From: Paenibacillaceae bacterium
Lineage (GTDB): Bacteria; Bacillota; Bacilli; Paenibacillales; CANHGK01
DNA length: 64,000 bases
Reading direction: 5' to 3'
NCBI GenBank assembly: GCA_947460235.1
Contig: CANHGK010000002.1
Location: forward strand, 1-64,000
In this document: piece after piece, positions 1 to 64,000 of the stretch
Layout: each line of letters opens with the position of its first letter
Numbering within the stretch: the stretch's first letter is position 1
Made by a program: the position numbers and the translations under genes
The notes under the pieces: model-generated
Told to the model about the DNA's origin: nothing
Databases searched by the model: none
Seen by the model: the letters and a program-made list of their open reading frames with translations, nothing else

Positions 1-150
1 AAGGTCCTAAGACCTTTAAGCTCTCGCTAGCGTTTTTATTGCTCGATGATCTCCGCTACGATCTCATCGTTTCTCTCTTACATTCAGTGTTCAGTTTTCA
101 ATGTGCGATGTCGTTCTTCTCAGTTGTTTTTGCGTGTCTCAGAAGCGACA
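1..150 (-). other. rRNA operon leader (5' pre-rRNA, 16S gene lies beyond the left edge)
   Basis: Downstream of a strong promoter, read leftwards, is a G/A-rich leader with the typical Bacillota pre-rRNA motif TTGAAAACTGAACA (about 87-100). Several hairpins follow, including one around 43-68 and a perfect AAGGTC/GACCTT repeat at 1-16. No protein-coding signal is visible. In B. subtilis an rRNA operon follows recR-yaaL-bofA, so position also fits; bofA is absent here. No rRNA sequence itself is inside the window, so the call rests on the leader motif, promoter and synteny. Confidence 0.6.
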
Positions 151-156
151 AGGAGA

Positions 157-186
157 ATCATAGCATGGATTAAAACATAAAGTCAA
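157..186 (-). promoter_or_regulatory. Sigma-A promoter, probably for an rRNA operon
   Basis: Read on the minus strand: -35 TTGACT (181-186), 18-bp spacer, -10 TATGAT (157-162), expected start near 150. It lies just past the yaaL stop codon and points at the leader-like sequence running off the left edge. Confidence 0.65.
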
Positions 187-199
187 ATGCTTTTCTTAA

Positions 200-481
200 C
201 TATTTTTCGAGTTTTTTTTGGACTGTTATTTTTTTGTTTTTTGCCTCTCTTAACAGGTATTCATAGCGCTTTTCTGCCGCTTCTACCGCGAATATTGCGT
301 AATCTATCCTATCATTCCCAGTTATTTCATGAAAATTCCTTTCAGCTGTTGTCCATTGCTCAAATGCTCTGTCTAATTCGAATATTAGCATTCGCGTGTC
401 ATTAATTTCTTTTTCGCGCCGAATCATCTCGGTTCTTCTCGTTTCAAACTTGTGCAACCACTTTGTCCATATAATGTTCAC
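200..481 (-). CDS. yaaL: YaaL-like DUF2508 family protein
   Basis: Small charged, mostly helical protein of about 93 residues with the DUF2508 pattern (central LIFELDRAFEQW, then a YAIFAVEAAEKRYEYLL helix). Function unknown in the family. It is placed directly after recR, as in Bacillus. The start is chosen at GTG 479-481 because AGGGAG lies about 8 bases upstream; the more upstream GTG (488-490) would overlap that ribosome-binding site. An rRNA promoter begins within 15 bases of its stop codon. Confidence 0.75.
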   Translation of the reverse strand: MNIIWTKWLHKFETRRTEMIRREKEINDTRMLIFELDRAFEQWTTAERNFHEITGNDRIDYAIFAVEAAEKRYEYLLREAKNKKITVQKKLEK

Positions 482-606
482 ATATAACACTCCCTAACCA
501 AATAAGTATTATATGGTATACCCACTTAAATTGGTTTTTAGAACTAAAAACACCAACACTTTTCAATTGTTGATTGAAAAGGTTGGTGTTAGCTTGAATA
601 TTACTA

Positions 607-1203
607 TTATATTTCTCGTCGACCTTCTAATGATTTCGTGAGCGTCATCTCGTCAGCGTATTCTAAATCCCCACCGACCGGTAAACCGTGCGCAATTCTT
701 GTTACCTTAATTCCAAATGGCTTTACAAGTCGAGAAATATACATTGCTGTAGCTTCACCTTCGACATTCGGATTCGTTGCAAGAATTAACTCACTCACTG
801 TTTCGTCTTTTAATCGATGCAACAGTTCCGATAACTTAATTTGATCTGGCCCTACTCCATCCATTGGCGATATCGCACCATGAAGAACATGATATACACC
901 TTTGAATTCTCGAGTTCGTTCCATTGCTATTAAATCTCTTGACTCTTGAACAACGCAGATAACTTCGTGGTCACGAGAAGCATCCGCGCAAATTTTGCAT
1001 GGATCCGTATCAGTGATCGCACAACATACTTTACAGAAAATTAAATTGCGTTTGACATAAACAAGCGCCTTTGCGAATTCTACGACATCATCTTCATTCA
1101 TGCGTAGCACATGAAAGGCTAGACGCGCTGCCGTTTTGGATCCGATACCAGGCAATCTTGAGAAAGAGTCAATCAAACGGGCAATCGGTTGAGGATAATA
1201 CAC
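607..1203 (-). CDS. recR: Recombination protein RecR
   Basis: DNA-binding recombination mediator that acts with RecF and RecO in gap repair. At 198 residues it is full length. It shows the N-terminal helix-hairpin-helix ([15 protein letters not shown], about 17-31), a four-cysteine zinc finger (C57, C60, C69, C72) and a Toprim domain (about 80-175) with the [10 protein letters not shown] motif. GTG start preceded by AAGGAG. Third gene in dnaX-ebfC-recR-yaaL, the usual bacterial order. recF, its functional partner, is also in this window. Confidence 0.97.
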
Positions 1204-1242
1204 CGCGCTCGACTCCTTACTATTGAAGTGATAAGCCTATAA

Positions 1243-1557
1243 TTAGAACAAACCAGGGATTTTCATTCCGCCTGTAATATGTCCCATATCTTTTTGCATC
1301 ATTTCTTCAGCTTTCGTAATCGCATCGTTCACAGCAGTCATCACAAGATCCTGTAACATTTCTACATCTTCAGGATCAACTGCTTCTGGTTTGATTTTAA
1401 TAGAGATAATTTTCTTTTGACCTGTAACAACAACGGAAACTGCACCACCGCCAGCGCTTCCTTCAACTTCTTTTGTTGCTAATTCTTCTTGTGCTTTTTC
1501 CATTTTCTCTTGCATTTTTTTTACTTGTTTCATCATTTGTTGCATGTTGTTTAACAT
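1243..1557 (-). CDS. ebfC: YbaB/EbfC family nucleoid-associated protein
   Basis: A 104-residue DNA-binding protein. The N-terminal half is a Met/Gln/Lys-rich amphipathic helix (about 1-30), followed by the compact beta core including [11 protein letters not shown] and [14 protein letters not shown]. Family members are dimers with a tweezer-like fold. ATG start with an AGGGGG ribosome-binding site. It lies 12 bases downstream of dnaX and before recR, almost certainly co-transcribed. Confidence 0.95.
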
Positions 1558-1569
1558 TCTACGTTCCCC

Positions 1570-3330
1570 CTAATTACTTTCATCAATAATCGTAACCGTT
1601 TCCGGCCCGAAATGTGACACCAACTTATCAATCCATGCGTCTTCTGCAGGCTCAGGCTCCAAACTGAAATCTTGCTTAAAGCCTTCTTTCGCAACACCCT
1701 TAGATGAATGCGATTGTTCGTTCCAATCTTTTTGCAATAGTGATACAATCCGAAACTTACGTCCTGTTACTTGTTCTATGAATTGTTCAATCCATTCACG
1801 GTTCGCAGGTTTGTCTATTGTATCACGATGCATTGCGTTTTTGAAAAGTAAAAGAATTCGTTGGCCAGATACTTTCGTTGGGTCACAATCCCTCAACCAA
1901 GCATGCAACGTAATCTTTTTCTCTTTCACATTTTGCAAAATAGTAGGCCATGCCGTCAATACATTTTGTAAGGAAACTGGATCATCATTTGTAATAAAGT
2001 CACTTAAATTTGTAATCGGAGTACTATTCGTGGAAGAAGTTGTGTTCGGAGATGCCGAACGATACAGTGACGGTGTAACACTAGACACTGATGTTGATGT
2101 GTTTTTACTGATTCGTTCTCCTGGAACTTCTAATGTTGAAGCATTTGCGATCGGTCTATTTTGTAATTCGATCACTTTTTGCTCCAACTGTTGAATCCGT
2201 TGTTCTAACAAGTTGTTATCTGTGGAAACTGGTTTATCTATGTTACAACATTTGAGAACCGTCATTTCTAATAAAAGTGTCGGCAATGATGAGTTGCGAA
2301 TTTCGGAAATCATTCCATCTAGTATGGAAAGCCAAGTATTTAATAGAAAAGGTGTAAACGTTATATTTAATCGCTCTGCAATATCAACTCGAATCGTCGA
2401 ACGTTCTTTCCATGCAATTGAATTCGGTGCAATTCGAAAAATGAGTAAATCTCGAATAACATGCATCCATTGATCTACAATCCGCTCAACACTTCGACCT
2501 TGTTGAATCCACTGGTCCAAAATTTTTAATACGCTACCCGGATTATTCTGATGACAGCCAAGCAAAAGTTCTTCCAACTGTTTCATCGGAACGCCGCCCA
2601 AAATCGCTGTTAGATCATCCAATTTAATCATATCTTCTAAACCTGTAAAGGTCGTTGCTTGTTCCAATAAACTTAACGCATCACGCATTCCGCCATCTGA
2701 TAACCGTGCCACGAGTCGAAGCGCTTCTTCTTCAATACGAATTCCTTCCACTTTACATATATGACGCAATCGCTCCATCTGATCGTCAAGAAAAATCCTG
2801 CGGAAATCAAATCGCAAACATCTCGATACAATTGTGGAAGGTAATTTATGCGGTTCCGTTGTTGCCAAAATAAAAATTACATGACCTGGTGGTTCCTCAA
2901 GTGTTTTTAATAGTGCGTTAAACGCTTCCGTAGTTAACATATGTACTTCATCTATTATATAAACCTTGTTCGTAAGCGATACTGGAGCAAAACGAACGTT
3001 TTCACGGAGATCACGAATTTCATCAATTCCACGATTCGATGCAGCATCAATCTCTAGCACATCAACCGCAGATCCGCTCTGTACTGTTTTGCAGTTTTCA
3101 CAATGATTACAAGGTTCGATGCCGTCTACACGCTCTAGACAATTAATCGCTTTGGCTAATAATTTGGCTGCACTTGTTTTCCCAGTTCCCCGAGGCCCGC
3201 TAAATAAATATGCGTGATGAACCTTATTCGTTTTCATCGCATTCTGCAATGTGGTGACGATCGTTTGTTGCCCGATTAAATCTGCAAAAAGTTTCGGACG
3301 CCACGCCCGGTACAACGCTACATGGCTCAT
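1570..3330 (-). CDS. dnaX: DNA polymerase III subunit gamma/tau
   Basis: Clamp-loader ATPase of the replicative polymerase. Of 586 residues, the N-terminal AAA+ module has Walker A GPRGTGKT (45-52), four zinc-ligand cysteines (about 64-82), a DEVH Walker B and the SRC sensor motif (VSRCLRFDF). Domain III follows, then a low-complexity Ser/Thr/Asn linker (about 395-445) and the C-terminal tau region. ATG start with GGAGGGG. No obvious A-rich slippage site for a shorter gamma form was seen. It heads the dnaX-ebfC-recR operon. Confidence 0.97.
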   Translation of the reverse strand: MSHVALYRAWRPKLFADLIGQQTIVTTLQNAMKTNKVHHAYLFSGPRGTGKTSAAKLLAKAINCLERVDGIEPCNHCENCKTVQSGSAVDVLEIDAASNRGIDEIRDLRENVRFAPVSLTNKVYIIDEVHMLTTEAFNALLKTLEEPPGHVIFILATTEPHKLPSTIVSRCLRFDFRRIFLDDQMERLRHICKVEGIRIEEEALRLVARLSDGGMRDALSLLEQATTFTGLEDMIKLDDLTAILGGVPMKQLEELLLGCHQNNPGSVLKILDQWIQQGRSVERIVDQWMHVIRDLLIFRIAPNSIAWKERSTIRVDIAERLNITFTPFLLNTWLSILDGMISEIRNSSLPTLLLEMTVLKCCNIDKPVSTDNNLLEQRIQQLEQKVIELQNRPIANASTLEVPGERISKNTSTSVSSVTPSLYRSASPNTTSSTNSTPITNLSDFITNDDPVSLQNVLTAWPTILQNVKEKKITLHAWLRDCDPTKVSGQRILLLFKNAMHRDTIDKPANREWIEQFIEQVTGRKFRIVSLLQKDWNEQSHSSKGVAKEGFKQDFSLEPEPAEDAWIDKLVSHFGPETVTIIDESN

Positions 3331-3411
3331 GCTACCCCTCCGTTAAAATCAATATCATAAATATACTATAAAATGTTTATTTCACAAATGAAAATTGCCC
3401 CACTCCGCCAA

Positions 3412-4545
3412 TTAATGACTGGAATAAGGCAATGCAATTTGAAATGTAGTTCCGAACCCCTTACTGAATACCTGAATTTGTCCGCCTAAGTCATGAATGA
3501 TTTTTTGACAAATTGATAACCCAAGTCCAGTTCCGCTTGGTTTCGTTGATACAAATGGATCAAATAGTTTATCTAACATATATGGTGGTATTCCGATTCC
3601 ATTGTCAGTAAAACGAATCAGCAATCTGCGATTACTTTGATCCACATTGATTTTAATTGACAGCAATCCACCGTCTGGCATTGCTTCTATTGCATTTCGA
3701 GTAATATTCAAAAACACTTGTTTTAACATGTCTGCATCACAAACAACTCGCGGACATTGGAAATCAGTTGGGGAAAAGCTCAAATATTGATCAATATATT
3801 CCGAATGAATTTGAACTTTATTCAAATTCCCTTCGGATTGTATGATTGGCATTAGGTTTTCTAATACTTCTTGAACACATATCGATTTATAAGAAGGTAT
3901 TTTCGGTTTACTCATTAGTAAAAATTCATTAACTAAATGATTGATTCTGTCTATTTCAGACATCATTAATCGTAAATACGTTTGTTCTTTAATTTGCGTT
4001 TGATTAATGAATTTTTTTTGAAACAATTGAATGAATCCGCGTATTGCAGTCAGTGGATTACGAATTTCGTGGGCGGTTCCTGCTGCAACTTGACCGATCA
4101 ATGCTAATCGATCAGCGCGGTATAATTGATGTTCTAATGACCTCTTATTTGTGATATCGCGCATTAACAAACAAACCGAAGTTGTTTTCCCAAAATTGTC
4201 TTTTATTAAACTGGTGTCAATCAATAATTCAAAAGAATGCTCCCCGTTTCGATACAGTACAGCATGATTACGAAAAACAATTCCATCAATCATGGATCGT
4301 TGAATTAATTGATAATCTACAGGTAATTTATAAAAAATCTCATCGATATTGTGTTTACGTATATTTTCATCACAAATACCTAAGATTTTCTTTGCATTTT
4401 CATTAATTTCTTCGATTCGATTGTTTATTGAGATAATGATAACACCAAAATCCATCTCATTTAATACGATGTTGCCAAGTTGGTGATCTAAGTGAACTTT
4501 ATATTCTAACTCTTGTTTGATACTGGTATTCCTCATGCTACTCAT
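3412..4545 (-). CDS. Soluble PAS-domain histidine kinase (sporulation-kinase type)
   Basis: A 377-residue sensor kinase. There are no membrane segments. A PAS-like sensor spans about 25-135, a HisKA domain has the phospho-accepting His159 in AHEIRNPLTAIRG, and a HATPase domain has N-box NITRNAIEAMPDGG, G1 DNGIGIPP, F-box and G2 GTGLGLSI. The layout matches Bacillus KinA/KinE-type kinases that feed the Spo0F phosphorelay. Spo0F is encoded in this window and no response regulator is adjacent, so Spo0F is a plausible partner (inference). The first ATG has only a weak GAGAGAG upstream; a second in-frame ATG at 4534-4536 is possible. It sits between the SRP RNA gene and dnaX. Confidence 0.85.
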   Translation of the reverse strand: MSSMRNTSIKQELEYKVHLDHQLGNIVLNEMDFGVIIISINNRIEEINENAKKILGICDENIRKHNIDEIFYKLPVDYQLIQRSMIDGIVFRNHAVLYRNGEHSFELLIDTSLIKDNFGKTTSVCLLMRDITNKRSLEHQLYRADRLALIGQVAAGTAHEIRNPLTAIRGFIQLFQKKFINQTQIKEQTYLRLMMSEIDRINHLVNEFLLMSKPKIPSYKSICVQEVLENLMPIIQSEGNLNKVQIHSEYIDQYLSFSPTDFQCPRVVCDADMLKQVFLNITRNAIEAMPDGGLLSIKINVDQSNRRLLIRFTDNGIGIPPYMLDKLFDPFVSTKPSGTGLGLSICQKIIHDLGGQIQVFSKGFGTTFQIALPYSSH

Positions 4546-4649
4546 CTCTCTCGTTTTATCATATTTTGAAATAGATGACTATTGGTTCAAATTATTGTGC
4601 AATCGGTTGCGTAAATGTGAGCGATTGAATCTTCAAATTTATTAAAATG

Positions 4650-4917
4650 CCGCGCACCGATAATTGATACATGTGATCCAAGCGTTACCGCTCTTCAATG
4701 CTCAGACAAGGCAACCCCCCGGCACATGAAAGTTACGACTTATGGCTGCTTCCTTCCGGACCTGACCAAGTTCATCGATTTCCATTGCGGCGGACCCGAT
4801 CGTCAACACATCGTTGATTGGGCAGACCAAACATCACATTACCTCTTATACGGAATTCAACCCCGCTATTGCGGATTTCGGGTTACAGGGCACCGCAACC
4901 TCCCCGTCTAGCGCGAC
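4650..4917 (-). ncRNA. ffs: Large signal recognition particle RNA (Bacillus-type scRNA, 4.5S/6S-like)
   Basis: The minus strand carries the Alu-domain signature GCTAGACGGGGAGGT...CGGTGCCCTGTAACCCG near the 5' end. Further on is the universally conserved S-domain tip GGTCCGGAAGGAAGCAGCC (about 4744-4765) and the closing GGGGGGTTGCC. Length of about 270 nt is that of the large SRP RNA of Bacillales. The 3' end is approximate. The same neighbourhood (scr next to dnaX) is found in B. subtilis. It pairs with Ffh to target ribosomes to SecYEG/YidC. Confidence 0.93.
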
Positions 4918-4924
4918 ATTCATC

Positions 4925-4954
4925 ATTATATAACATTCTCATACCCAAAAACAA
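4925..4954 (-). promoter_or_regulatory. Promoter of the SRP RNA gene
   Basis: On the minus strand, -10 TATAAT (4925-4930) with an 18-bp spacer to a weaker -35 TTGTTT (4949-4954). The predicted start, about 4917, coincides with the beginning of the SRP RNA. It begins immediately after the rpmE terminator. Confidence 0.6.
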
Positions 4955-4960
4955 CCAAAG

Positions 4961-5002
4961 AAAAAACGCAAATTTTTGCCATTTTCGACAAAAGATTTGC
5001 GT
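4961..5002 (-). terminator. Intrinsic terminator after rpmE
   Basis: Stem ACGCAAAT...ATTTGCGT (4966-5002), nearly perfect, followed by TTTTTTC on the minus strand. It separates rpmE from the SRP RNA. Confidence 0.85.
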
Positions 5003-5013
5003 CTTGATTCTTT

Positions 5014-5211
5014 TTAGATATTGTATTTCTTTTTGAACTTATCAACACGGCCGCCAGCGTCAATAAATTTCTGCTTACCTGTGAAGAATGGGTGGCATGC
5101 TGAGCAAATCTCAACACGTACAACCTTATTCACAGAACCCGCATCAAATTTATTACCACATGCACAAGTTACTGCCGTGACTTGATAATTCGGATGAATT
5201 CCAGCTTTCAT
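5014..5211 (-). CDS. rpmE: Ribosomal protein bL31, zinc-binding type
   Basis: A 65-residue bL31 starting MKAGIHPNY. It carries C16, C18, C37 and C40, the zinc ribbon of the C+ form that is replaced by a zinc-free paralogue under zinc starvation in Bacillus. The start at 5209-5211 is chosen because GAGGTGAT lies 5 bases upstream; the upstream in-frame codon would add three residues and overlap the ribosome-binding site. It is located after rho as in B. subtilis, with a radical SAM gene between them. Confidence 0.95.
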
Positions 5212-5287
5212 CACGATCACCTCTTTCTGCCCTGAATCTTTAAGATACAGAGTTCAACGATTGTATATGTTATCACCTATTGCGCAC

Positions 5288-6538
5288 TTATGCAATACCC
5301 TTAGGCGGCACAACCGTGTAATTCCCTATTGAAACTTGTGGTAATTCATCTCTCAAGATCTGAATTGCTTGTTTCATACCAAAAATCTCACCTTGCGGTG
5401 AAGGTACAATCTTCATATACGCTTCCGCATCGACATTTAAATTACGCAGTTGAATTCTGCGCAATCCGGATCGGCGAGCAAATTCGATCATTGCTTCAAG
5501 TTCCTCTTGACGGTCCATGACACCAGGAAAAATCAAATAATTAATCGATGTGTATACACCTTTATCCGTTGCGTATCGTATCGTTTTTTCGACATTCTTT
5601 AAATCATAACCTCGCGGTTTGTAATATGCATTATAATGTTCGTCAATTGCACTGATCGTGCTTACCCGCATTAAATTCAAACCCGCATCAACGATTGCTC
5701 GTAAATAGTCCGTCAATCCACCATTTGTGTTGATATTAATGTATCCATTTTGTGTCTCGGACCGAATTTGTTTCATCGCCGCAATGATAATCTTAGCTTG
5801 CGTCGATGGTTCACCCTCGCACCCTTGACCAAATGTAATTATACGATTTTCTGCCGTCAACTGCTCACGCATAATCTGTACGATTTCATCGATCTCAGGC
5901 TTAAAGTTCATTCGTGTTTGTGGTGCAGGAAATCCACTTTCCTCAGGTTGCTCAGAAATACATCCAAAACAAGCTGCATTACACGAATAGGATACAGATA
6001 CCGCACCTTCTAAACGACGCAAAAACGTATTCGAGGCTGTCAAACATTCGTATTCTAATGCACATTTTGAGAGATGTTTATATACTCGGTTTTCGGGGTA
6101 TTTGGTCAAAATTTCTTTTACTGATGCATTCAGTACCCCGACGTCTACATTTTGCGGATTCCACGGATCTGGTGCGTCTGTCTTCTCCGCAGCTACGTAA
6201 AATTGTCCATTATGCCAAGCTGTTGCGGTATATCCAAATAACGGCAAAACACGCGTCGTATCCGTCTTCACATACGACGGAATCATTAAACGCGTGTATC
6301 CTTGTGGGAGAAGTGCTCCGACCGAATAAACATCTTGCGGATACATCGCCATCTCGCCAGTGATCGGATCAATCCCGACCGGACGTGTATCCGGTAAACT
6401 AACGAGTGTGGCACCGTTCGGCAATGGAATCCATTCTTCCGGCAACACATCAATAATATCTGAACCGCTACGTCCGAGCGCGCCCCATTGTTCTTCTTCA
6501 AAAACTTCATTATTACGATTTGCGTAAACTAACTTCAT
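5288..6538 (-). CDS. Radical SAM protein, translationally coupled to rho
   Basis: A 416-residue protein with a radical SAM core in its second half. The iron-sulfur ligands are CxxxCxxC (C186, C190, C193 in SCNAACFGC), followed by a GQGCEGEPS segment typical of the GGE/SAM-binding region and a beta-barrel pattern (INTNGG, MRVSTISA, YLIFPGV). The N-terminal ~150 residues look like a separate domain. Substrate unknown. Its ATG overlaps the rho stop codon (ATGA) and its GGAGAATG ribosome-binding site lies inside rho, so the two are co-translated. I do not know a function for this family; a C-terminal Fe-S (SPASM-like) cluster is not evident. Confidence 0.85.
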   Translation of the reverse strand: MKLVYANRNNEVFEEEQWGALGRSGSDIIDVLPEEWIPLPNGATLVSLPDTRPVGIDPITGEMAMYPQDVYSVGALLPQGYTRLMIPSYVKTDTTRVLPLFGYTATAWHNGQFYVAAEKTDAPDPWNPQNVDVGVLNASVKEILTKYPENRVYKHLSKCALEYECLTASNTFLRRLEGAVSVSYSCNAACFGCISEQPEESGFPAPQTRMNFKPEIDEIVQIMREQLTAENRIITFGQGCEGEPSTQAKIIIAAMKQIRSETQNGYININTNGGLTDYLRAIVDAGLNLMRVSTISAIDEHYNAYYKPRGYDLKNVEKTIRYATDKGVYTSINYLIFPGVMDRQEELEAMIEFARRSGLRRIQLRNLNVDAEAYMKIVPSPQGEIFGMKQAIQILRDELPQVSIGNYTVVPPKGIA

Positions 6539-7833
6539 GACATTCTCCGTGGCGTTCTCGCCGATGTTACTGTTCCCGCTTGCGGAAGGATCCCTTCAAG
6601 TGATGACATAAACTCATCATTAGATTTTGTATCTTTCCATTTTTTAACCAATTGCTCAGTTAAATCCGCGGAATCATTAATTGCACGGCGGATCTGCCAA
6701 ACTTTATCTAGTTGTTCTTTGGTCATTAACATCTCTTCACGACGCGTACTGGAACGACGAATATCGATCGCAGGAAACACGCGGCGTTCTGCAAGCTTCC
6801 GGTCCAAATGCAACTCGAGATTACCTGTTCCTTTAAATTCTTCATAGATAACTTCATCCATTTTGGAACCCGTCTCAACCAACGCAGTTGCAATAATCGT
6901 CAAACTTCCGCCTTCTTCGATGTTCCGAGCGGAACCAAAGAATCTTTTCGGACGATGGAATGCACCGGGGTCAATACCACCGGATAACGTTCTGCCAGTT
7001 GGCGGAATAACCAAATTGTATGCACGAGCCAATCGGGTAATACTATCGAGCAAAATCACAACGTCTTTCTTGCTCTCTACTAAACGTTGCGCACGCTCTA
7101 ACACAAGTTCAGCCACTTTAATATGGTTTTCTGGCATTTCGTCAAACGTTGAAGAGATTACTTCGCCTTTGACGGATCGTTGCATATCAGTTACTTCCTC
7201 AGGGCGCTCATCAATCAACAAGACAAACAATTTAACATCCGGATAGTTGGCGGAAATGCTATTTGCAATTTCTTTAAGCAACAATGTTTTACCTGCTTTT
7301 GGCGGCGCAACAATAAGTCCACGTTGACCCATTCCAACGGGCGCTATCATATCCATAATCCGTGTTGAAATGTGATTTTGAGACGTTTCGAGAACTAATT
7401 TATTCTGAGGATATAAAGGAGTTAGCGCAGGGAAATGCGGGCGTTCCGATGCGGCTTCAGGCGGAAGTCCATTTACGGCTTCCACTTGAAGCAATCCGAA
7501 ATAACGTTCATTTTCTTTAGGTGGTCGACATTTGCCAGATACCATATCCCCTGGTCGCAAATCAAATTTGCGAATTTGTGATGCCGAAATGTAGATATCC
7601 TCGGAACTAGAGGCAAAATTAATCGGACGTAAGAATCCATAACCATCTTGCAAAATATCCAATACGCCTTCCATAAATAAAAATCCGCTTTTCTCTGCTT
7701 GCGCTTTTAGAATTGCGAAAATAAGTTCTTTCTTTTTCATCTGGCCGTGTTGTGCGATTTGAAATTGTTTGGCCAACTGATACAGCTCGGTTAGTTTCTT
7801 CGATTCTAATTCAGCTAAATGTACATTATCCAC
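6535..7833 (-). CDS. rho: Transcription termination factor Rho
   Basis: Hexameric RNA helicase that ends Rho-dependent transcripts. Visible are the N-terminal Rho_N helices (LAELESKKLTELYQLAKQF), a cold-shock-like RNA-binding domain (GYGFLRP), Walker A in PPKAGKTLLLKEIA, Walker B VVILLDSITRLARA and the Q-loop/R-loop region (GGIDPGAFHRPKRFFG). Start chosen at GTG 7831-7833 with GAGGTGG upstream, giving about 432 residues, close to B. subtilis Rho. Alternative GTG starts extend to 7875 and would overlap murA. Gene order murA-rho-rpmE is conserved in Bacillus. Confidence 0.95.
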   Translation of the reverse strand: MDNVHLAELESKKLTELYQLAKQFQIAQHGQMKKKELIFAILKAQAEKSGFLFMEGVLDILQDGYGFLRPINFASSSEDIYISASQIRKFDLRPGDMVSGKCRPPKENERYFGLLQVEAVNGLPPEAASERPHFPALTPLYPQNKLVLETSQNHISTRIMDMIAPVGMGQRGLIVAPPKAGKTLLLKEIANSISANYPDVKLFVLLIDERPEEVTDMQRSVKGEVISSTFDEMPENHIKVAELVLERAQRLVESKKDVVILLDSITRLARAYNLVIPPTGRTLSGGIDPGAFHRPKRFFGSARNIEEGGSLTIIATALVETGSKMDEVIYEEFKGTGNLELHLDRKLAERRVFPAIDIRRSSTRREEMLMTKEQLDKVWQIRRAINDSADLTEQLVKKWKDTKSNDEFMSSLEGILPQAGTVTSARTPRRMS

Positions 7834-7846
7834 TCCGGCCACCACC

Positions 7847-9100
7847 TCACTCGCTCTCGCGCCAGATTTCTGCACCTAATCCACGAAGATTATTTACCAG
7901 ACCATCATAACCGCGGTCGATATACTCAACGCCGTGAATTTCAGTAACTCCACTTGTTGCAATTAATCCGGCAATAACAAGTGCTGCACCCGCTCGTAGA
8001 TCCGTTGCGAATACTTTTGCACCGCGTAAATTAGACCCTTCAATAATTGCGGATCGACCTTCCACACGAATCTTCGCACCCATTTTTTGTAATTCGGGAA
8101 CTTGTTTAAAGCGTGCATTATATACGTTATCCGTCAACACACTAATCCCGTTTGCTTGCGTCAATAACGTTGTCATTGGCGATTGTAAATCTGTAGCAAA
8201 CCCAGGATAAACCAACGCTTTTACATCAATACTTTCATATTCATCTTTGCCGATGACGCGAATGGATTCATCCATTTCGATGACTTCGACACCCATTTCT
8301 TGTAATTTAGCAGTCAATGCTTCCATATGTTTCGGAATCACATTCTCTACCGTTACATCCCCACGCGTAGCTGCTGCCATGATCATATATGTACCAATTT
8401 GAATTCGGTCCGGAATGATCGAATGACGACAACCGTGCATCTCTACAACACCTTCGATCCGGATCGTCTCCGTACCGGCACCTTTTATTTTTGCACCCAT
8501 TGCATTAAGAAGTGTCGCTACATCGATAATTTCTGGCTCTTTCGCCGCATTCTCAATAAGCGTAACCCCCTTAGCACGGGATGCTGCGAGCATGATATTT
8601 ATAGTAGCTCCGACACTGGCTACATCTAGATAAATTTTTGCACCGGATAGCTTTTTTGCACGCAAATGAATGGCGCCATGTTCGTAGTGAACCTCTGCTC
8701 CCATTGCTTCGAACCCTTTGATATGTTGGTCAATCGGCCTAGGTTCAAAATTACAACCACCCGGCAAACCAATAATCGCTTCTCCGAAACGTCCAAGTAG
8801 CGCGCCCATTAAATAATATGAGGCGCGCAGCTTTTGGACTAATTCATTATTCATAGATACAAGCGAAATATTTCTGGAATCGATGGTCATTTGATCGCCA
8901 ATGCGCTCAATTTTGGTACCTAACTCTTCCAAAATACACACAAAGACTTCGATATCGCTCAACTCGGGCAGGTTGTCCAGCGTGACGACCGATTCGGATA
9001 AGATTGCAGCCGGCAAGAGTGCGAGCGCGCTGTTTTTTGCTCCGCAAATCGTAACCGACCCGCGCAACGGTCTACCTCCAGTGATCAACAGTCTTTCCAT
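7847..9100 (-). CDS. murA: UDP-N-acetylglucosamine 1-carboxyvinyltransferase (MurA/MurZ type)
   Basis: First committed step of peptidoglycan synthesis: enolpyruvyl transfer from PEP to UDP-GlcNAc. The protein begins [14 protein letters not shown] and has the [10 protein letters not shown] substrate loop and the catalytic Cys in [13 protein letters not shown]. From ATG 9098-9100 it is 417 residues, the family length. An in-frame upstream ATG at 9167-9169, with its own AAAGGATG site, would add 23 atypical residues. The genomic slot (fba-murZ-rho) indicates the MurZ/MurAB paralogue of B. subtilis. Confidence 0.94.
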
Positions 9101-9190
9101 TCGATCCTGCTTCCCCCTAATCGGCGAGTCGTCCAATAGAACGGCTACCACCTGATCCCTTGTGTTCATATTATGCATCCTTTGTAATTC

Positions 9191-10045
9191 TTATGCCTGA
9201 CCGCTTGAACCAAACAAACGCATTTTCGTACGAACAACTTCGATCATTGCATTACGTGCAGGTACCAAATATTTGCGTGGATCGTAAATTTTTCCGTCTT
9301 TATTAAGCACTTCGCGAATCACGTTAGTCATCGCAACTTGGTTCTCAGTGTTCACGTTAATTTTACCTACGCCTGCAGCAATTGATTTAATAATTGCATC
9401 GTCAGGAACGCCTGAACCACCGTGCAAAACAACTGGAACTGGGATTTTACTTGCTACTGCTTCGATAATATCATAATGAATTTTTGGTTCGCCTTTATAC
9501 ATACCGTGTGCTGTACCAACTGCAATTGCAACACAGTCAACGCCTGTTTCTTCGTAGAAACGGATCGCTTCTTCAGGTTTTGCAAGGTTTGCGTCCTCTT
9601 CAGCAACGCTAATATCGTCTTCTACTCCGCCAATTGTTCCAAGTTCACCTTCAACAGAAACGCCCATTGCGTGTGCCGCGCGAACAACTTCGCGAGTCAA
9701 TTTAATGTTTTCTTCAAAAGGATGGTGTGAACCATCGAACATAACCGATGAGAAACCTGCACGGATACAAGCCATTGCAACTTCAAATGTGCTGCCGTGG
9801 TCAAGGTGCAATGCGATTGGCAATCCTGATTTTTTTGCAGCAGCTTCAGCCAATGCAACTGTATTTTCCATACCCATATATTTCAATGCGCCTTCACTAA
9901 CACCAAAAATGAAAGGTGCTTTTTCAGCGATACCCGCTTCTGTAATCGCTTGTGCAAACTCAAGATTGTTCATGTTAAATTGACCCACGGCAAAGCGGTT
10001 TGCTTTTGCTCTTGGTAAAAAATCATTCATAGTAACTAATGGCAT
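9191..10045 (-). CDS. fba: Class II fructose-bisphosphate aldolase
   Basis: Zinc-dependent glycolytic/gluconeogenic aldolase. 284 residues from ATG 10043-10045, preceded by GGGGAGGA. The metal site HLDHGS and the SVMFDGSHHPFEENI catalytic segment are present, as are GELGTIGGVEDD and the phosphate loop HGGSGVPDD. An upstream in-frame start would add ten residues with no ribosome-binding site. It is adjacent to spo0F, as in B. subtilis. Confidence 0.96.
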   Translation of the reverse strand: MPLVTMNDFLPRAKANRFAVGQFNMNNLEFAQAITEAGIAEKAPFIFGVSEGALKYMGMENTVALAEAAAKKSGLPIALHLDHGSTFEVAMACIRAGFSSVMFDGSHHPFEENIKLTREVVRAAHAMGVSVEGELGTIGGVEDDISVAEEDANLAKPEEAIRFYEETGVDCVAIAVGTAHGMYKGEPKIHYDIIEAVASKIPVPVVLHGGSGVPDDAIIKSIAAGVGKINVNTENQVAMTNVIREVLNKDGKIYDPRKYLVPARNAMIEVVRTKMRLFGSSGQA

Positions 10046-10102
10046 AATTAAGTCCTCCCCGAATTTAAAAATCACTTTTGTATTATATCATAAACAGATG
10101 GA

Positions 10103-10471
10103 TTAACTGAACTTAGATTTGAAAATTTCATTAACAGCAACGACAAGTTCATCGACATCGAATGGTTTAGTAAAATGTTTGTTTGCGCCCAAACGATCTG
10201 CTTGTATGACTAAATCCAGTTCCCCATAAGCTGTCATCATAAAGACTGGTGTAATTTTATCCGTTGCACGAACCTTGGTCAAAATATCCAAGCCATCCAT
10301 ACCCGGCATTTTCATATCCAACAAGACCAAATCATGTTTGTGTTGTTCGAACAAATCCAAACCGACAAAACCATTCTCTGCAGTATGCACTACATAGCCA
10401 GCGGATTGGAATACTTCATTGAGCAACACACGAATACCATATTGATCATCAACCACCAAAATTTTATGCAC
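10103..10471 (-). CDS. spo0F: Sporulation phosphorelay response regulator Spo0F
   Basis: A single receiver domain of 122 residues with no output domain, the intermediate between sensor kinases and Spo0B/Spo0A. Acidic pocket DD at 8-9, phospho-acceptor D52 in LLDMKMPGMDG, conserved Thr in MMTAYGELD and Lys in TKPFD. GTG start with GGAGG about 9 bases upstream. It lies between pyrG and fba, the exact location in B. subtilis. Its likely input in this window is the soluble PAS kinase at 3412-4545 (inference). Confidence 0.95.
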   Translation of the reverse strand: MHKILVVDDQYGIRVLLNEVFQSAGYVVHTAENGFVGLDLFEQHKHDLVLLDMKMPGMDGLDILTKVRATDKITPVFMMTAYGELDLVIQADRLGANKHFTKPFDVDELVVAVNEIFKSKFS

Positions 10472-10520
10472 GCCTCATTGCCTCCTGTAATGCCTTTTTA
10501 ACTTGTATGTTGGCATCTAT

Positions 10521-12182
<1,662 letters not shown>

Positions 12183-12199
12183 TTAAAACTTCTTCTGAA

Positions 12200-12233
12200 A
12201 AATAAAAAAAGTGCCCTGTTTCCGGGGCACTTT
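12200..12233 (-). terminator. Intrinsic terminator after rpoE
   Basis: Minus strand AAAGTGCCC, loop, GGGCACTTT followed by a run of T. It lies in the rpoE-pyrG gap and could also modulate read-through into pyrG. Confidence 0.85.
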
Positions 12234-12297
12234 ATAGCCGATCTAACTAAAGCCCATCACATAGTTTATATTCGCATTGACTACAATGTCAAGCGAA

Positions 12298-12861
12298 TCA
12301 ATCTTCCTCGTCATCAGGTTCGGCATATTCAAATGTTTCTTCTGATTCCTCGTCGTTTGCAGTCTCCAAATCTTCATCGTCTTCAGCCAATTCATCGTCT
12401 TCAAGACCAGGAACTTCTTCCAACTCTTCTTCTGGAAGGAATTCTTCATCTTCAGTAAATTCTTCGACCTCTGCCTCAAACGGTGCTTCGTAATCTTCTT
12501 CGACTTCCTCTTCAAATAATTCATCATCAAGGTCATCGATATCATCGTTAATAATGCGAGGTCGTTTAGAATTCGTGAGTCCGCCTTCTTCCGATTTCTC
12601 AATCGGATACCAACGCTTTAAGCCCCACATATTTCCACCAACACACGCGAAACGGCCATCAATATTTATTTCAGTATACAATTGTGCGATGACACGATTG
12701 ATGTCGTCCGTCGGCATTTTTTTAATGCCGGCAATTTCATTCATGATATCGCGATAATAAATCGGTTCTTTGATTTGCTTCAAAAGTTCGAAAGCTAGGT
12801 CTACCATCGGCATTTCTTTTGCTTTGTCTGCCGGGATGTTCAACGTATAGTTGGATGCCAT
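12298..12861 (-). CDS. rpoE: DNA-directed RNA polymerase subunit delta
   Basis: Gram-positive-specific RNAP accessory subunit that displaces nucleic acids and promotes recycling. The N-terminal HARE-HTH globular domain (about 1-90, ending GLKRWYP) is followed by an extremely Asp/Glu-rich tail of about 90 residues, the family hallmark. Start ATG 12859-12861 with GAGGTG six bases upstream. Upstream of pyrG as in B. subtilis. The tail is encoded by a biased GAA/GAT tract that produces several spurious antisense and shifted frames. Confidence 0.95.
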   Translation of the reverse strand: MASNYTLNIPADKAKEMPMVDLAFELLKQIKEPIYYRDIMNEIAGIKKMPTDDINRVIAQLYTEINIDGRFACVGGNMWGLKRWYPIEKSEEGGLTNSKRPRIINDDIDDLDDELFEEEVEEDYEAPFEAEVEEFTEDEEFLPEEELEEVPGLEDDELAEDDEDLETANDEESEETFEYAEPDDEED

Positions 12862-12933
12862 TTCCTTCACCTCACATAACAGTTTAATGGTTTAAACCAA
12901 ACTGTCAAGAAAAACACAATTTGACAATCTAGA

Positions 12934-13803
12934 TTAACGAACGAATCCTAGCAACATTTCACGGATGCATTTGGATGCAACGATCGGGGTTTGTTCTGTT
13001 GGATCATAAATAGGTGCTACCTCAACCAAATCCGCACCAATAACTTCAACCTCTGAATTTGCAATTGCATGTATCGCAGCAAGCAATTCGCCGCTCGTGA
13101 TCCCACCTGGTTCAGCAGTTCCCGTTCCCGGTGCAGCTGATGGATCAAGCACGTCGATATCGATTGTCACATACACTTTACGACCTGCAAGCGATGGCAA
13201 CACTTTCTTAAGTGGTTCGAGTACTTCAAATGGGAAAAAGTTAATGTTCTCACGGCCGAATTTGAACTCTTCGCGCGAACCTGAACGAATTCCAAATTGA
13301 TAAATATTTTTGCCGCCAATCAAGTTCGCCGCTTTGCGAAGTGGTGTAGAATGTGACAAAAGTTCGCCTTCATAGGATTCACGAAGGTCCGCATGCGCGT
13401 CAAAATGCAAAATCGCTACATCAGGATATTTTGAATAAATCGCTTGGAAAATCGGCCAGGAACACAAGTGCTCTCCGCCGATTCCGAGCGGGAATTTATC
13501 ATCTTTCAAAAGGCCGGTCACGTATTCGTGAATAACATCCAAACTTTTCGCCGCATTTCCGAATGGGAGCAACAAATCACCTGCATCGAAATATGTTATT
13601 TCTTCTAGACTTTTGTCGAGATACGTACTGTATTCTTCGAGTCCGATCGACACCTCACGAATTTTGCGCGGACCAAACCGGGAACCTGGACGGAAACTAA
13701 CCGTGTAGTCCATCGGCATCCCGTAAATAACCGCTTTTGATTTCTCATAGTTATCGGAACTTAAAATAAACACTTGTCCTGAATAAATTTCTGGTAATCT
13801 CAT
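12934..13803 (-). CDS. speB: Agmatinase (ureohydrolase family)
   Basis: Hydrolyses agmatine to putrescine and urea. 289 residues with the binuclear manganese ligands of the arginase fold: GGEH, LHFDAHADLR and TIDIDVLDPSAAPGTGT. ATG start with AGAGGAG upstream. It is directly downstream of speE (35-bp gap), so putrescine synthesis and its conversion to spermidine are in one operon, as in B. subtilis speE-speB. Confidence 0.94.
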   Translation of the reverse strand: MRLPEIYSGQVFILSSDNYEKSKAVIYGMPMDYTVSFRPGSRFGPRKIREVSIGLEEYSTYLDKSLEEITYFDAGDLLLPFGNAAKSLDVIHEYVTGLLKDDKFPLGIGGEHLCSWPIFQAIYSKYPDVAILHFDAHADLRESYEGELLSHSTPLRKAANLIGGKNIYQFGIRSGSREEFKFGRENINFFPFEVLEPLKKVLPSLAGRKVYVTIDIDVLDPSAAPGTGTAEPGGITSGELLAAIHAIANSEVEVIGADLVEVAPIYDPTEQTPIVASKCIREMLLGFVR

Positions 13804-13838
13804 TGTATTAATACTCCTCTTGCCGCATTGGCTTAAGT

Positions 13839-14666
13839 TTAGTCCACTAATTTTTCAATAAAACGCGGTAAGACGAAAGCGGAGAAATGCAATTTCGATG
13901 TGTAATATTTCGTATCGAGATCTATAAAACGCGCTTCGTTTACTTTTAATGGATCATACGCTTTACTCCCCATTGTGAATGTCCACAAGCCGCTAGGATA
14001 GGTTGGAATGTTAGCAATGTACGTACGCGTGATTGGGAATATTTCACGAACATCTTTGTTCACTTTTTGGATCAAATCCGCTTTGAACCAAGGATTATCC
14101 GTTTGTGCGACGAAAACCCCATCTGCTTTCAGCGATTCAAAAATCCCTTGATAAAATCCACGCTCAAACAATGGTGCCGCAGGACCAACCGGCTCTGTGG
14201 AATCGACCATAATTACGTCATACGTATTTTTGAACTGATGGATGTGCATGAAACCATCGTCAACGTTGACTTCAACGAGCGGATTGTTAAGAGCGTCCGC
14301 GATTTCGGGCAAATATCGTTTAGAATACTCAATCACTTTTCCATCGATTTCAACAAGAACTGCTTTTTTTACGCTCGGGTGTTTCAACACTTCTCGAATG
14401 ACCCCGCCATCTCCGCCGCCAACAACGAGAACCGTTTCTGGATTTGGATGTGTAAACATTGGAATATGTGCAATCATTTCGTGATATACGAACTCATCTT
14501 TAATCGTTGTCATAACCATTCCATCTAAAATAAGTGCGTTCCCGAACGCTTCCGTCTCCACCATAGAAATCTCTTGGAATGGTGTTTGCTCTGTTAAATA
14601 GGTTTTTTTTATTTTTAATGTAATGCCAAACGTCTCGGTTTGTTGTTCCGTGAACCATAATCCCAT
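13839..14666 (-). CDS. speE: Spermidine synthase
   Basis: Aminopropyltransferase using decarboxylated S-adenosylmethionine and putrescine. 275 residues with an N-terminal beta sheet ([11 protein letters not shown]), the [14 protein letters not shown] nucleotide motif, the acidic [12 protein letters not shown] segment and the catalytic [14 protein letters not shown] preceded by GGGGGGA. It is transcribed away from the pbpG-like gene; the 31-bp divergent spacer is very short. Confidence 0.96.
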
Positions 14667-14690
14667 CTTAAAAATCCCCCCTTAAAATGT

Positions 14691-14721
14691 TGAATGGATG
14701 CTTGATGCGGCGACCATACTA
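14691..14721 (+). promoter_or_regulatory. Candidate sigma-G (forespore) promoter of the pbpG-like gene
   Basis: -35 TGAATG (14691-14696), 18-bp spacer, -10 CATACTA (14715-14721), against the sigma-F/sigma-G consensus TGAATA...CATACTA. B. subtilis pbpG is known to be sigma-G dependent, which supports the call. Expected start about 14728, downstream of the only upstream ATG of the reading frame. Confidence 0.55.
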
Positions 14722-16812
14722 TATCTGCAAATTAATGTTCACGTCCGGATAAAAGGGGCAAGGAGGCGAGTCTGTATATCTAACCGTGAAATCGAGCCGA
14801 AACATAACGTAACCCGTCCGGTTCGCCGCTGGTTTAGTCGTTTCATATTCGTTTTAGCGATAATGATTCTCTCAATGATTATATTCATTTTTATCGAAAA
14901 ATCAAAATCATTGCCGCCCGTTCAACAACTGGCAACACCTCAAATCGTCGACGTCACCGGCGAACCACTTCCAGTACCTGCGTTAGCTGATATTCAATAT
15001 CCGATTCCGCTTCGTGATATGTCTCCTTGGATTATTAAAGCAACGATTGCGATTGAGGATCGACGATTTTATCGTCATCCCGGAATTGATTTACGGGGTC
15101 TCGTTCGCGCGTTTTTGGTTAACATTCAATCCGGATCCTTGAAGCAAGGCGGAAGTACGATTACACAACAATTGGCGAGAAATTTATATTTATCGCGTGA
15201 AAAAACGTTGTTTCGAAAATTAGCCGAGGCCGAACTTGCGATTCGCATTGAACTTCAAAAATCAAAATCTGAAATTCTTGAACAATATTTAAACACGATC
15301 TACTATGGCCATCATTTTTATGGCATCGAGTCGGCATCCCGTGGGTATTTTGGAAAAGCGGCATCTGAATTAACGATTGGCGAAGCTGCTTTGCTTGCCG
15401 GAATTCCAAAAGGACCCGCCATTTATTCACCTGATATTCATCTGGATTTCGCCAAAAAAAGACAAAAAGAAGTTCTTCAGGCGATGTTTCAAAACGACGA
15501 AATTACAAAAGAACAGCAATCTGTAGCTATAACGGATCCAATTGCGTTAGCATCAGCCGACAATAATCCCCCACACGCGATTGAAGCGTTCGCAAATTAT
15601 GTTTATCAAAACTTACCGCCTAAACCAGACACCTTAAATTCTAACCCTGTGATTATGTCGACGATAAACCTTTCGATGCAAAAGCTAGCCGTTTCTGTTA
15701 TCAATGATGTTCTAAAAGAAACAGATCACATTAAAACCGGACATCAACCATTGCAAGCGGCACTTGTCGCAATTGATCCACGCTCCGGTGCAATACGAGC
15801 AATGGTGGGCGGAGACACATTTAATCGTGCGATCAGTAGCAATCGACAACCCGGTTCATCGTTCAAACCAATTTTATACTTAACAGCACTTAAACAGCGC
15901 TGGGTTCCTACGACGAGGTTAATTAGCGAGCCGACCATGTTTATATACGATCACGGCCGAAAAACATACCGACCAAACAATTACGAAAATCACTACGCGT
16001 ACAGAGAAATTGATATGCGCCGCGCACTTGCGGAATCAGATAATATTTATGCAGTAAAAACGATCATGTCCGTCGGTCCCGAAAATGTAGTCGCTACCGC
16101 ACGTTCACTAGGGATTACGAGTGCGCTCTCGGCGGTTCCTGCACTTGCACTTGGAACGTTTCCGGTCAGTCCACTAGAAATGTGCACCGCATATGCTTCG
16201 ATTGCTAATGGCGGAAACCGCGTTACACCTTATTCCGTCGAAGAAATTAGCAAGGACGGCAACCTTATTTTTAAACACACACCCGCATTGCCAGTACCAA
16301 CAACGCAACCAGAAACATTTGTACTCACTTCTTTAATGCAAAGTGTACTTGACCCTGGGGGAACCGGTTATCGCGTCTCACACGACATACATCGTCCTGT
16401 CGCCGCTAAAACAGGCACTACCAAAACAGACGCTTGGATGGTCGGATTTACACCAGAGCTCGCAGTCGCAGTATGGGTTGGATACGATAAAAATAAACCA
16501 CTTGCGACCATTGATGCGCGCAAAGCCGCCCCAATTTTTGCTCGTTTCATCGATGGTGCACTCGCCAATGTTCCGCCAAAAATTTTTGAACCACCGATGG
16601 ACAGTGTCGTCTCTATCTACATCGATCCCGAAACCGGAAATCGCGCCACGTCTGCCACTCAGAACGCCAGGCTCGAATGGTTCGTAAAAGGTACGGAACC
16701 GATTCAATCAGCGAATACTACACAAAAAGACAAACCGAGTACGCTCACAAACGGACCAGACACAAACAATTCTCTCTGGAAAACAATAAAGCGTTGGTGG
16801 TTCTCAAATTGA
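14698..16812 (+). CDS. pbpG: Class A penicillin-binding protein (PbpG/YwhE-like)
   Basis: Bifunctional peptidoglycan polymerase. One membrane anchor follows a basic tail (about 45-68). The glycosyltransferase GT51 domain has EDRRFYRHPGID, GGSTITQQLARN and the catalytic region to about 300. The transpeptidase has SSFKP (SxxK), SDN and KTGTTKT motifs; a C-terminal tail follows. Gene order ywhD-pbpG-speE-speB equals B. subtilis ywhD-ywhE-speE-speB. The 5' end is uncertain. ATG 14698 has no ribosome-binding site and lies inside the candidate sigma-G promoter. A strong AAGGAGG at 14760-14766 has no standard start codon in this frame downstream. It is read head-on to replication, unlike its neighbours. 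Confidence 0.9.
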   Translation: MLDAATILYLQINVHVRIKGARRRVCISNREIEPKHNVTRPVRRWFSRFIFVLAIMILSMIIFIFIEKSKSLPPVQQLATPQIVDVTGEPLPVPALADIQYPIPLRDMSPWIIKATIAIEDRRFYRHPGIDLRGLVRAFLVNIQSGSLKQGGSTITQQLARNLYLSREKTLFRKLAEAELAIRIELQKSKSEILEQYLNTIYYGHHFYGIESASRGYFGKAASELTIGEAALLAGIPKGPAIYSPDIHLDFAKKRQKEVLQAMFQNDEITKEQQSVAITDPIALASADNNPPHAIEAFANYVYQNLPPKPDTLNSNPVIMSTINLSMQKLAVSVINDVLKETDHIKTGHQPLQAALVAIDPRSGAIRAMVGGDTFNRAISSNRQPGSSFKPILYLTALKQRWVPTTRLISEPTMFIYDHGRKTYRPNNYENHYAYREIDMRRALAESDNIYAVKTIMSVGPENVVATARSLGITSALSAVPALALGTFPVSPLEMCTAYASIANGGNRVTPYSVEEISKDGNLIFKHTPALPVPTTQPETFVLTSLMQSVLDPGGTGYRVSHDIHRPVAAKTGTTKTDAWMVGFTPELAVAVWVGYDKNKPLATIDARKAAPIFARFIDGALANVPPKIFEPPMDSVVSIYIDPETGNRATSATQNARLEWFVKGTEPIQSANTTQKDKPSTLTNGPDTNNSLWKTIKRWWFSN

Positions 16813-16835
16813 ACCATCAACGCTTTGTATTTTAT
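16791..16835. terminator. Bidirectional terminator between pbpG-like gene and ywhD
   Basis: A 13-bp stem GCGTTGGTGGTTC/GAACCATCAACGC (16791-16823), with T-rich tracts on both sides, overlaps the pbpG stop codon. It serves two converging genes. Confidence 0.8.
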
Positions 16836-17320
16836 TATGCCAAACATTCTTTTAGTTGATCCGGCGTGTTTTCCCACATGTCTGAGCTGTGTGCGATTAG
16901 TGCGCCGCGCAGTGCAACTTTTTCAGCCTCATTAATTCCATCAACAAGAATACGGTGTTTCATTGCCGCGTCCATACGGTTAACGTGATCTGGCAAACTT
17001 TTGAAACCAATTTTGGCTTCGGTATCAATAACCATCTCACATGTGCTTAAGCCAGCATAAAAACTACCCGATTCGTTTTTGGCAACTTTCACCCAAACAA
17101 TCCAACATCGGCGGCCGTGCGGAACATCTTCGCGCTTTGGTGTAAATTTAATGCCGCGTTCGACTTTGCTTTTCGCATGAATCGCGCCAAGATCGATATA
17201 TGCGTCGTCGCCGTCAACAATAATGCTCGACAACAAGTTCAAATCCAACGCGCCCGCTCCAAATCCACGGTGCTCTTTTGTGCTCATAATATTAAATTCG
17301 GATTTTTTCTTTTCTTCCAT
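16835..17320 (-). CDS. ywhD: YwhD family protein
   Basis: A 161-residue cytoplasmic protein matching the YwhD family: N-terminal LNLLSSIIVDGDDAYIDLGAIHAKSK, then GRRCWIVWVKV and a C-terminal helix. Function unknown in the family. ATG with AGGAAGGAAG upstream. It is next to the pbpG-like gene and 23 bases downstream of the walJ-like gene. Confidence 0.85.
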   Translation of the reverse strand: MEEKKKSEFNIMSTKEHRGFGAGALDLNLLSSIIVDGDDAYIDLGAIHAKSKVERGIKFTPKREDVPHGRRCWIVWVKVAKNESGSFYAGLSTCEMVIDTEAKIGFKSLPDHVNRMDAAMKHRILVDGINEAEKVALRGALIAHSSDMWENTPDQLKECLA

Positions 17321-17343
17321 AAACGTAATCTTCCTTCCTCAAT

Positions 17344-18150
17344 TCACGCGACGGTAACGGCTTTGACAATTAGCTCACACCATTCGGTCGCACGATCATC
17401 GTACGTATCCATAATTTGAAATTGATAATTCACGCCCATTTCCTGAAGCGTCTGATGAATGGTTAAACGAGCAAGTTCCTTCATATTATGTTCTTTACTC
17501 AAATGTGCCAAATATACACGTTGCAACATTGGATGATTCAATGATGCTAGTGCTTCTCCAGCAGCAACATTAGATAAGTGACCTTCATCGCTCAAAATAC
17601 GCCGTTTAATATTCCACGGATATCTGCCCATTCGCAACATTTCCACATCATGATTCGATTCAAGCACCAAGACGTCTGATCCCGAAATTGCTTCTGACAC
17701 TTTGGAACTCATGTATCCTAAGTCCGTTGCAATGCCAAGTTTCACGTTGCCATCTGTAAACACGTAACCTACCGGCTCAGACGCATCATGCGACACGGGG
17801 AACGACTTGACGCGCATATTCCCTGCATTCACGGCAGATCCTGTAGGCATAACTACGGTACGCGATGCATCAACATCCACTTTTAATCGACGTAAAGCCA
17901 TCCACGTATTTGCATTCGCATATACTTTTGCGTTGTATTTCTTACTAAAAACCGCAATTCCGCGATAATGGTCTACATGTTCATGCGTGACAAAAATACC
18001 TTGAATCCATGATGGATCAACTTCGCGTTCCTGCAACAACGCTTCGATCTTCTTACAGCTCAATCCAGCGTCCAAAAGCCAATAACTTCCGCCGCTCTCA
18101 ATCACCGTTACATTACCCGTCGAACCGCTGCCCAAAATAGTAAAACGCAT
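17344..18150 (-). CDS. walJ: WalJ/YycJ-like metallo-beta-lactamase-fold nuclease
   Basis: 268 residues from ATG 18148-18150 with GGAAGGTGG upstream. The start MRFTILGSGSTGN and metal motif THEHVDHYRG (HxHxDH), plus SHDASEPVGY and SNHDVEML, mark the YycJ branch. In Bacillaceae this family is linked to walRK and to 5' exonuclease activity in repair and replication. Here it is separated from purA by one unknown gene and a terminator, and no WalRKHI genes accompany it. The upstream extension of the frame is not supported by a ribosome-binding site. Confidence 0.88.
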   Translation of the reverse strand: MRFTILGSGSTGNVTVIESGGSYWLLDAGLSCKKIEALLQEREVDPSWIQGIFVTHEHVDHYRGIAVFSKKYNAKVYANANTWMALRRLKVDVDASRTVVMPTGSAVNAGNMRVKSFPVSHDASEPVGYVFTDGNVKLGIATDLGYMSSKVSEAISGSDVLVLESNHDVEMLRMGRYPWNIKRRILSDEGHLSNVAAGEALASLNHPMLQRVYLAHLSKEHNMKELARLTIHQTLQEMGVNYQFQIMDTYDDRATEWCELIVKAVTVA

Positions 18151-18204
18151 TCGCCCACCACCTTCCAACGCTAACTGTATCACAGCCATTTAAGCGTGGG
18201 CAAC

Positions 18205-18233
18205 AAAAAACGCATCCAAATTATTTTGGACGC
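18205..18233 (-). terminator. Intrinsic terminator after the single-pass membrane protein
   Basis: Minus strand GCGTCCAAA, loop, TTTGGATGCG followed by TTTTTTG. It overlaps the stop codon of the 18221-18814 gene and precedes the walJ-like start. Confidence 0.8.
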
Positions 18234-18814
18234 GTCGTGATCTGTGGGAGTTTCTTTGGTTCTACAGAAGGTAGCGGAGCCCAGCGCATCCAAATTGATT
18301 CGAGCTCTACGCGCTCTTTTTCTGGGAAATATTCATGTAACAAATGCTCAATCGTTTCTAATTCATGCTCTGTAATTCCGTTCTCGAGGATTGTAGACAG
18401 TCCTTTAAGTTCTTTTTCGGGAACGTTTTTATTGAAAAGTTCATAAATGCGTAAGCGCTCCCGATTCGTCAAACCATTTTTTCGTGATGAAAATTGTTCA
18501 GCATGAATAATCACTTTGTCTGGTGATGTACTCGCTTGAGGTGTAGGTTGAATCGATGAAGTCGGAGAAACAGACTGCTCATTTATCGGACCTGCCGATT
18601 CCTTTACCGTCGCCGTTGGAACAAACTCCTCTTCATCCGAAGATTTAAACGCACCCACCTCAACGGCATCACTTACCATATTGCTTGCGGCGATCGGTTT
18701 TTGCATCATATCACTTAATGTATGTTGCACGACATAAAACGTTGTTGCCAATGAAATCGTGACGGCAACCAAAGTAAAAAATGCGACGCCAAGTAACTTC
18801 TGCAAAAAATTCAA
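18221..18814 (-). CDS. Single-pass membrane protein of unknown function
   Basis: 197 residues, not recognised. There is one N-terminal membrane segment (about 8-30). A Ser/Thr/Pro/Val-rich, probably extended linker (about 45-100) follows, then a charged helical C-terminal domain (about 105-180). The predicted topology is anchor in, domain out. The start codon is probably TTG (18812-18814), with GGGGTG about 7 bases upstream. It occupies the place between purA and walJ where B. subtilis has walR, walK, walH and walI, and shows no resemblance I can see to WalH or WalI beyond the N-terminal anchor. Terminators bound it on both sides. Confidence 0.75.
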   Translation of the reverse strand: MNFLQKLLGVAFFTLVAVTISLATTFYVVQHTLSDMMQKPIAASNMVSDAVEVGAFKSSDEEEFVPTATVKESAGPINEQSVSPTSSIQPTPQASTSPDKVIIHAEQFSSRKNGLTNRERLRIYELFNKNVPEKELKGLSTILENGITEHELETIEHLLHEYFPEKERVELESIWMRWAPLPSVEPKKLPQITTRPK

Positions 18815-18894
18815 TCACTGCACCCCACAGACATAAAGTTCGATCCGTTTCTTCATTCTGATTCTAGTATGCACAATATTTAGTTGTTCGATAA

Positions 18895-18937
18895 CAGAAA
18901 ACCCCAATCCCAGAAAACAATTTTCCGGGATTGGGGT
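18895..18937 (-). terminator. Intrinsic terminator after purA
   Basis: Perfect 11-bp stem ACCCCAATCCC/GGGATTGGGGT (18901-18937) followed on the minus strand by TTTTC. It lies 18 bases past the purA stop. Confidence 0.85.
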
Positions 18938-18954
18938 AGAAGTATTATAAAATA

Positions 18955-20259
<1,305 letters not shown>

Positions 20260-20330
20260 TCATTCATATTAAATGCATTCAAACTTAAGTAGTATAACAA
20301 TTCCAACGAACGAAGTAAAGAATTCACAAG

Positions 20331-21686
20331 TTATGCGGAATTACTTTCCGGTCCTTGATGTAAATTGACGAATTTATTGTAGTTTTTCATAAAGACCATT
20401 TCGACGCTGCCAACAGGTCCATTCCGATGTTTCGCAATAATAAGTTCGACAATATTCTTTTTCTCTGAATCAGGATTGTAATAGTCATCACGATATAAAA
20501 AGGATACGATGTCCGCATCTTGCTCAATTGCACCGGACTCACGAAGATCAGAAAGCATCGGACGCTTGTCCTGCCGTTGCTCCACACTCCGACTTAACTG
20601 TGAAAGTGCAATAACCGGCACTTCAAGTTCACGAGCAATGCTTTTTAACGTTCGGGAGATTTCGGACACTTCTTGTTGTCTGTCTCCGCCGCCCTTGGAG
20701 CGACCTTGAATTAACTGCAAGTAATCAATTACAATCAGGCCGAGTCCACGTTCTTTTTTTAAGCGACGACAACGACTTCGGATATCAGACGTCGTAATAC
20801 TAAACGTATCATCAATATAAATATTCGATTCAGACATTGAGCTAATGCCCATCATTAATTTTTCCCAATCTTCATCCTTTAAATGCCCAGAGCGCATGAC
20901 TGCCGAATCAATGTTCGCTTCAGCACAAAGCATCCGTCGTACAAGCTGATCCGCCGCCATCTCCAAACTAAAAATTGCGACCGTCTGCCTTGCACGGATC
21001 GCAACATTTTGCGCTAAATTTAGTGCAAATGCGGTTTTACCAACGGATGGGCGCGCAGCTAAAATAATCAAATCCGATTTTTGCAATCCAGCTGTCATTT
21101 GATCTAGATCATGGTACCCAGTCGACACACCTGAGTTTCCACCTTTATGATTATACAAGAATTCAATGCGATCCAATACAGTGAGCAATACATCCTTAAT
21201 TGGCTTAAACCCGTCACTCGTGCGGCGCTCACCAATTTCGAAAATTTGCTTTTCCGCTTGGTCGATCATTACCTGGAGTTCGTTTTCTTGCGCATAACCT
21301 TCATTCGCAATTTGCGTCGCGGTGCGAATTAATCGGCGCAATACTGACTTTTCCTCTACAAGTGTTGCATAATACTCAATGTTCGCCGCGCTCGGTACAG
21401 ATTGCACCAGTTGAGTAATGTAAGTCAACCCGCCAACTTCATCAAGTTGTTGGCGGTCTTTCAAACGAGTGGCCAATGCGACGACATCAATCGGCTCATT
21501 CATATCATTCAAATCAATCATCATTTCATAGAGCAGACGATGCTGCGGCCGATAAAAATCATCTGGTTGCAACTTCTCCATCGCGATAATCATTGATGTT
21601 GGTTCGAGTAAAACGGAACCGAGTACCGCCTGTTCTGCCTCAATATTTTGAGGAGGCGTTCGATCTCGAAAATTTTGCTCATTCAT
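20331..21686 (-). CDS. dnaB: Replicative DNA helicase
   Basis: Hexameric fork helicase. 452 residues. The N-terminal DnaB collar begins [14 protein letters not shown]. The RecA-like motor has Walker [18 protein letters not shown], the Walker [10 protein letters not shown] and the SRSVEQR finger. The start is ATG 21684-21686, which overlaps the rplI stop (ATGAATGA), so translation is coupled; no separate ribosome-binding site is visible. A GTG at 21701 is an alternative. No intein. Confidence 0.96.
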
Positions 21687-22122
21687 GGACGATTTGTACA
21701 CGCAAGGATGCGCTTACTTCAGGGTGAAGTTTTACCGTAACCGTTGTAATCCCAAGGGAACGGATCGGATCCTCCATCAAAATTTGGCGTTTATCCAATT
21801 TTATTTTTAATTTATCTAACTCTTCGGCAACTTGTTTATTGGTAATTGAACCAAACAAACGACCACCCTCGCCAGCTTTCGCTTTAATCGTAACTAGCGT
21901 TTCTTGCAATTTGATCGACAACGCTTTTGCATTTTCGCGAACTTGATCTTTCTTTTTCTCTTCGCTCTTTTTCACTTGCTCCAACACTTTTACGCTACCG
22001 CTATTTGCAAGTTGAACGAGGCCTTGCGGCAACAAGAAATTGCGTGCATATCCCTCAGAAACTTCTTTAATTTCACCTTTTTTACCTTGGCCCTTAACAT
22101 CTTGCATAAAAATAACCTTCAT
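21679..22122 (-). CDS. rplI: Ribosomal protein bL9
   Basis: 147 residues. The N-terminal rRNA-binding domain has [18 protein letters not shown] and the bL9 signature [13 protein letters not shown]; a long central helix and C-terminal domain follow ([16 protein letters not shown]). ATG with GAGGGG. It overlaps gdpP by four bases (ATGA) and dnaB by eight, giving the gdpP-rplI-dnaB cluster found in B. subtilis. Confidence 0.97.
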
Positions 22123-24086
22123 GAGAAAATCCCCTCTTCTTTCTGAATTCGTTCAAGTACTTGCTTCAATTGTTTCGCAACATCCGTTGTGTTTGAATCC
22201 AATTGAACCGCGGCATTTGTAAAATGACCGCCGCCGCCGAGTTTTTCCATAATGAGTTGTACATTAATTTGTCCCGCCGAGCGGGCACTGATACCAATCA
22301 TGCCATCTGGTCTTCCCGAAATGACAAAAGACGCAGCGATTTGCGACATATTTAAAAGTGAATCGGCTACTTGTGCAACCAACAACGGTGAAAACACCTG
22401 CCCTTCGTTGGCAGTCACGATTGCAAGTTGATCGTACAGAACTTCCGTATTGCGCATTAAATCGGCTTTCTTTAAGTAATCCTCAAGATTCTCTTTGAAT
22501 AATCTTTGAATCATTGCAGAATCTGCACCATTTCGGCGCAAGAAGGATGCCGCCTCAAACGTCCTCGCACCCGTGCGATAGGTAAAGTTTTTAGTATCCA
22601 CTACGATTCCGGATAAAAGTGCGGTACTCTCAATAATGTCCATATTTAATTGTTCGTGGAAATATTGAAGTAATTCAGTAATTAACTCACTTGTCGATGA
22701 TGCATATGGCTCGATATAAACGAGTAACGCGTTCGGAATAATTTCTTCACCGCGTCGATGATGATCAATAACAACTGTTCGGTTCGTTTGTTGCAAAATT
22801 TTGGAGTCATATAACATCGATCCTTTGTGTGTATCAACGACAATGACAAGTGTACGGGTATTTACAATCTCAAGCGCTTGCTCCGGTGTGACAAACGCTT
22901 TTTTAATTGAATCTGTATCTGCAATTTCATCCATCAAACGTTTAATTGAAGGGTTAATGCCTTCGAGCACAATATATCCGTCTTTATTACTTAAACGAAC
23001 CATTTTGAGTACGCCTACCGCAGCACCGATTGAGTCCATATCAGGAACTTTATGTCCAACAATGACCACTTGATCGCTGTCTTTAATTAGGTCGCGTAAC
23101 GCATGAGAAATTACACGAACGCGTACGCGCGTACGCTTCTCGATTGCATTCGATTTCCCGCCATAAAAAGATACTTTCATACCATCTTTGACCGCAACTT
23201 GATCTCCGCCGCGACTGAGCGCCATATCCAAACTCGACTGTGCTTGCTTGCCAAGTTCAAAGACACTAACCGCATCAACGCCAATTCCGATACTTAGCGT
23301 CATAGGTATCTTATAATGCGATGTTTTTTCGCGAACTTGATCAAGCACATCAAATTTCGAATGTTCAAGTTTGCGTAAAATTTGTTGATTCAAAATCAAA
23401 ATATATTTGTCCGCTGCCATTCGGCGGAAATACATTTTATTCGAGGTTGCCCATTCTGTAATTTCTTGCGTTACCGTTGCTAGCACGAGATTTCTTGTCT
23501 GATCATCCAATGTTTGGGTCAAATCATCCAAGTTATCCATGGTAACCATCCCGATCACAAGTTTTTCCGCATCGTATGTTTTACGCAATTGGTCATAAGC
23601 CGTAATGTCTTCAAAATAAAGCAACCGCTCCATCGGACGGTGCGTCACTTTGTATTCTTTAGCGCAAACGGTCACTTCAAAAACTTCTTCTTTATGTAGC
23701 TTATTTTTTAGTTCCGGAAAACGGTCGAATAGCGCATTTCCAACCGCAACTTCCGATGTTTCAAGACGAAGAATCGACGGTATCATCGGATTGTGCCATT
23801 CAATTTTTTTCTCGTCGCTATATAGCAACATTCCAATGGGCAATTGGTTGATCACTTCATTGCCAGCTCGTCGAACCCGATGAGAAATCGTCGCCAAATA
23901 CAGTGTTATCTCATGCACCAGCGTTTTTTCCAAACGAATACTTATGTAAATACATACACCCATGATTAATAATCCCGTTGCGCCAATTATCCATTGAAAA
24001 TATGTAAGTATGATCAGAAAGATACCGACTACACTATACATAATCGAAAAGAATATGTGCCAGCGATTCAAAAAATACGTTGGCAT
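22119..24086 (-). CDS. gdpP: Cyclic-di-AMP phosphodiesterase GdpP
   Basis: Membrane enzyme that degrades c-di-AMP and so affects cell-wall and potassium homeostasis. 655 residues. Two membrane helices span about 10-50; a PAS-like domain is at about 75-150, and a degenerate GGDEF at about 170-300. The DHH domain has [13 protein letters not shown] and the DHH motif in [10 protein letters not shown], and the DHHA1 domain ends with [13 protein letters not shown] with GAGGAG. First gene of gdpP-rplI-dnaB. Confidence 0.95.
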
Positions 24087-24168
24087 TCTCTCAACTCCTC
24101 TAGTTAGGTGTCACGTTCCTCTCGCATTATACCACAATTTATAAAAATTATTATATTTCTTCATATAA

Positions 24169-24214
24169 AAAGACAGTACCTAGATCAACACATGGTTGAT
24201 TTGGGTACTGTCTT
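24169..24214 (-). terminator. Intrinsic terminator after rpsR
   Basis: Minus strand AAGACAGTACC...GGTACTGTCTTTTTA, with a long imperfect stem. It ends the rpsF-ssb-rpsR operon ten bases past the rpsR stop. Confidence 0.85.
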
Positions 24215-24223
24215 GTATCGTTA

Positions 24224-24511
24224 TTAATCAGTTGTGTAAGGAATCAAAGCGATTTGACGGGAACGTTTAATCGCGATTGTCAACATCCGTTGGTATTTCG
24301 CGGATGTACCAGTTACACGACGTGGCAAGATTTTACCACGATCGCTGATGAACTTTTTCAAAAGATCCACATCTTTATAATCAATGTGCTCGATTTTGTT
24401 CATTTTGAAAAAACAAACTTTACGGCGTTTGTTACCACGACCACGACGTCCGCCTTTGCGTTCGCCACGATCCTCGCGATCTCCGCGATCTGCACGATCA
24501 TTCTGGCTCAT
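24224..24511 (-). CDS. rpsR: Ribosomal protein bS18 with Arg/Gly/Asp-rich N-terminal extension
   Basis: 95 residues from ATG 24509-24511 (AAGGAGG upstream). The core [17 protein letters not shown]...[11 protein letters not shown]...RQIALIPY is canonical bS18. The first ~30 residues are an unusual extension of [17 protein letters not shown] units; typical Bacillus bS18 is about 79 residues. bS18 binds bS6, the first gene of this operon. Confidence 0.96.
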
Positions 24512-24549
24512 AGTTGAACCTCCTTCCAAATTTGGGTGTCGATCTTATA

Positions 24550-25032
24550 CTAGAACGGCAAATCATCATCTGATAGATTGATCGGTTTGCCGATTTCTGC
24601 GAACGGATTTTTCGATCCGGCTTCTGCTTTGTTTGAAGAAGCATTGCCATAACGGTCCTGATTGGACACAAACTTGTCAGAGGACGACTCGTCACGGTTG
24701 GACCCGCCGTCTTTTCCGCCATCAAGGAAGCGAACTGTTTCTGCAACGACTTCCGTCACATAAACCTTCTTTCCTTCTTGATTCTCGTAATTGCGAATTT
24801 GTAAACGGCCATCAACCGCGGCCATTCTACCCTTCTTCAAATACTGAGCGACTGTTTCTGCTTGTTTGTTCCAGGTAACGATATTGATGAAATCCGTCTC
24901 GCGTTCACCGGACTGACCACCGAATGGTCTGTCAACAGCTAGTGAAAAGGAAGCTACAGCATTCCCGGCACCGGTATAACGGAGTTCCGGATCTTTTGTT
25001 AAACGACCAATTAAAATGATACGATTCAACAT
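24550..25032 (-). CDS. ssb: Single-stranded DNA-binding protein
   Basis: 160 residues. An OB fold starts MLNRIILIGRLTKDPELRYT (about 1-105). A Gly/Ser/Asn/Asp-rich flexible linker follows, and the acidic tip DDDLPF recruits repair and replication partners. The start at ATG 25030-25032 is set by homology; the nearest ribosome-binding site (AGGAAGG) is 14 bases away, so an upstream GTG (25066-25068) adding 12 residues remains possible. It lies between rpsF and rpsR, as in B. subtilis. Confidence 0.96.
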   Translation of the reverse strand: MLNRIILIGRLTKDPELRYTGAGNAVASFSLAVDRPFGGQSGERETDFINIVTWNKQAETVAQYLKKGRMAAVDGRLQIRNYENQEGKKVYVTEVVAETVRFLDGGKDGGSNRDESSSDKFVSNQDRYGNASSNKAEAGSKNPFAEIGKPINLSDDDLPF

Positions 25033-25082
25033 TGACGATTCAACTGCCTTCCTTCTTGAAATACTCACTTCACACGCATTAC

Positions 25083-25367
25083 TTACGCGACATCGCTAGT
25101 AAGCAAATGACGGATCACTTCATCGGAAATTCCAATTACACGATCCAACTCTTTGATTCCGGCTTGCGTTGCTTGAAATTGCATCAAAACGTAAACTCCA
25201 TCACGTTGTTTATCGATTTCGTATGCCAAGCGGCGTTTTCCGAGTACATCACATTTCGCGATTTCGCCTTCTACAGTAATAATTGCTTTCAATTTTTCAA
25301 CGTAAGCAGTTACTGCATCTTGCTCAACGCTTGATTTAATGATGTACATTAACTCGTATTTACGCAT
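25083..25367 (-). CDS. rpsF: Ribosomal protein bS6
   Basis: 94 residues starting MRKYELMYIIKSSVEQDA, with GKRRLAYEIDKQRDGVYVL, the typical bS6 ferredoxin-like fold. ATG with GAGGAGGTGA. First gene of the rpsF-ssb-rpsR operon. A structured leader with features of the S6:S18 autoregulatory element precedes it. Confidence 0.97.
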   Translation of the reverse strand: MRKYELMYIIKSSVEQDAVTAYVEKLKAIITVEGEIAKCDVLGKRRLAYEIDKQRDGVYVLMQFQATQAGIKELDRVIGISDEVIRHLLTSDVA

Positions 25368-25370
25368 GCC

Positions 25371-25435
25371 AATTCACCTCCTCTGGTCTACGGCCCCCGC
25401 ACATTGGCGTGGAGCAGGAATGGTTATAAAAAACG
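25371..25435 (-). promoter_or_regulatory. Candidate S6:S18 ribosomal-protein leader (autoregulatory)
   Basis: The minus-strand 5' UTR folds with a G-rich arm and contains GGGGGCCGTAGACC just before the ribosome-binding site. A CCG in a bulge beside the rpsF ribosome-binding site is the feature of the known S6:S18 leader, which mimics the 16S site. Structure was judged by eye only. Confidence 0.5.
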
Positions 25436-25444
25436 TACCTTTCT

Positions 25445-25473
25445 AATATAACAAAACGCGCTAACCCATACAA
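25445..25473 (-). promoter_or_regulatory. Promoter of the rpsF-ssb-rpsR operon
   Basis: Minus strand -35 TTGTAT (25468-25473), 17-bp spacer, -10 TATATT (25445-25450); start expected near 25438, giving a leader of about 70 nt. Confidence 0.65.
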
Positions 25474-25493
25474 GGGTAATCTTAAAAAATCTT

Positions 25494-25532
25494 AAATAAA
25501 AACGCCACACACCAATGTTAGTGTGTAGCGTT
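25494..25532 (-). terminator. Intrinsic terminator after the GH57-like gene
   Basis: Minus strand AACGCTACACAC, loop, GTGTGTGGCGTT followed by TTTATTT. Confidence 0.85.
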
Positions 25533-25549
25533 ATATTACAATTCACCAA

Positions 25550-28500
25550 TTACATTTGCGAATCTACTGCTTTTAAGAGATTTGAAATAACTTGTGCAAC
25601 TTCAACGCGCGAAGCAGGTTTTAATGGGTTAAAGGAACCTTCACTGTTTTTGACAATCCCTACAGTTATTGCTTGTTGTACATAAGGAAGTGCCCAATCA
25701 TTGATCAATTCCGAATCCGCATAGGTTACATTATCTTCTTCTGGCGTTGTATCCGTCATATATTGATACGCTCGCATAAACATGGAAATCATTTCTTGAC
25801 GTGTCACACGGGCTGTCGGTGCAAACTTCCCATCACCTTTACCAGTAACAATTCCAGCGTCTGCTGCTGCGATGATATATTTGGAATACCATTTTGTTGG
25901 ATCTACATCTTTGAATTCTGACTCATTCGTTAATGGTAAATTCATGGCACGAACTAAGAACGTCGCAATTTCTGCACGTGTTACCGCTTGGTTTGGACCA
26001 AAATTTGTGTCTGAAATACCTGAGACAATATGTTTCGCTGTTAATTCTTTAATGACATTGTATCCCCAATGCGTTTTTGAAACGTCTTTATATGACTTCT
26101 CATAGCTAAACACTGCAAAATCACCGGTTTTGGATACACTTACGTCGATTGAGGTATCATTGATGTTTCCGCCAGTGTAAACCAATTCACTATCATCATT
26201 CACTGTATAAATACCAAGTAAGTTTGGATCTGCATTTTGGTCAAACGCGAGTGAAATGGTAATTGGTTTCTGGAATTCGGTAATCGGTACAAGTTTTCCG
26301 GCGTTAGTTAAGACTATTGCCTCAACTCCTGCCATTTCACCAGCAACATTAAATGTTAAACCTCGTTCTGTACTGCTCGGAATAAGCATTGATTTTTCGT
26401 CATCTGTCATGATGTGAATTCGGAAAATCACAGAATTTACGGTTTTATTATCCACGGATGCAGTGGTCAATAGTGATCTCAATGATTCCGTCGGAATCGC
26501 AACGCTTGCTGTTTCCTTGGTTAAAATTAGATCGTTTCCACTCCAATTCTCTGTTGCCTGATAAGGGATTGCAACGCCTTCCTCATCATTCGCAAGGACA
26601 ATGACTGGTTGATCTTCTTTCATTAAATCATTCATTTGTTCTTCTGTTACTTGTTTAATTCCATCAACAACTGGTGCAGGAATTATGTTAGGTGTCGTTG
26701 TCGCTGTTGGACTCGTTGTTTTCGTCGGCGTTGGTATCGGCGTCTTAACAGTTTCATTCGTTGGTGCAGGAGTCACATCTGGTGTTGGTCCTGGTGTTTC
26801 AACTGGTGGTTTCGGTGTTGCAAGCCCTTCTGGTGCTCCGCTTGTAATTGTACCTGAATCGAACGTTGAAATTCCGGCTTTGAACAAATAGTTTTTCATA
26901 CCATTGCTATCCCATTTACCGTTGCCATCATTAAAAGCAATTTCAACTTGGGAACCGCCGTTTAGTGGAATTAGAATCTGAGCATATCCTGCAGCAGATG
27001 ATGACTCAAGTGCTTTGCCCGGTACTGCCGTCCACGCACCACTTCCAACCCGGTAATGTGCGAAAGGTGTATCAAATCCCTTTTTGTAATAAATCATTGC
27101 TGCATCAGTATAATCATTGTCATTTGTTGTCGGAGTAACAACATTTGGTTTCGTCGAACCCGTTGTTTCCGTTTTCGCTCCAGCAGGTGCTCCAGTAGTG
27201 ATTGTTCCTGCATTAAATGTTGAATAGCCCGCTTTAAAGACATAGTTCTTCATACCATTACTGTCCCATTTACCGTTGCCATCATTAAAAGCAATTTCAA
27301 CTTGGGATCCACCATTTAATGGAATGCTAATTTTTGCGTAACCTGAAACTTCTGAAGCATCAAGCGCTTTTCCAGGTACCGTCGTCCATGGGCCACTACC
27401 TACACGATAGTGAGCGTATGGTGAATCAAAGCCTTTTTTGTAATAGATAATTGTTGTATCTGTTGTGTCAATTGAAGGCGTCGTCGGCCCAGTAGTGTCG
27501 GTAGTTACAACCGGTGTCGCTACCCCGCCCTTTGTAGGTGATGGCGTTACCACTGGTTTTGGTGTTACCACTGGTTTCGGCGTTGTTGCCGGCACCGGTG
27601 TTGCTGTCGCTTCAACAATTTTGGGATCATACGTCGGATCTGGTGTAACACTTACTAATTTACCATCGGACTTAAACATTGGTGCAACGGATATCGAATC
27701 ACGCGGTGGAACATTACTCATAAATGCATCTGTTCCTTCAATCGTTCCATTCGGATCTTCAATATAGCCAGTGCCACCTTTGCTATATTTACCTGCACCA
27801 ACCCACACTTGTTGAATATCGGATTTGGTTACATTACCCTTTGAGTCAATCGCTTCAATATAATAATCAAGCATTTGGCTGCGGAAATCATCGATGTAAG
27901 AATAATATAAATTACCGATTTTTTTACCGCCAATTGTTTTGTATAAATCAAATTGCGGACCTTTTTGCCATGCGACTCCATTCATCTCCGATGAAAGATC
28001 ACGTTGATACATCGGATATTCAATCCAATCGCTAACCGTAGATGCATCAATGTTTGCTACACCTTTAGCTTGCAATGCCTTAGGATCGTATACGCGGAAT
28101 GTATTGTCGGTTACATCAATTGACGACTTATTGTGTTTGCGGATCATCAATTTGATCCCCGAAACACCATTCACATCATCTGCATACGTATAGATACCAA
28201 ATTTATTGTTGAAATAACTTGGTGTCCACCCTTCAGACTTACCATTGTTCGCGCTACCAGGGTTGTACGGATAGCGTTGAGGCCACCAAATCGACGGACC
28301 CGTTTTATCTTTTGCAAGATTCTTTTTAACATAAGGTTCCGAGAAATAAAGTGATTGGTTGAATGAAATTGTTGGTTTAATATTATCGTCTTGGTTCTCG
28401 TCATAATAACCAAATCCTGAATCAATTGCAGGAACTAAGAAGTACCATGATAACTCAGCAGGGTTTGCCCCGCCTTTATAATCATTTGCCTCATCCCCTT

Positions 28501-30121
28501 TAACCGGATATGACATCATCCAAGGGTTCAACTGATTTCCTGCAGGGGCAACTTCACGATCCATTGCCGTTTTTGGCTGCCAATAGTTCGGATGATCATC
28601 TAACCAAATTTGCTCTGCTGTTTTTGCATAGTTCATTGCAGATTGCAATAACGCGAAGTTACGCTCTAAGTAATGATAACCATACTCAAAGTTCACACTC
28701 ATACCCATTGGATTTCCAGCAAGGTTTTTTTGTGGCGCTAAATTTGTACCCATTGCTTTATTAAAATCTGCAAATTGACCTTTCCAAATACAGAACGGCA
28801 AGTGCCAATGATACCAAGTTGGGTCAGCTGAAGAATCGCGTGTGTCAATCCATGAACCATCTTGAACGTGCGCCACATCACTATCTGCAGGTTTATTACT
28901 TACCAAATATTCATCGACACCTTGACCATTCATTCCAGCTTCGGAATAGGTCATATTGGCCCCACTCATCCACGTACCTTCATCGCCCGCACGACCTGAC
29001 GAGTTGTCTCCATCATGTGCGATAACGAAGAATTGTTTTTGTTTCGTCATACCATCATATTTTTTGAGGAATGTTCCACTAACCGAACCTTGATATCCCT
29101 CTTCCCAAGACGATGCTTGTTCAACTGGAATACCAACGATCCGTTGTTCTGAACCCGAGTTCGGATCAACATATTTTACCCAATGCGGTGTCGATGCAAA
29201 TGGGAATTTATTAAACGTGTTTTGTTTCTCATTAAACATCGGCTTCTTAATCCATTCACCGACATCGCTAGTGTTTTGGAAGTCTGCACGGTTTGGTGGT
29301 GAAACCATTGTGTCTGAACCAGGGTTATCCATTAACTCTTGAGGATAATCTTTTAATGCACGGGAAAAATGAATATTCCCCATTACTGACCATTCAATTC
29401 CTAACTTCTTCAATACTGGAATTAATCGCTCCGAGAAACCAAGTTCAGTCGGAAAAAACCCCTTGGATGACTTAAATGAATCGCCAAGAAAATATGGTTG
29501 CGCAAGTGTAACGTTATGATAAATCATGTCTTTCAACATATAGTCGTTTCCGACCAATGGCCCCATCGAGTGGTGACCTGTAAAATGAATCATATCAAGA
29601 ACGGGTTTTCCATTTGTTGTTTTTAACTTAGAGTAAGCATCTTTCCACGTTTTACCCCAATTTTTATTTCCGTAACCATCGACATTACCTAGTTCAGCAA
29701 AACTTTGTACATTATTAATTACAGCTGCTGACATGGTAACATGAATTTGACCTTGTTTGAATTTACCCGCAAGGTTATTTGCAACATTTGCTGGCCAAGA
29801 AGTATATGCACCAACCTTAGCATGATGCAAATAGTATTGACCGCCAGCCAAATCATCATGCGGCAATGGCTTGCCTGTACCAGACATTGGATAATTCGCT
29901 GGAGGATTTAGTTTATTGTTAACAACTTGTCCGTCGTATGAGTATCTGATCGCAGAACCATTGGTAGCTTTGTCATAGGTACTCGTGTCATACCAAGGAA
30001 AAAAATTTGGCATGTGATTGTGATAAACGTGGGTTGCGGCAATTTCGGCAAATGCGGCGTTAAGCGGCTGCAAAAACACAGCAATTAATACAAACAAAAC
30101 CATCAACTTACGTAACTTCAT
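25550..30121 (-). CDS. Secreted GH57-like glycoside hydrolase with two CBM25 and SLH domains
   Basis: 1523 residues. A signal peptide (about 1-26, cleavage after AAFA) leads to a large catalytic region (about 30-800) with GH57-like features: HVYHNHMPNFFPWY, TGHHSMGP, FFPTELGFSERLIPVLKKLGIEW and IAHDGDN. A Pro/Thr linker follows, then two CBM25 starch-binding modules (about 890-975 and 1004-1087), a second linker, an unknown beta domain (about 1130-1340) and three S-layer-homology domains (about 1347-1523). It probably acts on starch or a related alpha-glucan at the cell surface (family inference). ATG 30119-30121 has GGGAGGA. It sits between rpsF and tRNA-Ser, splitting otherwise conserved origin genes, so it looks acquired or relocated. 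Confidence 0.85.
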   Translation of the reverse strand: MKLRKLMVLFVLIAVFLQPLNAAFAEIAATHVYHNHMPNFFPWYDTSTYDKATNGSAIRYSYDGQVVNNKLNPPANYPMSGTGKPLPHDDLAGGQYYLHHAKVGAYTSWPANVANNLAGKFKQGQIHVTMSAAVINNVQSFAELGNVDGYGNKNWGKTWKDAYSKLKTTNGKPVLDMIHFTGHHSMGPLVGNDYMLKDMIYHNVTLAQPYFLGDSFKSSKGFFPTELGFSERLIPVLKKLGIEWSVMGNIHFSRALKDYPQELMDNPGSDTMVSPPNRADFQNTSDVGEWIKKPMFNEKQNTFNKFPFASTPHWVKYVDPNSGSEQRIVGIPVEQASSWEEGYQGSVSGTFLKKYDGMTKQKQFFVIAHDGDNSSGRAGDEGTWMSGANMTYSEAGMNGQGVDEYLVSNKPADSDVAHVQDGSWIDTRDSSADPTWYHWHLPFCIWKGQFADFNKAMGTNLAPQKNLAGNPMGMSVNFEYGYHYLERNFALLQSAMNYAKTAEQIWLDDHPNYWQPKTAMDREVAPAGNQLNPWMMSYPVKGDEANDYKGGANPAELSWYFLVPAIDSGFGYYDENQDDNIKPTISFNQSLYFSEPYVKKNLAKDKTGPSIWWPQRYPYNPGSANNGKSEGWTPSYFNNKFGIYTYADDVNGVSGIKLMIRKHNKSSIDVTDNTFRVYDPKALQAKGVANIDASTVSDWIEYPMYQRDLSSEMNGVAWQKGPQFDLYKTIGGKKIGNLYYSYIDDFRSQMLDYYIEAIDSKGNVTKSDIQQVWVGAGKYSKGGTGYIEDPNGTIEGTDAFMSNVPPRDSISVAPMFKSDGKLVSVTPDPTYDPKIVEATATPVPATTPKPVVTPKPVVTPSPTKGGVATPVVTTDTTGPTTPSIDTTDTTIIYYKKGFDSPYAHYRVGSGPWTTVPGKALDASEVSGYAKISIPLNGGSQVEIAFNDGNGKWDSNGMKNYVFKAGYSTFNAGTITTGAPAGAKTETTGSTKPNVVTPTTNDNDYTDAAMIYYKKGFDTPFAHYRVGSGAWTAVPGKALESSSAAGYAQILIPLNGGSQVEIAFNDGNGKWDSNGMKNYLFKAGISTFDSGTITSGAPEGLATPKPPVETPGPTPDVTPAPTNETVKTPIPTPTKTTSPTATTTPNIIPAPVVDGIKQVTEEQMNDLMKEDQPVIVLANDEEGVAIPYQATENWSGNDLILTKETASVAIPTESLRSLLTTASVDNKTVNSVIFRIHIMTDDEKSMLIPSSTERGLTFNVAGEMAGVEAIVLTNAGKLVPITEFQKPITISLAFDQNADPNLLGIYTVNDDSELVYTGGNINDTSIDVSVSKTGDFAVFSYEKSYKDVSKTHWGYNVIKELTAKHIVSGISDTNFGPNQAVTRAEIATFLVRAMNLPLTNESEFKDVDPTKWYSKYIIAAADAGIVTGKGDGKFAPTARVTRQEMISMFMRAYQYMTDTTPEEDNVTYADSELINDWALPYVQQAITVGIVKNSEGSFNPLKPASRVEVAQVISNLLKAVDSQM
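26887..27455. repeat. Tandem duplication encoding the two CBM25 modules
   Basis: Units about 26887-27100 and 27241-27455 are strongly similar at DNA level; one stretch covering the FNDGNGKWDSNGMKN coding region is nearly identical (around 26895-26950 versus 27247-27302). This points to a recent in-gene duplication or ongoing homogenisation. Confidence 0.8.
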
Positions 30122-30225
30122 TGAAGTTCCTCCCGGGTAATAAAATCGTTTGCACTTTGGTGCAAATAAAAAAGTTGTGACTGACCTCTTCACACATTAA
30201 AGCGCTTTCTTTTTGTCGCTAAATG

Positions 30226-30251
30226 TAGTGGAGCGATTGCTCACTCCACTA
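30226..30251 (-). terminator. Hairpin downstream of tRNA-Ser
   Basis: TAGTGGAG...CTCCACTA stem with an internal palindrome (GAGCGATTGCTC), starting 7 bases past the tRNA 3' end. It lacks a strong T run, so termination is likely but not certain. Confidence 0.5.
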
Positions 30252-30257
30252 ATCTTA

Positions 30258-30346
30258 CGGAAAGAGTGGGATTCGAACCCACGCACGCCGCGATGACGCC
30301 TAACTGATTTCGAGTCAGTCCCCTTGAACCTCTTGGGTATCTTTCC
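30258..30346 (-). tRNA. tRNA-Ser, anticodon CGA
   Basis: 89-nt class II tRNA. The acceptor pairs GGAAAGA with TCTTTCC, discriminator G. The anticodon stem is ACTGA/TCAGT with loop CTCGAAA (anticodon CGA, reads UCG). There is a long variable arm, and a T arm GTGGGTTCGAATCCCAC. No CCA is encoded. Confidence 0.97.
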
Positions 30347-30367
30347 TCGTTTTTAAGGACAATTCAT

Positions 30368-30396
30368 ATCTTATCATAACGCTTACACGATAACAA
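30368..30396 (-). promoter_or_regulatory. Promoter of tRNA-Ser
   Basis: Minus strand -35 TTGTTA (30391-30396), 17-bp spacer, -10 TAAGAT (30368-30373); start expected about 15 bases before the mature tRNA. Confidence 0.55.
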
Positions 30397-30406
30397 TACA
30401 TGAATC

Positions 30407-30589
30407 TTAATCCAATATTTTTTTAATTTTTTGATCAAATTCGTGCCTTGGCAGCATGATCCGATGTTTGCATTGTTCACATTCAATTTTAATATCCGCA
30501 CCCAATCTGATAACCAACATCACTAAACTTCCGCATGGATGAGCTTTTTTCATTTCAATTCTTGAGCCTAGTTTATACACGTTATCCAT
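30407..30589 (-). CDS. DUF951 family small protein
   Basis: 60 residues, basic. It contains MKKAHPCGS and the Cys pair CEQCKHRIMLPRHEFD, typical of DUF951 proteins found near parB/mscS in many Bacillota. The cysteines could bind metal (inference); function unknown. The ATG overlaps the end of mscS, with GAGG seven bases upstream, so it is translated from the same mRNA. Confidence 0.85.
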   Translation of the reverse strand: MDNVYKLGSRIEMKKAHPCGSLVMLVIRLGADIKIECEQCKHRIMLPRHEFDQKIKKILD

Positions 30590-31406
30590 TTTTAAACCTC
30601 ATGCCATCAAGTATTATTCGCACTTGTTCAAAAATAATCAGTTGTACTTCATGTTGTTGATTCGGCTTGCATTCTGCAATGATTCGTATAATTGTTCCGT
30701 GTTCGTTTACAACATGAACACCATGATATTCGGCAGGTTTGATCAACGATTCAATTTGAATAATTGTCGTCGTTAAATAATAATTTATTTGTTCCAAAGC
30801 AGCGTCTAAAGGAATTATATTCGGAACCAATACATCTACTACTGCAATTGAATTAAATATGGAGTGATTCGTTACTTGTGTAATGATACCATTTGGAATG
30901 ATGTATAATTCACCCTTCCAACTTTTTAACTTTGTGATTCGTAAACCAATTTCTTCTACAGTGCCTTTATATGCACCAATTTGCACTTGATCCCCAACAG
31001 CAAATTGGTCTTCAAAAATAATAAAAAAGCCTGCTATTACGTCTTTTACAAAGTTTTGGGCCCCAAATCCAATTGCTAAACCAACAACGCCTGCACCGGC
31101 TAATAAGGGCGCTAATTCCACTCCAAATTGCGCTAATACCATCAGCATAATAATAAAGTTTCCTGTATACATTAAGATATGTTTGACGAGCATTGCGATT
31201 GTTTTTACACGTCTTTGATCTAATTGATGGATACGTTTATACTTTGTTTCTGCTGGAACGATTTTAATAATTATTTTTGAAGTGATACTTAAAATCAATT
31301 TTCCAATTATTATAATCAAAATACTTTTGAAACATGTCCAACCAATACTTTGCCATAAATGTTCATCAAACAAAACATCACGAAACTTCAACCACCATTG
31401 TGTCAT
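30582..31406 (-). CDS. mscS: Small-conductance mechanosensitive channel, MscS family
   Basis: 274 residues. Three predicted membrane helices (about 20-45, 70-95 and 95-125) include the pore-lining Gly/Ala-rich TM3 LLAGAGVVGLAIGFGAQNFVKDVIAGFFI. The MscS beta domain follows (GDQVQIGAYKGTVEEIGLRITKL) with a C-terminal alpha/beta domain. It releases osmolytes under hypo-osmotic stress. Start ATG 31404-31406 with GGGAG eight bases upstream; GTG 31415 is the alternative. Confidence 0.93.
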   Translation of the reverse strand: MTQWWLKFRDVLFDEHLWQSIGWTCFKSILIIIIGKLILSITSKIIIKIVPAETKYKRIHQLDQRRVKTIAMLVKHILMYTGNFIIMLMVLAQFGVELAPLLAGAGVVGLAIGFGAQNFVKDVIAGFFIIFEDQFAVGDQVQIGAYKGTVEEIGLRITKLKSWKGELYIIPNGIITQVTNHSIFNSIAVVDVLVPNIIPLDAALEQINYYLTTTIIQIESLIKPAEYHGVHVVNEHGTIIRIIAECKPNQQHEVQLIIFEQVRIILDGMRFKNG

Positions 31407-31411
31407 TCCGT

Positions 31412-31675
31412 TCACTCCCGTATCGTTGAACCAAACACTAGTTCGTATTGGCCAGAACTTTCTAAAAATATACCTTTTATCTGAATATTTTCTTCTAATA
31501 CGATTTTGGTGACCACATCAATTTGTGCTTGTTCAAATCCAATGGAAAGTGCACAACCCGCCGTAATTCCTTTAGGTGTTGGTCTAATATCTATTCCAAT
31601 ATCAAAATACTCAAGTAACATTTCTGCTCGTAATGCTTGTTGAGTAGAATCGAACGACATTATATACTCGTCCAT
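31412..31675 (-). CDS. DUF3343 family, putative Se/S carrier-like protein
   Basis: 87 residues. DUF3343 pattern with SFDSTQQALRAEMLL, a central RPTPKGITAGCALSIGF carrying one conserved Cys (in TAGCAL), and a C-terminal beta strand. The family is often called Se/S carrier-like because it pairs with cysteine desulfurases; here the desulfurase gene is 21 bases upstream. It could accept persulfide on its Cys (inference). Confidence 0.8.
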   Translation of the reverse strand: MDEYIMSFDSTQQALRAEMLLEYFDIGIDIRPTPKGITAGCALSIGFEQAQIDVVTKIVLEENIQIKGIFLESSGQYELVFGSTIRE

Positions 31676-31696
31676 TTATCATTTCACCTTTAACAT

Positions 31697-32842
31697 TTAT
31701 AATGATTTTTCGATTTCCTTAATCGCGTTGATAAATTGTTCAACATCTTCCAATTTTGTATTCCAACCGACACTTGCACGAATAGCCCCGGTTTCTATTG
31801 TTCCAGCTAACTGATGTGCCATTGGTGCACAATGAAAACCAGAACGCACACAAATTGAATAATGTTTATCTAATATATTTGAAAACTCTGCCGCATCTAA
31901 CTTTGAATGAGTAAATGAAATCAAACCGCAGCGAGGTTTGCCGAGTGTTGGTCCAAGAATTTTTATTGTGTTAATTGAAAGCAGTTTTTCAATGATATAC
32001 TGTGTCAATTCCCATTCTTTAATATGTGGTTTGTTTTTCAACTGTTCAAGGACATAATTTACTCCTTTAGATAAACCAGCAATACCGGGAGTATTTATCG
32101 TTCCTGCTTCATATCCCTCAGGCCAAATCTTTGGTTGTTCAATATCTTCTGACCTACTTCCCGTTCCTCCATATATAAAAGGTTCGATTTCGTATTTAGG
32201 CGATACGTACAGGACACCCGTTCCTTGCGGTCCCAACAACCCTTTATGACCTGGCATAGCCAAAAAATCAATATCCAAATCACGGATTGAGATTGGAAAA
32301 ACTCCGGCTGTTTGTGCGCAGTCTACCAAAATTGGAATTGAATTTGATTCAGCTATTTCTTTTATTTTTGCAAGATCTATAATCGTTCCCAACAAATTTG
32401 AACCATGGGTTACAACGATTAACCGCGTGTTAGGCTGGATTTTATCTGCGATTTGATCTGCATTCAATTCACCATCCGCGGAATGTTCCAAATATGTTAT
32501 ACTAATTCGTTTGGTTTTCTTTAAATATTCAAGCGGTCGTCTAACTGAATTATGTTCAATTGAAGTACAAATCACATGATCATCATTTTTCAAAAACCCA
32601 AACAGCGCAAGATTCAATGCTTCCGTTGTGTTTTTCGTAAAAACCAATCGATTAGGATCTTTAATTGAAAACAACCTTGCAATCGAAGATCTAGCTTGAT
32701 ATATTGATCGACTAGCATCGAGGGACATCGAATGACTTCCCCGCCCCGGGTTGGCGCCATAAACAGTCACAGCCTCAATCATTGCATCTACGACTCCCGG
32801 TGGTTTAGGCCAACTTGTTGCCGCATGATCTAAATAAATCAT
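31697..32842 (-). CDS. Cysteine desulfurase-like class V aminotransferase
   Basis: PLP enzyme of 381 residues: YLDHAATSWPKPP start, SxEHNSV His, DCAQTAGV Asp, PLP-lysine in AMPGHKGLLGPQGTG, and the catalytic-loop Cys in VRSGFHCAPMAH (SufS-like RxGxHCA). It should release sulfur from cysteine as persulfide. The acceptor may be the adjacent DUF3343 protein. The ATG overlaps the parB stop (ATGA), so it is in the parA-parB transcript; no distinct ribosome-binding site is seen. Confidence 0.9.
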   Translation of the reverse strand: MIYLDHAATSWPKPPGVVDAMIEAVTVYGANPGRGSHSMSLDASRSIYQARSSIARLFSIKDPNRLVFTKNTTEALNLALFGFLKNDDHVICTSIEHNSVRRPLEYLKKTKRISITYLEHSADGELNADQIADKIQPNTRLIVVTHGSNLLGTIIDLAKIKEIAESNSIPILVDCAQTAGVFPISIRDLDIDFLAMPGHKGLLGPQGTGVLYVSPKYEIEPFIYGGTGSRSEDIEQPKIWPEGYEAGTINTPGIAGLSKGVNYVLEQLKNKPHIKEWELTQYIIEKLLSINTIKILGPTLGKPRCGLISFTHSKLDAAEFSNILDKHYSICVRSGFHCAPMAHQLAGTIETGAIRASVGWNTKLEDVEQFINAIKEIEKSL

Positions 32843-33717
32843 AGACTAGTCACTTTCAACATTTCTAGCAAACGTTGTAGGTCATCGTTAGACTGGAAAA
32901 ACATCTCGATTTTTCCTTTATCATTTACAGCTTTTATTTTTATTGTTGTTTGAAACTTTGAAGTAAGTTGATCTTCTAAATCTTTTATATAAACGCTTTG
33001 TTTACTTTCTTTTGTTTTTGCTTTTTCTTTTTTAGTTGTTGTTTTTTCTGAAGCTAAATCTATTTGTTCTTCACTTACTCGAGCTTCAAGATCACGTACG
33101 CTCCAATTTTCTTTGATTGCTTGTTCTGCCAACGATAATTTCTCTTCTTCATTCTCAATTGAAATTAACGCTCGTGCATGGCCCATTGATAATGTTCCAC
33201 GTGAAACATATTCTTTTATGATTTCTGGCAAGTTTAACAACCGCAAAAAATTTGCAATATGTGATCTGGACTTTCCTACTTTTAATGATAGTTCTTCTTG
33301 CGTGTATTCATAATGATTAATTAATAATTGATATCCGTTTGCTATTTCCATAGCGTTTAAATTTTCTCGTTGTATATTTTCGATTAATGAAATTTCCATT
33401 ACTTGTTGATCTGAAAACGAACGAATAACACACGGAACTTCAAATAAACCAGCTTTTTGCGCTGCACGCCATCTGCGTTCCCCGGCAATGATTTCAAATC
33501 CCTTTATTACAGAACGAACAATAATTGGTTGAATAATACCGTGTTCTTTAATTGAAATTGAAAGTTCTAGAATTGATTCGTCATCAAAATGTTTCCGTGG
33601 TTGATATGGATTTGCCCGAAGTTCATTTACATTAATTTTAGAAACATTATCATTTGATGTAACTTCTAATCCAGGAAATAGTGCATCTAAGCCTTTACCA
33701 AGTCGCTTACTCAACAC
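32839..33717 (-). CDS. parB: Chromosome-partitioning protein ParB (Spo0J)
   Basis: 292 residues from GTG 33715-33717 (AAGGAAG upstream). N-terminal KRLGKGLDALFPG binds ParA. The CTPase/ParB_N core has NPYQPRKHFD and GERRWRAAQ. The central HTH is KVGKSRSHIANFLRLL, and a Lys/Glu-rich linker precedes the C-terminal dimer domain. It loads at parS, regulates Soj/DnaA and recruits SMC. It overlaps parA by 11 bases. A parS site lies inside its own reading frame. Confidence 0.95.
   Translation of the reverse strand: MLSKRLGKGLDALFPGLEVTSNDNVSKINVNELRANPYQPRKHFDDESILELSISIKEHGIIQPIIVRSVIKGFEIIAGERRWRAAQKAGLFEVPCVIRSFSDQQVMEISLIENIQRENLNAMEIANGYQLLINHYEYTQEELSLKVGKSRSHIANFLRLLNLPEIIKEYVSRGTLSMGHARALISIENEEEKLSLAEQAIKENWSVRDLEARVSEEQIDLASEKTTTKKEKAKTKESKQSVYIKDLEDQLTSKFQTTIKIKAVNDKGKIEMFFQSNDDLQRLLEMLKVTSL
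33193..33208. promoter_or_regulatory. parS site inside parB
   Basis: TGTTCCACGTGAAACA matches the B. subtilis consensus TGTTNCACGTGAAACA exactly. B. subtilis also has a parS inside spo0J. Confidence 0.85.
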
Positions 33718-34468
33718 TAACCACTTCCTTCGCAAGTTCTAAGTAAACTTCGGCACCTTTGGATTTTGCATCATACGTTAAGATTGCGTGACCATGACTT
33801 GGAGCCTCACTCAAACGTACATTTCGAGGAATAACAGTTTTATATACTTTTTGTTGAAAATATTTTTTTACTTCATCAATAACTTGGATACCTAAATTCG
33901 TTCGAGCATCAAACATTGTTAATAGTACTCCTTCAATTTGTAAAGAAGTATTCAAATGTTTTTGAACTAGTCGAATGGTGTTTAACAATTGACTTAATCC
34001 TTCTAACGCATAGTACTCACATTGAATTGGAATTAATACAGAATTTGCTGCCGTTAAAGAATTGATCGTTAGGATACCAAGAGACGGCGGACAATCTATT
34101 ATTACATAATCAAACAAATGACTAACTAATTGTATAGACCGTTTTAAACGAACCTCTCTAGACATTACAGGAACTAATTCAATTTCAGCTCCAGCAAGTT
34201 GAATTGTTGCTGGAATGATTTTTAAATTTGAATACCTGGTTTCGATCATTGCGTCCTTTGGATGCACATCATTTATAATGACATCATAGATACAGTTCAC
34301 AACATCAGCCTTATTTATACCAATTCCACTAGTCGTATTGCCTTGTGGGTCAATATCAATCAACAAAACTTTTTTACCTAATGCCGAAAGAGATGCGCCT
34401 AAATTAACAGATGTAGTAGTTTTTCCGACTCCACCCTTTTGATTTGCAATTGCAATAACTTTTGTCAT
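33707..34468 (-). CDS. parA: Chromosome-partitioning ATPase ParA (Soj)
   Basis: 253 residues. Deviant Walker A KGGVGKTTTSVNLG, IDIDPQGNTTSG, IDCPPSLG and IPIQCEYYALEGL, typical of chromosomal Soj. It controls DnaA activity and origin segregation with Spo0J. ATG with GAGGTG. It lies between noc and parB. Confidence 0.97.
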   Translation of the reverse strand: MTKVIAIANQKGGVGKTTTSVNLGASLSALGKKVLLIDIDPQGNTTSGIGINKADVVNCIYDVIINDVHPKDAMIETRYSNLKIIPATIQLAGAEIELVPVMSREVRLKRSIQLVSHLFDYVIIDCPPSLGILTINSLTAANSVLIPIQCEYYALEGLSQLLNTIRLVQKHLNTSLQIEGVLLTMFDARTNLGIQVIDEVKKYFQQKVYKTVIPRNVRLSEAPSHGHAILTYDAKSKGAEVYLELAKEVVSVE

Positions 34469-34488
34469 GATTCACCTCAAAAAGGATT

Positions 34489-35328
34489 TTAACTGCTTGA
34501 ATTTTTTTTTGGGATTTTAATAAGTATTTCAAAATAATCAGGGTGTTCAATTTCAGATGTATCTATTAGTGTTCCTGAATCTCTCACCATTTGTATTGAG
34601 CGTTTAATTGTATTAATAGCAAGCCGGACACTTTTAACTTTTATTGTTTTACTTTTTCTAATTGAGAGATTTTCTTTTGGTTCTTCAGAAGCATAATGAA
34701 TTGCTAAAAGTTCCGTTTCTTTAACATTTAGTTCCTTATCAATAATATCATTAAGTACTTTTAATTGTAATGATTTATCCGATATATTTAACAAGCATCT
34801 TGCATGTCGTTCCGTAATTTTATATTGTTTTAATGCATCTTGCACAGATAGTGGTAGTTTAAGCAATCTAATTTTATTCGCAATTGCTGATTGTGATTTA
34901 GCAAGACGTTGTGCCAATACTTCTTGGGTAATATGATTTAATTTCATTAATTGTTCATATGCTATAGCTTCGTCAATTGGATTAAGTTGTTCTCGTTGTA
35001 AATTTTCTATTAATGAAATTGATGCGGACATTAAATCAGACATCTCACGTACAATTGCGGGTATCCTATCAAATCCAGCTTCATTACAAGCCCGTAACCT
35101 GCGTTCACCTGCAACTAATTCAAAACCGGTTCCAACTGACCGAACGATAATAGGTTGTAATAGTCCATGGGTTTTTATCGTAGAAGCAAGTTCAGATATT
35201 TTAACACTGTCAAATACCGTGCGTGGTTGATACGGATTTAAAGAAATTTCAGATAATAAAATATTCCGAATATCAATAGTTATTTCAGATTGCTTAGCAA
35301 AGCGCGAGATTATGTTTTTTAGAGACAT
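34489..35328 (-). CDS. noc: Nucleoid occlusion protein Noc (ParB paralogue)
   Basis: 279 residues, ParB fold: NPYQPRTVFD, GERRLRACNEAGF, NLQREQLNPIDEAIAY, and HTH QRLAKSQSAIANKIRLLKLP. Order rsmG-noc-parA-parB matches B. subtilis, where Noc blocks FtsZ assembly over the nucleoid. It lacks the ParA-binding N-terminal motif of ParB; its own start MSLKNIISRFAKQ resembles the amphipathic membrane-binding helix of Noc. ATG with AGGTGA. Confidence 0.93.
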   Translation of the reverse strand: MSLKNIISRFAKQSEITIDIRNILLSEISLNPYQPRTVFDSVKISELASTIKTHGLLQPIIVRSVGTGFELVAGERRLRACNEAGFDRIPAIVREMSDLMSASISLIENLQREQLNPIDEAIAYEQLMKLNHITQEVLAQRLAKSQSAIANKIRLLKLPLSVQDALKQYKITERHARCLLNISDKSLQLKVLNDIIDKELNVKETELLAIHYASEEPKENLSIRKSKTIKVKSVRLAINTIKRSIQMVRDSGTLIDTSEIEHPDYFEILIKIPKKNSSS

Positions 35329-35352
35329 ATCAACTTCACCTAAATTCGATAA

Positions 35353-35368
35353 TGTTTCACGTGAAACA
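35353..35368. promoter_or_regulatory. parS site between rsmG and noc
   Basis: TGTTTCACGTGAAACA, a perfect 16-bp palindrome and exact parS consensus, 24 bases upstream of the noc start codon. ParB bound here could influence noc expression. Confidence 0.9.
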
Positions 35369-35370
35369 TT

Positions 35371-36099
35371 TTATAATGGCTTATTAAAAGGCAAACCCTG
35401 TTTTCTTGGGTATTTAAATGGTGTTAGCTCAAAACGTTCAAATGAGATTAAAGAACGCTTGCCGAGTTCTTGTGGAAGATCAAATAATTGTAAGCGAGTT
35501 TTTTTCACGCGCAATTGTTGCAACGCGTATTCTGCAGCTGATAGTTCATCTGCTACGTCCGGTCCCTTCATCGCAATAAACGAACCTGATTCATTTAAAA
35601 ATGCAGAAGAAATTTCTATCAATGTAGATAAATTAGAAACAGCACGCGCGGTAGCTAAATCAAACTGGAAACGATATTTGCGTTCGTGAGCACATTCCTC
35701 AGCTCGACCATGAACTGCATTAATTCCCGAAAGTTTTAGTTCATTAATAACCTCATTTAAAAATGTAACTCTTTTATTAAGTGACTCAATCATTGTAATT
35801 TTTAAATGAGGAAAACAAATTTTCAAAGGAATACCTGGAAATCCTGCCCCAGGACCAATATCAACTAAAGTTTGAATTTGATCTATGTTTACACAAAAAG
35901 AAAGTGAAATTGAATCATAAAAATGTTTGAAATATACTCCGAATTCGTCTGTAATCCCTGTCAAATTCATGCGTTGATTCCATTCAATCAAAAGTTGAAA
36001 ATAAACACGAAATTTATCAAGTTGAGTTTCAGTGAGAAAAATATTTCGATTACTAAGTTCGGTAGTGAATATTTTTTCAATATCAGTAGATTGTCTCAT
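35371..36099 (-). CDS. rsmG: 16S rRNA (guanine527-N7)-methyltransferase
   Basis: 242 residues. SAM-binding [28 protein letters not shown] and [12 protein letters not shown], typical of GidB/RsmG. ATG overlaps the mnmG stop (ATGA). Member of the mnmE-mnmG-rsmG cluster conserved near bacterial origins. Confidence 0.96.
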
Positions 36100-37988
36100 T
36101 CGTTCGCTGCCACCCGTTGTCTCATTGATTCCATATAAACTAATAAAATAGAAAGATCTGCAGGAGTCACTCCGGAGATCCTAGATGCTTGACCCACTGA
36201 AAGAGGCATAATCAATTTGAGTTTTTGTTTTGCTTCATTAGATAAACCATGAACAGCATCGTACACTAATGTTGACGGAATCAATTTTCGCTCCATCTTT
36301 TTCAAACGCTCGACATGCAGTAATTGTTTATCAATGTAACCCTCATATTTAATTTGAATCTCTACCTGCTCCATTTCTTCCTCATTAAGCAAAAAAGGAG
36401 AAGGACAAACTTCAAAGACATTATGAATAGAAATTTCAGGTCGTCTTAAAATAGATACCCAATCGACTGAATTGACTAACTTAACCGATGACTGGCGTTC
36501 AAGCATTGCTTGGGTTGCAACATCTGGTCTTGCTTTTGTTGTACGAAGACGTTTAATCTCTTCTTCAACAAGTTTCTTTTTTGTTATGAAAGAATCAAAA
36601 CGAGACTGAGTTATTAAACCAATTGAATATCCAATTTCCGTTAACCGTAGATCTGCATTATCGTGTCGTAACAATAAACGATATTCAGCGCGAGAAGTTA
36701 ATAATCGATAAGGTTCATTCGTGCCTTTTGTAACTAAATCATCAATCATAACGCCAATATAAGCATCTGAACGATCAAGAACAACGGGTTTTCGTTGTAA
36801 CACAAGACAAGCTGCATTAATACCTGCCATCAACCCTTGACCGGCAGCTTCTTCATAACCAGATGTCCCGTTGATTTGACCAGCAGTAAATAAACCTTGA
36901 ATCAACTTCGTTTCAAGTGTCGGTTTTAGTTGCGTTGGTACCATTGCATCGTATTCAATGGCATAACCTGTCCGCATCATCTCTACTCTTTCCAAACCGG
37001 GTATACTTCTTAAAATATCCAACTGAACATCTTCCGGCATACTGGTAGACAACCCTTGAACATAATACTCTTTAGTATCTCTTCCTTCAGGTTCAAGAAA
37101 AATCTGATGTTTTGGTTTGTCAGCGAAACGAACAATTTTATCTTCAATAGAAGGACAATATCTTGGTCCTGTGCCTTCAATTACACCTGAGAACATTGGC
37201 GCACGATGAAGATTAGATTCAATAATAGAATGCGTTTCACTGGATGTATACGTTAACCAACATGGTAATTGCTCAATCTCCATTGATTTTGTTTCGTATG
37301 AAAAATATTTAACCTTATCATCACCTGGTTGAATTTCGGTTTTTGAAAAATCAATTGTATCGCCATGGACTCGTGGCGGAGTCCCTGTTTTAAATCGAAC
37401 TAATTCAAAACCAAGATCCTTTAAACATTTAGCAAGTGATAGCGACGGTTGCTGATTATTAGGACCACTCTCATACATCAATTCACCAATAATAACTTTA
37501 CCTCGCAAATATGTGCCCGTAGTCAAAACGACAGCTTTAGCTTCATAAATTGCACCCGTTTTTGTAACTACACCCCTACAAACACCCATTTCAACGATTA
37601 ATTCTTCTACCATACCTTGACGTAAAGATAAATTAGGGGTCGACTCTATTGTTTCCTTCATTTTCTTCTGATATAAAATTTTGTCAGCTTGAGCACGTAA
37701 CGCATGTACAGCAGGACCTTTTCCTGTATTTAACATACGCATTTGAATAAATGTCTGATCAATATTCCGACCCATTTCTCCACCAAGCGCATCAATTTCA
37801 CGAACGACATGTCCCTTAGCAGGACCTCCAACAGATGGATTACACGGCATAAACGCAACCATATCTAGATTAATGGTCATCAAAAGTGTTGAACAACCCA
37901 TTCGCGCTGCGGCAAGTGCAGATTCACATCCAGCGTGTCCAGCACCAATAACAATTACGTCAAAAGATCCAGCTTTATAACTCATCAT
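36096..37988 (-). CDS. mnmG: tRNA uridine-5-carboxymethylaminomethyl modification enzyme MnmG (GidA)
   Basis: 630-residue FAD enzyme that with MnmE makes cmnm5U34. FAD motif [19 protein letters not shown], conserved [26 protein letters not shown], and a C-terminal helical domain for MnmE/tRNA binding. AAGGTG precedes tandem ATG codons (37983-37988). Downstream of mnmE by 7 bases. Confidence 0.97.
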
Positions 37989-37995
37989 TCACACC

Positions 37996-39372
37996 TTACT
38001 TCCCTAAACAAAATTGCGAAAATAACTCATCTAACAAAGAGTCACTTGCCGTTTGACCAACTAAATGACCTAATGTTTCCCAAGCTAACCGTAAATCAAT
38101 TTGAATCAGATCAATCGGCACACCCATACCAGCAGCCGAATTTGCATCCTCTAACATCATTCTTGCTTGAGTAACCAGTTCAATGTGTCTTGAACGTGAT
38201 AATACAGATGATTCATCAACAATTACACCGTTAACTTGTATGATATCAATAATCTCTGTTTCTAAACGATCTAATCCAGTTTGCTGAAGAACACTAACAG
38301 AAACAATTCTAAGATTCGGAAATTTAAAAATGATTTCATCAGTATTTACATTTACTGTAAGATCTGTTTTGTTCAAAATTAAAATAACTGGACGAGATTC
38401 AAACATTTTTAACAACGTCCACTCTTCATTAGAAAGCGGTTCGTTTGCATTGATTACAAAAAGAATCAGATCTGCACACTCAATTGCAACCCGTGTACGC
38501 TCCACACCAATTTGTTCAACAAGGTCCTCTGTATCACGAAGTCCTGCTGTGTCCATAAGGCGAAGTGCATAACCTTTAATTTGAATCCATTCTTCAATAA
38601 CATCTCGAGTTGTCCCAGCAATGTCCGTAACGATTGCGCGTTCCGCTTTTACAAAGGAATTTAAGAGAGATGATTTTCCAACATTAGGACGGCCTGCAAG
38701 GACTGTCTGAATGCCTTCACGAATTAATTTACCTTCGCGAGCTGTACGTAACCATTCATCCAAAACAGAAATCCAACGGTTTGTAGAATCTATTATCTCG
38801 TCCTGAGTCATTAATTCAGTATCGTGTTCAGGATAATCAATATTCACTTCAACATGAGCTAATAGTTGAAGCATTTCATTACGAAATTTAGATATATCTT
38901 TAGAAATTTTACCATCTAGTTGTGAAATTGCTAAACGGTGAGCGCGATCGGATTTAGAACGTATCAGATCAATAACACTTTCAGCCTGAATTAAATCAAT
39001 ACGACCATTAAGGAATGCACGTTTCGTGAATTCACCGGGTTCAGCAAGGCGGGCACCTGCTCGTAAAATTAACTGCAATACCTGCTGTGTAATAAACATG
39101 CCACCATGACAATGAACTTCAACAACATCTTCAGCAGTAAAAGTTTTGGGCGCCAACATAATAAGAACTAAAACCTCATCCAAAATACGCCCATCCTCAG
39201 GATGAACAATTTTGCCATAGTGCACCGTATGACTGGTCATTTGAGTTAATTTACCTTTAAAACGAAAAATTCGGTCAGCAATAGCAATCGATTCATCTCC
39301 ACTGATCCGAATAATTGAAATTCCACCCTCACCAAGTGGAGTAGCAATCGCAGCAATACAATCTTGTAACAT
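37996..39372 (-). CDS. mnmE: tRNA modification GTPase MnmE (TrmE)
   Basis: 458 residues from ATG 39370-39372 (GAGGTG eight bases upstream). N-terminal tetrahydrofolate-binding domain (GGISIIRISG, HCHGG, GEFTKRAFLNGRIDL), G domain with GRPNVGKSSLLN, DTAGLRD and NKTD, and the C-terminal FCLGK motif with its conserved Cys. Works with MnmG on wobble uridine. Confidence 0.97.
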   Translation of the reverse strand: MLQDCIAAIATPLGEGGISIIRISGDESIAIADRIFRFKGKLTQMTSHTVHYGKIVHPEDGRILDEVLVLIMLAPKTFTAEDVVEVHCHGGMFITQQVLQLILRAGARLAEPGEFTKRAFLNGRIDLIQAESVIDLIRSKSDRAHRLAISQLDGKISKDISKFRNEMLQLLAHVEVNIDYPEHDTELMTQDEIIDSTNRWISVLDEWLRTAREGKLIREGIQTVLAGRPNVGKSSLLNSFVKAERAIVTDIAGTTRDVIEEWIQIKGYALRLMDTAGLRDTEDLVEQIGVERTRVAIECADLILFVINANEPLSNEEWTLLKMFESRPVILILNKTDLTVNVNTDEIIFKFPNLRIVSVSVLQQTGLDRLETEIIDIIQVNGVIVDESSVLSRSRHIELVTQARMMLEDANSAAGMGVPIDLIQIDLRLAWETLGHLVGQTASDSLLDELFSQFCLGK

Positions 39373-39437
39373 CTGATACACACCTCATAAAATGAAAAAA
39401 CAATGATCGATAAAATATCGATCATCGTTATCTCTTT

Positions 39438-40058
39438 TCAATCTTTTAATGAAATGACAATTCTACGATTTGGTTCATCGCCTTTACTAAACGTCCGTAC
39501 TCTCGGATGTTCTTGTAATTGGAAATGTATTATTTTACGTTCATGTGATGTCATTGGTTCTAAAACAACATCTTTACGTGTTCGAATCACTCGATCCGCA
39601 AGTTTATTTGCCAAAGACTCCAACGTTTGTTTTCGCTTCAGACGAAAATCTTCTGCATCAATCGTAATTCGGAAATGTGATTCATGACCTTTATTTACAA
39701 CAATGTTAACTAAATATTGAATAGAGTCTAACATTTGTCCACGACGACCAATCCAAAAACCTACTTGATCACCTTGAATATTTATCGTAGCTTCGTTGTT
39801 ATTACGTTCTACTTTAAATGAAAAAGAGATATTTACTTCACTTGCTAACCCATTAAGAAATTCAATCGCATCATCTACTGGGTCTGGACTTTTTGTAACT
39901 TCAACTTTTGCATCTTTAGAACCAATTAAACCAAATAACCCTTTTGAAGGTTGTTCAAGCACAACCACACTTACTTGTTCGAGTGTCGCATTTAGTTGTT
40001 GTAAAGCAATTTGTACCGCATCATCTATTGATTTCGCAGATACGACCGTTTGCTTCAT
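39438..40058 (-). CDS. jag: RNA-binding protein Jag/KhpB
   Basis: 206 residues. Jag_N domain (about 1-50), a KH domain with a GRRGQ loop (FWIGRRGQMLDSIQYL, about 100-120), and a C-terminal R3H domain (MTSHERKIIHFQLQEHPRV). In other Bacillota this protein binds RNA and affects cell elongation. ATG overlaps the yidC stop (ATGA), the standard spoIIIJ-jag pair. Confidence 0.95.
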   Translation of the reverse strand: MKQTVVSAKSIDDAVQIALQQLNATLEQVSVVVLEQPSKGLFGLIGSKDAKVEVTKSPDPVDDAIEFLNGLASEVNISFSFKVERNNNEATINIQGDQVGFWIGRRGQMLDSIQYLVNIVVNKGHESHFRITIDAEDFRLKRKQTLESLANKLADRVIRTRKDVVLEPMTSHERKIIHFQLQEHPRVRTFSKGDEPNRRIVISLKD

Positions 40059-40837
40059 TTCGCCAGACCACCTTTAAGTTCAGTATTTGATTTACTGCCA
40101 CCGTATAAGAAGTAGTTCTGAATAATTGTAAATAAATTTGTGTAAACCCAATATAGAGGTAATGCTGCTGGAAAATTCATCGACATTACAAAAATCATTA
40201 CAGGAAAAACAACCAACATGATTCTCATTTGAACTTGCGATTGTTGATTTGTATTCTGTGCCATCATCATTAATTGTTGAATTGCAGTAGTTAACGCAGC
40301 TAAAATTGCTAAAACATAAAACGGATCTGGTTGACCAAGCGTAGTCCATAAAAATTTATGTGCTCCAACTTGTGCGTTATATAAAGTTTGAGGACTAATA
40401 GCCATATAAAGTGCATAAATAAAAGGCATTTGAATTATTAAAGGAAAACATCCACCTAATGGATTTACTTGATTTTCCTGAAAAAGTTTCATCATTTCTT
40501 CTTGTTGCTTTTTTGGATCATCTTTATGTTTTTCTTTTAATTTATTCATTTCAGGTTGAAGTTCCTGCATTTTTTTCATACTTTTATATTGCTTAATGTT
40601 CAGAGGTAAAATACATAAACGGATAATAACAGTTACAACCAAAATCGCTAAACCATATTGGCCCCATAAATGTGCTGCGAACCAATCCAATGCATCAGAA
40701 ATAGAGTAAATAAAATTATTCCAAATGCCAGCACGTTCAGGAGCAACAGCTGTGTTTGATGGCGCACATCCGGAAAGAAACAAAACAGCAGAAAACATTA
40801 AAAATAAAATAGAAATTCGAGATGCGCGGTACAACAT
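40055..40837 (-). CDS. yidC: Membrane protein insertase YidC/SpoIIIJ
   Basis: 260 residues. Lipoprotein signal with lipobox LSGC (about C24), then the five-helix YidC core: YGLAILVVTVIIRL with the hydrophilic-groove Arg, cytoplasmic coiled region KSMKKMQELQPEMNKLKEK, and GGCFPLIIQMPFIYALY. The spoIIIJ type is needed for forespore development in B. subtilis. ATG with AGGAGG. It follows rnpA. Confidence 0.96.
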   Translation of the reverse strand: MLYRASRISILFLMFSAVLFLSGCAPSNTAVAPERAGIWNNFIYSISDALDWFAAHLWGQYGLAILVVTVIIRLCILPLNIKQYKSMKKMQELQPEMNKLKEKHKDDPKKQQEEMMKLFQENQVNPLGGCFPLIIQMPFIYALYMAISPQTLYNAQVGAHKFLWTTLGQPDPFYVLAILAALTTAIQQLMMMAQNTNQQSQVQMRIMLVVFPVMIFVMSMNFPAALPLYWVYTNLFTIIQNYFLYGGSKSNTELKGGLAK

Positions 40838-40922
40838 AATTCCTCCTGGATACCTGATCGATTAAAATCGGTGCTTATTTTTCATAATAAACTATATCAT
40901 ACTTGCAAAAGAAAAAGGAAGT

Positions 40923-41276
40923 TCAAACGATTCCAATTGGATGCAATAATTGGGCCTTGTTTAAAATATGCAACACATTTTTAGAACATTCATCATATGT
41001 TAGTCCGTCAGCTGCTTTTTTTGCAATAAAGATAAGATCGAAATTAATTTTTATTCGATCAGCATTCAATCGGACAACTTCTTTAACGAGACGCCGGATT
41101 CGATTCCGAACGACCGCTGACCCTACCTTCTTACTTACAGAAACGCCTAGATGAAAATGGTCGGTCCGTTTATTTTTCATATAATATAGAACAAATTTTA
41201 AATTTGCAGTAGATTGTCCATGACGATATACTTTCGAAAATTCTTCACGTTTTCGTAAGCGGAGTGAACCTTGCAC
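40923..41276 (-). CDS. rnpA: Ribonuclease P protein component
   Basis: 117-residue cofactor of RNase P. N-terminal LRLRKREEFSKVYRHG and the RNR motif VVRNRIRRLVKEVVR. GTG start (41274-41276) with AGGGG nine bases upstream. Follows rpmH across an intrinsic terminator, so rpmH can be expressed far more strongly than rnpA. Confidence 0.96.
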   Translation of the reverse strand: MQGSLRLRKREEFSKVYRHGQSTANLKFVLYYMKNKRTDHFHLGVSVSKKVGSAVVRNRIRRLVKEVVRLNADRIKINFDLIFIAKKAADGLTYDECSKNVLHILNKAQLLHPIGIV

Positions 41277-41315
41277 AATAAAAACCCCTAACTTCCTCGA
41301 ATCTTAATCAAATAA

Positions 41316-41343
41316 ATAAAAAAAGACCACGCTATCGTGGTCC
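41316..41343 (-). terminator. Terminator/attenuator between rpmH and rnpA
   Basis: Minus strand GGACCACG, four-base loop, CGTGGTC followed by seven T. Partial read-through would set the rpmH:rnpA ratio. Confidence 0.9.
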
Positions 41344-41347
41344 TCAA

Positions 41348-41482
41348 TTAGGCGGTCAACACTTTTCGACCTTTTTGACGGCGAGCGCGAACAACTTTAC
41401 GGCCATTTTTTGTACTCATACGAGTTAAAAATCCATGGTTTTTCTTACGTTTACTTACATTTGGGTTAAATGACGGTTTCAT
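41348..41482 (-). CDS. rpmH: Ribosomal protein bL34
   Basis: 44 residues, MKPSFNPN...[18 protein letters not shown]...GRKVLTA, canonical bL34. AAGGAGG ribosome-binding site. It is the first gene left of oriC, transcribed away from dnaA, as in nearly all bacteria. Confidence 0.98.
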
Positions 41483-41519
41483 TACAAAGTACACCTCCTT
41501 AAAAAAAACACCATAGAAG

Positions 41520-41548
41520 ATTAAAACATATTTTTAGTTAAAAGTCAA
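41520..41548 (-). promoter_or_regulatory. rpmH promoter
   Basis: Minus strand -35 TTGACT (41543-41548), 17-bp spacer, -10 TTTAAT (41520-41525). Confidence 0.65.
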
Positions 41549-41732
41549 ATATAATAAACCGATAAAATTTGTTATGCACACCCACCTGTCCGCAACTTGC
41601 ATTTTATAAACAAAACACATTCAAATTATTTACTCAAAAAAGCAAACCGTCCACAACTAAATCACACATTCACAGGGTGTGTATGAAGTGTAAAATTATC
41701 CTCGTCACAATGTGGATAATCAAACAAATCAA

Positions 41733-41761
41733 TTGAATTTACAAGTATGTTTTGGTATGAT
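41733..41761 (+). promoter_or_regulatory. dnaA promoter
   Basis: -35 TTGAAT (41733-41738), 17-bp spacer, -10 TATGAT (41756-41761); start expected near 41768, leaving a leader of about 170 nt that contains two DnaA boxes. Confidence 0.6.
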
Positions 41762-41936
41762 GATACATGGTTTCAGTTGGGGATAACCGATTAGAAACAT
41801 ACATATTATCCACAGGGTGTGTATAACTTTGTGAACATCGTTCTACTTTTCAACAATATTATAGCACTCGTGCCTGTGAAGACTGTAGATAACTCTACAG
41901 TTTTCTCTATTCAATAACCTGAAGGAGAGAAATTCC

Positions 41937-43298
41937 GTGGAAGAACCGCTACTAGCGCTATGGGAAGAAGTGCTGGCGGCACTGCAAACTCGTGTAAGTA
42001 AAACAAGTTTTGATACTTGGTTGAAATCTACGAGAGCAATTGCCCTTGATGATCATTATTTACAATTGATTACACCTAATGAATTTACACGTGAATGGCT
42101 AGAAATGAGATATGCAGAAATCATCAAGACGATTGTTTTCGAACTTACCGGTAACCGTGTTGAAATCGGAATCGAAATTAGACCTGATGAAGATAACTTA
42201 AAGCCTGTAATACAGACTAAACCACAACGTGTCATCCAACGTGATCAATCATTAGAAGAAATGGGTTCAAATATGTTGAATCCAAAATATACATTTGACA
42301 CATTTGTCATTGGAACGAACAATAGATTTGCACACGCAGCTTCACTTGCAGTAGCTGAAGCACCGGCCAGAGCATACAATCCTCTTTTTTTATATGGAGG
42401 TGTAGGTTTAGGAAAAACCCACTTAATGCACGCAATTGGTCATTATATTATGGAACACAATCCGGAAATGCGCGTTTTGTATATATCATCAGAGAAATTT
42501 ACGAATGAATTCATTAATTCAATTATGAACAACCGCACTGAAAACTTTCGTAACAAATACCGCAATATCGATATCCTATTAATTGATGATATTCAATTTT
42601 TAGCCGGAAAAGAACAAACTCAAGAAGAATTTTTCCATACATTTAATGCACTACACGAAGAAGCAAAACAAATTATCATTTCATCCGACAGACCACCAAA
42701 AGAAATTCCTACATTAGAGGACCGTTTACGTTCTCGATTTGAATGGGGTTTGATAACAGATATTCAACCACCAGACTTAGAAACACGAATAGCTATTTTA
42801 CGTAAGAAAGCAAAAGCAGAACAGTTGGATATATCGAATGATGTAATGATCTATATCGCAAGTCAGGTTGACACGAACATTCGTGAATTAGAAGGTGCGT
42901 TAATCCGTGTTGTCGCCTACTCATCATTGATAAATCAAGATATTTCCGTTCAATTAGCTTCAGAAGCATTAAAAGACATTGTAAACAATACAAAAAGTCG
43001 ATTGATTTCAATTGCGGACATTCAACAAAAAGTTAGCGAGTTTTATGAAATCAGACTAGAAGATTTTAAAGCAAGAAAAAGAACGAAAGCCGTTTCACTG
43101 CCTCGCCAAGTAGCTATGTATTTAACAAGAGAACTGACAGACTACTCTTTACCAAAGATCGGTGAAGCTTTCGGCGGACGTGATCATACAACAGTTATCC
43201 ATGCATATGACAAAATTTCTGAATCAATCAAAATAGATTCAGAACTCGCAAAAGTAATTCAATCCATCCGAGAACAACTTAAAAATCAATCTATGTGA
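41937..43298 (+). CDS. dnaA: Chromosomal replication initiator DnaA
   Basis: 453 residues. Domain I is at about 1-80 and domain II is a short linker (about 85-105). The AAA+ domain has Walker [13 protein letters not shown], Walker [13 protein letters not shown] and the Box VII Arg region. Domain IV carries the signature [18 protein letters not shown] start with GAAGGAGAG. DnaA boxes occur on both sides, and one box overlaps its stop codon. Confidence 0.98.
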
Positions 43299-43440
43299 AT
43301 AACTTCTATTTTTGCATTAAGTTATTCACAGGTAGATTCGAATAAAAAAAGGTTGGTAATACTGATACAAACAGACTTATCCACATATCCACGCCACCTA
43401 TTACTATTACTGAAAGATTTAAATAAAAAAATAAAAAGAA
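43294..43440 (+). other. oriC, downstream DnaA boxes, DnaA-trios and unwinding element
   Basis: The dnaA-dnaN gap has TGTGAATAA (43294-43302, minus-strand TTATTCACA), TTATTCACA (43322-43330) and TTATCCACA (43377-43385). After a short GC-richer spacer the complementary strand reads TAA-TAG-TAA-TAG (43399-43412), a DnaA-trio-like run. An A/T-only-rich stretch (43419-43440) suits duplex unwinding. The order box-GC spacer-trio-AT tract is that of the B. subtilis unwinding site. Confidence 0.75.
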
Positions 43441-43455
43441 AAGGTGTTGTAAGCG

Positions 43456-44598
43456 ATGAGATGCCTAATCCAAATCGAAGCGTTGAACGCTGCAATTCAA
43501 GATGTTTTAAAAGCGATTTCATCAAAACCACTAATTCCTATTTTAAGTGGAATTAAAATTGAAGCTAGAAATGATGGAATACTTTTAACTGCAAGTGATT
43601 CCGAAATCACAATTCAACGATTCATACCTGTTGAACAAGAACCTGGAAAAAGAGTTGCTACAATTGAAGAAAAAGGAGCAATTATTTTACCAGCAAAAGT
43701 ATTAGCTGAATTAATTCGAAAAATGCCTGGAAAAGAGCTTGAAATTCACTCAAATGAACAATTTCAAGCATGGATTAGAGCAGGTAAATCAGAAGTACAA
43801 TTATTAGGTTTCGATCCAGAAGATTATCCGCCAATTCCACAAGTAGATGATCGAATGAGCGTTACACTACCAAGTGAAGTTTTAAAATCAATTATTCGTC
43901 AAACAATCTTTGCTTCGTCCGTAGTTGAATCAGCTGGTATTTTAACTGGAACACTATGGCAATGGGATGAGCAACAGTTTACTTGCGTTGCAACAGATCG
44001 TCACCGCTTAGCAAAACGTACTCTTCACTTAGATACACTGAATTCGAAGCAACAATTAGTATTGCCTTCGAAAACATTAAGTGAATTGACAAAACTTTTA
44101 CCAGATCAAAACCAATTAATCTCATTTATATGCGCGGAACATCAAATTTTATTCCAATGGGATAATGCTTGGTTCTATTCTCGTGTATTAGATGGAGTTT
44201 ATCCGGATACATCTAAAATTATTCCAACACAATTTAAGACAGAAATGGTGTTACCTACAGCAGTATTGCGCGATTCAATTGACCGTGCCTCTCTCATGTC
44301 TCGTGAAGAAAAATCAAATGTCGTTCAATTAACGACACTTGAAAATCAAGTGATTGAGATTTCTTCAAGTACAACAGAAATTGGTAAAGTAACCGAAAAA
44401 ATAGAATTGAATCGTTTTAATGGTGAATCACTTAAAATTTCATTTAACTCTAAATTTATTATGGATGTTTTGCGCGTAATCGACAGCGAACTTGTATATA
44501 TTGGTTTTACAGGTCCAATGAGTCCGATCATTGTAAAACCAGAAGATGAAACACAATTGATTCATCTGATTCTTCCATACCGTACAACGGGGAAATAA
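43456..44598 (+). CDS. dnaN: DNA polymerase III sliding clamp (beta)
   Basis: 380 residues, three clamp subdomains; KPLIPILSGIKIEA, GFDPEDYPPIP, ATDRHRLAKR and the C-terminal PIIVKPED...HLILPYRT match beta clamps. ATG with AAAGGTG. Follows dnaA across the origin unwinding region. Confidence 0.97.
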   Translation: MRCLIQIEALNAAIQDVLKAISSKPLIPILSGIKIEARNDGILLTASDSEITIQRFIPVEQEPGKRVATIEEKGAIILPAKVLAELIRKMPGKELEIHSNEQFQAWIRAGKSEVQLLGFDPEDYPPIPQVDDRMSVTLPSEVLKSIIRQTIFASSVVESAGILTGTLWQWDEQQFTCVATDRHRLAKRTLHLDTLNSKQQLVLPSKTLSELTKLLPDQNQLISFICAEHQILFQWDNAWFYSRVLDGVYPDTSKIIPTQFKTEMVLPTAVLRDSIDRASLMSREEKSNVVQLTTLENQVIEISSSTTEIGKVTEKIELNRFNGESLKISFNSKFIMDVLRVIDSELVYIGFTGPMSPIIVKPEDETQLIHLILPYRTTGK

Positions 44599-44613
44599 CG
44601 AGGCAACAGTCGA

Positions 44614-44850
44614 ATGAAAAAAATTAAAATTTCAACGTCATATATTACACTTGGGCAAGTGCTAAAATTGGCTGATTGGATTGATTCTGGTGGAATGGCC
44701 AAAATGTTTTTGGCGGAATACACGGTAATGATTAATGGCGAACAAGATCAACGAAGAGGTCGTAAGTTAGTACCTGGCGATATCGTTGAAGTTGCCGGTG
44801 TGGGAAAATGTCAAATTACATCCCGATCGGAATCAGGGAGCATCTCGTGA
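44614..44850 (+). CDS. yaaA: S4-domain RNA-binding protein YaaA
   Basis: 78 residues with an S4-like fold: TLGQVLKLADWIDSGGMAK, VMINGEQDQRRGRKLVPGDIVEV. Conserved between dnaN and recF in Bacillota; it has been linked to ribosome assembly. Overlaps recF start by four bases (GTGA). Confidence 0.93.
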   Translation: MKKIKISTSYITLGQVLKLADWIDSGGMAKMFLAEYTVMINGEQDQRRGRKLVPGDIVEVAGVGKCQITSRSESGSIS

Positions 44851-45953
44851 AGCTGAAAGAACTCCAGTTACAACATTTTCGTAATTTTAAGACGCTTGAT
44901 GTTACGTTTGACGGACAAGTAACGTTTCTTGTTGGCCGAAATGCACAAGGAAAGACGAATTTGCTTGAAGCGATCTATTCTCTAGCGCTTACAAAATCTC
45001 ACCGAACGCATACGGATCAAGAACTTATTTTATGGAATGAGCCGTGGGCTCGTGTTTCTGCAAAATTAGATAAAAAATATGGCGCTTGTGATTTGGATAT
45101 TATTTGGACGCCAAAAGGTAAAAAAACAAAGATTAATGGTCTCGAACAAAAAAAGCTCAGTGATTTTGTGGGTATGTGTAATGTTGTGTTGTTCGCACCC
45201 GAGGATCTTGAGATTGTAAAGGGAGCGCCGGCAAACCGTCGGCGCTTTTTAGATATGGAATTGGGTCAGGTCCAGCCTGCTTACATACATTTGTTATCTA
45301 GATATCAAAAAGTGTTAACACAGCGCAATCAATTGCTGAAGCAAAGCGCAGTTCGTGGTATGATAAGTGATAGTATTGGCCATTCCTTATTTGATGTGTG
45401 GAATGAACAATTAATCGAACTTGGGATGCAAGTATCTCAGAGACGTAGATTGTTTATCGATCAACTTAATAAATGGGCAAATCCAATTCATCATGGGATT
45501 ACAGATGGTCAAGAACAATTAAAGTTGATTTATAAATCAGGAATTCCTGAAGATAATCCTGATATTTGGCGTGATAAATTAGTTGCACAGCTAGATCGTG
45601 AAATCCGGCAATCGACTACGCTAACTGGACCTCATCGAGATGATTTTACATTTATGGTGAATGAACGAGATGTTCAGACATACGGTTCTCAAGGTCAACA
45701 GCGTACAACGGCATTATCAGTGAAACTTGCCGAGATGGAATTAATTCACCATGAGATTGGTGAATATCCCTTGGTCTTGCTAGATGATGTACTTTCAGAA
45801 TTAGATCCTTATCGCCAAACTCATTTACTTGAAACAGTACAAGAACGTGCGCAAGTTTTTATTACAACTACTTCGTTGGATGGCGTGAATTGGAAGAAAA
45901 TGAAGGATCCAGTATGTTATCATGTAGTGGATGGCGGAATTGCACGTTCGTAG
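44847..45953 (+). CDS. recF: DNA replication and repair protein RecF
   Basis: 368 residues. SMC-like ATPase: LQHFRNF, Walker A GRNAQGKTNLLEAIY, signature TYGSQGQQRTTALSVKLAE and Walker B PLVLLDDVLSELD. GTG start 44847-44849 with AGGGAG seven bases upstream, inside the yaaA end; the longer frame start at 44808 is not supported. Confidence 0.97.
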   Translation: MKLKELQLQHFRNFKTLDVTFDGQVTFLVGRNAQGKTNLLEAIYSLALTKSHRTHTDQELILWNEPWARVSAKLDKKYGACDLDIIWTPKGKKTKINGLEQKKLSDFVGMCNVVLFAPEDLEIVKGAPANRRRFLDMELGQVQPAYIHLLSRYQKVLTQRNQLLKQSAVRGMISDSIGHSLFDVWNEQLIELGMQVSQRRRLFIDQLNKWANPIHHGITDGQEQLKLIYKSGIPEDNPDIWRDKLVAQLDREIRQSTTLTGPHRDDFTFMVNERDVQTYGSQGQQRTTALSVKLAEMELIHHEIGEYPLVLLDDVLSELDPYRQTHLLETVQERAQVFITTTSLDGVNWKKMKDPVCYHVVDGGIARS

Positions 45954-45965
45954 GGAGGATTAACA

Positions 45966-48142
<2,177 letters not shown>

Positions 48143-48230
48143 AATAAAAAAAGTTGTCTCTGAAGCGATATAATGCGGATCTTATCTCCTGAATGAGACA
48201 GGGATCAAAACAACGTTAAGCAATATGCAG

Positions 48231-48266
48231 CCAGTCGTCGGATATTAACCGGCGACTGGTTTTTTA
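48231..48266 (+). terminator. Intrinsic terminator after gyrB
   Basis: CCAGTCG(T)CGG, short loop, CCG(G)CGACTGG then TTTTTT. Confidence 0.9.
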
Positions 48267-48374
48267 GTTTTGTTTGGATTCGGTTGGTCTGCTGAATGCT
48301 TGCCAACGAATCCAGTCTCCACTTGAGTCTTATTTCGAATGTTTAAGGATAACTTACTCTCGAAGATAACGAAA

Positions 48375-48432
48375 AACACCTCCAAGAGAAATACAATATC
48401 TTTCGACATTGTACATTTTTCTTGAAGGTGTT
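48375..48432. repeat. Long imperfect hairpin between gyrB and the ECF operon
   Basis: AACACCTCCAAGA...ACAAT pairs with ATTGT...TCTTGAAGGTGTT over about 25 bp with a few mismatches. It could terminate the converging ECF operon or be part of a small mobile-element relic. Confidence 0.6.
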
Positions 48433-48492
48433 CTTATGTGTTTCAGTCTTTGAGTCAGTCCCGTCCCTATCTCACGTTACGGAAAACCGTTT

Positions 48493-50283
48493 TTATAGTG
48501 CACGAAACCATTGATAAATGAGTTGCGCGGCTTGCAGTCGTGTGAGGGTTGAAGTGTCTATTGGTTTTACTAATTTCGTTGTTTTGATAAGTTGTAATGC
48601 TGAAAAGAGCGTATTGTTTGTTGATTTTATTATTTTTAAATGAACTGTTGGATCAATGGATTTTAAAATGAGTTGTAGATCTTTTATTGAAAGTAATTTG
48701 CTTGGTTTCCACATATTTTTAGTTACCGGAGGAATCCAATGTAATGCAACCATTGATGAAATCACAGAACGTGATGAGGACGTTCCTGAAATGTCGTGAA
48801 ATGGCGCTTTTAAGCTTGATTGTTTTGACATACGAACATGTAGCCAATCATAGACGGATAATTGATTTGCGACTGCTTGTAGTGCCAAATACGATTGAAT
48901 TGTAGACATAGGGTTTGATTTTCCGTTGATTGCGTGTGAAAAACCACCATCTTCACGTTGAAATTTTAATAATGCATCGATCGGTGTATTTCCATTTGTA
49001 GTTGTCCAATTAACAATTTGTTCTTTCCATGCAATAAGTGCTTGAATAATAGCCGCGTTTGTTTCCGCATTTTCTTTTACAATAGATAAAAAACCACCAT
49101 TTTCATTTTGCCATTGATGAATTCGATCAAACGCACGGATGACGAGTGGATCGTCTCGCGTAAGACCGAGTACTTTTGCAGCAATTAATGCCATTGCGGT
49201 CATATCCGGGTCAGAAGAAGATTTTGAATTGGCTTCTGCAGACCAATAAAAAGATCCATTTTCATGTTGTTGAACGCGTAAATAAGCGATTGCTTGTTCT
49301 TTGTCATTTAGTTTACCACCGGAGGAATAAAGACTTAATATAGCATAAACATGGGAGTTTACTAGTGTTTCCCCTTGCCCATTCAATTGATCGGCGAACG
49401 CGCCAGAAGATCGCTGTGCAGCTTGGATTATATTTTGATAAATAAAAATAGTTCGTTTGACATCCTCGGACTCGGGAAGAGAAGATAATGCGATCAAATG
49501 TCTTTCAATATCTGTAAGTGCGGTAAAAGGTGTTAAAGGTTCTGTAGATTTAATTCCTTTGATTTTTGGCTTGCAAACCGATTCTGCATTATGAAAATAA
49601 GCTGCAAGCACTGTCCAATCATCGGAGCGATTATTTGTAAAAGAATTAATAATTGGACATGCTTGTTGAATTGCTTGTTCTGTTGAGGTTTGGGCTGCAA
49701 AAGCAGATTGGTTAAATGAGTTTGGAATGATCAACATGAAGAATGCAAGTAGAATAACACCAGATAACTTAGATTTAAACCGATACATCGGTTTAACAAG
49801 CGGCCAGCCAATTGCAATAAATCCGATATTTGCACTAGCATGTGCTAGATCAAATAAGAAACTTTGCGCACAAACTATTAACCATGCAGACCACGTATGC
49901 GGATAAAATGCCCACCACGTCCATCCGTTCATAATCCAACCAAAGAAAAATCCCCACACAAACACCCAAGACCAACGAAACCATGTAGGACCTTTTACTA
50001 TCCAATTTCCAATTAAACCACTTGTAATCCCCATCAATCCCCATGCGAGTATTTGCCAAATTGTCCACGGACCGTGACCAAAAAATAAATTAGATCCTAA
50101 AGTCGTACAAATGGCGACGGCTAAACCAACTCTTGGTCCAAAAATTGCACCGACAATTATTATTAATGCACTGACCGGTTTAATATTTGGAAATGGTGCA
50201 AACATGATTCGACCCAAAATAGCGAATGCAGATAAACTTGCGACGAGAGAAATGATTCTTGCTCGATGTGCGCGTAGACTCAT
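48493..50283 (-). CDS. ECF transporter S component fused to extracellular alpha/alpha-barrel and SLH-like tail (predicted cobalamin uptake)
   Basis: 596 residues. About six membrane helices (10-30, 36-60, 72-95, 100-125, 130-160, 172-190), with an AxxxA motif in TM1 (A15, A19) as used by S components to dock EcfT. After an AFAA sequence (about 195) comes an outside domain (200-480) with Q-x-x-x-G-G-F-type repeats (QQHENGSF 338-345, WQNENGGF 391-398, FQREDGGF 441-448), typical of prenyltransferase/squalene-cyclase-like alpha/alpha barrels. The last ~100 residues (FHDISG..., TRLQAAQLIYQWF) resemble one full and one truncated SLH repeat. It overlaps the ATPase gene (ATGA), last of a riboswitch-controlled operon. 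Substrate B12 is inferred from the riboswitch. Confidence 0.8.
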   Translation of the reverse strand: MSLRAHRARIISLVASLSAFAILGRIMFAPFPNIKPVSALIIIVGAIFGPRVGLAVAICTTLGSNLFFGHGPWTIWQILAWGLMGITSGLIGNWIVKGPTWFRWSWVFVWGFFFGWIMNGWTWWAFYPHTWSAWLIVCAQSFLFDLAHASANIGFIAIGWPLVKPMYRFKSKLSGVILLAFFMLIIPNSFNQSAFAAQTSTEQAIQQACPIINSFTNNRSDDWTVLAAYFHNAESVCKPKIKGIKSTEPLTPFTALTDIERHLIALSSLPESEDVKRTIFIYQNIIQAAQRSSGAFADQLNGQGETLVNSHVYAILSLYSSGGKLNDKEQAIAYLRVQQHENGSFYWSAEANSKSSSDPDMTAMALIAAKVLGLTRDDPLVIRAFDRIHQWQNENGGFLSIVKENAETNAAIIQALIAWKEQIVNWTTTNGNTPIDALLKFQREDGGFSHAINGKSNPMSTIQSYLALQAVANQLSVYDWLHVRMSKQSSLKAPFHDISGTSSSRSVISSMVALHWIPPVTKNMWKPSKLLSIKDLQLILKSIDPTVHLKIIKSTNNTLFSALQLIKTTKLVKPIDTSTLTRLQAAQLIYQWFRAL

Positions 50284-51872
50284 TGTTGATCACGTCCCTT
50301 CTTTTGTGAGCGAAGGTATTGAACAGCTTGAGTTAATTGATAATGTCCAGTTAACGGAACAAGTGATGATTGATATAGTCCTGGCGATTTAAATAATCGT
50401 TCAGCGTCATATTCCGTTAGCTGAATATAATCACGTGTGCCTGATGATTGAAGCAACCAAACGTGATTGGCCCATTCTGCCGTAAAATCAAGATCATGAG
50501 AAGAAATTAGGGCAGTTCCACCACTCTCGCGATATGAGATGAGCCATGAGACAAATTGATTTTTTTGACGAATACTTAATCCGCTTGTTGGTTCATCCAT
50601 TAAAAGAAGAAGCGGTCTTCGAATAAGCACAGTTGCCAACGCTGCACGATGCCGTTCCCCACTACTCAAATCTCTAGGATGTGCATTTAAAATATTCGAT
50701 GATAGTTCAAGCGCGTCACAAATTTGATCAAACCGTCCCTGTTCTAATGATCGGTCTAGGCCCATCAGCGAAATGCTGTAATCTAATTCTTTAGAAATGG
50801 AATCGTGAATTAAATGATCATATGGATTTTGAGATACGTACCCGAACCAACGACTGCGCTCAGCAGGAGACCAGTTGGTAAGGTCTAACCCACTTTGTAA
50901 TTGTATTGTTCCTTGGATTGGTGTTATTAAGCCTGCTAATGCCCGCAAAAATGTCGATTTCCCAGAACCATTTGGACCGAATAAGGCAGTAAGTGAATTG
51001 GAACGTAAGATGGATTGAATATTATTTAAAATAATTTCATTATTTTCGTAAGCGCAGGTTAGTCTGTTTATATGAATATCATCAATTGGTTTATTTTTAA
51101 GTTTTGATTGTTTTGGTTTCAATTGATTTTCTTCGGTGATCGACATCGCGGTTGCTCGCTTCGTTAGCGGTAACCAATCACGCCAAAATATCGAATTCAC
51201 GGCAAAATCAAACCAGTGATCGACAGATCCATCCCAAATAATGCTGCCCTTGTCCATCATGATCACGCGTGTTGCTAGTGGTAACCAATGTTCAATCCGA
51301 TGATCTGCAACGATTAACGAGTGTTTTTTATTAGATATCCAATCGCGAACGAGTGTTGTTAATTTTTGGATGCATTGAACATCTAGGTGTGCAATGGGTT
51401 CATCTAAAATAAATAAATCAGGATCTGTCAATGAAATTGCGCCAATTAGCAGACGCTGTTTTTCTCCAGTTGAAAGTGTTTGGACTTCGCGGTTCTGCCA
51501 CGATTGGACTGGTAACCAAGATTGAACGTGTTCAAGCCGTCGGTCCATCTCTTTTCGTGAAAATCCTAGTTGTTCCATGCCAAATACCAGTTCACCAAGC
51601 ACATCTGGCATGATGATTTGTTGCTCTGGATCTTGCATAACAAATCCACTATTAAACGTATGATTGAGACTATGAATTTGTAATAAACCACCATAAAAAT
51701 CAGGAATTAATCCTTGAAGAATACGCAAAAAAGTCGATTTCCCAGCACCTGAAGAACCAATCAACAAAACGAATTCGCCAGGTTGAATTGAAAAGGAATC
51801 GATTGAAACATTCCAGGTATCTGAATTAGTAGAGGGATACCGATATCGGATTTGTTCAAAATGGATCGTCAT
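50280..51872 (-). CDS. ecfA: Energy-coupling factor ATPase, fused EcfA-EcfA'
   Basis: 530 residues with two ABC domains in one chain. Domain 1: Walker A GSSGAGKS (39-46), signature LSTGE (133-137), Walker B LFILDEP, H-loop VADHR. Domain 2: Walker A GPNGSGKS (299-306), signature LSSGE (about 400), Walker B LLLMDEP, H-loop SSHD. This is the energising pair of an ECF importer. ATG overlaps the ecfT stop (ATGA), and the S component overlaps its own stop, so subunits are made in fixed order. Confidence 0.92.
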   Translation of the reverse strand: MTIHFEQIRYRYPSTNSDTWNVSIDSFSIQPGEFVLLIGSSGAGKSTFLRILQGLIPDFYGGLLQIHSLNHTFNSGFVMQDPEQQIIMPDVLGELVFGMEQLGFSRKEMDRRLEHVQSWLPVQSWQNREVQTLSTGEKQRLLIGAISLTDPDLFILDEPIAHLDVQCIQKLTTLVRDWISNKKHSLIVADHRIEHWLPLATRVIMMDKGSIIWDGSVDHWFDFAVNSIFWRDWLPLTKRATAMSITEENQLKPKQSKLKNKPIDDIHINRLTCAYENNEIILNNIQSILRSNSLTALFGPNGSGKSTFLRALAGLITPIQGTIQLQSGLDLTNWSPAERSRWFGYVSQNPYDHLIHDSISKELDYSISLMGLDRSLEQGRFDQICDALELSSNILNAHPRDLSSGERHRAALATVLIRRPLLLLMDEPTSGLSIRQKNQFVSWLISYRESGGTALISSHDLDFTAEWANHVWLLQSSGTRDYIQLTEYDAERLFKSPGLYQSSLVPLTGHYQLTQAVQYLRSQKKGRDQQ

Positions 51873-52690
51873 ACGCCACGTCTCTGCTGTGCGTATGCAC
51901 GTTGTATTTCAAAAGGAATAAGTAATGCGACTAAAAGTTCCGGAACCCAAATTGAAAAGATCGAAAATAGGATACATAACAATATAAGCAGATCAAACCA
52001 ACTCCACTGTTCAGCGGCATAAATTGTTCGTTTATGATTACCATAACCTCTCGCAATCATTGCTTCCGCACGGTGCCATGAACCTTCCAGTGACTCATCA
52101 AGCAATGCTTGAAGCAGAGGAAGGCGAACAAGAATTGATTGTTTCCATGTTCGATTTGAATCTGGTTGAAATCCTCGCGTTTGTAACACGTCCAGTAAAT
52201 GCTTACTACGTTCGCGTAATACGGGTACTAATCGTAAGGTCATATAAATCATCTGTGTACCGTCAGGAAATAATTGCGCGGTAAATGGCAAAAGTCTTTT
52301 TGTAGGCAATAACGGCTGAATGGCAATAAATAAAAACCAAAACATCAAAAAGCGGATCATTGAAATGGTTGTATCATTTATCGCTTCCATTGTCGTCCGC
52401 CAATGTAAATTGAGATCAAAATTAAACAATGTGATGGTACCCTGCCATTCGAGAAGCACGTGCTGCCCATCATGGCGGAGTACTAGTTGTATTAGTGAAA
52501 ACAAAATCAAAAAGCGAATCATCCACTTTCCCTGCTGAATTATTGTCGACCATTGCTTCGTCCGCCAAACGATCCAAAGTACAAGAAAAGACTCGATCAA
52601 TAATGCGAAAAGATCATCAAATAACCAAATCAATGAGAATAAAATAATTGCATAGACTAACCAGGAAAAAATATGACCGCGAGTTTGCAT
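51869..52690 (-). CDS. ecfT: Energy-coupling factor transmembrane protein EcfT (CbiQ family)
   Basis: 273 residues. Membrane helices at about 8-42, 55-70, 110-128 and 232-262. Two cytoplasmic coupling motifs, TRG (171-173) and ARG (213-215), sit in the helices that contact the ATPases. It links the fused ATPase to the S component. ATG with GGAGGAAAC, sharing one base with the preceding stop codon (TAATG). Confidence 0.9.
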   Translation of the reverse strand: MQTRGHIFSWLVYAIILFSLIWLFDDLFALLIESFLVLWIVWRTKQWSTIIQQGKWMIRFLILFSLIQLVLRHDGQHVLLEWQGTITLFNFDLNLHWRTTMEAINDTTISMIRFLMFWFLFIAIQPLLPTKRLLPFTAQLFPDGTQMIYMTLRLVPVLRERSKHLLDVLQTRGFQPDSNRTWKQSILVRLPLLQALLDESLEGSWHRAEAMIARGYGNHKRTIYAAEQWSWFDLLILLCILFSIFSIWVPELLVALLIPFEIQRAYAQQRRGV

Positions 52691-53535
52691 TAGTCGTTTC
52701 CTCCTTCAACTGGAATAAGAGTGGAACCATTAAGTGTTGCAGCGGCCCATCCATGCCATACCGATGAAGAAGAAAGAAGAGTAATCATTGAACGCGCATT
52801 TTTTTCGTTGTTTGCTTCGAGTGTCCAGACAATTGGACGAGATTCATTGAGACGACTGCGTGTTGCGCGAAACAGCGCATCCGATTTTACGGATGAAACG
52901 ATCCGGAATGAAGGTGTTTCAATAGATTCTATTTTTACATCAGAAATATTAGTTAAAACGATCGGAGCAGAACAAACGGTGGCAATCCAAAATTGGAGTT
53001 CTTCAGCAGCCTTTTCAAAACCTTGATCATAAATAATTTGCAGTGTTTGATTTTGATTCATTGCAATAAATGGTTGCGGGAACGAGCCAATCATCGCATC
53101 AATATCGTCTTTTCCATTCCCCCAGGAGTGAAAATCCCACTGAATCAAATCACCATGATGAATGAACACATCCCCTGCCCCGTTATCAGATAACAAACCA
53201 TTCACATAAAAAAACCAATCGTTTTTTTTACGGTCTGTCCATGATTTTGAGGTATAACCAGATTCTAGACCATTAATTGCATTAATAAATGTACCGTCAT
53301 ACGCTGTTTTGATTTGAAAATGTTGTTTCATTGCAGAAAGTAGATTTAATGTATTATCAACTGTACCATTGTATGATCCAATTTTTTTTGTGCCAAAATC
53401 TCGCGTTATTAAAATTGAAAACGTATTCGGTAAAACGGATGAGTGGGCAGTTTCATGCTTTGAGAATTGAATTTGGCAACCGCAAATGATAACAAGAACG
53501 AACATCACCATAACGAAACGCAAAGAACGAATCAT
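52690..53535 (-). CDS. DUF4430 lipoprotein (predicted cobalamin-binding partner)
   Basis: 281 residues from ATG 53533-53535 (AAGGAGGTGA upstream). Lipoprotein signal with lipobox ICGC (C20). Residues about 36-138 form a DUF4430 domain: NTLNLLSAMKQH helix, WFFYVNG (107-113), HHGDLIQWDF (126-135). DUF4430 is related to the C-terminal domain of transcobalamin/intrinsic factor (family knowledge, from memory). The C-terminal half (about 145-281) is a mixed alpha/beta region I do not recognise. It probably sits on the outer face of the membrane beside the ECF complex. Confidence 0.8.
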   Translation of the reverse strand: MIRSLRFVMVMFVLVIICGCQIQFSKHETAHSSVLPNTFSILITRDFGTKKIGSYNGTVDNTLNLLSAMKQHFQIKTAYDGTFINAINGLESGYTSKSWTDRKKNDWFFYVNGLLSDNGAGDVFIHHGDLIQWDFHSWGNGKDDIDAMIGSFPQPFIAMNQNQTLQIIYDQGFEKAAEELQFWIATVCSAPIVLTNISDVKIESIETPSFRIVSSVKSDALFRATRSRLNESRPIVWTLEANNEKNARSMITLLSSSSVWHGWAAATLNGSTLIPVEGGND

Positions 53536-53568
53536 GACCACTCACCTCCTTCATTTAATGAAAAATAG

Positions 53569-54759
53569 TTATTGTTGAACGTCATCAATCATGCGAAGCA
53601 CGTGTACAAACTCAGCGCGAGTGATCGCCTGATTTGGATGGTACGTACGATCTGCATATCCGTTAATTATCGCGCGATTTGCGATTGCTTGAACTGCTGT
53701 CAATGCGGTTGAAGAAATTGATTTTTGGTCACGCCAGTTTGAATTTACAGGTTGAAGTACTGGGAACTTTGAATTTAATGTGGGTGTGGATGTTAAAACT
53801 TCATTCAAAATAACGGCCATTTGTTGTCGTGTGACCGTTTGGAATGATGATTTGTAATTAGCAGTTGCTAACCATTTAGAAATTGGAGCATTTTTAAAAA
53901 GAACGCTAAAAGCATCTGTTAATTCAGCGAAACTAACGGGTTCGTTAGGAGCAAAAGTTTGATTTTTTTTGAGTGGCAACCAACCGCGCGCTGCGTTGCG
54001 GATGATGCACGGATACGCCCAAAACGTTGATTTGATATCGCTAATCTTGGATCCATCGAATTGAATTGGTAAGGTGAGCGTGCGGCTTTTTACAAGTAAA
54101 GGTAATCCATTGGACGGGTCATATTTTTCAACGGTAACATGTAATGGAGCACCCGTTGGAATTGTAATTTGCGCCGATCCAGTTGCATCGGTTTTTAGTT
54201 GGATGAAGGATTGATCGTTTTGGTTAATAGAGACCATCGCGTCAGGGATCGTTACGATCGATGTTGATGCGTTCCAATTTTCATCATACATTGTTTTCGT
54301 TGCAGACGTATGGATAGTTACGATTTGACCAGGTTGATAAACAGCTTGTTTTGGTGAAAAATCTACAATCGGATACAATGTGGATGAATAATCATAAATT
54401 GACCACACAATTTCATCACCGTTATTAATAGAGGTCTGATCTGCACCAACTTCTGGCGATTGAGCGTTTACCCAGAACCCCCACCCACTTGATGCGGATA
54501 TTTTCTTTTCGGCTAAACCGGCCACAGATATTACATATGGACCATACGTTGTGTCTTTCGTTTGAACAGATAAATTTTTAGAAGATGCAAATGTTTTTAA
54601 TGCACTTAATGCATCTGGTTTCGATGGAGTGATCCAGCCTTCATAGCTACCACCAGGACCTGTAATGATTCGAACAAGTACTTCGTTTGCTGCAAAAACA
54701 GGTTGTGCCATAATCAAAATAATCACGGAAATGAGTAAAAAACTAATGTAACGTTTCAA
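53569..54759 (-). CDS. S-layer-anchored DUF4430 protein (predicted cobalamin capture)
   Basis: 396 residues from TTG 54757-54759, which has GGGAGGA; the longer frame runs back into the terminator and riboswitch and is not real. Signal peptide (about 1-24, PVFA-A), DUF4430 (about 25-125: GWGFWVNA 92-99, NNGDEIVWS 112-120), an Ig-like domain (about 128-240, QPGQIVTIH) and two to three SLH repeats (about 255-396, with WLPLKKN..FAPNEPVS and GYADRTYHPNQAITRAEF). First gene of the riboswitch-led operon, so likely the outermost ligand-binding element. Confidence 0.82.
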   Translation of the reverse strand: MKRYISFLLISVIILIMAQPVFAANEVLVRIITGPGGSYEGWITPSKPDALSALKTFASSKNLSVQTKDTTYGPYVISVAGLAEKKISASSGWGFWVNAQSPEVGADQTSINNGDEIVWSIYDYSSTLYPIVDFSPKQAVYQPGQIVTIHTSATKTMYDENWNASTSIVTIPDAMVSINQNDQSFIQLKTDATGSAQITIPTGAPLHVTVEKYDPSNGLPLLVKSRTLTLPIQFDGSKISDIKSTFWAYPCIIRNAARGWLPLKKNQTFAPNEPVSFAELTDAFSVLFKNAPISKWLATANYKSSFQTVTRQQMAVILNEVLTSTPTLNSKFPVLQPVNSNWRDQKSISSTALTAVQAIANRAIINGYADRTYHPNQAITRAEFVHVLRMIDDVQQ

Positions 54760-54789
54760 TGTTAATTCCTCCCAATTATCTAATTGAAC

Positions 54790-54834
54790 ATAAAAAAACC
54801 TTTGATTGAACCGATAGGTCCTGATCAAAGGGTT
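54790..54834 (-). terminator. Terminator of the cobalamin riboswitch (expression platform)
   Basis: Minus strand AACCCTTTGAT...ATCAAAGG followed by seven T, between the aptamer and the first start codon. A terminator here means B12 binding most likely stops transcription early. Confidence 0.85.
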
Positions 54835-54899
54835 AGATTCGTACGCATTCAAAACAAAACCACGAAATAGATCTGATGTGTGCACGCATCAGCAAATTG

Positions 54900-55150
54900 A
54901 GGTTCATGATCTGCGTCCGCATTCCTTCCCTCCGAAGGTGATCGGGTCTGAAATCGTACGCAGGTATCCTGGCTTAGGGGTCATCTGATGCTTGAAGCCT
55001 TCTCATCCAATGTTGGACAATGGCATCGTCTCAAGTTCATCACCCTTAACAGTAGCGGGGGCTGCAGCGGATTTGAACCGCTTTCCCTCCAATAATCTCA
55101 TCGATTACTGGGCGCTCCATTCCATAAAAATGGCGGAGTGCAACATACAA
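54900..55150 (-). promoter_or_regulatory. Cobalamin (B12) riboswitch aptamer
   Basis: Minus strand carries the class hallmarks in order: GAGGGAAAGCGGTTCAAATCCGC, GCAGCCCCCGCTACTGT, the long peripheral arm, GATGACCCC..AAGCCAGGATACCTGC (B12 box region) and the closing GGTTCAAxATCCGC-type pairing. It is followed by an intrinsic terminator. It controls the DUF4430/ECF operon. Confidence 0.95.
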
Positions 55151-55176
55151 TTTGTTTGGTGTAACGTTTTCACGAT

Positions 55177-55182
55177 ATCATA
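55177..55182 (-). promoter_or_regulatory. Probable -10 element of the riboswitch-controlled operon
   Basis: TATGAT on the minus strand, about 30 bases upstream of the aptamer; the best -35 (TTGTTG) has a short 15-bp spacer, so the promoter is weak or non-standard. Confidence 0.35.
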
Positions 55183-55225
55183 TTATGGTTATTGATTCAA
55201 CAATGACTTCATGCGCTATGTTAAG

Positions 55226-55281
55226 ACAAAAAAACCCTTAGCTCAGCGGACTGGATGGGTGCGCACTGAACAAAGGGTTTT
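55226..55281 (-). terminator. Intrinsic terminator after the 55297-55833 gene
   Basis: Minus strand AAACCCTTTG.TCAG...CTGAG.TAAGGGTTT followed by T7; a long stem with a GC-rich apical part. Confidence 0.8.
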
Positions 55282-55296
55282 AATTGTAAATTAAAA

Positions 55297-55833
55297 TTAT
55301 CGCCAAGTGGTCAATAATTTACCTTTCATTGCTAAGTCATCCAAACGATATCTGGATTCCACCATGTTCGTCCACGTCAAATAAGAGAACGAGAAGTTTT
55401 CGTTATTTTTGCTTGCTGCATGCATTTTGCGAATGGACTCTAAATAATTGTCCGGTAATTTGAGTTTGCGTGTTCCAATAACAATATTCGTTTTGGAATT
55501 AATTAGTGCGAGAATCGCTTCCCCGGTTTGGAATAACGATTCTGAGGGCCCTTGAAGTAAGCAAGGATCAAAGCGTGACAAGAAAAACTGCGGCATAATC
55601 CCAAACGAGAAAACGCTGACGACCATCGAATTGTTTGGCTCAGTAAAGTTATAGAGCTTCATTTCCTGCTTTTCTACTAAGCGGATAAAATCAGGACCCG
55701 GTTGTGGATGGTAAAGCCGGATTACAAAACCGCCGTCTGGATACCAGTCCATGACAACCCCGCCTTTGCGAAGGTTCTCAGGTGCTGGTATTGGGTATGG
55801 ATATTCTTTTTGAGGTTTGACAATCTGAGACAT
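55297..55833 (-). CDS. Uncharacterised cytoplasmic protein
   Basis: 178 residues, not recognised. No signal peptide or membrane segment. The N-terminus is Pro/Tyr-rich (YPYPIPAPENLRKGG); a beta-rich middle (VVMDWYPDGGFVIRLYHPQPGPDFIRLVE, VVSVFSFGIMPQFFLSRFDP) and helical C-terminus follow. ATG with GGAAGGGAG. It is monocistronic with its own terminator, between the B12 operon and pth, and reads head-on to replication. Base use resembles neighbours. Confidence 0.75.
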   Translation of the reverse strand: MSQIVKPQKEYPYPIPAPENLRKGGVVMDWYPDGGFVIRLYHPQPGPDFIRLVEKQEMKLYNFTEPNNSMVVSVFSFGIMPQFFLSRFDPCLLQGPSESLFQTGEAILALINSKTNIVIGTRKLKLPDNYLESIRKMHAASKNNENFSFSYLTWTNMVESRYRLDDLAMKGKLLTTWR

Positions 55834-56019
55834 TCGAATTCTCCCTTCCTTCAGTATGAATATTATAGCAGATTGAATGACGATGTTGGCACTCTAAAAT
55901 CATAAGTTTCTTTATTCGAGAACGCAAATAAAAGTCCTGCCACTTAATTGTATTTTGGTTGCGAATAAAGGTTCTTTTCGTTAAGATTGATGAGGACTGC
56001 TGTTTGGAGGGAAATTTTG

Positions 56020-56586
56020 ATGTGGTTACTTGTTGGCTTAGGCAATCCGGGGGCACAATACGCTCAAACCAGACATAACGCCGGGTTTATGTTGATTGAT
56101 CGACTATCCGCAGCGTGGAATGTTGATGTTACTTCAACCAAGTTTAAGGCGATGACTGGAGATACGAACCATAATGGCCAAAAAATTACGTTGATGAAAC
56201 CGCAAACGTACATGAATTTGTCCGGGGAATCGGTGCGTGCTTGGATGGATTTTTACAAGGCAACCCCGCAGCAAATCATTGTTATTTATGATGATATGGA
56301 TTTGATGCAAGGGTCAATCCGGTTGCGAGAAAAAGGCAGTTCTGGTGGGCATAATGGGATCAAATCAATCATCGCACACAGTGGAACAGAAGCATTTCCT
56401 CGTATTAAAGTCGGAATTAGCAGACCTTCCGATGGAATGGCGATTGTTGATTACGTGCTTTCTTCGTTTTCTAAAAGCGAACGAGAAGTGTTGAATTTGG
56501 CACTGGACCGCACGATTTTGGCAATTGAAACGATTTTGGCGGATGGATTTCATAAAGCGATTCCGAAGTTTAATGGCGCCAGCTAA
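56020..56586 (+). CDS. pth: Peptidyl-tRNA hydrolase
   Basis: 188 residues from ATG 56020 (GGAGGG upstream). WLLVGLGNPGAQYAQTRHNAGFM with the catalytic His, LMKPQTYMNLSGES, IVIYDDMDL with the catalytic Asp, and GGHNGIKSI. Frees tRNA from stalled peptidyl-tRNA. Same order as B. subtilis spoVC-mfd, but without fin between. Confidence 0.96.
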   Translation: MWLLVGLGNPGAQYAQTRHNAGFMLIDRLSAAWNVDVTSTKFKAMTGDTNHNGQKITLMKPQTYMNLSGESVRAWMDFYKATPQQIIVIYDDMDLMQGSIRLREKGSSGGHNGIKSIIAHSGTEAFPRIKVGISRPSDGMAIVDYVLSSFSKSEREVLNLALDRTILAIETILADGFHKAIPKFNGAS

Positions 56587-56632
56587 ATGAAATTGAATAT
56601 TCATTTAACAACGAACATACAATGAAAAATAC

Positions 56633-56665
56633 AGGGCCTCGGTGATCCGCCGAGGTCGCTTTTCC
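56633..56665 (+). terminator. Intrinsic terminator between pth and mfd
   Basis: GCCTCGG, loop, CCGAGGT then CGCTTTTCCG; a modest T tract, so partial. Confidence 0.6.
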
Positions 56666-56691
56666 GTTTGTTAGGAAGGGGTCACCATCAG

Positions 56692-59600
56692 ATGTTAGCA
56701 GAGGTCAAGCCATCTATTCGCAGCGATGCGGACTATCAATCGGTTCTTAAAGGAATCGAGTCGGGCATGAAAGAAGTGTTGCTGTCTGGTTTAGCGGGTT
56801 CTTCGAGACCGCTAGTATTGGCAGCAATGAAAGAAGATCTAAATCAACCCATGTTGGTTGTGACTCATAACTTGTTTGCGGCGCAAAAACTCGTCGAGGA
56901 TATGCAGGAATGTATGTCAGCAGACGAGGTTTTGTTGTATCCAGCTAATGAGCTTTGGATTTTGGAGAACGCTTACGCAAGTCCGGAATTAGTTGCTCAG
57001 CGCATTCAAGTATTATCGCGACTTGAGGAAGGGTTTCGCGGGATTTTGGTGACGCCATATTCAGGTCTACGTAAAATCATTCCGACCGTGGAAATGATGA
57101 AAGAAGCCAAGTTATCGCTGAAAGTCGGTCAAGCGATTGCAATGGAAAAATTGTTAGAACACTTGGTATACCTTGGCTACTCGCGCGTTGAAAAAGTCGA
57201 AACACGCGGAGAATTTAGCGTGCGCGGCGGAATCGTGGACATTTATCCTCTGATTAGCGTACTTGGTTACCGAATTGAATTTTTTGATGAAGAAGTGGAT
57301 TCGATTCGCTTATTTGATCCGACAGACCAGCGTTCGCACGATAAGCGAAATGATGTGGTCATTTTGCCTTGCAAAGAATTGGTTGCCACGAAAGACCGTT
57401 CGATCAAAGCCGCAGCACATGCTCGTGGAATGCTTGAAGCGCAACTTGAAAAAATGACCGATCGGATGATTAAGGATAAACTCCAAAGTGAGCTTGGTCA
57501 TGATATTGAGAAATTGAGCCAAGGCGAGCATTTTCAAGAGATTTTTAAATACGTAAGCTTGCTTTACCCAGATCGCCATACATTAATTGATTACATGCCA
57601 AAAAATACAGTACTCGTGTTAGATGAACCCGTTCGGTTGATTGAAACATCGAAACAGCAGGAAAAAGATGAAGCCGAAGGCATGACCAATTTGATTCAAG
57701 AAGGAAAAAGCATTCCTGCGCTTGTTATGTCGAAGCCTTATGAATCGTTATTGCATCGCAAACCATTTCAAACAATATATGTCTCATTATTTTTAAGACA
57801 AGTGCCGAATACGCACCCGCAACATGTAGTGAACTTTACATGTCGTTCGATGCAAAATTTCCATGGTCAAATGAATGTGTTGAAATCTGAAGCAGATCGT
57901 TGGAAAAAATCCGGTCAGCACGTGATCTGTATGGCCGCAAACGAAGACCGCGTCAAGCATGTTGAGCGGGTTTTATCGGATTTTCAGATTGAAGGCATTT
58001 TAGTCCGCGAAGGAAATTTGCAGGCTGGGTTTGAGTTGCCAAGTTCAAAGTTAGTCGTTATTACCGAATCGGAAATGTTTACGCAAAAACAGCGTAAAGT
58101 CAGAAAATCAGAAACGACGATGACGAATGCGGAACGGATCAAAAGTTACACCGATTTGCGCGTCGGCGATTTTGTTGTACATATCAACCACGGAATCGGA
58201 AAATATGTTGGCATCGGGACGCTTGTTATTCAAGGCGTCCATAAGGATTATATTCATATCGTCTATTCTGGTGGGGACAAATTATCAGTACCGATTGAGC
58301 AAATCGATCAAATTCAGAAGTATATTGGCTCTGAGGAAAAAGAACCTCGTGTTCATAAACTGGGCGGCACTGAGTGGACGAAAGCGAAGACGAAAGCACG
58401 CGCATCGGTACGTGACATTGCCGATGAATTGATTAAATTATATGCTGAACGTCAAGCAATCAAAGGATTTGCTTTTAACCGCGATTCGACGTATCAGAAA
58501 GAATTTGAAGCACTTTTCCCGTACGATGAAACACGCGATCAGTTGCGTGCGATCGAAGAAATTAAGCGAGACATGGAAAAAACGCGTCCGATGGATCGCT
58601 TATTATGCGGTGACGTTGGCTATGGAAAAACAGAGGTCGCAATTCGTGCAGCGTTTAAGTCGGCAATTGAAGGCAAGCAAGTGGCAGTACTTGTGCCGAC
58701 GACAATTTTGGCGCAACAACATTTTGAGACATTCAAAGAACGGTTTAGCGGATATCCAATTCGAATCGAAGTTATTTCACGTTTCCGAAGTAAAAAAGAA
58801 CAAAATGACGCGATAAAAGGCGTGAAAAACGGAACGGTTGACGTGATTATAGGTACGCACCGATTGCTTTCTCAAGATATGGTATTTAAAGATTTAGGTT
58901 TGCTCATTGTCGATGAAGAGCAACGATTTGGTGTTTCGCATAAGGAAAAATTGAAAAAATTCCGTACCAATGTAGACGTCCTTACACTGACGGCGACGCC
59001 AATCCCACGGACACTGCATATGTCGATGATCGGTGTGCGTGATCTCTCGGTCATTGAGACGCCGCCTGAAAATCGTTTCCCAGTCCAGACTTATGTGGTT
59101 GAGCACAGCATGACACTTGTTCGCGAGTCGATTGAACGCGAGTTGTCACGAAACGGCCAAGTATACTATTTATACAATCGGGTACAAGGAATCTCTCAAA
59201 TTGCTGAGCAATTAAATCAATTGGTTCCGGATGCGAAAGTAGCAGTCGTACACGGTCAAATGAACGAGCAAGAACTTGAAAAAACAATCCTTGAATTTTT
59301 GGATGGAGAATCCGATGTATTAGTGGCTACAAGTATTATTGAAACTGGCGTCGATATTCCGAACGTAAATACGTTGATCGTGCACGATGCGGACAAAATG
59401 GGCTTATCGCAGTTATATCAACTTCGCGGCCGTGTTGGTCGTTCGAATCGGATTGCGTATGCATATTTTACGTATCAACGGGACAAGGTTCTCACCGAAG
59501 TTGCTGAGAAACGTTTGCAAGCAATCAAAGAATTTACCGAACTTGGCTCCGGTTTTAAAATCGCAATGCGCGATTTGTCGATCCGTGGTGCGGGTAACTT

Positions 59601-60222
59601 ACTTGGGGCCGAACAACATGGATTCATTGCGTCCGTTGGATTTGACCTTTATTCTCAAATGCTCGCTGAAGAAATCCAGCGCCGCAAAGCGGAAATGGGT
59701 GAGGCGGTTGAAATGGCCGATATCAAAGTAGACACACAAACTCAGATTGATATTCCGGTGGATGCATATTTGCCTTCAGAATATATTTACGATTCAATGC
59801 AGAAAATTGAAGTATACAAAAAAGTCGCGTCACTGCGTTCGATCGAAGAAGAAAATGAATTGCGCGATGAACTTATTGACAGATTTGGGGATTTACCTGA
59901 CGCTGTAGATGATTTATTGTTAGTCACAAGGCTTCGGATGTATGGTGCACAATATGGCTTTACATCGATCGCACAAAAACGCGATGAAATTTGGATTCAG
60001 TGCATCACTGGGCATCATGAACGAGTGGATATGCGTAAAGTTAATGGTGTTTTGCATGGATTAACGGGTGCTGTAAAATTTCAGGCTAGTACTCCGATGC
60101 AGATTGTTCTAAAATGGAAAGGTAAAAAGCCGTCACTTATTATTAGTGACCTCATCAAGATGATGGAAAAATACGCTGGGGTGTTCAAATCGAAAGGAGA
60201 ACTTCAACATGTTACTCAATAA
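56692..60222 (+). CDS. mfd: Transcription-repair coupling factor Mfd
   Basis: 1176 residues from ATG 56692 (AGGAAGGGG about ten bases upstream). UvrB-homology N-terminal module, CarD-like RNAP-interaction domain (GDFVVHINHGIGKYVG), RecG-like translocase with Walker A GDVGYGKTEVA, DEEQRFG, TATPIPRT and QLRGRVGRSNR, and the C-terminal TRCF domain. Removes stalled RNA polymerase and recruits UvrA. Confidence 0.97.
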   Translation: MLAEVKPSIRSDADYQSVLKGIESGMKEVLLSGLAGSSRPLVLAAMKEDLNQPMLVVTHNLFAAQKLVEDMQECMSADEVLLYPANELWILENAYASPELVAQRIQVLSRLEEGFRGILVTPYSGLRKIIPTVEMMKEAKLSLKVGQAIAMEKLLEHLVYLGYSRVEKVETRGEFSVRGGIVDIYPLISVLGYRIEFFDEEVDSIRLFDPTDQRSHDKRNDVVILPCKELVATKDRSIKAAAHARGMLEAQLEKMTDRMIKDKLQSELGHDIEKLSQGEHFQEIFKYVSLLYPDRHTLIDYMPKNTVLVLDEPVRLIETSKQQEKDEAEGMTNLIQEGKSIPALVMSKPYESLLHRKPFQTIYVSLFLRQVPNTHPQHVVNFTCRSMQNFHGQMNVLKSEADRWKKSGQHVICMAANEDRVKHVERVLSDFQIEGILVREGNLQAGFELPSSKLVVITESEMFTQKQRKVRKSETTMTNAERIKSYTDLRVGDFVVHINHGIGKYVGIGTLVIQGVHKDYIHIVYSGGDKLSVPIEQIDQIQKYIGSEEKEPRVHKLGGTEWTKAKTKARASVRDIADELIKLYAERQAIKGFAFNRDSTYQKEFEALFPYDETRDQLRAIEEIKRDMEKTRPMDRLLCGDVGYGKTEVAIRAAFKSAIEGKQVAVLVPTTILAQQHFETFKERFSGYPIRIEVISRFRSKKEQNDAIKGVKNGTVDVIIGTHRLLSQDMVFKDLGLLIVDEEQRFGVSHKEKLKKFRTNVDVLTLTATPIPRTLHMSMIGVRDLSVIETPPENRFPVQTYVVEHSMTLVRESIERELSRNGQVYYLYNRVQGISQIAEQLNQLVPDAKVAVVHGQMNEQELEKTILEFLDGESDVLVATSIIETGVDIPNVNTLIVHDADKMGLSQLYQLRGRVGRSNRIAYAYFTYQRDKVLTEVAEKRLQAIKEFTELGSGFKIAMRDLSIRGAGNLLGAEQHGFIASVGFDLYSQMLAEEIQRRKAEMGEAVEMADIKVDTQTQIDIPVDAYLPSEYIYDSMQKIEVYKKVASLRSIEEENELRDELIDRFGDLPDAVDDLLLVTRLRMYGAQYGFTSIAQKRDEIWIQCITGHHERVDMRKVNGVLHGLTGAVKFQASTPMQIVLKWKGKKPSLIISDLIKMMEKYAGVFKSKGELQHVTQ

Positions 60223-61216
60223 AACCCGCAAGACATTACAACGATTCGTACTATCTCTAGGATTGGTTGCTCTCATTGGTACGTCATTAGCTGGATGCCA
60301 ATCTGCAACATCAGATCCTACGGCGGACCTCATTGCAACGTATAACAATGGAACAATGCCTGGAATTAAACAAGCGGATCTCGACACGTACGTAAACATC
60401 ATCGAATTTTATGATCCTTCGTACAAAGATTTAGAAAAAGATCCAAGTTTCCACGAAAACGTCATTAAACAATTCGTCGGACTTGATGTTGTATACAACA
60501 AAGTTAAAGCGGATGCACCAAAAGATGTCGACCAAAAAGTGAGCGAGCAATTGGTGTCAATGAAAGAATATTTCAAATCACAACAAGATGCACCTGCAGA
60601 TGCTTGGGAACAAGCATTAAAAACAGCAAAAGTAAATGAAACAGATCTTGTTGCTTATTTGAAAAAAACTGCAACCGTAGCATTCTATATGAGTAATCAA
60701 ATTAAAGATGATGCGGTAAAAGCAGCATATGAAGAGCCGCTAAAAACAGATAAAAACGCATACGTTTCTGTTGATGTTCGTCATATTTTGGTGGCAACGA
60801 AATCGCCGGACGGCAAAGATATGCGTAGTGATGCTGAAGCATTGAAACTAGCTAAAGAAGTAGAACAAAAATTGAACGATGGTGGAGATTTTGCGAAATT
60901 GGCAAAAGAATACTCCGATGATCCAGGTTCCAAAGATCAAGGCGGATTATACGAGAATGCGAACCCTCAACAATATGTAGATGCATTCAAAAAAGCGTGC
61001 TTGGAATTGCCATTAAACACGGTAAGTGCACCGATTCAAACGGAGTACGGCTACCATGTGATGCGTGTTGAAAAACGTAAAAACCTTACGTTTGAAGATC
61101 TTCAAGATCAAGTTCGACAAAAATTGATTACTTCTAAAATGACAGAAATTATGACCGCAGAAATTAAAAATTCCGGTTTGTTAATTCGTAACGCATCACC
61201 TTCACCAGCAAAATAA
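60209..61216 (+). CDS. PpiC/PrsA-like peptidyl-prolyl isomerase lipoprotein
   Basis: 335 residues. Lipobox LAGC (about C30), an N-terminal helical SurA-like chaperone segment, and a parvulin rotamase domain (about 190-290: VRHILVATKSP, FAKLAKEYSDDPGSKDQGGLY, VSAPIQTEYGYHVMRV). Assists folding of exported proteins outside the membrane. ATG with AAAGGAGAA; overlaps mfd by 14 bases. Confidence 0.9.
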   Translation: MLLNKTRKTLQRFVLSLGLVALIGTSLAGCQSATSDPTADLIATYNNGTMPGIKQADLDTYVNIIEFYDPSYKDLEKDPSFHENVIKQFVGLDVVYNKVKADAPKDVDQKVSEQLVSMKEYFKSQQDAPADAWEQALKTAKVNETDLVAYLKKTATVAFYMSNQIKDDAVKAAYEEPLKTDKNAYVSVDVRHILVATKSPDGKDMRSDAEALKLAKEVEQKLNDGGDFAKLAKEYSDDPGSKDQGGLYENANPQQYVDAFKKACLELPLNTVSAPIQTEYGYHVMRVEKRKNLTFEDLQDQVRQKLITSKMTEIMTAEIKNSGLLIRNASPSPAK

Positions 61217-61235
61217 CAAATTAAAACATCTTCTT

Positions 61236-61266
61236 TGAATAGAAACTGGTCCATTGTGGCAACTTA
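61236..61266 (+). promoter_or_regulatory. Candidate sigma-G promoter of spoVT
   Basis: TGAATA (61236-61241), 18-bp spacer, CAACTTA (61260-61266). The -35 is a perfect match; the -10 only 4 of 7. spoVT is sigma-G dependent in B. subtilis. Confidence 0.35.
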
Positions 61267-61311
61267 AGCCCATGCTTCCAACTTTCAAATTCAAAGCGAG
61301 GTGTTTTTTTT

Positions 61312-61863
61312 ATGAAAGCAACTGGAATTGTCCGCCGCATTGATGATTTGGGGCGTGTTGTCATTCCAAAAGAAATTCGCCGAACATTACGTATTCGTGA
61401 AGGCGATCCGTTAGAAATTTTTGTCGACCATGATGGTGAAGTCATTTTGAAAAAATATTCCCCCATCAGCGGGCTTACTGATTTTGCAAAAGAATATGCA
61501 GAATCATTATATAGCACGCTTAAGCACACGGTTGTGATCAGCGATCGCGATCAATTTATTGCGGCAGCGGGTGGTATGAAAAAAGAATTTCTTGATCAAG
61601 CAGTTGGTGAAATGGTCGAAACGTCAATGGAATCTCGGAAAATGATTATTGAACAGCATTTAGAACACGATCAAACGGTCGATTTAATCAAAGGGGGAAC
61701 TGATCAATTCACTGCATATGTAATTGCCCCGATTATTGCTGCTGGTGACCCAATTGGAACCGTGCTCATTGTAACGCAAGATTCAAATGTGAAAATGGGA
61801 GAGATCGAACAAAAAATGGCCGAAACGGCTGCCGGTTTTCTCGCCAAACAGATGGAATCGTAA
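61312..61863 (+). CDS. spoVT: Stage V sporulation regulator SpoVT
   Basis: 183 residues. AbrB-type swapped-hairpin DNA-binding domain (MKATGIVRRIDDLGRVVIPKEIRR, 1-52) and a GAF-like C-terminal domain (about 60-180). Regulates forespore sigma-G genes. ATG with GAGGTG. Order mfd-spoVT-yabM-yabN conserved with Bacillus apart from the inserted PpiC gene. Confidence 0.96.
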   Translation: MKATGIVRRIDDLGRVVIPKEIRRTLRIREGDPLEIFVDHDGEVILKKYSPISGLTDFAKEYAESLYSTLKHTVVISDRDQFIAAAGGMKKEFLDQAVGEMVETSMESRKMIIEQHLEHDQTVDLIKGGTDQFTAYVIAPIIAAGDPIGTVLIVTQDSNVKMGEIEQKMAETAAGFLAKQMES

Positions 61864-61868
61864 TTAAT

Positions 61869-61924
61869 GCCTTTAAAGATTCTTTTTGCTTCGGTAAAAA
61901 GGATTCTTTAAGGGTCTTTTTTGA
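61869..61924 (+). terminator. Intrinsic terminator after spoVT
   Basis: CCTTTAAAGATTCTTTTT, short loop, AAAAAGGATTCTTTAAGG then TCTTTTTT. Confidence 0.9.
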
Positions 61925-61927
61925 TTG

Positions 61928-61936
61928 TGATATACT
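61928..61936 (+). promoter_or_regulatory. Extended -10 promoter element directly before the flippase gene
   Basis: TGATATACT: extended TG plus TATACT (61931-61936), only six bases before the ATG. Predicted transcription start coincides with the start codon. Confidence 0.45.
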
Positions 61937-61942
61937 ACGAAC

Positions 61943-63466
61943 ATGAATCCACTATTACGCAGTGCAATGTGGTTAAGCGGAGCCACGATGATCAGTAAAT
62001 TGATCGGCACACTCCAAAAAATACCGCTACAAAATTATGCGGGCGATTCCGTGTTTGGTTATTATAACGCGGCGTATCCGATGTATACGATGATCATGTT
62101 TGTTGCCACGGCGGGTTTGCCGATGGCTGTTTCTGCATGTTTTGCACAGGCATATGCTGACGGAGCAAATCCTTTGACCGCGCATCAAAGTTGGCTTAAA
62201 CTTCGCAGTCGAATGATCATTGTGGGCATAATGTTGGGACTGTTCATGCTTTTGACCGCGCCAATACTAGCAAATATGATGGGCATTCCTGAATTAGATT
62301 GGCCAATTTCTGCGCTTGCACTTGCAATGTTTTGGGTACCACTTTTATCAACGTGGCGAGGATGGGTGCAGGCACGCGGTCAGATGCAAGTAAGTGCGAT
62401 CTCTCAAGTTATTGAGCAATTTGTTCGTGTTACTGCGATGGTTTTGTTTTTAATTATTGGAATTAAATTTCAATGGCCAGACCAAATATCTGCAGCGGCG
62501 GTTCATTTAGGAACTGCAATTGGTGCCGCATGTGCACTTGGGTGGGCGATGTGGCGGACTCGAGTTAAAGATGTTGTTCAAGAATTTACGATTACGGAAA
62601 AACCCGTGCACATCCGTAGCCGCACGATTTTGCGCATGGCATGGTTTGCATCGATTGGTTCAATTGCGTTTCCATTGTTTCAATGGATAGATTCGTTATC
62701 ATTACCTGGAATTATGGGGATTGAGGAATATGGCGTATTTACAAGGCCGTTTATTATTTTGCAATTGGCGGCAATGTTAATGTTATCGTTACTTGCGGCT
62801 GGAACACCAGATTGGGTTCGAAGATATAAAAATGGTGATCCTGCGGCGGCACGAGAACCTATGGGCATACTGGCGTGGATAGCTATCCCAGCGGCAGCCG
62901 GCATGTCCGTTCTTGGCGGGGCGATGAATATGATGTTTTTTACCGATACGAACGGTCATGCGGTCTGGAGCATTTTAGCGGTCGTGATCATTCCAATGAG
63001 TATTCAATTGGCAGGAGCACAAATCTTACTTTGGGAAGGGCGTGGTTCAGTCGTTGTTCGCTGGGTACTATTGGGTAGTTTGATAAAATGGTTGCTTAAT
63101 TTGGTTTGGGTACATAAATCGGAGCACCCACTCGAAGCTGGCGCTTGGGCGCTGCTGATTACGTATAGTTTTGTGGCACTTGGTCATTTTGTGGCATGGT
63201 TGAGAATTGTTCGAAAACGCGCTTTGATCAGTGAAAAAAGGGAATCAATGAAAGAGTTTATATATAGTATGGTGCGTGCAACGATTGTGATGGTACTTGG
63301 GGTGATTTTGATTTCGAGTAGTTTTGCAAATATGTTGCCAATGAATCGACTTGGTGCAACGCTGACTACCTTGATTGGTCTCTTGTGCGGCGTTGCAATT
63401 TATTGGTGGCTATGGAAAGATCAAATGACAACGTGGATAAAGCGATTAGGAACGGAGATGGAATGA
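61943..63466 (+). CDS. SpoVB/YabM-like MATE-MurJ superfamily lipid flippase
   Basis: 507 residues, about 14 membrane helices. N-terminal LLRSAMWLSGATMISKLIGTLQKIPLQNYAG and FGYYNAAYPMYTMIMF are typical of the SpoVB/polysaccharide-transport family. Likely flips lipid-linked cell-wall or cortex precursors. No ribosome-binding site precedes ATG 61943; a -10 element sits six bases upstream, suggesting a leaderless mRNA. Order spoVT-yabM-yabN is that of B. subtilis. Confidence 0.88.
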   Translation: MNPLLRSAMWLSGATMISKLIGTLQKIPLQNYAGDSVFGYYNAAYPMYTMIMFVATAGLPMAVSACFAQAYADGANPLTAHQSWLKLRSRMIIVGIMLGLFMLLTAPILANMMGIPELDWPISALALAMFWVPLLSTWRGWVQARGQMQVSAISQVIEQFVRVTAMVLFLIIGIKFQWPDQISAAAVHLGTAIGAACALGWAMWRTRVKDVVQEFTITEKPVHIRSRTILRMAWFASIGSIAFPLFQWIDSLSLPGIMGIEEYGVFTRPFIILQLAAMLMLSLLAAGTPDWVRRYKNGDPAAAREPMGILAWIAIPAAAGMSVLGGAMNMMFFTDTNGHAVWSILAVVIIPMSIQLAGAQILLWEGRGSVVVRWVLLGSLIKWLLNLVWVHKSEHPLEAGAWALLITYSFVALGHFVAWLRIVRKRALISEKRESMKEFIYSMVRATIVMVLGVILISSSFANMLPMNRLGATLTTLIGLLCGVAIYWWLWKDQMTTWIKRLGTEME

Positions 63467-64000
63467 TGATTCAGATCGTCGGGCTAGGTACAGGCGAAGA
63501 AAGCCAATTGTCGCAAGCGGCTTGGCGTGTTTTGGAGGAAAGTAAACAAATTTATGTTCGCACCATGGATCATCCGGTTTGTGCATGGTTAGTTCAGCAA
63601 GGTGTTGAGCTTCAAAGTTTTGATTCAATTTATGAAGAAGAAACTACGTTTGAAGGGGTATATGCAAAAATTGTTCGCATATTGCTTCACGAAGCAGAAA
63701 CTGGTAAGCCCATCGTTTATGCGGTGCCAGGTCATCCGATGGTTGCCGAGGAAACGGTGCGCTTGTTGCTGGAACATGCTAAGAATAGCGATATTGAAGT
63801 AAAGCTAATTACCGGTGAAAGTTTTCTTGATACAGTGTTTACTAGACTGGGTTTTGATCCGGTTGATGGATTTCAATTGCTCGATGGGCCGCGTTTGAAA
63901 GCAGCCTTTATTCAACCGCGATTGCATGTGCTAATTGGTCAAGTGTACGACCGAAATATGGCGTCGGATGTGAAGTTAACGTTAATGCAGAAATATCCTG
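63463..64000 (+). CDS. yabN: YabN/MazG-family protein, N-terminal part (runs off the window)
   Basis: Only the first ~179 codons are present. They form a tetrapyrrole-methylase-like Rossmann domain (IQIVGLGTGEESQLSQAAW, AVPGHPMVAEETVRLLLEH). The MazG NTP pyrophosphohydrolase domain expected in YabN would lie beyond 64000. Tandem ATG codons at 63463 and 63466 follow GGAGATGGA and overlap the flippase stop. Confidence 0.88.
   Translation, partial: MMIQIVGLGTGEESQLSQAAWRVLEESKQIYVRTMDHPVCAWLVQQGVELQSFDSIYEEETTFEGVYAKIVRILLHEAETGKPIVYAVPGHPMVAEETVRLLLEHAKNSDIEVKLITGESFLDTVFTRLGFDPVDGFQLLDGPRLKAAFIQPRLHVLIGQVYDRNMASDVKLTLMQKYP

What the first reader, a model, noticed from the sequence alone, without database searches (positions are those of the whole stretch)
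48493..55182. Riboswitch-controlled ECF importer built from transcobalamin-like parts
Seen: a cobalamin riboswitch with terminator leads a tightly overlapped operon encoding two exported DUF4430 proteins, EcfT, fused EcfA-EcfA' and an S component with an outside alpha/alpha-barrel-like domain. Known: animal transcobalamin and intrinsic factor consist of an alpha6/alpha6 barrel plus a small beta domain that I recall as DUF4430-like, and these clamp B12 between them. Inference: this operon is a bacterial B12 importer in which the two halves of a transcobalamin-type clamp are on separate proteins, one fused to the transporter. B12 would be caught between the DUF4430 lipoprotein or S-layer protein and the S-component barrel, then passed inwards.
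Basis: partly seen in the sequence, partly recalled or inferred. Interest (0 to 1): 0.88.

Follow-up and report, generated by a model that had tools for sequence, protein, structure and literature searches.

The report
Bacterial B12 importer with transcobalamin-like parts
This operon looks like the only vitamin B12 import system of a bacterium that appears to depend on outside B12, and it carries on separate proteins relatives of the two halves of the animal B12 carrier transcobalamin, one of them joined to the membrane transporter; bacterial systems of this general kind were predicted in 2007, but this arrangement had not been described in anything I could find.

Summary
An RF00174 cobalamin riboswitch and terminator precede five tight genes: a DUF4430-SLH exported protein, a DUF4430 lipoprotein, EcfT, fused EcfA-EcfA', and an S component with a C-terminal alpha/alpha barrel. 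The S domain is homologous to CbrT, the solved B12 S component (PDB 6fnp, profile E=1.4e-26). The DUF4430 profile hits the B12-binding beta domains of transcobalamin-2 and haptocorrin. In most relatives barrel and DUF4430 sit together on one surface protein in the same riboswitch-led operon; a model of one such protein matches all 15 transcobalamin, haptocorrin and intrinsic-factor chains ahead of everything else in the PDB. The window genome has MetH but no MetE, CobS or BtuF-type protein, so this is its only visible B12 import route. The S-barrel fusion is real but not unique: four Solirubrobacterales/Actinomycetota loci share it. The general idea (DUF4430 plus toroid surface proteins scavenging B12 with CbiO/CbiQ; animal transcobalamin derived from Gram-positives) was published as a prediction in 2007 (PMC1796856). 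New here: the CbrT-type S component, its fusion to the barrel, and a DUF4430-free barrel clade paired with its own DUF4430 subtype. B12 binding, the split clamp and hand-over remain inferred.

The parts
54942..55132 (-). Cobalamin riboswitch aptamer (RF00174), the only one in the genome
   Evidence: cmscan 104.7 bits, E 3.6e-25; whole-genome search finds one copy
54792..54831 (-). Intrinsic terminator of the riboswitch leader: two-part stem then U7
   Evidence: fold -16.3 kcal/mol, z -2.5; sequence. The consensus scanner did not list it, probably because of the bulge
53569..54759 (-). Exported DUF4430 protein with SLH wall-anchoring domains, from the probable TTG start
   Evidence: PF14478 5.7e-11, PF00395 1.1e-14; signal peptide h-region
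52690..53541 (-). DUF4430 lipoprotein (probable lipobox ICGC), subtype ending in QWDFH
   Evidence: PF14478 1e-13; subtype analysis
51869..52690 (-). EcfT, diverged CbiQ-type coupling membrane protein with LQTRGF and MIARGYG motifs
   Evidence: homologous to EcfT at the same operon position, several hitting PF02361
50280..51872 (-). Fused EcfA-EcfA' ATPase
   Evidence: two ABC_tran stretches; ECF_ATPase_2 6.3e-72
49699..50283 (-). CbrT-like S-component membrane domain (residues 1-195), including a hydrophobic segment at about 173-195 resembling a signal peptide
   Evidence: PDB 6fnp phmmer 6e-14, profile 1.4e-26; hydropathy
48775..49698 (-). Alpha/alpha toroid (barrel) domain of the S component
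   Evidence: PF13249 1.4e-7, PF00432 4.6e-7; AF2 helical repeat with pLDDT mostly 80-97 from residue about 256; Foldseek to alpha/alpha toroids
48496..48774 (-). C-terminal tail, possibly a decayed SLH region
   Evidence: falls where SLH repeats follow barrels in relatives; hhalign to SLH weak, probability 4.8: inconclusive

Best explanation
The operon is a riboswitch-controlled ECF-type importer for cobalamin. When intracellular cobalamin falls, the riboswitch stops terminating transcription and five proteins are made. The DUF4430-SLH protein on the wall and the DUF4430 lipoprotein on the membrane present beta domains homologous to the transcobalamin C-terminal domain. The S component displays, outside the membrane behind a seventh hydrophobic segment, an alpha/alpha toroid of the kind that forms the other half of transcobalamin. 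B12 is most likely caught between a DUF4430 domain and the toroid, then released to the CbrT-like membrane pocket and moved in by EcfT and the ATPase. Shown here: parts, homologies, operon conservation, genome context. Inferred: B12 as substrate (very likely), barrel outside (likely), split clamp between separate proteins (more likely than not), direct hand-over (plausible).
For: S domain: sole significant PDB relative is ECF-CbrT 6fnp, E 1.4e-26. Riboswitch upstream of the operon in the window, in all 15 scanned loci of the order that hold the first gene and in 7 of 8 more distant loci (the eighth, L055, is cut at the operon start). DUF4430 profile: transcobalamin-2 beta domain 2e-5 and haptocorrin 5e-5 among its three best PDB hits. 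Among 61 genomes of the order, the 15 with the CbrT-like S component are exactly the 15 with strong DUF4430 hits. 72 of 80 CbrT-like loci across Bacillota, Actinomycetota and MAGs carry DUF4430 and/or the barrel within 10 kb. Natural barrel+DUF4430 protein: AF2 pLDDT 91, pTM 0.82; its top 15 PDB fold matches are all transcobalamin, haptocorrin or intrinsic factor, best E 2.5e-9 against 7e-5 for the best other. DUF4430-free barrels, the window's among them, form one clade (support 0.885), and 9 of 13 such loci have the WD[FYWL][HR] DUF4430 subtype against 4 of 76 others (Fisher 7e-7, not corrected for phylogeny). Own genome: MetH present, no MetE, no CobS, no BtuF-type protein, cobalamin adenosyltransferase present.
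Against: No binding or transport data exist. Alone, the barrel's sequence and fold are nearest to squalene-hopene cyclases, with transcobalamin only at rank 28. The two-domain model matches transcobalamin domain by domain, but overall rmsd is 19 A, so the closed clamp geometry is not reproduced. The full S-component model has pTM 0.58, and the linker at residues 178-192 has pLDDT below 50. The hydrophobic segment ends in AFA-AQ, so signal peptidase might cut the barrel free. 8 of 80 CbrT-like loci show neither domain, several because of short contigs.
Confidence: 0.72

Rival explanations
1. B12 importer, but no split clamp: the DUF4430 proteins bind B12 on their own as wall and membrane reservoirs, and the barrel only docks them onto the S component or serves as a lid.
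For: Some CbrT-like operons (L059, L064, L077, L078, L081, L113, L126) have DUF4430 and no detected barrel, so DUF4430 can serve without it. The barrel's closest folds are general toroids.
Against: In most relatives the barrel is fused next to DUF4430, as in transcobalamin. DUF4430-free barrels pair with one DUF4430 subtype.
Confidence: 0.22
2. The S component is processed: the segment at 173-195 is an internal signal peptide and the barrel is cut off and released, so no lasting fusion exists in the cell.
For: The segment ends in AFA-AQ, like a signal peptidase site; fused Solirubrobacterales proteins show a similar hydrophobic stretch followed by AHA or AQA. In L063 the barrel-SLH gene follows the S gene separately.
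Against: The fusion is kept as one reading frame in the window and in four actinobacterial loci, which a cut product would not require.
Confidence: 0.25
3. The barrel is an extracytoplasmic enzyme related to squalene or terpene cyclases, unrelated to B12 capture.
For: Best sequence relatives are squalene-hopene cyclases.
Against: Their catalytic DXDD motif reads DPDM in the window. The barrel is tied to B12-riboswitch operons and fused to DUF4430 or to a B12-type S component.
Confidence: 0.04
4. The system imports a B12 precursor, lower-ligand base or other corrinoid rather than complete cobalamin.
For: Cobalamin riboswitches also control cobalt and corrinoid importers (own knowledge); a reviewer of the 2007 paper raised ligand diversity.
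Against: The genome lacks CobS, so cobinamide could not be completed by the usual route. The S domain is CbrT-like, and CbrT is characterised as a B12 transporter (PMC5997447).
Confidence: 0.1

Closest known systems
[quoted passage not shown] 2007, PMC1796856)
   Same: Predicted surface SLBB (DUF4430) proteins, often fused to alpha/alpha toroids, in operons with CbiO-like ATPase and CbiQ-like protein, scavenging B12; second paralogous SLBB protein in the operon; animal transcobalamin proposed to come from Gram-positives.
   Different: The passages read do not describe an S component, a riboswitch, a toroid fused to a transporter, or SLBB and toroid on separate proteins.
ECF-CbrT of Lactobacillus delbrueckii (PDB 6fnp, PMC5997447)
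   Same: Full-length homology of the S membrane domain; EcfT and two EcfA ATPases.
   Different: Here the transporter genes are in a dedicated operon, the ATPases are fused, a toroid is fused to S, and two DUF4430 proteins are added. A text search of the CbrT paper for extracellular domain, lipoprotein and S-layer found nothing.
Animal transcobalamin-2, haptocorrin, intrinsic factor
   Same: DUF4430 is homologous to their beta domain; relatives of this operon carry barrel and beta domain on one protein.
   Different: In the window the two halves are on separate proteins and one is part of a membrane importer.
BtuFCD B12 importer
   Same: B12 uptake by an ABC transporter with an extracytoplasmic capture protein.
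   Different: No BtuF-type protein in this genome; capture parts and membrane parts are of other families.
Solirubrobacterales S-barrel fusions (L115, L117, L118, L124; barrel of L115 resembles NCBIfam SCO2321 family)
   Same: CbrT-like S component fused to a barrel, with two DUF4430 genes and RF00174 upstream in the three loci long enough to show it.
   Different: No SLH domain seen there; the S tree cannot say whether the window's fusion is independent.

Membership tests
ECF-type B12 transporter (CbrT) | S component homologous to CbrT over the membrane domain | tested here: met
   6fnp, profile E 1.4e-26, residues 6-177 of the chain
ECF-type B12 transporter (CbrT) | EcfT and two EcfA ATPase domains | tested here: met
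ECF-type B12 transporter (CbrT) | Transports cobalamin | not testable with these tools
   needs an uptake assay; supported by riboswitch and genome context
ECF-type B12 transporter (CbrT) | Works without a separate extracellular binding protein (general ECF feature, own knowledge) | tested here: inconclusive
   operon encodes two candidate capture proteins; whether they are needed is not shown
Transcobalamin/intrinsic factor family | Beta domain (DUF4430 / transcobalamin-like C-terminal) | tested here: met
   PF14478; profile hits transcobalamin-2 2e-5, haptocorrin 5e-5
Transcobalamin/intrinsic factor family | Alpha6/alpha6 barrel specifically of transcobalamin type | tested here: inconclusive
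   alpha/alpha toroid fold yes; nearest are squalene cyclases, transcobalamin at rank 28
Transcobalamin/intrinsic factor family | Barrel then beta domain on one polypeptide | tested here: not met
   separate proteins in the window; met in relatives such as L093
Transcobalamin/intrinsic factor family | B12 sandwiched between the two domains | not testable with these tools
   needs binding data or a ligand structure
SLBB transcobalamin-like clade (Burroughs 2007) | Exported SLBB domain in operon with CbiO- and CbiQ-like genes in a bacterium lacking key B12 synthesis enzymes | tested here: met
   paper
Cobalamin riboswitch RF00174 | Score above gathering threshold, full-length model | tested here: met
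   104.7 bits against 31.5; positions 1-189
Class II terpene (squalene-hopene) cyclase | Catalytic DXDD motif | tested here: not met
   corresponding stretch reads SDPDMTAMA

The most novel reading that the evidence does not exclude
An ECF importer that, against the usual picture of ECF transporters working without binding proteins, captures its vitamin with a two-piece clamp: a separate DUF4430 protein closes on a barrel built into the S component, and reopening drops B12 into the membrane pocket. Animal transcobalamin would be the fused, freed form of such a clamp.
Probability: 0.4. Interest if true: 0.75.

Novelty: new variant of a known kind. Interest (0 to 1): 0.52.

Why it matters
ECF transporters are usually described as needing no separate binding protein; a widespread B12 branch with dedicated surface capture proteins would change that picture. 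It gives a concrete bacterial system in which to test the 2007 proposal that animal B12 carriers came from Gram-positive bacteria, and the S-barrel fusion ties the capture half physically to the importer, so hand-over can be tested.

Tried and rejected
Searching the PDB with a barrel-end plus DUF4430 profile to get a residue-level alignment with transcobalamin: no extension into the barrel, so conserved B12-contact residues could not be checked. The two-domain profile against PDB sequences returned only toroid-type hits. Decayed SLH in the S tail: weak, left open. S-domain tree: window on a long branch, support 0.2-0.5, so independence of the fusion is unresolved. Terpene cyclase reading rejected for lack of DXDD and for operon context. 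The literature library is open-access only (10 searches), so subscription papers on these operons may have been missed.

Full report
OBSERVATION. On the minus strand, a cobalamin riboswitch (RF00174, 104.7 bits) at 54942-55132 is followed by a terminator hairpin with U7 at about 54831-54792 and five genes. The first is a DUF4430 protein with two SLH stretches, the second a DUF4430 protein with a probable lipobox, then EcfT, a fused double ATPase, and a 596-aa S component. The first gene most likely starts at TTG 54759, after GGGAGG. EcfT is too diverged for Pfam, but is homologous to the gene at the same place in relatives, several of which hit CbiQ, and keeps two ARG-type motifs.

THE S COMPONENT. 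Residues 8-173 match PDB 6fnp, which from my own knowledge is ECF-CbrT, the B12 transporter of PMC5997447 (6e-14). A profile of 13 relatives gives 6fnp as its only significant PDB hit, E 1.4e-26. After a hydrophobic segment at about 173-195 ending in AFA-AQ, the rest is an alpha/alpha toroid whose nearest folds are squalene cyclases and prenyltransferases, with transcobalamin among the matches at rank 28. An extra seventh membrane segment would put the barrel outside, if S components have both ends in the cytoplasm (own knowledge; inference).

RELATIVES. Of 60 other genomes of the order, 14 have a strong match to the S domain, and the same genomes have strong DUF4430 hits; the rest have none, apart from one weak hit on each side, G006 and G038. 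Their operons run riboswitch, large exported protein (700-2270 aa with one to three barrels, one to four DUF4430 domains and usually SLH), DUF4430 lipoprotein, EcfT, EcfA-EcfA', S. A scan of 84,980 species with the S profile gave 80 loci from Bacillota, Actinomycetota and uncultured lineages: 71 have DUF4430 and 57 the barrel within 10 kb, 72 at least one. Anchors vary: SLH, LPXTG, copper-amine-oxidase N-terminal domain.

FUSION AND SPLITTING. S-barrel fusions occur in the window and in four Solirubrobacterales/Actinomycetota loci (L115, L117, L118, L124). Barrels without DUF4430 (fused or standing alone) form one clade of 14 with support 0.885. In L063 a barrel-SLH gene lies just after the S gene, a plausible unfused precursor arrangement. 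Loci with such barrels carry a DUF4430 subtype ending in WD[FYWL][HR] in 9 of 13 cases, against 4 of 76 elsewhere (Fisher 7e-7 without phylogenetic correction). The pattern was noticed in the same data, so this is suggestive, not a clean test. It fits a barrel and a DUF4430 protein that work as partners.

LINK TO TRANSCOBALAMIN. The DUF4430 profile finds transcobalamin-2 (2e-5) and haptocorrin (5e-5) as two of its three best solved relatives, with intrinsic factor weaker at 0.06. A natural barrel-DUF4430 protein from Paenibacillus (L093) folds with pLDDT 91 and pTM 0.82. Its first 15 PDB matches are all transcobalamin, haptocorrin or intrinsic factor chains aligned over both domains. The rmsd of about 19 A shows that the relative placement of the domains differs from the closed B12-bound form.

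PHYSIOLOGY. The window genome (2.72 Mb, 99% complete) has MetH, a cobalamin adenosyltransferase and a B12-type radical SAM protein, but no MetE, no CobS and no BtuF-type binding protein. The riboswitch, both DUF4430 genes and the prenyltransferase-type toroid are each found only here. Unless an enzyme was missed, it must import cobalamin to make methionine, and this operon is the only visible route.

MECHANISM. Shown: the parts and their homologies, conservation of the operon, and genome context. Inferred: cobalamin as substrate (about 0.9), barrel outside (about 0.8), clamp formed by separate DUF4430 and barrel proteins (about 0.55), direct hand-over to the S pocket (about 0.4).

PRIOR ART. 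Burroughs et al. 2007 (PMC1796856) already described bacterial transcobalamin-like SLBB domains, their toroid fusions, paired SLBB proteins, CbiO/CbiQ operons, absence of B12 synthesis genes, and a proposed transfer to animals. No later paper in the open library ties DUF4430 to B12 import in bacteria. What this work adds is the CbrT-type S component, riboswitch control across the family, the S-barrel fusion, the DUF4430-free barrel clade, and the dependence of this genome on the system.

Noticed in passing
window 25556-30190 (-): Large surface protein with family-25 carbohydrate-binding domains, SLH anchors and a weak glycosyl hydrolase 57 match: probable wall-bound starch-type hydrolase.
   Followed up: partly
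window 55297-55833 (-): 178-aa protein just upstream of the riboswitch with no Pfam or NCBIfam match.
   Followed up: no
window 48229-48261 (+): Strong terminator-like hairpin (13 pairs) after gyrB, between it and the convergent B12 operon.
   Followed up: no
window 4650-4916 (-): Large bacterial SRP RNA, with an L31-Firmicutes ribosomal protein leader nearby at 5221-5252.
   Followed up: no
L109 1365-3659: Syntrophomonadaceae protein with barrel then DUF4430, the same order as animal transcobalamin, directly after the S gene.
   Followed up: partly
L126 2519-6540: Operon with DUF4430, EcfT, EcfA-EcfA' and a CbrT-like S component in a contig labelled Aciduliprofundum (archaeal MAG); transfer or binning error not examined.
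   Followed up: no
L039 10651-17454, L040 2611-9336: Giant surface proteins of over 2200 aa with two barrels and three to four DUF4430 domains: possible multi-site B12 stores on the cell wall.
   Followed up: partly

Follow-up and report, generated by a model that had tools for sequence, protein, structure and literature searches.

A CbrT-type ECF S component fused to a predicted extracytoplasmic toroid in a riboswitch-preceded operon of a Paenibacillaceae bacterium

Ending after helix 6 is typical of ECF S components, although homology does not require it. What, then, is to be made of an S component that runs on into a TM7-like segment and a large toroid? The protein that raises this question, P0001, is encoded in a Paenibacillaceae draft genome, within a stretch of 64,000 nucleotides that was analyzed as a whole and is called the window here. 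An initial annotation had read its frame as one protein, an S component joined to an outer barrel and a degenerate SLH-like end. The single-protein reading holds: 596 codons on the minus strand are open without a stop, and a genome search returned one match to the frame. P0001 is the last of five genes behind a cobalamin riboswitch, which a whole-genome search showed to be the only one in the genome. The gene order is DUF4430-SLH protein, DUF4430 lipoprotein, EcfT, EcfA-A', and fusion, with the following features.

54942-55132, minus strand: cobalamin riboswitch (RF00174), 5' of the operon, 104.7 bits against a gathering threshold of 31.5
53569-54759, minus strand: gene 1, secreted DUF4430 (beta-grasp) protein with C-terminal SLH repeats (PF14478, E 5e-11; SLH, E 8e-15)
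52690-53541, minus strand: gene 2 (P0003), DUF4430 protein with a lipobox-like N terminus (PF14478, E 1e-13)
51869-52690, minus strand: gene 3 (P0004), EcfT, transmembrane coupling subunit (xRG motifs at residues 171-173 and 213-215)
50280-51872, minus strand: gene 4, EcfA-EcfA' fused ATPase, two nucleotide-binding domains in one chain (TIGR04521, E 6e-72, two stretches; PF00005, E 3e-48)
48493-50283, minus strand: gene 5 (P0001), fusion protein of 596 amino acids, an uninterrupted open reading frame
49768-50283, minus strand: P0001 residues 1-172, CbrT-type S component (match to 6fnp_A; AxxxA in helix 1)
49696-49767, minus strand: P0001 residues 173-196, former signal peptide of the toroid, now a probable TM7 (hydropathy; alignment to the signal peptides of relatives)
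48820-49695, minus strand: P0001 residues 197-488, alpha/alpha toroid, predicted extracytoplasmic (Pfam, Foldseek, VIA)
48496-48819, minus strand: P0001 residues 489-596, tail in place of the SLH repeats of relatives, mostly unrecognizable (alignment)
48496-48552, minus strand: P0001 residues 578-596, resembling the end of the last SLH repeat (shuffle test)

The longest open frame of gene 1 begins at 54885, and inspection of the sequence points to the TTG at 54759, preceded by GGAGG, as the likely start. P0004 alone matched no Pfam family; in alignment A5, which comprises P0004 and ten relatives, 9 of the 11 sequences matched CbiQ (PF02361), and R172, G173, R214, and G215 of the two motifs are invariant in the EcfT alignment.

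The N-terminal half of P0001 had been taken for an S component over residues 1 to 195, and a PDB search confirmed this for residues 1 to 172, with CbrT (6fnp_A, E 4.4e-15, over residues 8 to 172) as the only significant match. CbrT of Lactobacillus delbrueckii is a characterized cobalamin S component (PMC5997447). Helix 1 of P0001 contains an AxxxA motif (A15-S-L-S-A19) that is shared with many relatives and that, in S components, has been linked to docking on the ECF module (PMC11109136); the genes for EcfT and EcfA/A' adjoin the S-component-bearing gene. In an AlphaFold2 model of P0001, built from a 27-sequence alignment, the S half is mostly above pLDDT 90. A fold search with the whole model returned toroid matches only, and the S half was identified by sequence. 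Since P0001 continues past helix 6, we class it as a protein with a CbrT-type S domain and not as a standard S component. Its best Pfam name is that of a riboflavin family (PF07155, ECF-ribofla_trS, E 2e-6), as might be expected of an S component for another vitamin. Because CbrT is the sole significant PDB match, we read this label as a superfamily name only, and the cobalamin riboswitch on the operon also argues against a different vitamin, to which we assign hardly any probability. The substrate of the S domain is most likely B12 (cobamide).

The barrel that had been noted behind the S unit is an alpha/alpha toroid according to Pfam (PF00432, E 7e-8; PF13249, E 2e-8; prenyltransferase/squalene-cyclase families) and the AlphaFold2 model, where pLDDT is mostly above 90 over about residues 310 to 480 and lower at 210 to 260. 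The three Q-x-x-x-G-G-F-type repeats described earlier are indeed present (QHENGSF, QNENGGF, and QREDGGF), the first with GSF in place of GGF. In Foldseek and VIA comparisons, the toroid groups with squalene-hopene cyclases (VIA-align Z 23 over 260 aligned residues) and the beta subunits of farnesyl/geranylgeranyl transferases, and by sequence it is likewise closest to squalene-hopene cyclase and prenyltransferase toroids. The fold is shared with the transcobalamin/intrinsic factor family but is common to many other families with many roles. Conceivably, then, the toroid does not bind B12 and is instead an enzyme, a binder of cell wall or glycans, or a passive spacer, encoded together with a transporter by coincidence. 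However, inspection of P0001 showed that it lacks the DXDD motif of squalene-hopene/class II cyclases, bovine transcobalamin (2bb6, E 6e-4) is also among the Foldseek matches of the toroid, and linkage to a cobalamin riboswitch, a CbrT-type S component, and DUF4430 proteins recurs. We consider a toroid without a role in B12 binding improbable. When the PDB was searched by sequence with the toroid profile, transcobalamin was not among the matches, and neither P0001 nor any of 18 toroids matched PF01122 (eukaryotic cobalamin-binding protein) at E <= 1.

The companion beta domain also resembles the animal B12 carriers. For residues 37 to 141 of P0003 (model m357072a9b840), the best matches among solved structures were the beta domains of transcobalamin, haptocorrin, and intrinsic factor, at Z 11 to 12.4 (bovine transcobalamin 2bb6, Z 12.4, rmsd 2.5, 92 residues aligned; 4kki, Z 12.2; 3kq4, Z 11.7), while a sequence search of the PDB with P0003 found no transcobalamin match. 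The link between the operon and transcobalamin is thus one of predicted fold and context. The animal proteins combine a toroid and a beta-grasp domain in one soluble chain, whereas the window operon encodes the two halves in different proteins, one of them membrane bound. As the toroid and the beta domain occupy separate chains and PF01122 is not matched, we do not class P0001 as a member of the transcobalamin/intrinsic factor family. P0003 also has a second domain (residues 151 to 275; window positions 52717 to 53091) that in the model resembles BcsB domains (Z 11) and the N-terminal domains of glycoside hydrolases (Z 8 to 10), a likeness that may hint at binding of cell wall glycans.

Operons of this general kind have been described. 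Burroughs et al. predicted in 2007 that operons combining SLBB (transcobalamin-like), toroid, CbiO, and CbiQ proteins scavenge B12 (PMC1796856). The available part of that report bases the transcobalamin-like scavenger on domain and operon context; it depicts secreted DUF4430 and toroid proteins encoded with an ABC ATPase and a CbiQ-like protein in genomes without B12 synthesis genes. The window operon has the same features, with DUF4430, toroid, and CbiO/CbiQ proteins, and a search of the genome for two synthesis genes, CbiD and CbiC, found neither. A BtuC-type permease was not found in the genome either, the only FecCD match being an ABC-3 permease. Users of B12 are encoded, namely, MetH, a cobalamin adenosyltransferase, and two MerR-type B12-binding proteins. 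Given these users and the lack of matches for CbiD, CbiC, and BtuC, the operon is probably the B12 import route of this genome. The two MerR-type proteins, with B12-binding domains, adjoin each other (G000:C10:71156-72414) and are CarH-like light or B12 sensors. Another probable user is a radical SAM protein (G000:C4:111552-111911) that contains a B12-binding domain and DUF4080.

We therefore favor, as a probable reading, an ECF-type B12 (cobamide) importer with a split transcobalamin-like surface capture apparatus, the toroid of which is tethered to the S component. The DUF4430 proteins (the beta-grasp half) and the toroid (the alpha half) would sandwich B12 outside the cell, as do the two domains of transcobalamin and intrinsic factor. 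The vitamin would then pass from the sandwich to the CbrT-type S component and be delivered with EcfT and EcfA-A'.

How the toroid could be held outside follows from the junction of the two halves. Hydropathy analysis indicated an extra hydrophobic stretch (residues 167 to 197) after the helices of the S component. Here YRFKSKL, the conserved basic C terminus of the S component, runs directly into the h-region LSGVILLAFFMLII, followed by SAFA-AQ, where the hyphen marks the putative cleavage point. Compared with relatives, the 10- to 20-residue tail of the S component, its stop codon, and the toroid's own start are missing. In other words, the toroid gene would have joined the S gene in frame such that the basic C terminus took over the role of the signal peptide n-region, and the signal peptide core became TM7. 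By the positive-inside rule, the S component has both termini inside, and TM7 would therefore place the toroid outside. The signal peptide core of the toroid is likely TM7, with the toroid outside. An outside location had been proposed before; the retained core predicts it, and no evidence for a cytoplasmic barrel was found. In the AlphaFold2 model, the linker at residues 175 to 197, the TM7 region, has low confidence, and the connection between TM6 and TM7 is very short. No Shine-Dalgarno-like motif was detected in nucleotides 420 to 640 of the P0001 frame; by itself this proves nothing, as the EcfA gene in this operon has no clear motif either.

The same junction presents the two main difficulties for a tethered toroid. 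One is the toppling model of S components, in which they tip over within the membrane; TM7 might hinder this movement, and C-terminal extensions limit it in related receptors (PMC11109136). Furthermore, the signal peptidase site looks intact and may still be cut. AFA-AQ is canonical at -3/-1 and sits where the signal peptides of relatives end in the alignment, and the lengths of the h-region and c-region are signal peptide-like. All of this would suit a self-splitting polyprotein, in which signal peptidase I cuts after AFA and releases the toroid from an S component of seven helices; the fusion would then alter translation only, not the working parts. A toroid released in this way, here without an SLH anchor, might diffuse away, and the decay of the SLH repeats is easier to explain if the toroid stays tethered. 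We regard cleavage of this kind as rather unlikely and continue to favor an uncleaved, membrane-held toroid.

The C-terminal tail bears on this choice. It comprises about 107 residues in P0001 versus about 180 in SLH-bearing relatives and is of low confidence in the AlphaFold2 model. Pfam SLH gave no match at E <= 1, and a profile of the whole SLH tails of relatives scored the P0001 tail at 3.9 bits, a value exceeded by 2 of 1,000 shuffles; membership of the whole tail in the SLH family was rejected on these scores. The last 19 residues (STLTRLQAAQLIYQWFRAL), compared with the end of the last SLH repeat in the related locus L054 (ATVTRAEAAVLIYRLLRIR), scored 40, against a best of 26 among 20,000 shuffles. 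The proposed degenerate SLH-like end is thus still recognizable by alignment in these 19 residues, and the remainder does not score above chance. In relatives, the SLH repeats are probably the wall anchors of the toroid. With the membrane instead holding the toroid above the S component, they would no longer be needed and would have decayed.

In the relatives that were examined closely, among them Actinomycetota MAGs (L001, L002) and many Bacillota, the S component and the toroid are encoded by separate, adjacent genes, usually with an overlap of 4 to 20 nucleotides. A cobalamin riboswitch was found in 8 of the 10 related loci scanned. The toroids of relatives start with canonical signal peptides and in two groups, f46 and f32, end in SLH repeats (by alignment; one tail was confirmed by Pfam). 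The f46 group has the gene order of the window operon, with S component and toroid separate. An outer domain, suspected at first to be an unusual design, is therefore usual in this family; what is unusual is its covalent fusion. The toroid is joined to other partners as well. A surface protein of 1,769 residues (L057:2803-8109), with a cobalamin riboswitch upstream, contains four DUF4430 domains, toroid matches at two places, and SLH repeats, and possibly is a multisite B12 binder on the cell surface. It unites toroid and beta domain in one chain, in parallel with the union of toroid and S component in the window. In L003, L004, and L006, two DUF4430 domains and a toroid-like stretch, identified by BLAST to the window toroid, form one chain adjoining the S gene; the stretch in L006 had no Pfam toroid match.

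A second S-toroid-SLH frame, of 739 codons without a stop, was found in L075, in a one-contig genome (G549). It retains GGAGG and an in-frame GTG just before the signal peptide of the toroid, and fused and separate toroids may therefore both be made. In trees of the toroid and of the S component, the two fusions grouped together in 0 of 200 bootstrap trees, and the window toroid was placed by the unfused f46 genes, which suggests that the fusions are apparently independent. Both halves of the window fusion are on long branches, so this placement is uncertain and a single origin with L075 is formally possible. Three states, seen in different lineages, resemble stages of a single path: overlapping genes, read-through with an internal start, and full fusion accompanied by SLH decay. 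Two other candidates (G338 and G175), which had first appeared as long open frames, were rejected as S-toroid fusions; their genes are separate, in the same frame, with a TAA between.

The second fusion also bears on whether P0001 results from an error in sequencing or assembly, or is a gene in decay. The window fusion comes from a single draft genome in 42 contigs for which searches yielded no relative from the same family, and the long branches and degenerate tail would fit decay. However, a single indel would not suffice to create a junction in which YRFKSKL is in place while the S tail and the toroid start are gone; moreover, the frame is open throughout, the toroid motifs are retained, and L075 is in a one-contig genome. 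An artefact or a decaying gene is thus very improbable.

A more specific version of the reading that we favor, to which we give about an even chance, is that P0001 unites receptor and translocator in a single chain and is the first ECF S component to which an extracytoplasmic capture domain is covalently tethered. This domain, half of a split transcobalamin, would receive B12 together with the separate beta-domain lipoprotein and hand it directly to the S component, membrane tethering having replaced wall anchoring. Tethering would raise the local B12 supply to the translocator. The ABC importers GlnPQ and OpuA have fused substrate-binding domains, and tethering raises the local concentration at the translocator. 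P0001 resembles them in having a putative outer binding domain tethered to a translocator but differs in transporter class and in its unrelated binding domain. ECF-CbrT of L. delbrueckii (6fnp; PMC5997447), homologous to P0001 over residues 8 to 172, is a B12 importer driven by EcfT and EcfA/A', as the window system is proposed to be. In contrast, its S component is a stand-alone subunit on a shared group II ECF module, with no outer domain and no dedicated DUF4430 operon. The available part of the 2007 report (PMC1796856) describes no S-component fusion, whereas toroid and S component form one covalent chain in the window. We found no description of such a fusion in the open-licence PMC literature, where absence is not proof. 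Thus, B12-scavenging SLBB/toroid operons were known as a prediction, so far as that part of the report goes, and the joining of toroid and S component appears to be new.

Through a natural fusion of this kind, the toroid is physically linked to a B12 transporter, and two proteins, P0001 and P0003, would suffice to test the idea. The fusion suggests that relatives catch B12 outside with a split intrinsic factor-like pair and pass it to the pump. A further suggestion is that ECF S components can accommodate a seventh helix plus an outer domain, which would constrain the toppling model. The fusion may also be relevant to the origin of animal intrinsic factor.

Many other Bacillota have triple fusions of EcfA, EcfA', and a CbrT-type S component (L079:1342-3852 and L080 to L091; about 825 to 1,060 codons), some of which have hydrophobic segments inserted between the ATPase and S-component parts. 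These long frames were rejected as toroid fusions. Like P0001, they join a CbrT-like S component to a neighboring operon product, but the partner is a cytoplasmic ATPase and not an outer domain. At the locus itself, an inverted repeat seen by eye directly past the operon (window positions 48375 to 48440; AACACCTCCAAGA / TCTTGAAGGTGTT, with a long loop) is perhaps its terminator; it is absent from the output of a repeat scan with a loop limit of 8. Finally, open reading frames that by eye resemble dnaA, dnaN, recF, and gyrB (window positions 41937 to 48142) adjoin the B12 operon, which therefore probably lies near the replication origin.
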